Below, piece after piece: positions 1-24,917 of a stretch of 24,917 bases of DNA (its first letter is position 1; the number at the start of each line of letters is the position of its first letter). Source of the stretch: a virus. A program made the translations under genes and the position numbers. The DNA lies in IMG/VR virus record IMGVR_UViG_3300020165_000142, positions 1-24,917 of that record. One strand, 5' to 3'. A model generated the notes under the pieces. The model saw only the letters and a list, made by a program, of their open reading frames with translations, ran no database searches and was not told the DNA's origin.

Positions 1-42
1 CCGGCAAAAATGAGTGCCAGAGGTCTTTATCGACATAAATAG
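1..42 (+). CDS. C-terminal end of an upstream gene (partial)
   Basis: The first reading frame is open from the window edge and ends at TAG 40-42, giving 13 residues that finish in SARGLYRHK. The short basic tail and the close spacing to the next start at 63 fit a gene reading into the same transcription unit. Too little is visible to name the protein. Confidence 0.4.
   Translation, partial: PAKMSARGLYRHK
34..41 (+). promoter_or_regulatory. possible T4-type late promoter variant (CATAAATA)
   Basis: The sequence matches TATAAATA at 7 of 8 positions and lies 21 bp before the ATG at 63, overlapping the end of the upstream gene. One mismatch in AT-rich DNA is expected fairly often by chance, so this is only a candidate. 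Confidence 0.25.
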
Positions 43-62
43 TCATAGAGAGAGATTCAATC

Positions 63-440
63 ATGGTAGGAAGAAAAGATAACGAGAATAAACAAGTAAG
101 TAAGGTGGGTGAGAATACAGAGATGCAGATATCTCTGAAATGGTTTGTTCAGATATTGGTAGTTGTTGCACTTGCAGTTTGGGGATACTTTGGTATTACT
201 GAGAGAATAAACTTCCTTGAACACGAACAAGAGATTGCAAGTATCAATGTGAATCTTAATTCAGAGTTTCGTGTTAAGTGGCCGAGAGGTGAACTGGGTG
301 CATTACCAGATGATGCAGAACAGAATATGAGATTAGATATGTTAGAGAAGATTGTTGATAAGATGGAAGATAACATACAGAATATGAAAGAAGAATTGTA
401 TGAAACCAAATACGAGGTTAAAACAAAAGAAAAAGAATAA
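63..440 (+). CDS. small single-pass membrane protein with C-terminal coiled coil
   Basis: This 125-residue protein has a polar, charged N-terminus (about 1-22), one clear hydrophobic segment (about 26-44, WFVQILVVVALAVWGYFGI) and a soluble tail. Residues about 88-125 are rich in Glu, Lys and heptad-spaced Met/Leu/Ile, which suggests a coiled coil. A purine-rich stretch (agagagag) precedes the ATG at 63. The stop codon overlaps the start of the Fe-S carrier gene by one base, so the two are probably translationally coupled. I do not recognise the family. It could be an inner-membrane protein acting during infection, but no catalytic motif is visible. Confidence 0.75.
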   Translation: MVGRKDNENKQVSKVGENTEMQISLKWFVQILVVVALAVWGYFGITERINFLEHEQEIASINVNLNSEFRVKWPRGELGALPDDAEQNMRLDMLEKIVDKMEDNIQNMKEELYETKYEVKTKEKE

Positions 441-790
441 TGAACGAATTCAATATAAGTGATAATGCAGTCAATGAAATTACTCGTCTATTGACAAAAG
501 AAGAAGATGGAGAATCACTCTTTCTCAGAGTGAAAGTCATCCCTGGCGGTTGTAGTGGATTCTCTTATGAAATGGGATTTGATGATGTCTTTGATACTTC
601 TGACAATATCTTCTATTCGGAATCTAAGGATTCTTCTGAAAGAATTAAGGTTGTGATTGATAAGTTTAGTTTCAATCATGTCAATGGTGGAACTCTGAAT
701 TTCTCTGATGGTTTGAATAGTACAGGGTTTAACATTGAGAATCCCAATGCGATTGCGTCCTGTGGTTGTGGAACATCTTTCACAGTCTAA
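440..790 (+). CDS. A-type iron-sulfur cluster carrier (HesB/IscA/ErpA family)
   Basis: The 116-residue length is usual for A-type carriers. The three ligand cysteines of the family are in place: Cys38 in the GGCSGF motif, and Cys108 and Cys110 in the C-terminal CGCGTSF motif. Proteins of this family bind an Fe-S cluster or iron as dimers in the cytoplasm and pass the cluster to apoproteins. The IENPNA stretch before CGCG is also typical. The ATG overlaps the previous stop codon. The phage copy may mature viral or host Fe-S enzymes during infection, but the client is unknown. HesB-like genes have been seen in marine T4-like phages. Recognition is strong; the exact subfamily is not resolved. 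Confidence 0.93.
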   Translation: MNEFNISDNAVNEITRLLTKEEDGESLFLRVKVIPGGCSGFSYEMGFDDVFDTSDNIFYSESKDSSERIKVVIDKFSFNHVNGGTLNFSDGLNSTGFNIENPNAIASCGCGTSFTV

Positions 791-795
791 AACCC

Positions 796-815
796 AAAAA
801 AATCCGAAAAAAAAA
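796..815. repeat. 20-bp direct repeat, copy 1 (A7-TCCG-A9)
   Basis: Seven A, TCCG, then at least nine A occurs here between the Fe-S carrier stop and the HNH gene end. The same 20 bases recur at 1434-1453, just beyond the other end of the HNH gene. The pair brackets the endonuclease gene and its promoter exactly. Confidence 0.75.
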
Positions 816-826
816 ATCTTAGATTA
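814..826 (-). terminator. possible weak terminator of the HNH gene
   Basis: Read on the minus strand, the palindrome AATCTAAGATT overlaps the TAA of the HNH gene and is followed by a run of ten T. The stem is short and all A/T apart from one C-G pair, so termination here would be weak. Confidence 0.3.
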
Positions 827-1393
827 TAGTATAGCGCCTGAACAAATATCCAGAATCGGATGTTTCTTGAATAGTCTATATGCTCTCATATATACTTTCA
901 TATATTTTCTGTGTATGTCTTGAATCTCTGGTATTGCATTACGTTTCTCATCATATTCTTTCTTCTTTGCTTTTGCTTCTGGTATCTCTCTCTCTGTTTG
1001 TTTTCTTTCTATTACTTCTGGTCTTGCGTCATATTCTTTTTGCCATCCTCTCTTATATTCTTTATCCTTAGTCCTTCCATCTATATATCTCGGATGATTC
1101 TCACCACCCATATCTATTCCATCTATTTCTCCTCTAGCAAGTACTGAAGCAGCACCATTATCATTCTTATTTTTAAATGGAATATGTTCTATCATTTCTT
1201 TTGTAATCTTAACACCTTTGGATTCTAATAGATTAAATACATCTTTACGTTCATCACACCACATCAACCAATGTACCCACGCATGTTCTAACCTAGTAAG
1301 TTTTACAAGATTGGATGGGTTGTCACTTCCACCTACGTGTTTAGGAATAATATGATGTTTATGTATTTGTTCTTTTAAGTCTTTGTCAACCAT
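824..1393 (-). CDS. HNH endonuclease (probable homing-type)
   Basis: This 189-residue protein carries an HNH nuclease core near its N-terminus. HHIIPKHVGG supplies the first histidines (about 13-18), followed by a conserved Asn/Leu-rich loop and a terminal His (LTRLEHAWVHWLMW, about 34-47). Such nucleases use a beta-beta-alpha-metal fold to cut DNA. The rest (about 100-170) is highly charged, with repeated K/R/E-rich KxYxxxR-like units that look like DNA-contacting repeats of free-standing phage endonucleases. It is encoded against all neighbouring genes, has its own promoter at 1403-1430 with almost no leader, and is flanked by a 20-bp direct repeat. These are signs of independent acquisition. 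The recognition site cannot be deduced. Confidence 0.85.
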   Translation of the reverse strand: MVDKDLKEQIHKHHIIPKHVGGSDNPSNLVKLTRLEHAWVHWLMWCDERKDVFNLLESKGVKITKEMIEHIPFKNKNDNGAASVLARGEIDGIDMGGENHPRYIDGRTKDKEYKRGWQKEYDARPEVIERKQTEREIPEAKAKKKEYDEKRNAIPEIQDIHRKYMKVYMRAYRLFKKHPILDICSGAIL

Positions 1394-1402
1394 ATTCTAA
1401 TA

Positions 1403-1430
1403 AGTATACCATTTCTTTAGTATTTGTCAA
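1403..1430 (-). promoter_or_regulatory. sigma70-type promoter with extended -10 for the HNH gene
   Basis: On the minus strand there is a perfect -35 TTGACA (1430-1425), a 16-bp spacer ending in TGG, and a -10 TATACT (1408-1403). Nine bases separate the -10 from the ATG at 1393, so the mRNA would start only about 1-3 bases before the start codon. Confidence 0.8.
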
Positions 1431-1433
1431 GTT

Positions 1434-1453
1434 AAAAAAATCCGAAAAAAAAA
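1434..1453. repeat. 20-bp direct repeat, copy 2 (A7-TCCG-A9)
   Basis: This is identical over 20 bases to 796-815 and lies just upstream of the HNH promoter. Together the two copies delimit a segment of about 640 bp containing only the HNH gene. Confidence 0.75.
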
Positions 1454-1469
1454 TTCTAAAATCTTGGAC

Positions 1470-1497
1470 TTGACATCGAAGGATTATGTGTTATAAT
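1470..1497 (+). promoter_or_regulatory. early-type promoter TTGACA-16-TGTTATAAT
   Basis: Perfect -35 TTGACA (1470-1475), 16-bp spacer and a perfect extended -10 TGTTATAAT (1489-1497). The next ATG is at 1505, with only seven bases after the -10. Transcription should therefore start at or next to the A of that ATG. Confidence 0.9.
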
Positions 1498-1504
1498 ATA
1501 CTAT

Positions 1505-1645
1505 ATGAATAATCAGATATATAGAAATACATTCTCATACGAGAGGAAACCGAAAGTTCCTAAAAAACTTGTTGTTAAACCTACAAGTAAAAAGAAAATA
1601 CAAAAGAAAGAGAAAGATATTATGTATTACTGGATGAAGAAATGA
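1505..1645 (+). CDS. small basic protein, probably from a leaderless mRNA
   Basis: This is a 46-residue open frame from ATG 1505 to TGA 1643-1645. The product begins MNNQIYRNTFSYERK, is rich in Lys/Arg through the middle (KPKVPKKLVVK, then SKKKIQKKEK) and ends in an aromatic patch, MYYWMKK. The frame is supported by a strong promoter whose predicted start point coincides with the ATG, and by a 3-base overlap with the next gene (ATGA). No family is recognised. The charge suggests nucleic-acid or acidic-protein binding. Confidence 0.65.
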   Translation: MNNQIYRNTFSYERKPKVPKKLVVKPTSKKKIQKKEKDIMYYWMKK

Positions 1646-2193
1646 ATATATTTTATTTACATGAGAATCCAAAGATTTGTGCAGAAATGCATTTGGATAA
1701 ACATGCATCAAAGATGTGTATTGAATATGCACAATTATTAAGTACTGCACATAGAGTTCTCGATGGTGTTGAATATTATGGTAAAACCAAAACTGGTAGA
1801 AAAGCAAAAAGATATAAACACCCAAGTTCGACTTTTGAAAATACTTTATATCTCGCAAGTCATATTAATCATCCTTGTGGTCAATGGGTAAGGGAATCTA
1901 AAAGAAACTATAATTGGTTATATGAACTTTGGATTCATTTAGGGAATGAATTTAAAAAAAGATATAGTGGTAAAGAACATTCTAGTTTAACACAATTAAA
2001 ATCTTTTCTCAAATTTACACCTAAGAATATGACGAATGGTATACACACCCAACCACCACAAGCAATGCCCGATGATGTAAAGGTGCATGGTAACAGCATT
2101 CAAGCATACAGAAACTACTACATACATTACAAAAGAAGTTTTGCAACATGGAAGAAAACTCAAATACCAGAATGGTACAGAGAAGCAATGTAA
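1642..2193 (+). CDS. conserved marine-phage protein of unknown function
   Basis: This is a 183-residue soluble protein beginning MNIFYLHENPKICAEMHLDKHASKM. The N-terminal pattern FYL..NP..CA..H.DKH..KM..EYAQLLSTAHR is one I recall from hypothetical proteins of cyanophages and other marine T4-like phages. Conserved His, Asp, Lys and Cys near the start and a polar middle (about 120-150) suggest an enzyme or nucleic-acid-binding protein, but no named catalytic motif is evident. The ATG overlaps the stop of the preceding 46-residue gene, so both are read from the promoter at 1470-1497. The C-terminal half has several Trp/Tyr residues (for example AYRNYYIHYKRSF). Confidence 0.8.
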   Translation: MNIFYLHENPKICAEMHLDKHASKMCIEYAQLLSTAHRVLDGVEYYGKTKTGRKAKRYKHPSSTFENTLYLASHINHPCGQWVRESKRNYNWLYELWIHLGNEFKKRYSGKEHSSLTQLKSFLKFTPKNMTNGIHTQPPQAMPDDVKVHGNSIQAYRNYYIHYKRSFATWKKTQIPEWYREAM

Positions 2194-2202
2194 CATATAC
2201 GC

Positions 2203-2230
2203 TTGACAGATGAGCTGAGTATGTTATAAT
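2203..2230 (+). promoter_or_regulatory. early-type promoter TTGACA-16-TGTTATAAT
   Basis: Perfect -35 TTGACA (2203-2208), 16-bp spacer and a perfect extended -10 TGTTATAAT (2222-2230). Unlike its sister promoters, it is followed by a long leader of about 90 bases before the ATG at 2326. Confidence 0.9.
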
Positions 2231-2239
2231 TATAGGTAA

Positions 2240-2317
2240 TAAGTAACAGAGGTCAGAAATACATGATAGTTACTTAAATAAATTATTTTAGAGGTCTAGC
2301 GTAAGCGGACAAAGGAG
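2240..2317 (+). promoter_or_regulatory. structured 5' leader with two hairpins before the ribosome binding site
   Basis: TAAGTAAC (2240-2247) can pair with GTTACTTA (2269-2276), an 8-bp stem with a 21-base loop. A second hairpin at 2294-2310 pairs GUCUAGC with GCGGAC-side bases around a GUAA (GNRA-type) tetraloop, with one mismatch and one wobble, directly before AAGGAG at 2312-2317. AGAGGTC occurs once in the first loop (2248-2254) and again just before and into the second stem (2290-2296). This is the only long leader among the early-type units. Confidence 0.45.
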
Positions 2318-2325
2318 AATATATT

Positions 2326-3642
2326 ATGGATAATTTTGAAGAAGTATTGTTAAATGAAGATGGAGATTTGATTAAGTTGGAGAATTTTCCTCAATTAGAT
2401 AAAGAATTTGAAAAAGTCAACGAATCTTGCAATACACAGGTTAATTTAAATACAGATAACATACAATTTAATTCTGTTATATCAACAGGATTACAGAATT
2501 TAACAAAAAAAAGTGAAGATGGAACTGTTGTTGATACTTTTTTCCAAAAAAAATTTACAGATAAAGATTTAGATACTGTAAAAAGAATAATTTCTTTAGA
2601 GGCATATCCAGAACTTTATGGTAATGAATTATCAGAAGGTATGGAATTCACAGGGTTTCAAATTGTACCCATGAATAAATTAATGACATCTATCAACAAA
2701 ACATATGGTAGTCAAATAGCTCGTCAAACTGATAATGTAAAATATAGTGATATCAAAAATAATATTTTGACAGATGGATTTAAATTAAGATATAATCCAA
2801 TAGCAGTAGTATTAAATGGAAATGGATATAGAATCGTTACTGGATATACAAGAACAAAAATATTAAATAATAATTGTCATATGGAGAATGCAATTGTAGC
2901 TCTATATAAGGTTAGTGATAATAAAACTTTTATAACAAACTCATTGAAATTCAATATGATTGATGTGCCTTCTGGTACAGCAACACAAGCAGATGTTATA
3001 GGTGCTGCTAGCGAATTAATTTCTGAAGGTGCATTAAAAAAGGACTATAAAGTAATCAGAGAATGGTTATTCACTACTTGTAAAACTGGCCCATTTACTG
3101 AGAATACTAAAGAACATATGGTACAAAGTATTTTTAATAATGCGAGTACAAGACCACAGATTTATTCATGGAAACCAGATACTATAATGGAATGGATGGA
3201 AAATCATGGTTTTACAAAATTACACCATATATATCCAAATATATCTTATGGAGCATATACAGGTACACGTACCAAAAATAATGCATACGTTAGTACAAAA
3301 AAAGGTGAAGAAAATATTATATATTTTGTGTGTGCTTATTCAGCATATACAAAAAATATGTTTACAGTAGCTAGTATATCAAATGTTCGACAATTTAAAA
3401 ATAAAAATATAAGAGTTATTATACATACAAGTACACTTGGTGATTGTTCTACAGTTAAAGGTTTAAGGGAAATGTATAATACAAGACTTGACCAACATAA
3501 TACTGGTTGGAAAACTACGTTATTTCAAATGGGTTCAGCGTTTTATAATGACGCTGATGTTAAAAACTGTAATATCGAATTATATGGTGCTTTACCAGCA
3601 ATTAGACAGGAACATAACATGGATAAACTTGTATTGTTTTAA
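2326..3642 (+). CDS. ParB/Srx-like domain protein
   Basis: This is a 438-residue protein. Residues about 110-196 resemble the ParB N-terminal/sulfiredoxin fold: a segment proposing positions to act on (QTDNVKYSDIKNNIL), then YNPIAVVL, then GYRIVTGYTRTKIL. The last matches the ParB box (V-x-G-x-x-R), in which Arg binds a nucleotide. The N-terminal 100 residues and the C-terminal 240 residues match nothing I recognise. Start choice is firm, with AAGGAG at 2312-2317 eight bases before the ATG. In phages such domains often accompany DNA methyltransferases, and one lies 1.2 kb downstream. CTPase, nuclease or regulatory activity cannot be decided from sequence alone. Confidence 0.65.
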   Translation: MDNFEEVLLNEDGDLIKLENFPQLDKEFEKVNESCNTQVNLNTDNIQFNSVISTGLQNLTKKSEDGTVVDTFFQKKFTDKDLDTVKRIISLEAYPELYGNELSEGMEFTGFQIVPMNKLMTSINKTYGSQIARQTDNVKYSDIKNNILTDGFKLRYNPIAVVLNGNGYRIVTGYTRTKILNNNCHMENAIVALYKVSDNKTFITNSLKFNMIDVPSGTATQADVIGAASELISEGALKKDYKVIREWLFTTCKTGPFTENTKEHMVQSIFNNASTRPQIYSWKPDTIMEWMENHGFTKLHHIYPNISYGAYTGTRTKNNAYVSTKKGEENIIYFVCAYSAYTKNMFTVASISNVRQFKNKNIRVIIHTSTLGDCSTVKGLREMYNTRLDQHNTGWKTTLFQMGSAFYNDADVKNCNIELYGALPAIRQEHNMDKLVLF

Positions 3643-3648
3643 TCTAGT

Positions 3649-3677
3649 TTGACTTTGCGTTATGCATATGTTATAAT
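3649..3677 (+). promoter_or_regulatory. early-type promoter TTGACT-17-TGTTATAAT
   Basis: The -35 TTGACT (3649-3654), 17-bp spacer and perfect extended -10 TGTTATAAT (3669-3677) match the other promoters of this region. The ATG at 3685 follows after seven bases, so the transcript is probably leaderless. It would drive the run of small genes and the HIT gene up to about 4527. Confidence 0.87.
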
Positions 3678-3684
3678 ATATACT

Positions 3685-3804
3685 ATGGAAAAAATAAAAG
3701 AATTGATTCTCAATGTAAATAGAATCTTATGGAATAAGAAACTAGAAAATAAAGTTCAAGATTATCTGGATAATTTATTGAAACGAATGCAAGATTATCA
3801 CTAA
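3685..3804 (+). CDS. 39-residue helical protein, probably from a leaderless mRNA
   Basis: The open frame runs from ATG 3685 to TAA 3802-3804. The product, starting MEKIKELILNVNRILWNKK, is amphipathic with heptad-spaced Leu/Ile/Val and probably one continuous helix. The start lies exactly where transcription from the promoter at 3649-3677 should begin, which supports it as a real gene despite its size. No family is recognised. It could be a small regulatory or anti-host peptide. Confidence 0.55.
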   Translation: MEKIKELILNVNRILWNKKLENKVQDYLDNLLKRMQDYH

Positions 3805-3816
3805 ATACAAACATAG

Positions 3817-3898
3817 ACTGGTAGATAACGAAAGGAAACTCTGTTAAGATGTATGAGAGAAACCTACCAGTATTTCAAATAGAATGTACGGAGTTTCT
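3817..3898 (+). ncRNA. possible pseudoknot-forming RNA element
   Basis: ACTGGTAG (3817-3824) is perfectly complementary to CTACCAGT (3864-3871). GGAAACTCT (3834-3842), inside that loop, can pair with GGAGTTTCT (3890-3898) outside it: seven Watson-Crick pairs plus a wobble at each end. The crossed pairing makes an H-type pseudoknot. A second GAGTTTC at 3930-3936 offers a competing partner. The element overlaps a 19-codon frame and precedes the 42-residue gene. This rests only on base pairing read by eye. Confidence 0.35.
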
Positions 3899-3908
3899 GC
3901 AGAAGTAA
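3849..3908 (+). CDS. possible 19-residue leader peptide
   Basis: ATG 3849 to TAA 3906-3908 encodes MYERNLPVFQIECTEFLQK. It ends one base before the ATG of the next small gene (TAA-T-ATG), a spacing typical of translational coupling, and AAAGGA lies about 12 bases upstream. It overlaps the proposed pseudoknot, so its translation could control RNA folding. At this length, chance is a real alternative. Confidence 0.3.
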   Translation: MYERNLPVFQIECTEFLQK

Positions 3909-3909
3909 T

Positions 3910-4038
3910 ATGAAATATTTTCTTTTATCGAGTTTCGAAAAAATAAAAACGAGAAGTAAACACAAATTACTTCGAATAAAATTTCTACAAGGATTTCTAA
4001 TTGGGGTTATTACATATTATTTTTTATTTGTTATCTAA
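3910..4038 (+). CDS. 42-residue membrane protein upstream of the HIT gene
   Basis: The frame from ATG 3910 to TAA 4036-4038 encodes a basic N-terminus (KIKTRSKHKLLRIK, about 11-24) and then one hydrophobic segment (FLQGFLIGVITYYFLFVI, about 25-42). This is a positive-inside single-pass layout with almost nothing after the membrane helix. The stop codon directly abuts the ATG of the HIT-family gene (TAA-ATG), and the start follows the 19-codon frame by one base, so the frames look coupled. No family is recognised. Confidence 0.55.
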   Translation: MKYFLLSSFEKIKTRSKHKLLRIKFLQGFLIGVITYYFLFVI

Positions 4039-4527
4039 ATGAATAAACAGAAACCACCCACGCCACCACCTACAGTAATGAGAAAATCAGATGTTCCAGT
4101 CGAAGAGAACTCTTGTATCTTTTGTGATTATAAAGAAGAGGATATGTTAATGCCTGAACTTACGTTTGGTAGACATTTGATTTCTGAAATTGCATATTGT
4201 ATTCTTGATAAGTATCCAGTTACGAAAGGACATACTCTTATAATTCCAAAACGACATGTAGAATTTATATCAGAATTATCTTTTCTGGAAATGGAACATA
4301 TCTTTATTCTAACAAAACACAGAATACCAGAAGCAGAAAAAGAATTCGAAGATATTACTGGTTGGAATTTTGGAGTGAATCAAGGAGAATCAGCAGGACA
4401 AACAATATCACATCTGCATTTTCATTTGATTCCACGTAGAAAGAATGATGTAACAAATCCAATCGGTGGCATTCGAAACATAATTCCAAACAAAGGTGAC
4501 TACACAACACTTGACAATACCTATTAA
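4039..4527 (+). CDS. HIT-family nucleotide hydrolase/transferase
   Basis: This is a 162-residue protein. The histidine triad HLHFHL (His125, His127, His129) is the catalytic motif of the HIT family, whose members hydrolyse nucleotide phosphoramidates or dinucleoside polyphosphates through a His-nucleotide intermediate. CIFC at 26-29 is the usual N-terminal zinc-binding pair. KGHTLIIPKRHV (63-74) and GVNQGESAGQTISH (112-125) are the standard nucleotide-binding segments. The first about 20 residues are Pro/Lys-rich and variable. Translation starts directly after the stop of the 42-residue membrane protein. Likely substrates are AMP-type conjugates or Ap4A; the true substrate is not visible. Confidence 0.93.
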   Translation: MNKQKPPTPPPTVMRKSDVPVEENSCIFCDYKEEDMLMPELTFGRHLISEIAYCILDKYPVTKGHTLIIPKRHVEFISELSFLEMEHIFILTKHRIPEAEKEFEDITGWNFGVNQGESAGQTISHLHFHLIPRRKNDVTNPIGGIRNIIPNKGDYTTLDNTY

Positions 4528-4539
4528 ATCTGTTATAAT
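4511..4539 (+). promoter_or_regulatory. early-type promoter TTGACA-17-TGTTATAAT inside the HIT gene end
   Basis: Perfect -35 TTGACA (4511-4516), a 17-bp spacer and perfect extended -10 TGTTATAAT (4531-4539). The -35 lies within the last codons of the HIT gene. The ATG of the next small gene is at 4549, so the leader would be about 1-3 bases. Confidence 0.88.
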
Positions 4540-4548
4540 TAAAGAATA

Positions 4549-4644
4549 ATGGAAAATACAATAACAGAAATGGGTATTCTACGTGGAATCTTATTCATAT
4601 CATTTATCTTTATTTTTGTAGTTTGTAAAATTCATGAAGATTAG
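4549..4644 (+). CDS. 31-residue single-pass membrane peptide
   Basis: The frame from ATG 4549 to TAG 4642-4644 encodes a polar start (MENTITEMGILR) and one strongly hydrophobic helix (GILFISFIFIFVVC, about 13-26), ending KIHED. It starts within ten bases of a perfect -10 and ends two bases before the next ATG at 4647. Its position at the head of the zinc-ribbon and methyltransferase unit supports it, though its length alone would not. It is the second one-helix membrane peptide in under 1 kb. Confidence 0.5.
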   Translation: MENTITEMGILRGILFISFIFIFVVCKIHED

Positions 4645-4646
4645 AA

Positions 4647-4847
4647 ATGAGAATAACTGATTTAAAATTTAGAGAAGGTTTATATCTTTTTGATGAAGAA
4701 CTCCATGTCATAGCATCCAAATGTTCCACATGTAATAACAACATAAGATTTAAAACAAATGGAATGTGTGTATGGTGTTTTCATCATGGAAAACATTCTA
4801 CTCTACCAACAACTACTGATGAGGATTTTGAAATATACTGGGCATAA
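4647..4847 (+). CDS. small zinc-ribbon protein
   Basis: This is a 66-residue protein with two CxxC knuckles, Cys26/Cys29 and Cys41/Cys44, separated by 11 residues, followed by HHGKH (46-50). That is the pattern of a treble-clef or zinc-ribbon fold binding one zinc ion. The N-terminal 20 residues are mixed charged and hydrophobic; the tail is acidic. The stop is three bases before the methyltransferase ATG, so the two are surely co-transcribed. It may be a nucleic-acid- or protein-binding accessory factor, but nothing in the sequence ties it to methylation beyond location. Confidence 0.75.
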   Translation: MRITDLKFREGLYLFDEELHVIASKCSTCNNNIRFKTNGMCVWCFHHGKHSTLPTTTDEDFEIYWA

Positions 4848-4850
4848 ATT

Positions 4851-6110
4851 ATGAAAACAATAATTAACGAAGATTCTTTTATACACTTAAAAACATTAGA
4901 TGAAAATACTTTTGATAGTTGCGTAACCGACCCACCTTACGAATTAGGTTTTATGGGAAAGAGTTGGGATGGAACAGGAATAGCATTCAATGTAGATTTC
5001 TGGAAAGAAGTATTACGAACTTTAAAACCAGGCGGACATCTGATTGCTTTTTCGGCATCAAGAAACTATCATAGAATGGCAGTTGCAATTGAAGATGCTG
5101 GTTTTGAAATTCGTGACCAAATCATGTGGATATATGGAACTGGATTTCCAAAGAGTTTAAATCTTGGAAAAGCAATTGATAAGAAAGAAGGTAACGATAG
5201 AGAAGTTATTGGTACTACTAATCAACAAGATATAACAAGTGGAAATTATGTTCATGGCCCATCACAAAGAAAAGATATTCCAATCACAAAGGGAACTTCT
5301 GAATGGGAAGGTTGGGGAACTGCATTGAAACCAGCACATGAGCCAATCGTGTTAGCAAGAAAACCTTTATCAGAAAAATCTATTGTAGATAATGTATTGA
5401 AACATGGAACAGGTGGTATCAACATAGATGAATGTAGAATTGAAGGCGAAGCAAAACACCCAGATACAAATCCAGATTTTCGTGACCAAGGCAAGAAATC
5501 AAAAGAAACAATCGGTGTAGATAAATTAAGTTTTGGTCAAGTCCAAAATGCAAAGAGAAAGAAAACTCAAAGACAACCTAGAAATAAAGATGGAGTTTGG
5601 ACAGAAGAAAATTCTGGAATGAAAGCAGAAGGAACAGAGTTCGCTGATGCCGACCCAAGAGGAAGATTTCCAGCAAATGTTCTTCATGATGGAAGTGAAG
5701 TTGTAGAACAACAATTTCCAGAAGTAGCAAAATCAAATCCTACACCAAGAAATAGAAACAAAGAAAATCATGAAAACAATATATTCACAAATCCAGAAAC
5801 CGATAACCAAATAGAATATGATGACGAAGGCAGAGCATCAAGATTTTTCTATGTTCCTAAAGCACACAAGAAAGAAAGAGATGGAAGTACACACCCAACA
5901 ATCAAACCAGTTGAGTTAATGAAATATCTTGTAAGATTAATTACACCGAAAGATGGAACTGTTCTCGACCCATTTGCTGGAACAGGAACAACAGGAGAAG
6001 CAGCTATTCAAGAATCTGTTTCTTGTTATCTTATCGAAAAAGAAAAGGAATATATTAAGGACATAGAGAAAAGATTAAATAAATATAATCAGTTGTTAAT
6101 GGACTTATAA
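4851..6110 (+). CDS. DNA methyltransferase, beta class (N6-adenine or N4-cytosine)
   Basis: This is a 419-residue protein. The catalytic motif IV, DPPY, is at 27-30 near the N-terminus, and the AdoMet-binding motif I, DPFAGTGTT, is at 373-381 near the C-terminus. This circular order defines the beta group of amino-methyltransferases (N6_N4_Mtase family). The region between about 110 and 340 is long, polar and Lys/Asn-rich and should hold the target recognition domain. THPTIKPVELMKYLVRL, just before motif I, is typical of the family. DPPY is compatible with either m6A or m4C. No partner nuclease is visible in the window, so it is probably an orphan enzyme that marks phage DNA or evades host restriction. 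Confidence 0.92.
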   Translation: MKTIINEDSFIHLKTLDENTFDSCVTDPPYELGFMGKSWDGTGIAFNVDFWKEVLRTLKPGGHLIAFSASRNYHRMAVAIEDAGFEIRDQIMWIYGTGFPKSLNLGKAIDKKEGNDREVIGTTNQQDITSGNYVHGPSQRKDIPITKGTSEWEGWGTALKPAHEPIVLARKPLSEKSIVDNVLKHGTGGINIDECRIEGEAKHPDTNPDFRDQGKKSKETIGVDKLSFGQVQNAKRKKTQRQPRNKDGVWTEENSGMKAEGTEFADADPRGRFPANVLHDGSEVVEQQFPEVAKSNPTPRNRNKENHENNIFTNPETDNQIEYDDEGRASRFFYVPKAHKKERDGSTHPTIKPVELMKYLVRLITPKDGTVLDPFAGTGTTGEAAIQESVSCYLIEKEKEYIKDIEKRLNKYNQLLMDL

Positions 6111-6159
6111 AATAAATAGAAATATGTGTACATTAGAATGGTTACGGAGAAAACATAAA

Positions 6160-6405
6160 ATGTCAAAAAAAATAAAACATACACCAGCAGCAATCTTTGA
6201 TATGTTAGAAGAGTTGCAACTATCACTTGAAATCCTAGAAGAAAAAATGGATAACATTTATGATATAGTAAAATCAAAACCACAAAAAGATTATGGTTAT
6301 TCAAACGATGATGAATATGATGACGATGATGAAGATGAAGATGATGATATGAATGATAATAGTTTTGGTTGGGATGATTGGTATGATGAACCAAAGGGAG
6401 AATAA
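6160..6405 (+). CDS. acidic small protein
   Basis: The frame is also open from an ATG at 6124 (93 residues). I prefer the ATG at 6160 because GGAG at 6146-6149 lies ten bases before it, while 6124 has no ribosome binding site. The 81-residue product has an N-terminal helix with heptads (AAIFDMLEELQLSLEILEEKM, about 10-30) and a very acidic tail made almost wholly of Asp, Glu and Asn, with Trp/Phe near the end. Such tails mimic nucleic-acid charge or bind basic proteins. It is followed three bases later by the GTG start of the next gene. No family is recognised. Confidence 0.7.
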   Translation: MSKKIKHTPAAIFDMLEELQLSLEILEEKMDNIYDIVKSKPQKDYGYSNDDEYDDDDEDEDDDMNDNSFGWDDWYDEPKGE

Positions 6406-6408
6406 GTT

Positions 6409-6600
6409 GTGAGTGAACAAGATTGCAATTGTACAACATGTACATGTGATGATAAGTTGAATGCATTATATACTAGATTAAATATGATGGAAGATGAATT
6501 GAATCACATTAAAGAAGTATTTAAATCTGAATTAGATACTAGTGATGCAAATGAACATTGGGAAGCTGATGTTGAATATGCATATCCAGATGATGAATAA
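6409..6600 (+). CDS. small Cys-rich acidic protein with GTG start
   Basis: This is a 63-residue protein starting with GTG. GGGAG at 6396-6400, eight bases upstream, supports this start. The N-terminus has four closely spaced cysteines (Cys6, Cys8, Cys11, Cys13 in DCNCTTCTCD) that could bind a metal. A helical segment with heptads (KLNALYTRLNMMEDELNHIKEVF) follows, then an acidic tail. Its plan of short helix plus acidic tail resembles the preceding protein, and the two may work together. No family is recognised. Confidence 0.65.
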   Translation: MSEQDCNCTTCTCDDKLNALYTRLNMMEDELNHIKEVFKSELDTSDANEHWEADVEYAYPDDE

Positions 6601-6735
6601 CAACTATCCCTTATAGTATTACTTTATGCACCCTCTGCAGGAACTACATGCATATATATAATATTTAATATTTTAACATTGTGTAAAATAATATTTCTTT
6701 ATAAATAATAATAAAAAGGATTAGATTAATAAACA
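6601..6735. other. AT-rich intergenic region separating non-structural and fibre genes
   Basis: This is the boundary between the early-type genes and the late structural block. It is very AT-rich, with TA-alternating stretches (catatatataatatttaat), and contains one perfect late promoter at 6700-6707. I saw no convincing terminator hairpin or coding frame. Confidence 0.6.
6700..6707 (+). promoter_or_regulatory. T4-type late promoter TATAAATA
   Basis: Perfect match to the T4 late promoter -10 consensus, with no -35 needed. It stands 28 bp before the ATG at 6736, with a purine-rich AAAAAGGA at 6713-6720. It marks the beginning of the fibre block. T4-like phages read such sites with a phage sigma (gp55) and the sliding clamp; neither gene is in this window. 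Confidence 0.85.
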
Positions 6736-7074
6736 ATGGCGACAATATCAAATATTTTTATAGACCAAGGTGCTAACTTTTCAACTACTGTTACAATTAA
6801 AGACAGCGATGATGCAGCATTAAATCTAACTGGATATACTGCCATAGCACAACTTAGAAAATCACATTTATCTTCTAGTGCAACTTCTTTTACTGTTACG
6901 TTTGCTTCTGATAGAACTAGTGGTCAACTTACTTTAGCTTTAACTAGTACACAAACAGCAGCAATGAGTAGAGGAAGATTTGTTTATGATGTAGTAATTA
7001 CAGCATCTGGTGGAACAAAAACAAGAGTTGTTGAAGGAACAGCGACTGTCAATCCAAGTGTATCAAGGAGTTAA
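6736..7074 (+). CDS. small beta-rich virion protein, first gene of the fibre block
   Basis: This is a 112-residue protein rich in Thr, Ser, Ala and Val, in alternating patterns typical of an all-beta sandwich. It has no membrane helix or cysteine. The N-terminal pattern (FIDQGANFSTTVTIKDSDDAALNLTGYTAIAQLRKS) resembles the N-terminal domain of phage baseplate upper proteins (BppU-like) and small structural proteins of marine phages. It is the first gene after a perfect late promoter and lies three bases before the next fibre-block gene. I infer a tail or fibre-attachment role; the exact place in the virion is unknown. Confidence 0.6.
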   Translation: MATISNIFIDQGANFSTTVTIKDSDDAALNLTGYTAIAQLRKSHLSSSATSFTVTFASDRTSGQLTLALTSTQTAAMSRGRFVYDVVITASGGTKTRVVEGTATVNPSVSRS

Positions 7075-7077
7075 CTT

Positions 7078-7320
7078 ATGTCTACAATAACAGCAACACT
7101 ATCATCAACTGACTCACTTGTGGGCTCTGTTTCGCAAGGCACACAATCACAAGTAACAAGAGTTGTTGTACCATCTACAAATTCATTATCTCAAATGACG
7201 GATGTTGACATAACAACTTTAAATAATGGTTCTATTTTACAATATAATACAACCAGTACATCATGGGTAGCAAAAACAGAAATTACCGATAATATGACTT
7301 TAAATGGTGGAAATTTCTAG
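7078..7320 (+). CDS. small fibre-associated structural protein
   Basis: This is an 80-residue Ser/Thr-rich protein. Its C-terminal half carries a motif common in phage fibre proteins: a DVD turn, then LNNGSILQYN and a Trp (about residues 41-63). It ends in LNGGNF. The 620-residue fibre next door ends in a related arrangement (SILAYTASSD, a Trp, then VDGGTF), so the two share a C-terminal module. The stop is ten bases before the next ATG. It probably assembles with the fibre. No enzymatic motif is visible. Confidence 0.6.
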   Translation: MSTITATLSSTDSLVGSVSQGTQSQVTRVVVPSTNSLSQMTDVDITTLNNGSILQYNTTSTSWVAKTEITDNMTLNGGNF

Positions 7321-7330
7321 GGAGTAAACA

Positions 7331-9193
7331 ATGTCAGTAACATTACAAATTAAAAGGTCAACTGGAACTTCAGCACCTAGTTCACTTGCAAACGGCGAAT
7401 TAGCATATACGCAAGGTACTGGAACACAGGGTAATCTCGGAGATAGATTATTCATCGGAGATGGTTCAAGTGTTAATGTAATAGGTGGACAATACTTTGG
7501 AGATATGTTAGACCATGTTGCTGGTACTTTAACGGCATCTAGTGCTATTATTGTTGATTCTGACAAAAAACTTGATGAATTAATTGTAGATGATATTAAC
7601 CTAAATGGTAAAGTCATAACCATGACTGGCTCAAGTAGTGATACCGCTACATTTACTGCTGGAACAAATGGTACTTTAGATATCGTTACAACTGATGGTG
7701 GTGGTACTGCCGCTAATATTCAAATTACTGCAGATGGTACTGCTGAACTCGCAGGTACAACTGTTACACTAGATTCATCTGGCGGAATTACTTTAGACGC
7801 TGATGGTGGAACAATTACATTTGCTGATGCTGGTTCTTCATTAGGTACAATAACTTCAGATGGATATACTGGAAATGTTGTGGGTAATGTTACAGGTAAT
7901 GTTACAGGTAATACTTCTGGAACTGCTGCTACTGTAACTACTGCTGCTCAAACGAACATAACTTCTTTAGGAACTTTAACTGCATTAACTGTAGACGATG
8001 TTGCTGTAAATGGTAAAGTTATAACTATGACTGGTTCGAGTGGAGATACTGCTGTATTTACTGCTGGAACAAATGGTACTTTATCAATTGTAACAACTGA
8101 TACTGCCGCTGCTGCCGCTAATATTCAAATTACTGCAGATGGTACTGCTGAACTTGCTGGAACAACTGTTACTTTGGATTCATCTGGTGGAATTACTTTA
8201 GATGCTGATGGTGGAACAATTACATTTGCTGATGCTGGTTCTTCATTAGGTACAATAACTTCCGATGGGTATACTGGTAATGTCGTAGGTAATGTTACAG
8301 GTAATGCTTCTGGAACTGCTGCTACTGTAACTGGTGCCGCTCAAACTGCGATAACAAGTGTAGGTACATTAAATGGTCTTGCAATTGCTGGTAGTCAAAC
8401 TATTACTATGGGAAGTAACAAAATAACAAATGTTACTGACCCAACTTCTGCTCAAGATGCAGCTACTAAGGCATATGTTGATGCCGTAAAAACAGGACTT
8501 GATGTTAAAGATTCTGTTGTTGCTGCTTCTACTGGAAATGGTACATTAAGTTCTGCATATACAAATGGTGACACACTTGATGGAGTTACACTTGCAACTA
8601 ATGATAGGATTTTACTTAAAGACCAATCAACAGGTGCAGAAAATGGTATCTATACTGTTAATTCATCTGGCGCTCCAACAAGAGCAACTGATTTTGATGC
8701 AAACGCAGAAGTTACTTCTGGTGCATTTACATTTGTTACTGAAGGTACTGCAAATGGAGATTCTGGTTTTGTTCTAACAACAAATGATGACATTACAGTT
8801 GGTTCTACTGCAATGACATGGGCACAGTTTTCTGGTGCAGGTCAAATTACTGCTGGAGTTGGATTAGCAAAAAGTGGTAACACTTTATCTGTTGGAGTTG
8901 ATGACAGTTCTATAGAAATCAATTCAGATGCATTACGAGTAAAAGCAGCTGGTGTTACAAATGCAATGTTAGCAGGTAGTATTGATTTGACTTCAAAAGT
9001 AACTGGTACATTACCTATTGGAAATGGTGGTACTGGTTTAACTGCTGCTGCTAAAGGAAGTGTTATCCTTGCAAATACTGCTAACACACTTAGTGCTTTA
9101 GATGGTGGTGGAAGTAATGATAGTATATTAGCATATACAGCATCCTCAGATACTATCGCATGGGCAACTACTGTAGATGGCGGAACATTCTAA
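7331..9193 (+). CDS. tail fibre protein, 620 residues
   Basis: GGAG at 7321-7324 places the start at ATG 7331. The N-terminus (KRSTGTSAP..LANGELAY, then a DRLFIGDG turn) matches the attachment-type domain found at the start of many phage fibres. Residues about 84-340 contain two copies of a 135-residue beta repeat ending in GNVTGN motifs. DPTSAQDAATKAYVDA (about 377-392) is a common fibre spacer, followed by a module with RILLKDQSTGAENGIYTV and a Gly-rich region with IGNGGTGLT. The tip ends SILAYTASSD...VDGGTF. The protein is Gly/Thr/Ala-rich with no cysteine, as expected for a trimeric fibre. It probably mediates contact with the host surface. Confidence 0.85.
   Translation: MSVTLQIKRSTGTSAPSSLANGELAYTQGTGTQGNLGDRLFIGDGSSVNVIGGQYFGDMLDHVAGTLTASSAIIVDSDKKLDELIVDDINLNGKVITMTGSSSDTATFTAGTNGTLDIVTTDGGGTAANIQITADGTAELAGTTVTLDSSGGITLDADGGTITFADAGSSLGTITSDGYTGNVVGNVTGNVTGNTSGTAATVTTAAQTNITSLGTLTALTVDDVAVNGKVITMTGSSGDTAVFTAGTNGTLSIVTTDTAAAAANIQITADGTAELAGTTVTLDSSGGITLDADGGTITFADAGSSLGTITSDGYTGNVVGNVTGNASGTAATVTGAAQTAITSVGTLNGLAIAGSQTITMGSNKITNVTDPTSAQDAATKAYVDAVKTGLDVKDSVVAASTGNGTLSSAYTNGDTLDGVTLATNDRILLKDQSTGAENGIYTVNSSGAPTRATDFDANAEVTSGAFTFVTEGTANGDSGFVLTTNDDITVGSTAMTWAQFSGAGQITAGVGLAKSGNTLSVGVDDSSIEINSDALRVKAAGVTNAMLAGSIDLTSKVTGTLPIGNGGTGLTAAAKGSVILANTANTLSALDGGGSNDSILAYTASSDTIAWATTVDGGTF
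7580..8351 (+). repeat. two copies of fibre repeat family A (405-bp period)
   Basis: Copy 1 starts at 7580 and copy 2 at 7985. Corresponding bases (for example gtggaacaat at 7806 and 8211) are 405 bp apart, which is 135 codons. Each copy encodes NGKVITMTGSS, an ITADGTAELAG block and a GNVTGN tail. Short perfect 15-bp units (aatgttacaggtaat type) repeat at the end of copy 1. The same family recurs in the next fibre gene. Confidence 0.85.
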
Positions 9194-9211
9194 TACAAGT
9201 TTAATAAATAA

Positions 9212-9220
9212 TGTTATAAT
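9212..9220 (+). promoter_or_regulatory. possible extended -10 (TGTTATAAT) before the giant fibre gene
   Basis: The nine bases are identical to the extended -10 of four early-type promoters in this window, but no good -35 lies 16-18 bp upstream. AATAAATA (9203-9210), a 7 of 8 match to the late consensus, directly precedes it. AGGAG at 9231-9235 then leads to the ATG at 9247. Confidence 0.35.
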
Positions 9221-9246
9221 ATGAGAATAAAGGAGAGTTGACTTAA

Positions 9247-12200
9247 ATGGCAATTGTAATAAAACCTAAAAGGTCTGAAACTGCTGATAGTGCTCCAGGC
9301 ACTTCCGATATAGTTGATGGCGAAATTGCAGTTAATATTGCCGATAAAAAAATATACATTAGACATTCGGATGATACTATTGTTACTTTATCTGATGGTG
9401 CTAATTTAACTTCTGGTTCTACCTCTACTATAGATGCAACTACTGATATTATACTTGATGCTGATGGTGGTGACATATTCTTTAAAGATGGTGGAACTAC
9501 TTTTGGTAGTGCAACAAATACATCTGGAAATTTAATCGTTAAATCTGGGACTACTACTGCACTTACTTTTAGTGGTGCAAACGTAACTGCTGCTGGAACA
9601 ATTGATTCTGGTGCAATTACTTCTACTGGTGTTGTAACTGGAACAGGATTCACAATTGGTAGTGCCGCTATTAATGAAACAGAATTAGAAATAATAGATG
9701 GCGCAACAGTAACTACAACTGAATTGAATTTATTAGATGGTGGAACTTCTGTCGGCGATTCTATAACTATTGCTGACGCAGATGGATTCATAGTAAATGA
9801 TAATGGAACTATGAAAAGTATTCCTGCTTCAGATTTAAAAACTTACGCTGGTGGTAGCGCCCCTGCTGCTGATGATATCGGTACAGGTGATGCTGCTGTT
9901 AATATAACTACTTCAAGTGGAAATATTACAATTGATGCCGCTGCTAACAATTCAGATATAATATTTAAAGGAACTGATGCTTCTTCAGATATTACCATGT
10001 TAACTCTTGATGGTAGTGAAGCAGGTAAAGCAATATTTAATAGTGCAATTACTGGTGGTGGATTACTTACAACTGGTGGAAATATAGTTATACCTAATGC
10101 AGGTAACATAGGAAGTGCTGGTGATACAGATGCGATTGCGATTGCATCTGATGGTGTAGTTACATTTAGTCAAAATCCTGTTGGTACATTAGCGACTGCC
10201 GCTCAAACAAATATAACTTCTTTAGGAACTCTTACTGCTTTAACAGTAGATGATGTTAATATAAATGGTAAGGTTATAACCATGACTGGTTCGAGTAGTG
10301 ATACTGCCGTATTCACTGCTGGAACAAATGGAACTTTATCAATTGTAACAACTGATGATGCCGCCGCTGCCGCTAACATTCAAATTACTGCCGATGGTAC
10401 TGCTGAACTTGCTGGTACAACTGTTACATTAGACTCTAGTGGTGGAATTACTTTAGATGCTGATGGTGGAACAATTACATTCGCAGATGCTGGTTCTTCA
10501 TTGGGTACTATAACTTCAGATGGTTTTACTGGAAATGTTGTTGGTAATGTTACAGGTAATGCTTCTGGAACTGCTTTAACAGTTACACAAGCAGCTCAAA
10601 CTGCGATTACTTCTGTAGGAACTCTTACTGCATTAACTGTTGATGATGTTGTAATAAATGGTAAAGTTATAACTATGACTGGTTCAAGTAGTGATACTGC
10701 TGTATTTACTGTTGGAACAAATGGAACTTTATCAATTGTAACAACTGATGCTGCTGCCGCTGCCGCTAATATTCAAATTACTGCCGATGGTACGGCAGAA
10801 CTCGCAGGTACAACTGTTACTTTAGATTCATCTGGTGGTATAACATTAGATGCTGATAATGGAACAATTACATTTGCTGATGCTGGTTCTTCATTGGGTA
10901 CTATAACTTCAGATGGATATACTGGAAATGTTGTAGGCGATGTAACTGGTGATGTAACTGGTACTGCTGATGTAGCTACTGTTGCAACAACTGTTACAAT
11001 AACTGACAACGAATCTACAGACGAAGATAATGCTATTATATTTACTGCTGGGGGCGATGTTGATGGCGGTAATATTGGTCTTGAATCTGATGGAACATTA
11101 ACATATAATCCAAGTACAGGTAAAGTAACTGCTACAGGATTTGTTGGTACATTAACAGGTAATGTTACAGGTAATACTTCTGGAACTGCTGCTACTGTAA
11201 CTACTGCTGCCCAAACAAATATAACTTCTCTAGGAACTCTTACTGCATTAACTGTAGATGATGTTGCGATAAATGGTAAAGTTATGACCATGACTGGTTC
11301 AAGTAGTGATACTGCCGTATTCACTGCTGGAACAAATGGTACTTTATCAATTGTTACAACTGATGCTGCTGCCGCTGCCGCTAATATTACAATTACTGCT
11401 GATGGAACATTTGAAGCAGATGGTACAACTGTTACTTTAGATTCTGCTGGAGATGTTGTATTAGATGCTGGTGGTGGAGATGTATTCTTTAAAGCGGGTG
11501 GAACTACTTTTGGTAGTGCAACGAACACATCTGGTAATTTAATAATTAAATCGGGGACTACTACCGCCGCCACTTTTAGTGGTGCAAATGTAACACTTGC
11601 TGGAACTGTTGGTTCTGGTGCGATAACTTCTACTGGTGTATTAAAAACAGATGATACTACAGACGCAACATCTACTACTGATGGTTCATTACAAACAGAT
11701 GGTGGACTTTCTGTTGCACTAGATGTTGTAACAGGTAATGATGTTAAACTATTATCAGATGCTGCTGTATTAAGTTTTGGTGCTGATAGTGATGTTACTT
11801 TAACACACGTTGCAGATACAGGAATATTATTGAATAGCACTATGGCAATTCAATTCAATGATGCATCACAATCTATTAATGCTCCATCTAATGCAATCCT
11901 TGATATTAATGCAACTGATGAAATAGAATTAAATGCTACACTTGTAGATGTAAATGCCAACTTAGATGTATCTGGAACAGTTACTTCTGGTGGTATTGTA
12001 ACTGGTACAGGATTCACAATTGGTAGCGCTGCTATTAACGAAACAGAATTAGAAATAATCGATGGCGCAACAGTAACTACAACTGAATTAAACTTGTTAG
12101 ATGGTGGAACTTCTGTTGGTGATTCAATCACTATTGCTGACGCAGATGGATTTATAGTAAATGATAATGGGACTATGAAAACTATTCCTGCTTCAGATGT

Positions 12201-14130
12201 AAAAACTTATGCTGGTGGTAATCCAGCTGCTGATGATATTGCGAGTGGTGATGCCGCTGTTACTATAACTACTTCATCTGGAAATATTACAATAGATGCT
12301 GCCGCTAATAATTCAGATATAATCTTTAAAGGAACTGATGCTTCAAGTGATATCACTATGTTAACTCTTGATGGTAGTGAAGCAGGTGCTGCAATATTTA
12401 ATAGTGCAATTACAGGTGGTGGATTACTCACAACTGGTGGAAATATAGTTATTCCAGATGCAGGTAATATAGGTTCTGCTTCTGATACAGACGCAATCTC
12501 AATAGGTTCAGATGGTGATGTTACACTAACACAAGATTTAGAATTACAACACGATGGTGCTATATTATCTTTTGGTGCAAATGATGAAGTTACATTAACA
12601 CATGTTCATAATGATGGTCTATTACTTAATACTGATATGCAACTCCAGTTTAGAGATAGTGCAATTAATATTAGGTCAGACGCTGATGGCGATTTAGATA
12701 TAAACGCTGATGATGAAATAGAATTAAATTCTACACTTGTAGATGTAAATGCCAACTTAGATGTATCAGGAACTTATACTGGTGGTGGTACAATGACTAC
12801 TGGTGGAAATATAGTTATACCTAATGCAGGTAACATAGGTAGTGTTGGTGATACTGATGCAATCGCAATTGCATCTGATGGTGTTGTAACATTTAGTCAA
12901 GTTCCAGTTCTTCCAGATAATACAGTTTCAACTGGTGACATACAAGCTGATGCTATTACCGAAGCGAAGATTGCAGATGATGCCGTTGAAAGCGAACACC
13001 TAAACAATAATGTTATATCTGGACAAACAGAAATTACTTCTGGACTTGCTGATGCAGATGAGTTACTTTATTCAGATGGCGGAACAATTAAAAGAGTAGG
13101 ACTAGATACATTAACAACTCATGTAGCAAGTGGAGTTAGTAAACCTGCTTCTTATAATGGAATAATAAATGGAGATTTTACAGCTTGGCAAAGAGGAACA
13201 GCATTTAGGTCTGGAGCTAATAATGATGACACTTGCACAGCAAGTAGATGGAGAGTACTGTCGGATGGCAATGATATTGTTGATGTTGTTCGTGCAGGTG
13301 GTTTACTAGATACTAGTGTTACAGGTGGTGCTCCTAGATATTCTCTTGCCTTGGATGTAGAAACAGAAGATAAGAAATTTGGAATAGTACAAATAATAGA
13401 AGCTACAAACTGTAGTAGTCTTGGAATTGTAGGTACTGCTACTGTAAGTTTATCATTCCTGGCAAAAGCTTCTAATGTTAGTAAGTTAGATAATGTTAAA
13501 GCTGCTGTGATAGGATGGAGTGGTTCAGCAGATGCTGTAACAAGTGATGTAGTAGCTGCTTGGAACTCAGAAGGTACTGACCCGACATTAGCAACAAGCT
13601 GGACTTATGAGAACACACCTGCTAATTTAAATGTAACTACATCAGATGTGAGATATAAAATAGAAAATATATCAGTCGATACTGGTACTACTAATAATCT
13701 TGCTGTATTTATTTGGAGTGATGTTACAGATACAACAGCAGGACATGTTTTATATATTACAGATGTTCAGTTAGAACCTGGTGCAACAGCAAATGATTTC
13801 AAACGAGAAAGTGCAAGTGAAACGCTATCAAAATGTCAAAGATATTATCATAGAGGTCTATATACTTTTATAACATACTCTACTAGCGGATGTGTATTTA
13901 ATATTAACTTTCCAACTACTATGAGAACGAGTCCAACAACATCACATGAGTATCCCGAAGGTGGAACAGCTAATGATATATATAATCTTACTAATGCTGG
14001 TACACCACAATTTGTTCCTAATGGTAGTTTTGTAGATGTTAATAGTTATAAGTTTGCTTATGATTTTGATGCAGGTCTTACAGCAAATGATGGATACCAA
14101 GCTTATTTTTACTTTGAGGCGGAGTTATAA
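9247..14130 (+). CDS. giant tail fibre / receptor-binding protein, 1627 residues
   Basis: The start is supported by AGGAG at 9231-9235. Residues 1-50 (IKPKRS..DSAPGTSDIVDGEIAVNIADKKIYIR) form the fibre N-terminal domain also seen, in a different version, in the 620-residue fibre. Residues about 60-1300 are a mosaic of repeat modules: TTELNLLDGG units, family A beta repeats with GNVTGN tails, and SFGADSDVTLTHV units that recur in marine phage fibres. About 1302-1520 look like a jelly-roll carbohydrate-binding domain (NGDFTAWQRG near its start, VQLEPGATANDFKRES near its end). It closes with a short module beginning SKCQRYYHRG, the usual C-terminal layout of marine phage fibre tips. It is expected to be a trimer that binds host surface glycans. 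Confidence 0.87.
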   Translation: MAIVIKPKRSETADSAPGTSDIVDGEIAVNIADKKIYIRHSDDTIVTLSDGANLTSGSTSTIDATTDIILDADGGDIFFKDGGTTFGSATNTSGNLIVKSGTTTALTFSGANVTAAGTIDSGAITSTGVVTGTGFTIGSAAINETELEIIDGATVTTTELNLLDGGTSVGDSITIADADGFIVNDNGTMKSIPASDLKTYAGGSAPAADDIGTGDAAVNITTSSGNITIDAAANNSDIIFKGTDASSDITMLTLDGSEAGKAIFNSAITGGGLLTTGGNIVIPNAGNIGSAGDTDAIAIASDGVVTFSQNPVGTLATAAQTNITSLGTLTALTVDDVNINGKVITMTGSSSDTAVFTAGTNGTLSIVTTDDAAAAANIQITADGTAELAGTTVTLDSSGGITLDADGGTITFADAGSSLGTITSDGFTGNVVGNVTGNASGTALTVTQAAQTAITSVGTLTALTVDDVVINGKVITMTGSSSDTAVFTVGTNGTLSIVTTDAAAAAANIQITADGTAELAGTTVTLDSSGGITLDADNGTITFADAGSSLGTITSDGYTGNVVGDVTGDVTGTADVATVATTVTITDNESTDEDNAIIFTAGGDVDGGNIGLESDGTLTYNPSTGKVTATGFVGTLTGNVTGNTSGTAATVTTAAQTNITSLGTLTALTVDDVAINGKVMTMTGSSSDTAVFTAGTNGTLSIVTTDAAAAAANITITADGTFEADGTTVTLDSAGDVVLDAGGGDVFFKAGGTTFGSATNTSGNLIIKSGTTTAATFSGANVTLAGTVGSGAITSTGVLKTDDTTDATSTTDGSLQTDGGLSVALDVVTGNDVKLLSDAAVLSFGADSDVTLTHVADTGILLNSTMAIQFNDASQSINAPSNAILDINATDEIELNATLVDVNANLDVSGTVTSGGIVTGTGFTIGSAAINETELEIIDGATVTTTELNLLDGGTSVGDSITIADADGFIVNDNGTMKTIPASDVKTYAGGNPAADDIASGDAAVTITTSSGNITIDAAANNSDIIFKGTDASSDITMLTLDGSEAGAAIFNSAITGGGLLTTGGNIVIPDAGNIGSASDTDAISIGSDGDVTLTQDLELQHDGAILSFGANDEVTLTHVHNDGLLLNTDMQLQFRDSAINIRSDADGDLDINADDEIELNSTLVDVNANLDVSGTYTGGGTMTTGGNIVIPNAGNIGSVGDTDAIAIASDGVVTFSQVPVLPDNTVSTGDIQADAITEAKIADDAVESEHLNNNVISGQTEITSGLADADELLYSDGGTIKRVGLDTLTTHVASGVSKPASYNGIINGDFTAWQRGTAFRSGANNDDTCTASRWRVLSDGNDIVDVVRAGGLLDTSVTGGAPRYSLALDVETEDKKFGIVQIIEATNCSSLGIVGTATVSLSFLAKASNVSKLDNVKAAVIGWSGSADAVTSDVVAAWNSEGTDPTLATSWTYENTPANLNVTTSDVRYKIENISVDTGTTNNLAVFIWSDVTDTTAGHVLYITDVQLEPGATANDFKRESASETLSKCQRYYHRGLYTFITYSTSGCVFNINFPTTMRTSPTTSHEYPEGGTANDIYNLTNAGTPQFVPNGSFVDVNSYKFAYDFDAGLTANDGYQAYFYFEAEL
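9637..12900 (+). repeat. long dispersed repeats inside the giant fibre gene
   Basis: A segment beginning at 9637 (ggaacaggattcacaattgg) recurs from about 12001 for roughly 450 bp with high identity. Its closing part (about 10075-10180) appears a third time at about 12795-12900. Family A copies start at 10240, 10633 and 11248, the first two 393 bp apart. A SFGAD/THV module occurs at about 11745-11980 and 12535-12775. A further block (GGTTFGSATNTSGNL) is at about 9487 and 11500. The order is shuffled rather than simply tandem. Confidence 0.85.
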
Positions 14131-14289
14131 ATGATTGAAACAGTAGTAAACATGAGAGATGCAAATGGTACTTTAACAGGTTATTTAATGAACGGTGTTA
14201 GTTATGTACCACTAGACCCAACAAACAGAGATTACCAAAAAATACAAGAATGGGTTGCAATTGATGGAAACAACATTACAGACCCATAA
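14131..14289 (+). CDS. small fibre-associated protein, 52 residues
   Basis: The ATG directly abuts the stop of the giant fibre (TAA-ATG), and the frame runs to TAA 14287-14289. The product, MIETVVNMRDANG to ITDP, contains VPLDPTNRDYQKIQEWVAIDGN (about 26-47). This fits the V-P-x-D-x-x-N-x-x-Y-x-x-I-x-x-W pattern found in short proteins and domains following tail fibre genes, often treated as fibre-assembly or fibre-tip partners. It is read with the giant fibre. Function is inferred from position and motif only. Confidence 0.65.
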   Translation: MIETVVNMRDANGTLTGYLMNGVSYVPLDPTNRDYQKIQEWVAIDGNNITDP

Positions 14290-14294
14290 AAAAA

Positions 14295-14302
14295 GATAAA
14301 TA
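14295..14302 (+). promoter_or_regulatory. possible late promoter variant (GATAAATA)
   Basis: Seven of eight bases match TATAAATA. The site is eight bases before the ATG of the membrane protein at 14310, which has no visible ribosome binding site. If used, the transcript would begin close to the start codon. Confidence 0.35.
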
Positions 14303-14309
14303 CAGTATA

Positions 14310-15251
14310 ATGTATTTTGCACTTCTTACTCTTATAGTTGCAATTTCTATATCTGGAGTAGCTGCATATTATTCCATTATAGGTCTTACATCAATTTTTC
14401 CTGCCGCTTTTATTCCTATTATCGTAATGGGAATAGTTCTGGAAATAGGAAAACTTATAACTGCTAGTTGGCTTTATCGAAACTGGAAACAAACAAGTCT
14501 TTTTTTAAAAACCTATCTATCAATCGCATTAGTGATTTTAATGTTAATCACTTCAATGGGTATCTTTGGATTCTTATCTAAATCACATATTGAACAAGGT
14601 TCTGGATTATCTAATACCGTTCTATCTATTGAAAAATTAAATACAAAGAAACAACAAGAAGAAAGAAAGATTGTTCGTGCAGAAGATTCAGTAGATAGAA
14701 TTAATCGTGGAATAGATAGAAGCATTGATAGAGGTAATATTACTCGAGCATTTTCATTTGAAAAAAAGCAAAGAGAAAAATTAGATTATTATAATGATAT
14801 CATTACAACAGCACAAACTAAGATAGATGGATATGAAGATGCTCAAGCAGAGTTGAGATATAAGGTAAAAAACTTTGAAAGAGAAATCGGGCCGATAAAA
14901 TATATTGCAGAACTTATCTATGGACAAGACGCAAAATTATATTTGGAGAAATCAGTACGAGGAGTTATTCTACTTATAATTTTTGTGTTCGACCCACTAG
15001 CAATTGCTTTGATTATTGCTGCGAATCAAACAATACTTAATAATAGAAAACGAAAAATTCCTGTGAATAAAAAGAAAGAATATAAACCTAAGAAAACTGA
15101 AATAATTACAAAAGATGAATATGAAGAAGTAGTGGTAGAAGATGAACATGGAAATCAATTTAAAAGATACAGAGAAAAAGTAAAAAGATACTTCGATGAT
15201 AATTGGTATAAAATGGAAGATAGTGCTGATAAACCCGAAAAATTTGACTAA
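14310..15251 (+). CDS. four-helix membrane protein with internal coiled coil
   Basis: This is a 313-residue protein. Hydrophobic helices are visible at about 2-22, 30-50, 67-90 and 217-240. Between the third and fourth helices lies a charged helical region (about 105-205, rich in E, K, R, Q) with heptads, probably a coiled coil. The last 70 residues are soluble and strongly charged, with alternating Lys-rich and Glu-rich patches. I recall membrane proteins of this plan in marine T4-like phages near fibre genes, without assigned function. Possible roles are membrane remodelling, superinfection exclusion or lysis control. It lacks a holin-like short size and any catalytic motif. The start is at the first ATG; no good ribosome site precedes it. 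Confidence 0.75.
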   Translation: MYFALLTLIVAISISGVAAYYSIIGLTSIFPAAFIPIIVMGIVLEIGKLITASWLYRNWKQTSLFLKTYLSIALVILMLITSMGIFGFLSKSHIEQGSGLSNTVLSIEKLNTKKQQEERKIVRAEDSVDRINRGIDRSIDRGNITRAFSFEKKQREKLDYYNDIITTAQTKIDGYEDAQAELRYKVKNFEREIGPIKYIAELIYGQDAKLYLEKSVRGVILLIIFVFDPLAIALIIAANQTILNNRKRKIPVNKKKEYKPKKTEIITKDEYEEVVVEDEHGNQFKRYREKVKRYFDDNWYKMEDSADKPEKFD

Positions 15252-15262
15252 TAAATAATCAT

Positions 15263-15409
15263 ATGGCAAAACATAACGCACAAAATTCACATGTGAAACT
15301 TAATAAGAAAACTAGTCAAACATCTAGGAAAGGTAGAGTTAAAATGGCGTCAATGAATAAAAATAAGAAAAGAGACTTTAAACCTTATAATAGACAAGGA
15401 CATAGATAA
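15263..15409 (+). CDS. small very basic protein, 48 residues
   Basis: The frame from ATG 15263 to TAA 15407-15409 encodes a Lys/Arg/Asn-rich protein with the central motif RKGRVKMASMNKNKKR and the end KPYNRQGHR. I recall similar small basic proteins (KGR.KM.SMNK.KKR) in other marine T4-like phages, where function is unknown. About one residue in three is Lys, Arg or His, so binding to DNA or RNA is likely. AATAAATA at 15250-15257, a 7 of 8 match to the late promoter, precedes it. It ends next to the terminator of the opposing gene. Confidence 0.65.
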   Translation: MAKHNAQNSHVKLNKKTSQTSRKGRVKMASMNKNKKRDFKPYNRQGHR

Positions 15410-15445
15410 AAAAAAAGGACTGACAGTTATTAACTATCAATCCTT
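15408..15445 (-). terminator. rho-independent terminator of the minus-strand VWA gene
   Basis: Read on the minus strand, AAGGA-TGA-AGTT segments pair with AACT-TCA-TCCTT (15445 to 15415, two single mismatches, 3-base loop) and are followed by nine T (15416-15408). The structure lies 41 bases beyond the stop codon at 15486. A perfect 14-bp palindrome, GATATTTAAATATC, lies between them at 15459-15472. Confidence 0.7.
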
Positions 15446-15485
15446 AAATGAGTTTTAAGATATTTAAATATCGTCTGGAAAAGTT

Positions 15486-17972
15486 TTAGCAAATTGTATC
15501 CATGAATTTACTACACAATACTCTTTTTTTAACTTTATCGTTTCTGCTTTTACCAAACGCTTTTGTTAATTGTCTTTTATTAGCACCAACTAAATCTTTA
15601 GAAAGTTCAGTATCATCTAACTCAATACCTCTACCGCCAGGGATTAGAAAATAATCATCCATACCTAAGGCGTTTGGTATATTAAAGACACCATCTTTAT
15701 TAATTGTTTTACTTACATAATCTTCTTTGTTACCAGCAATCGTATTGTTATTTCTCCACTTCCCAGAAGCAAGTCCATCATTGTAATGTTTATCTTTTTC
15801 CAATTGCTTTGAAATTAATGTATGGTGATGATGAATAGCATACGCAACATCGTGGGGTTTTACTTTTCCACTTTTTAGAGTTGGTATCAAATGAAAACCA
15901 AGAATGTTACAATCTGTATTTTGTTTTGCAATTTTTGAAAGTTGTTCAAATTGATAGGAAAACAAATCTCCATATGAACTTTTGCCTCTAGTAGGTTCTA
16001 ACGAAACGCCTTTTAATTTCCAAGTGTTCTCATCTCTAGCAGGTGGAATATCAAAATGATTATGTTTGCCAACTTTAACATGAGTATTACTTCCATAATA
16101 TCTACCTTTTCTTTCTTCTTCGGGTACTTCATAATCATAGCTAGGATGATTATCCCTAGTAGGAATAGTTTTAACTTTAACATATCCCTCGTTATCATGC
16201 TCGCTAACATAGTTAGTTAACGGCCCACCTAAACCATCTGTCAAGTAACAAACATTAAGTTTATCAACACTATAAGTTTTTACAAATCTTTTAGTCATTT
16301 CAACATTGACCAAAGCAGTCTGTAACAAAGGAGTTCCACCTAATCTCAATTCACTTGGAACTTCCATCATGTGATAAGAGTATTGCTCTTCAGCATTCTC
16401 TATCCTCCACCAACACATTCTTTTACATAAAGTATGAAATCTTTTAAGTGCTTCGTTTAATTTTGAATTATTCATTTTTGAATTACATAATTCTAACAAC
16501 TTAAACTGTCTATCACCAAATCTCATATCTCCGATTTCAGTAGAAAACGCACTATTATCTCTTGCTCTACTCAGTCTTAGTTTATCATCTGTACAGTATG
16601 AATCGGAAAACGCATAAACTTCAAATGGAATATTTGTTTTCTTTGCAAACCATACAAGATTTAATAATTGTTTCATAGTTGGAATGAGATTGTCATCCAT
16701 ACTTGCTGACCAGTCAACATAAAAAATGAATCCATGATTTTTACCATCTGGAATATTCGTAACTTTTTTGAATAAATCATCTTCAAATTTATACTTGTGA
16801 AGAACTTTAAGATTTAAAGAACCCGATTTACTAACAGTTGCTCTTGAATAATTGTCAGCAGATTTTTTCATTTCAAATTCTTTAACAAAAAGATTTACAG
16901 TTTTAATTGAACTATTTTTAAATGCTTTCCAATCAGACTCAATAAGTGAATCAGCTTCTTTACTTCTTCTCTCACTATAATATCTGCTCTTCGCACCCAT
17001 ACTGTCATCAAATTCTGACCATTCTTCATAACTAACAATTATATCTTTTAAATCATAATCAGGCATTTGAACATTCAAATATGTACCTGTTGTATCAGCA
17101 GATTGTTTTAATTTCTTTTGAAGATTTTTATCAGTTATACTTTCTGAATTGTAATCAGTTTCCCAATCATCTTCATCATCATCTGTTTTTCCAGAATCTT
17201 TATCATCTTCAGAATCAGAATTTCCAGAATCAGAATTTCCAGAATCAGAATCAGAATCAAAATCAGAATCTTCAGAATCTTCAGAATTTCCAGAATCAGA
17301 ATCTTCAGAATCTCCAGAATCTTCAGAATCCATAAGGTCATCACTCGCTTTAACAGATTCGCCTTGACTTTCTAGGTTGTCTTCCATATACTTTGCAAGT
17401 TTTTCTGCAAGGTTAATAGCATCTTCCCAAGTAGTCATTTTTTCTATATCATCAAAAATCCATTTTTCATCATCTAAAAAGATAATGTTTTCATCTTTAG
17501 TTTTTGCATAGATGTTTAGTCTATCAACAAGACCTAGTTCTAATAATGGTTTACTTTTCTTTCCAATACCAAAGAAATCTCTTTTTACTAATTCTTTATA
17601 ACCTTTTCTAAAATTGGTTACCAAGCCTGGATATTTGTTTTGAATCATTTTTTCGATTCTAATATCTTCGATAACATTTATAAATGATTTAGGGATTTTT
17701 CTTTCTCTAGCTTTTTCTAATACTTCTATTGGAGTATAAAGAGCATGACCAACTTCGTGTCCAACCAGTAAATCATAAACATTTTGGGATACATCTTCCC
17801 ATACTGGAATTCCAATCTTTCTACTTTTTAAATCGAAATATGCTGTTGGTATCTTTTCAGATACAACATCAATATTTTCAGTTGCAAGTAATTTCGCAAC
17901 TAATTTTTTTGGTAACCCAACGGGTTTAATAATCTTTGTTTTTTTCATATTTAGCTTATCTCTCAACCTCAC
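15486..17972 (-). CDS. HExxH and VWA-domain protein, CobT-like layout
   Basis: The frame gives 828 residues from GTG 17972, or 820 from ATG 17948. GTG lies exactly where the promoter at 17979-18006 should start transcription; no clear ribosome site precedes either. HEVGH (72-76) and a following acidic IEDIRIE (101-107) look like a gluzincin-type zinc site. Residues about 215-285 are a Ser/Asp/Glu low-complexity linker. DWSAS (420-424) is the DxSxS metal-adhesion (MIDAS) motif of a VWA domain, which continues with the AFSD and LTDG segments. N-terminal domain, acidic linker and C-terminal VWA match the CobT subunit of AAA+/VWA chelatase-type complexes and predicted phage metallopeptidases. A cobS/MoxR-type ATPase partner is expected elsewhere; none is in the window. 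Confidence 0.8.
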   Translation of the reverse strand: MRLRDKLNMKKTKIIKPVGLPKKLVAKLLATENIDVVSEKIPTAYFDLKSRKIGIPVWEDVSQNVYDLLVGHEVGHALYTPIEVLEKARERKIPKSFINVIEDIRIEKMIQNKYPGLVTNFRKGYKELVKRDFFGIGKKSKPLLELGLVDRLNIYAKTKDENIIFLDDEKWIFDDIEKMTTWEDAINLAEKLAKYMEDNLESQGESVKASDDLMDSEDSGDSEDSDSGNSEDSEDSDFDSDSDSGNSDSGNSDSEDDKDSGKTDDDEDDWETDYNSESITDKNLQKKLKQSADTTGTYLNVQMPDYDLKDIIVSYEEWSEFDDSMGAKSRYYSERRSKEADSLIESDWKAFKNSSIKTVNLFVKEFEMKKSADNYSRATVSKSGSLNLKVLHKYKFEDDLFKKVTNIPDGKNHGFIFYVDWSASMDDNLIPTMKQLLNLVWFAKKTNIPFEVYAFSDSYCTDDKLRLSRARDNSAFSTEIGDMRFGDRQFKLLELCNSKMNNSKLNEALKRFHTLCKRMCWWRIENAEEQYSYHMMEVPSELRLGGTPLLQTALVNVEMTKRFVKTYSVDKLNVCYLTDGLGGPLTNYVSEHDNEGYVKVKTIPTRDNHPSYDYEVPEEERKGRYYGSNTHVKVGKHNHFDIPPARDENTWKLKGVSLEPTRGKSSYGDLFSYQFEQLSKIAKQNTDCNILGFHLIPTLKSGKVKPHDVAYAIHHHHTLISKQLEKDKHYNDGLASGKWRNNNTIAGNKEDYVSKTINKDGVFNIPNALGMDDYFLIPGGRGIELDDTELSKDLVGANKRQLTKAFGKSRNDKVKKRVLCSKFMDTIC
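17200..17335. repeat. short tandem repeats encoding the Ser/Asp/Glu linker
   Basis: On the plus strand the segment is built from near-identical units such as cagaat, ttcagaatc and ccagaatcagaa. On the coding (minus) strand these read as D-S-E-D-S and D-S-G-N-S units. Such units can expand or contract by slippage in multiples of three, so linker length probably varies between related phages. Confidence 0.75.
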
Positions 17973-17978
17973 TATATA

Positions 17979-18006
17979 AGTATAACATAACTGGCGGCCA
18001 TGTCAA
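17979..18006 (-). promoter_or_regulatory. early-type promoter TTGACA-16-TGTTATACT for the VWA gene
   Basis: On the minus strand there is a perfect -35 TTGACA (18006-18001), a 16-bp spacer ending TGT and a -10 TATACT (17984-17979). The GTG at 17972 follows after six bases. This is the same architecture as the promoters at 1403-1497 and differs from the late promoters of the flanking structural genes. Confidence 0.85.
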
Positions 18007-18081
18007 ATGTATTGTTGTAAAACCCCGAAATTATTAACTTTTTTTAAAAAAGGGAAAACAAAATTAAATTGAAATATTCCT

Positions 18082-18089
18082 TATAAATA
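18082..18089 (+). promoter_or_regulatory. T4-type late promoter TATAAATA
   Basis: Perfect match to the late consensus, 22 bp before the ATG at 18112, with AGGAG at 18101-18105 between them. It starts the unit of the Cys-rich protein, gp5 and following genes. It is divergent from the early-type promoter about 75 bp to its left. Confidence 0.87.
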
Positions 18090-18111
18090 TTCAATGAAAT
18101 AGGAGAATATT

Positions 18112-18282
18112 ATGACATATTATACTGAACAAAATGGTTATCATGTGATATCAAATATCAGTTATGCTACGGAAACAAATACTTCATCTGAAACAGAATG
18201 TTCATGTGAAACAGAATGTTCATGTGATAGTTGTTGTGAAGAGGAAGTTGACTTGCCTGAAATTGGCAATTTTGTGGATTAA
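18112..18282 (+). CDS. 56-residue Cys-rich acidic protein
   Basis: The frame from ATG 18112 to TAA 18280-18282 has an excellent ribosome site (AGGAG, six bases upstream) and a perfect late promoter. The product begins MTYYTEQNGYHVISN and then carries a run of Thr/Glu/Cys: two ETECSC units followed by DSCC, giving six Cys within 13 residues. The coding DNA holds a perfect 18-bp tandem duplication (18190-18207 and 18208-18225). Six closely spaced Cys suggest metal or cluster binding, or disulfide links in a virion part. The stop is three bases before the gp5 start. No family is recognised. Confidence 0.7.
   Translation: MTYYTEQNGYHVISNISYATETNTSSETECSCETECSCDSCCEEEVDLPEIGNFVD
18190..18225 (+). 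repeat. perfect 18-bp tandem duplication
   Basis: The unit gaaacagaatgttcatgt is present twice without a mismatch and in frame. It duplicates the ETECSC hexapeptide in the Cys-rich protein. A further partial unit (tcatctgaaacagaatg) begins just upstream. Confidence 0.9.
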
Positions 18283-18285
18283 CAT

Positions 18286-19746
18286 ATGAATGAAAATTAT
18301 TTTATGGGGCAAGATGGATTTGCTTGGTTTGTTGGTGTTGTAGAAGATAGAGATGACCCTGATAAACTTGGTAGAGTTCGTGTTCGTTGTTTAGGATACC
18401 ATACAGAAGATTTAAATAAGATACCAACTGAAACTTTGCCATGGGCAGAAGTTATGCACCCGATTACGAATCCATCAATGAATGGTATGGGAAATACTCC
18501 ACCATTCATGGTTGAGGGAACATGGGTAATTGGATTTTTTAAAGATGCTATTCAGAAACAAGAACCTATTATTATGGGTACATTGCCTGGATATAATAAA
18601 AATAATGTAGATACAACAAAAGGATTTTCTGACCCAAAAGGAATTTATCCTAAAGTCATAGGAGATAATGATACCAATTCATTAGCAAGGGGTGCTATTG
18701 GAGAAACACACCAATCTCTTTATAATAGAAGAATTACTAGACTTACTAGTCTTCCAATTGCTACAAAACCTTTTCTTGAAACAATAGAAGATTATGCTGA
18801 AGCAGAAACACGTAGCACATTTGACGAACCTAATCCAAAATCCAATAGTGCTACAATATATCCATATAATCATGTGCATGAAAGTGAAAGTGGACATGTC
18901 CATGAAATAGATGATAGTCCAGGCGGTGAGAGATTACTTAAATATCATAGAGTAGGAACATTTGAAGAAATACACCCAGATGGAACTGTCGTAACCAAGA
19001 TTGTAAAAGATAATTATCAGATAACAGCAGGGAATGATTTTTGTTACATCAAGGGTAATGTTAATCTCACAGTCGAAGGCGATGTTAGAAAGTTAATCAA
19101 AGGCGATTATGTGTTAGAAGTAGAAGGAGATTATACTGAGAAACTTCATAAAAATAAATATGTAAAAATTGGTACTGGAGAATCTGGTGGAAATCTTGGA
19201 CAAGAAATAAGAGGAAATGTATCAGAAAATATTAGTGAAGATTACATAACTAGAATTGGTGAGAATTATATACAAACAATAGAAAAAGATTTAACTAGCA
19301 ATATTAACGGAGCATATGATATATCAATCATGGGAGATTCTAGTTCATTTGTTATGGGCGATATGACTTCAACATCATTTGGAAGTTATCTTCAAACATC
19401 TATCGGGGCAATAAGTATGAAATCTGGAGATGTAATGAATATAAAAGCTGCTGATAATTTAACTATTGAAACTGAAGCGAATGAAACACATACGGTAGCG
19501 GGAACTTTAACTGAAACAATTACTGGTGCAATTACAGAAACTTATAATTCATCATTAACAACAGCAATTACTGGTGCTACTATACAACAATATAAGAGTA
19601 CTTCAGCATTTTATTTTGAAGGTGTTAAAAGTGAAAGAGTTGAAGAAAATACAAAAACCACTAGAGTAACAGGTAAAACAGACTTTACTACTACAACAAC
19701 TAGAACAGGTACAGATAACAGTACAGTACATGTTGCAGGATTATAG
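18286..19746 (+). CDS. gp5: baseplate central spike protein gp5 (lysozyme-less type)
   Basis: This is a 486-residue protein. The N-terminal about 110 residues form the gp5/VgrG OB-fold: FAWFVGVVEDRDDPDKLGRV at 12-31, then LPWAEVM and EGTWVIGFF, then PIIMGTLPGY. Residues about 196-222 (HVHESESGHVHEIDDSPGGER) are a conserved His-rich turn leading into the needle. From about 256 to 400 the sequence repeats short GD/GN/GEN-spaced strands typical of the triple-stranded beta-helix that pierces the outer membrane. The T4 lysozyme domain is missing, since the linker between OB-fold and needle is too short, as in related marine phages. It assembles at the baseplate hub, and its late promoter is at 18082. 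Confidence 0.9.
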   Translation: MNENYFMGQDGFAWFVGVVEDRDDPDKLGRVRVRCLGYHTEDLNKIPTETLPWAEVMHPITNPSMNGMGNTPPFMVEGTWVIGFFKDAIQKQEPIIMGTLPGYNKNNVDTTKGFSDPKGIYPKVIGDNDTNSLARGAIGETHQSLYNRRITRLTSLPIATKPFLETIEDYAEAETRSTFDEPNPKSNSATIYPYNHVHESESGHVHEIDDSPGGERLLKYHRVGTFEEIHPDGTVVTKIVKDNYQITAGNDFCYIKGNVNLTVEGDVRKLIKGDYVLEVEGDYTEKLHKNKYVKIGTGESGGNLGQEIRGNVSENISEDYITRIGENYIQTIEKDLTSNINGAYDISIMGDSSSFVMGDMTSTSFGSYLQTSIGAISMKSGDVMNIKAADNLTIETEANETHTVAGTLTETITGAITETYNSSLTTAITGATIQQYKSTSAFYFEGVKSERVEENTKTTRVTGKTDFTTTTTRTGTDNSTVHVAGL

Positions 19747-19758
19747 GAGAAAATATAA

Positions 19759-20976
19759 ATGGCATTTCCTACATTTAAACAAAAACTTCCAAAACCACAA
19801 TTTGGTGGTATTAATGAATCTATAAAACTCGTAACAGAAAAACGAGAAGATATAAAAAAATTATTATTAGAAAATGCAGAATCGTCTGCATCAACTGTGA
19901 AAAGTCTTGCTAGTACAAGTATGTTAACTTTAAAAAATACTGTAGCGGGTTTAATGCCAGAAGTTCCAGATACACCTACAACATCTTTACAAGGTGAACT
20001 GTCATCTTTAATCAGTTTGAATTTATCTAATCCAACTGCAGGTGTAAAAAAATTATCTTCTCTTGAAAGTAGTTTTGGTACTGCATTATCTGGAAAGGGA
20101 AAGGATTTAACATCTATTATTTCAGATATACAATCAAGTGTAGATGTATCAAGTCTTACTTCTTTCGACCAAGCAGGATTAACAAAAAATCTTGTAAAGA
20201 ATATTCCTAATTTTGAAATATCTGGTGGAAGTTCAGTTGTACTTGAAAAAGCTGTAAAGACATTAACAGCACAACTAAATGCTGTGAAAGAAGATTTATC
20301 TGAAATAAGTGAAGATACAATAAATCAAAATATAGGTAATGATACTATAATTGCTGACGCAATCGTAACACTAGATAAATCAAAAGAGGAATTTTCGAAA
20401 CAAATAGCTAAAGTAGAAATTAAAAGAAGTGCAAATGGTACGATATATACTGATGATATAAAATCAGAATTAGAAGTTATAGATGGGGAGATTTTTAACA
20501 CTTTATTAAAAGATGGTAATTTTTCTACTCACCCAGCGATAACAAAAGATAAATTTGAAAATGTAAGACAGAAAACAACATCTACTGATGCCTTTGTCGC
20601 AAAGATAAAGAAAGAACAGAATATTGATATTAATAAAGAACAAATAGATTTCCAATTTGAATTTAATTTTCCATTTGATGATTTTAGAGAAGCTTCTGAT
20701 TTGACACACACGATAATTAAAAAGTTTGCAAAAAACGTCAACAATATCAGGGAGCGTTCAGGAATACACGATACAGAATATTCTGGTGATAGAAAAAGAT
20801 TATTGAATTCAATAAAAGATGTTAAAGTAAAAAAACAAGCAACAGAAGAAGAATATAAGAAAGAAGGCAAATGGACTGAAAAAATAATAGAGGATTGGCA
20901 AAGATATATGATACCTGTTGTTCGATTGTCAAGAACGGAATACGCTAGAATCAAAAAAAGATATATGGGGAATTAA
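19759..20976 (+). CDS. probable virion protein between gp5 and gp25, unknown function
   Basis: This is a 405-residue protein with AGGAG at 19745-19749 nine bases before the ATG. It is soluble, with no cysteine or membrane helix, rich in Ser, Lys, Leu and Thr. Residues about 1-60 and 150-220 are probable helices with heptads. The C-terminal 80 residues are strongly charged and end in WQRYMIPVVRLSRTEYARIKKRYMGN. Its place in the baseplate operon, directly after gp5, suggests a hub or baseplate component, or a chaperone for it. I recognise no T4 counterpart by sequence. gp27, gp29 and gp53 would be the candidates by position, but the sequence does not support any of them. Confidence 0.65.
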   Translation: MAFPTFKQKLPKPQFGGINESIKLVTEKREDIKKLLLENAESSASTVKSLASTSMLTLKNTVAGLMPEVPDTPTTSLQGELSSLISLNLSNPTAGVKKLSSLESSFGTALSGKGKDLTSIISDIQSSVDVSSLTSFDQAGLTKNLVKNIPNFEISGGSSVVLEKAVKTLTAQLNAVKEDLSEISEDTINQNIGNDTIIADAIVTLDKSKEEFSKQIAKVEIKRSANGTIYTDDIKSELEVIDGEIFNTLLKDGNFSTHPAITKDKFENVRQKTTSTDAFVAKIKKEQNIDINKEQIDFQFEFNFPFDDFREASDLTHTIIKKFAKNVNNIRERSGIHDTEYSGDRKRLLNSIKDVKVKKQATEEEYKKEGKWTEKIIEDWQRYMIPVVRLSRTEYARIKKRYMGN

Positions 20977-20998
20977 TCTCATGTGTAGGGATATATCA

Positions 20999-21337
20999 AT
21001 GTCAGAATTTTATAAACCTTTAAATGAAGGATTAACAATAAAAGAAAGTGGAATACACGGAATTGGGATATTTGCTACGAATGATATACCAAAAGGAACT
21101 AGATTGGGATTATCTCATATGCTTGTTGATACAGAAATATTCCGAACACCATTAGGTGGTTTTTATAATCATTCCATGTCACCAAATACAAAAAAGACAC
21201 AAGAAGGACATAAATGGTTTCTTGATGTTATTGAAGATATCAAAATTGGTGATGAAATACTTGTTACCTATACTTTATATAAAGTCGAAGATATTAATAA
21301 ACTTTCTATTATAAGTCAATTTATGCAAGAGGATTAA
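20999..21337 (+). CDS. SET-domain protein (probable protein-lysine methyltransferase)
   Basis: I place the start at ATG 20999 because AGGG at 20987-20990 lies eight bases before it. The frame is open back to 20918, but that would overlap the previous gene. The 112-residue product shows the SET-domain series in order: GIHGIGIFATNDIPKG (18-33, AdoMet-binding GxG), NHSMSPN (57-63, the NHS knot) and GDEILVTY (84-91, with the catalytic Tyr91). SET enzymes move a methyl from AdoMet to lysine. No pre-SET or post-SET zinc cysteines are present, so it is a minimal form of the kind seen in some bacteria and viruses. It sits in the baseplate operon under late control, so a virion or host protein may be the substrate. 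Confidence 0.82.
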   Translation: MSEFYKPLNEGLTIKESGIHGIGIFATNDIPKGTRLGLSHMLVDTEIFRTPLGGFYNHSMSPNTKKTQEGHKWFLDVIEDIKIGDEILVTYTLYKVEDINKLSIISQFMQED

Positions 21338-21353
21338 ATTTAGACATTATTGT

Positions 21354-21361
21354 TATAAATA
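21354..21361 (+). promoter_or_regulatory. T4-type late promoter TATAAATA
   Basis: Perfect late consensus 22 bp before the gp25 ATG at 21384, with AGGAG at 21367-21371. It gives the gp25, gp6 and gp7-position genes their own late transcript, separate from gp5. Confidence 0.88.
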
Positions 21362-21383
21362 GACATAGGAGTTCTGCAACAAC

Positions 21384-21839
21384 ATGGCAAACTATACAAC
21401 ATTTATAAAGGGTGGACATACTGATTCACAAGCGACTAATGAATCAACTCGTAGTGCAAAGATTTATAAAGATTTAAATCTGTTTTTTCAAAAAAATAGT
21501 TCTGATAAAGATATAAATAAAGTCACAGATGTTCAAGCAGTTAAAAGGTCAATTCGCAATCTTGTATTAACTAATCATTATGAAAGACCTTTTCACCCAG
21601 AAATTGGTTCTAACATATTAGGAACATTATTTGAACCAATGACACCATCAAGTGCAATATTATTAACCAAACAAATAGAAGAAGTAATACAAAACTTTGA
21701 ACCCAGAGCAAGATTAACTGGTGTTAGAGCATTAGAAGATTTAGATAGAAACGCATATAATTGTACTGTAGAATTTTATGTTGTTAATGCACCAACCGAA
21801 TTAGAAACTTTAGATTTAATGTTAGAGAGAATAAGATAA
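21384..21839 (+). CDS. gp25: baseplate wedge protein gp25
   Basis: This 151-residue protein matches the small gp25/lysozyme-like wedge protein found in all contractile tails. AVKRSIRNLVLTNHYERPFHPEIGSNI (about 52-77) contains the family core, with the conserved ERPFHPEIGS. The C-terminal half is an EPRARLTGV strand, then VEFYVVN. In T4, gp25 forms the wedge core with gp6 and gp53 and contacts the sheath initiator. The stop is one base before gp6, so they are co-translated. Length and order (gp25 then gp6) are as expected. Confidence 0.93.
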   Translation: MANYTTFIKGGHTDSQATNESTRSAKIYKDLNLFFQKNSSDKDINKVTDVQAVKRSIRNLVLTNHYERPFHPEIGSNILGTLFEPMTPSSAILLTKQIEEVIQNFEPRARLTGVRALEDLDRNAYNCTVEFYVVNAPTELETLDLMLERIR

Positions 21840-21840
21840 A

Positions 21841-23718
21841 ATGGCTACAAACGATAAAAGATTAACGGTAACAGAATTTGATTTTGATGAGGTCAAAGCA
21901 AATTTAAAAACCTTTTTAAAAGCACAAAACGAATTTACGGATTATGATTTTGAGGGTTCTGGTATGTCAGTCCTGTTAGATTTGTTGGCATATAATACTC
22001 ACTATCTCGGATTTAATATGAATATGTTAGCAAATGAAATGTTTCTTGATAGTGCTTCTCTTCGTTCAAGTATAGTTTCTCATGCAAAAATGTTGGGATA
22101 TACACCATCATCTGTTTCAGCACCTATTGCAACAATAGATGTTACTTTAAATAATAGTGGACTTTCAAGTGCGACAATAAGTGCTGGCACAAAATTTTCT
22201 ACAAGTGTAAATAATACAACATATAATTTTGTAACTGTATCTGATATAACTACACTATCAACTGATGGAATATTAAGATTTAATGATTTAAAAATTTATG
22301 AAGGTACTTATGTAAATACAAAATATATTGTTGATACAGCTAATGTTGACCAAAGATTTGTTATAACAAGTAATTTAGTAGATACAGATACTCTTACGGT
22401 TAAAGTTCAAACTTCTGCAACAGATACAACTACATCTACATATACACGAGCAACAGATATTACATCAGTAAGTGATACTGCAACTAATTATTTTCTAAAA
22501 GAAGTAGAAGATGGAAAATTTGAAGTTTACTTTGGCGATGGTGTAATCGGTAAAGCACTATCAAATGGAAATGTTGTTATACTTTCATATGTTGTAACAA
22601 ACACAAATGAAGCAAATGGTGCTTCATCATTTAGTAATACTGGTGCTATTAGTGGAGTAACTGATGTAACAGTTACAACTGTATCAAATGCAAATGGTGG
22701 TGGAGATGCAGAAAGTCTTGCATCAATAAAATATAATGCACCACTTGATTATTCCTCACAAGGTCGTGCTGTAACGGCAGAAGATTACAAACTTCATGTA
22801 AAGACACTATTTCCTAATGCACAAGCAATTCAATGTTGGGGTGGAGAAGAAGGAAGTGATGTTGATTCAACTGCTGTATATGGTAAGATTTATATTACAA
22901 TTAAACAGATAAGTGGAGATAACTTAACTACTACGCAAAAGACCGATATAGAAAATGGATTAAAAACTTATAAAGTTGCATCTACAACTCCAGTAGTTAT
23001 CGACCCAATTATAACATCTCTTTTTCTTACAACGAATTTTAAATATGATTCTACTGCAACAACAAAATCATTAGACACATTAAAATCAGATATAACTACT
23101 ACACTTACTAATTATAATACAAATACATTAACAAAATTTAATGGTGTGTTTAGACATTCAGAAGTTACAGGACTTATAGATAATACACATCCATCTGTTT
23201 TATCGAATATAACAACAATTAAAATTGCACAAAAATTTACACCAATATTATCTGCTGCAACAAATTATGTAGTTTATTTTAATAACAAATTATATAATCC
23301 ACATAGTGAACACAATAAAAGTGGTGGTGGTATTTTAACTTCTACTGGATTTAAAATTTCTGGAGATACAACAAATGAATATTTCTTTGATGATGATGGT
23401 GCTGGAAATGTAAGAAGATATTATTTTGTAGGAACAACTAGAACTTATAGTGATAACGAAGCAGGAACAATAGATTACGATACTGGTAAAGTTAGTATTA
23501 ATTCTGTTAATATTACAACTGTAAGTAATGTTGATAATGTAACAAGTACACAAATAAGATTAGTTGTACTTCCAAATTCATATGATATTGTTTCAGTAAG
23601 AAATAATTTACTTGAAATTGATTTTGCAAATTCAACAATCAATGGTGGGATTGATAGTATTGCATCTGGTAGTTCTGCTGCTGGAAGTACATATTCAACT
23701 ACATCTTCATATAGTTAA
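21841..23718 (+). CDS. gp6: baseplate wedge protein gp6
   Basis: This 625-residue protein begins LTVTEFDFDEVKANLKTFLK and carries the gp6/gpJ-like signature at about 41-95: SGMSVLLDLLAYNTHYLGF, then MLANEMFLDSASLRSSI and MLGYTP. A GDGVIGKALSNG motif near residue 230 and the beta-rich segments that follow are shared with gpJ-type baseplate proteins. Gp6 dimers form the ring of the baseplate inner core in T4. The C-terminus is Ser/Gly/Thr-rich. The ATG follows the gp25 stop by one base, and the next gene starts eight bases after its stop. Confidence 0.92.
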   Translation: MATNDKRLTVTEFDFDEVKANLKTFLKAQNEFTDYDFEGSGMSVLLDLLAYNTHYLGFNMNMLANEMFLDSASLRSSIVSHAKMLGYTPSSVSAPIATIDVTLNNSGLSSATISAGTKFSTSVNNTTYNFVTVSDITTLSTDGILRFNDLKIYEGTYVNTKYIVDTANVDQRFVITSNLVDTDTLTVKVQTSATDTTTSTYTRATDITSVSDTATNYFLKEVEDGKFEVYFGDGVIGKALSNGNVVILSYVVTNTNEANGASSFSNTGAISGVTDVTVTTVSNANGGGDAESLASIKYNAPLDYSSQGRAVTAEDYKLHVKTLFPNAQAIQCWGGEEGSDVDSTAVYGKIYITIKQISGDNLTTTQKTDIENGLKTYKVASTTPVVIDPIITSLFLTTNFKYDSTATTKSLDTLKSDITTTLTNYNTNTLTKFNGVFRHSEVTGLIDNTHPSVLSNITTIKIAQKFTPILSAATNYVVYFNNKLYNPHSEHNKSGGGILTSTGFKISGDTTNEYFFDDDGAGNVRRYYFVGTTRTYSDNEAGTIDYDTGKVSINSVNITTVSNVDNVTSTQIRLVVLPNSYDIVSVRNNLLEIDFANSTINGGIDSIASGSSAAGSTYSTTSSYS

Positions 23719-23726
23719 TAAATGAA

Positions 23727-24917
23727 ATGGGAAAAAATGAATCTACTTTAAAAACAAAAGTTTCTCCTCTTATAGAAGGACAGTCGCCTGATTTCGTTCA
23801 AGCAGACCATGCTGTATTCATAAAATTTGTAAGAGATTATTATAAATTTTTAGAAGCAGGTGAATTAATTTTAAGTGGAACTATTAATAATCTTGCTCAA
23901 GAAACAGATAGTAGTAATTATATTTTAGCTGAAACTGGTGATAGAATAGTAGATGAAGCTTCAACTATTGTTTTTACATCAGGAGAAACAATTACAGGTG
24001 GAACTAGTAAAGCAACTGCAACTGTTTTAGTAAGTGATATAAGTGATGGAACAAAAAGATTATTTATTTCTGCACAACAAAAATTTAAAACTGGTGAAAC
24101 GATTACAGGTGGAACATCTGGTTCTCAAGGAACAATTGTTCAGTATCGTGGAAATCCAGTACAAAACATTCAACAACTTTTAGAATACGCAGATTCAGAT
24201 AATACGATATATGATTTTCTTGATAACATGAGAGATTCTTTCATGAAATCTATTCCTTATAATCTTGCTGATGATGTTGATAAAAGAAAATTAATTCAAA
24301 ACATAAAACAATTATATAAAGCAAAAGGTACAACAAGAGGACATCAACTCTTAATGCGTTTATTATTTGATGAAAATTCGGAAGTAAATTATCCTAGTGA
24401 AAAAATGTTGAGAGTTTCTGATAGTGGATGGTTAGTAAAAGATATTTTACGTGTAACTATTTCTAGTACAGTTGAGTCAAGTGAATTTGAAGGACAAAAA
24501 ATAACTGGTGTTGAATCAGAAGCAACATCAATTGTAGAAACTACACAAACTCTCGTTGAGGGTGGTGTTACATTTTCAGAATTTGATTTAGATAATGACC
24601 AAACTGTAGGAACATTTACAATTGGAGAACAAGTTACTGCGATTTCAAATTCAACCGATTTAATAATTAGAGCAACAGTAAAATCAATTGTAACTGGTGG
24701 TACGATATCTGATAGAGGAAGTTATTATACAGACGACCAAACTGTTCATATACCAACAGGAAATTCTGCTGGAAATGGTGAAGCAACTGCGAAGGTTGAC
24801 GCAATATCTTTAGGAGAAGTTGACGGATTTATAGTTGATGATGCTGGAACTGGATATGTAGTTGGGGACGCACTTGTTTTTAATAATACAGGAGCAGGTG
24901 GTTCTAGTGTTGCTGCT
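23727..24917 (+). CDS. baseplate wedge protein at the gp7 position (partial, runs off window)
   Basis: The frame is open from ATG 23727 to the window end, 397 codons without a stop. An ATG five bases earlier (23722) is in a frame that stops at once. The start has no clear ribosome site, so coupling to gp6 is likely. The N-terminus (SPLIEGQSPDFVQADHAVFIKFVRDYYKFLEAG) and a segment at about 162-225 (DNMRDSFMKSIPYNL, KRKLIQNIKQLYKAKGT, LMRLLFDENSEVNYP) match large structural proteins that follow gp6 in marine T4-like phages. The remainder is beta-rich with ETITGG repeats. By position it is the gp7 wedge protein, but similarity to T4 gp7 itself cannot be claimed from sequence alone. Confidence 0.72.
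   Translation, partial: MGKNESTLKTKVSPLIEGQSPDFVQADHAVFIKFVRDYYKFLEAGELILSGTINNLAQETDSSNYILAETGDRIVDEASTIVFTSGETITGGTSKATATVLVSDISDGTKRLFISAQQKFKTGETITGGTSGSQGTIVQYRGNPVQNIQQLLEYADSDNTIYDFLDNMRDSFMKSIPYNLADDVDKRKLIQNIKQLYKAKGTTRGHQLLMRLLFDENSEVNYPSEKMLRVSDSGWLVKDILRVTISSTVESSEFEGQKITGVESEATSIVETTQTLVEGGVTFSEFDLDNDQTVGTFTIGEQVTAISNSTDLIIRATVKSIVTGGTISDRGSYYTDDQTVHIPTGNSAGNGEATAKVDAISLGEVDGFIVDDAGTGYVVGDALVFNNTGAGGSSVAA

Follow-up and report, generated by a model that had tools for sequence, protein, structure and literature searches.

The cI mRNA of phage lambda, transcribed from PRM, is the classic leaderless mRNA and, when taken through the same measurement as the promoters described below as a positive control, its -10 hexamer lay exactly 6 nt before the ATG. 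Leaderless middle and late mRNAs are known from the lytic Thermus myovirus phiYS40, according to the account of Sevostyanova 2007 given in PMC3594737. In Deinococcus-Thermus, mRNAs are leaderless where a -10 element precedes the start codon by approximately 6–7 bp; these cases concern bacterial genomes, often with no clear -35 element, and phages are not treated (PMC12340547). In T4, the 8-bp box of late genes is located roughly one helical turn ahead of the start site (PMC2988020).

The DNA analysed here, referred to as the window, is a 24.9-kb IMG/VR fragment (32.7 % GC) containing T4-type gp5 and gp6 baseplate genes. Its nearest named gp6 relatives are the Pelagibacter phages Mosig and HTVC008M and the Methylophilales phage Melnitz (52–55 % identity), and its source is a marine T4-like myovirus related to these phages of SAR11 and OM43. 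As in T4, early promoters of the sigma70 type and candidate late boxes (NATAAATA) are present. In the window and its relatives, however, the start codon very probably lies on, or at most 3 nt behind, the transcription start at part of the early and late promoters, yielding leaderless mRNAs that are free of Shine-Dalgarno (SD) sites and whose later genes would be translated by coupling. T4 differs in having an ATG 6–9 nt behind the -10 hexamer at none of 13 early-type sites, with starts mostly 20–35 nt downstream.

The resemblance to lambda cI extends to the -10 element close before the ATG, the TG extension and the missing SD, but cI is one repressor gene of a temperate phage, whereas the window and its relatives show the layout at many lytic-cycle genes behind full-consensus -35 boxes. 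As in phiYS40, as far as it is described in the account cited above, a lytic myovirus would have many leaderless mRNAs (predicted in the relatives of the window); the host phylum of phiYS40 is rich in leaderless genes, whereas these relatives infect SAR11 or OM43 proteobacteria and involve T4-type late promoters. The Deinococcus-Thermus spacing of about 6–7 nt is found at 1505 and 3685 (7 nt), while 4549 and 1393(-) have 9 nt. The leaderless mechanism is already known from lambda cI and phiYS40, but its extent in T4-like phages appears to be unreported. A literature search turned up no description of leaderless transcripts for marine phages of the T4 type, which is weak evidence of absence, and those sections of the Melnitz and pelagimyophage papers that discuss promoters do not discuss a leaderless layout.

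Extended promoters and the genes behind them

The term gap is used here for the number of nucleotides between the -10 hexamer, or the late box, and the start codon. The strict early class consisted of TTGACA or TTGACT, a spacer of 16–17 nt ending in TGn, and TATAAT or TATACT, with 11–12 of 12 consensus matches. Six such promoters were observed in the window compared with 0.06 expected from dinucleotide shuffles (Table 1), and four of them have an ATG at gap 6–9, an arrangement with a count of zero in 300 dinucleotide shuffles (P~6e-4 for at least four, given six promoters). When promoters were counted broadly there was no excess (90 versus 98.7 by chance), and the signal is therefore confined to the strict class.

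Table 1. Promoters, late-type boxes and associated genes of the window
Feature	Position	Strand	Remarks
Divergent extended promoter	1403–1430	-	TTGACA-N16(TGG)-TATACT; -10 at 1408–1403; gap 9 to ATG 1393
HNH endonuclease gene	824–1393	-	Gap 9; predicted near-leaderless (1–3 nt leader); HNH match from residue 7
Extended promoter	1470–1497	+	TTGACA-N16(TGT)-TATAAT; -10 at 1492–1497; gap 7 to ATG 1505
46-aa ORF	1505–1645	+	Gap 7; predicted leaderless; stop overlaps ATG 1642 (ATGA)
phrog_624 gene ('DNA binding protein')	1642–2193	+	Second cistron in the window
Extended promoter (12/12)	2203–2230	+	95-nt leader; AAAGGAG before ATG 2326
Extended promoter	3649–3677	+	TTGACT-N17(TGT)-TATAAT; -10 at 3672–3677; gap 7 to ATG 3685
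39-aa ORF	3685–3804	+	Gap 7; predicted leaderless; conserved in L004, L006 and L007
Extended promoter	4511–4539	+	TTGACA-N17(TGT)-TATAAT; -10 at 4534–4539; gap 9 to ATG 4549
31-aa hydrophobic ORF	4549–4644	+	Gap 9; predicted near-leaderless (1–3 nt leader); conserved in L004–L007
Late-type box AATAAATA	6111–6123	+	Range includes the exactly 5 nt to ATG 6124, 93-aa ORF; predicted leaderless
Late-type box GATAAATA	14295–14309	+	Range includes gap 7; 2-nt leader predicted for the 313-aa membrane protein starting at ATG 14310
Late-type box AATAAATA	15250–15262	+	Range includes the exactly 5 nt to ATG 15263, 48-aa ORF; predicted leaderless
Extended promoter	17979–18006	-	TTGACA-N16(TGT)-TATACT; -10 at 17984–17979; GTG 17972 at gap 6, ATG 17948 at gap 30

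The first-pass annotation had given five -10-to-start spacings (7, 7, 9, 9 and 6 nt), all of which are correct in the sequence, and had read them as leaderless or near-leaderless starts with no room for a ribosome binding site, used repeatedly as an SD-free strategy in the early region. This reading is supported by comparison for 1505, 3685, 4549 and 1393(-), where all start codons are ATG and no SD site was found upstream. It probably fails for GTG 17972(-), which was rejected as a start because homologues in HTVC008M and Mosig have their first residue level with ATG 17948(-) or no more than one residue away; that start implies a leader of about 24 nt behind promoter 17979(-). Promoter 2230 is also leadered, and the start-adjacent layout is not universal among the early-type promoters of the window.

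The 1393(-) gene and ORF 1505 have divergent promoters in one short intergenic region. A later start for the 1393(-) gene is excluded, since the HNH motif begins so close to the N-terminus that it would be destroyed. A single locus for this gene, with a weak partial match outside the HNH motif, was recovered from IMG/VR. The N-terminal part of the protein resembles several places in T4 (49–58 % over 33–39 aa), perhaps the T4 homing endonucleases.

Conservation of the small leading frames, on which the first-pass reading also depended, was observed for two of the three. ORF 3685 has 97 % identity in L004 and L007 and 68 % in L006, where the homologue is two codons longer with an unchanged end. 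ORF 4549 has 84 % identity in L004 and L007 and 56–60 % over 25 aa in L005 and L006, the first half being conserved; the -10 element is at the identical gap of 9 in L004 and L007, and the downstream half is the same in L006. No relatives of ORF 1505 were found in homology searches, and in relatives without this frame a promoter at the same position serves the phrog_624 gene directly, at gap 6 (L065), gap 7 (L133) or gap 11 (L056–L062). In the window, where the stop of ORF 1505 overlaps the next start, ribosomes probably reach the phrog_624 gene through translational coupling. Similarly, the gene at 4647 begins 2 nt past the stop of ORF 4549, and neither this gene nor that at 1642 has an SD. 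In the window's early operons, the genes that follow are SD-free and either overlap the preceding stop or lie 0–3 nt from it, making coupling likely, and the chief role of the small leading frames may be to let ribosomes enter. Nearby, positions 440–790 read by eye like an IscA/HesB-type protein and positions 4039–4527 encode a HIT-domain protein.

Gene content around these promoters varied. The 438-aa gene in region 2231–3677 of the window has no Pfam or PHROG match and is missing from L004 and L007; in L006 another insert, which includes a methyltransferase-like gene, lies between duplicated promoter-plus-ATG repeats, and L007 has an extra insert, bounded by promoters on both sides, ahead of its homologue of ORF 4549. 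In L006, promoter and ATGGAAAAAATAAA occur once more together at the far end of the inserted block, indicating that promoter and start move as one unit of approximately 45 bp. Mobile regulatory cassettes of T4-type phages are the subject of Arbiol 2010 (cited in PMC4177764), and the presence of promoters at junctions of gene gain and loss (L006, L007 and window 2231–3677) is alike. Unlike in those cassettes, the repeat unit in L006 is a promoter plus start codon, and no terminator-like stem-loop, which in T4 cassettes adjoins the early promoter, was found adjoining promoters 1470, 3649 or 4511 of the window.

Early-type layout in related phages and hosts

Loci of relatives were fetched via protein homology alone, blind to promoters, while comparison contigs were random viral contigs drawn solely for holding the exact promoter (promoter-only scan). 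A promoter was counted as early leaderless when an ATG opening an ORF of at least 25 codons was present at gap 6–9. At phrog_624 loci this was the case for 11 of 16 non-redundant exact promoters, compared with 11 of 141 in the random viral contigs. For strong promoters in whole records, the window and four related sets gave 17 of 33 at gap 6–9 and T4, Syn9 and P-HM1 gave 0 of 43 (Fisher, P=3e-8). A looser set of 96 non-redundant promoters contained 24 at gap 6–7, eight at gap 8–9, five at gap 10–13, four at gap 14–19 and 17 at gap 20–40, with an SD present in none of the 24 at gap 6–7 versus 10 of the 17 at gap 20–40. The first-pass annotation had proposed comparing the -10-to-ATG distance in related phages, and the spacing does recur in many of them, before genes with well-anchored N-termini.

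In IMG/VR record G002, a T4-type RNase H, the gp33 late coactivator, a PD-(D/E)XK nuclease and a 337-aa protein all begin with an ATG at gap 6 or 7; judging by its opening residues alone, we regard the last as the primase. The RNase H aligns over its full length (residues 1–287) with Melnitz and cyanophage homologues. With the GenBank starts, the gap was 6 for endonuclease V of HTVC008M (start 76476) and for gp33 of Mosig, the latter with a weaker promoter, while the primase and DNA polymerase of HTVC008M had gaps of 11 and 12. A hold-out set of 80 gp6 structural-gene loci had an ATG at gap 6–9 for 1 of 20 strong early-type promoters, indicating that the early habit is concentrated in some genes, regions or lineages. 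A pyrimidine was present at -1 in 22 of 24 early gap 6–7 starts; this fits initiation at the A, but leadered starts are also T-rich at this position (15 of 21).

Within 99 Pelagibacteraceae genomes, the exact promoter occurred five times versus 11 times for a reversed control, and three of the five were on a phage-like contig. Host mimicry as the cause gains no support from this near absence: provided that the window phage infects SAR11, itself an assumption, its layout is no copy of an arrangement common in the host. At weaker promoters, leaderless use in these genomes amounted to 16 cases versus nine in the reversed control. The full-consensus extended promoter was rarer than the reversed control, as if avoided. 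One Pelagibacteraceae assembly contains a 14.6-kb T4-like contig (G081:C11, L627) with curli-type genes and one predicted leaderless promoter, which as a link to the host is a hint and no more.

Start codons at T4-type late boxes

Late genes, absent from the first-pass annotation, share the layout of a start codon at the promoter with their own promoter type. Boxes of the T4 late type were pooled from the window, its relatives, HTVC008M, Mosig, Melnitz and the gp6 hold-out, and the peak of ATG codons behind them was one base wide, at exactly gap 5. An ATG was present at this gap for 23 of 207 TATAAATA boxes (P~3e-21), 9 of 90 AATAAATA boxes and 10 of 97 G/CATAAATA boxes, compared with approximately one ATG per position at neighbouring gaps. 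In HTVC008M nine ATGs were located at gap 5 and none at gaps 0–4 or 6; each of the nine coincides with an annotated start, and the genes include a gp25-type wedge, the tail tube cap, the DNA end protector, the tape measure and csgF. All seven gap-5 ATGs of Mosig are also annotated starts, with a further three gap-5 ATGs in Melnitz and two in P-HM1. None was detected for 65 boxes of T4 or 38 boxes of Syn9. Late boxes were found upstream of structural genes. The gp6 hold-out, fetched after the late peak had been seen, kept a weaker excess (7 of 75 at gap 5–6, plus 4 of 36 for AATAAATA).

Both gap-5 boxes of the window are of the AATAAATA rather than the TATAAATA variant. An exact peak at gap 5 is what would be seen if transcription began at the A of the ATG and, as initiation at A predicts, a pyrimidine occupied -1 in 38 of 42 late gap-5 starts, with the reservation made above about T-rich leadered starts. 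The strongest indication of a link between the ATG and +1 is that late boxes, which differ in their distance to the start site, show a gap of another length that is just as constant.

Alternative explanations and implications

The position of +1 was inferred from promoter anatomy. On this basis, initiation by host sigma70 polymerase at TTGACW-TGnTATAAT promoters would fall on the A of the ATG at gap 6–7 and 1–3 nt ahead of the ATG at gap 8–9, and a late polymerase of the gp55 type acting on NATAAATA boxes would initiate on the A at gap 5. Ribosomes would then bind directly at the 5'-AUG of the mRNA with no need of SD pairing, in the manner of lambda cI, while stop-start coupling would give access to the cistrons that follow.

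The promoters may be real while the adjacent ATG is not a working start, with transcripts reaching a downstream start that has its own ribosome binding site and the small frames being incidental. Promoters 2230 and 17979(-) do serve such leadered starts, and the three frames at 1505, 3685 and 4549 are just 31–46 codons long, the first without a relative. However, ORFs 3685 and 4549 have been kept as ORFs with an unchanged start, the SD-free genes that overlap or nearly touch a small frame (1642 and 4647) fit coupling, equal spacing is found before long genes with anchored N-termini in relatives, and the HNH motif of the 1393(-) gene starts at residue 7, which together make this explanation improbable. 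It is very improbable that the TATAAT elements are unused and that transcription comes from further upstream, the leader being made by processing or by another promoter. Read-through from upstream genes could occur, but the window promoters match 11–12 of 12 consensus positions with a TG extension and are 100 times commoner than in shuffles, and the diverging 1393(-) and 1505 promoters have no same-strand gene close upstream from which to read through.

A different objection accepts leaderless mRNAs and disputes solely that they are deliberate. Close spacing could be a by-product of compaction, in which leaders were lost without selection in a host that tolerates SD-free starts, and would then have no strategic or regulatory meaning. 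In favour of this, the genomes are AT-rich with little spare space, SD sites are scarce among the downstream genes, many of which are coupled, and random viral contigs also have an ATG at late gap 5 (7 of 114). Yet the gaps are not smeared, with the late peak at exactly 5, the early peak at 6–7 and few at 10–19, and T4 is equally AT-rich but has none. Compaction is thus a possible but rather unlikely account of the spacing.

If start codons are placed at +1 as proposed, the phage could also stage its translation, with early operons leaderless and coupled, many late genes using an SD, and a phage-encoded ribosomal protein bS21 redirecting ribosomes from one class of mRNA to the other. Among the early-type genes of the window (1505–6110) an SD is present only at the inserted 2326 gene, and many late genes have AGGAG; the leaderless late genes predicted at gap 5 speak against a clean early/late split, and we regard the proposal as speculative and unlikely to hold. 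bS21 is reported as core in pelagimyophages (PMC7029224), and it was present in two (G007:C1:23017-23175 and G009:C1:16631-16789) among 12 partial virus records plus T4, the records being too fragmentary for a correlation.

The phages of this group infect some of the ocean's most abundant bacteria. If the proposed layout is true, a T4-like group has moved its start codons onto +1 at both sigma70-type and gp55-type promoters, and leaderless expression would be shown to work throughout the large genome of a lytic phage of proteobacteria. The layout makes exact, countable predictions in cultured phages (nine late genes of HTVC008M and seven of Mosig), improves start-codon calls and provides a natural setting for asking why these phages carry bS21.
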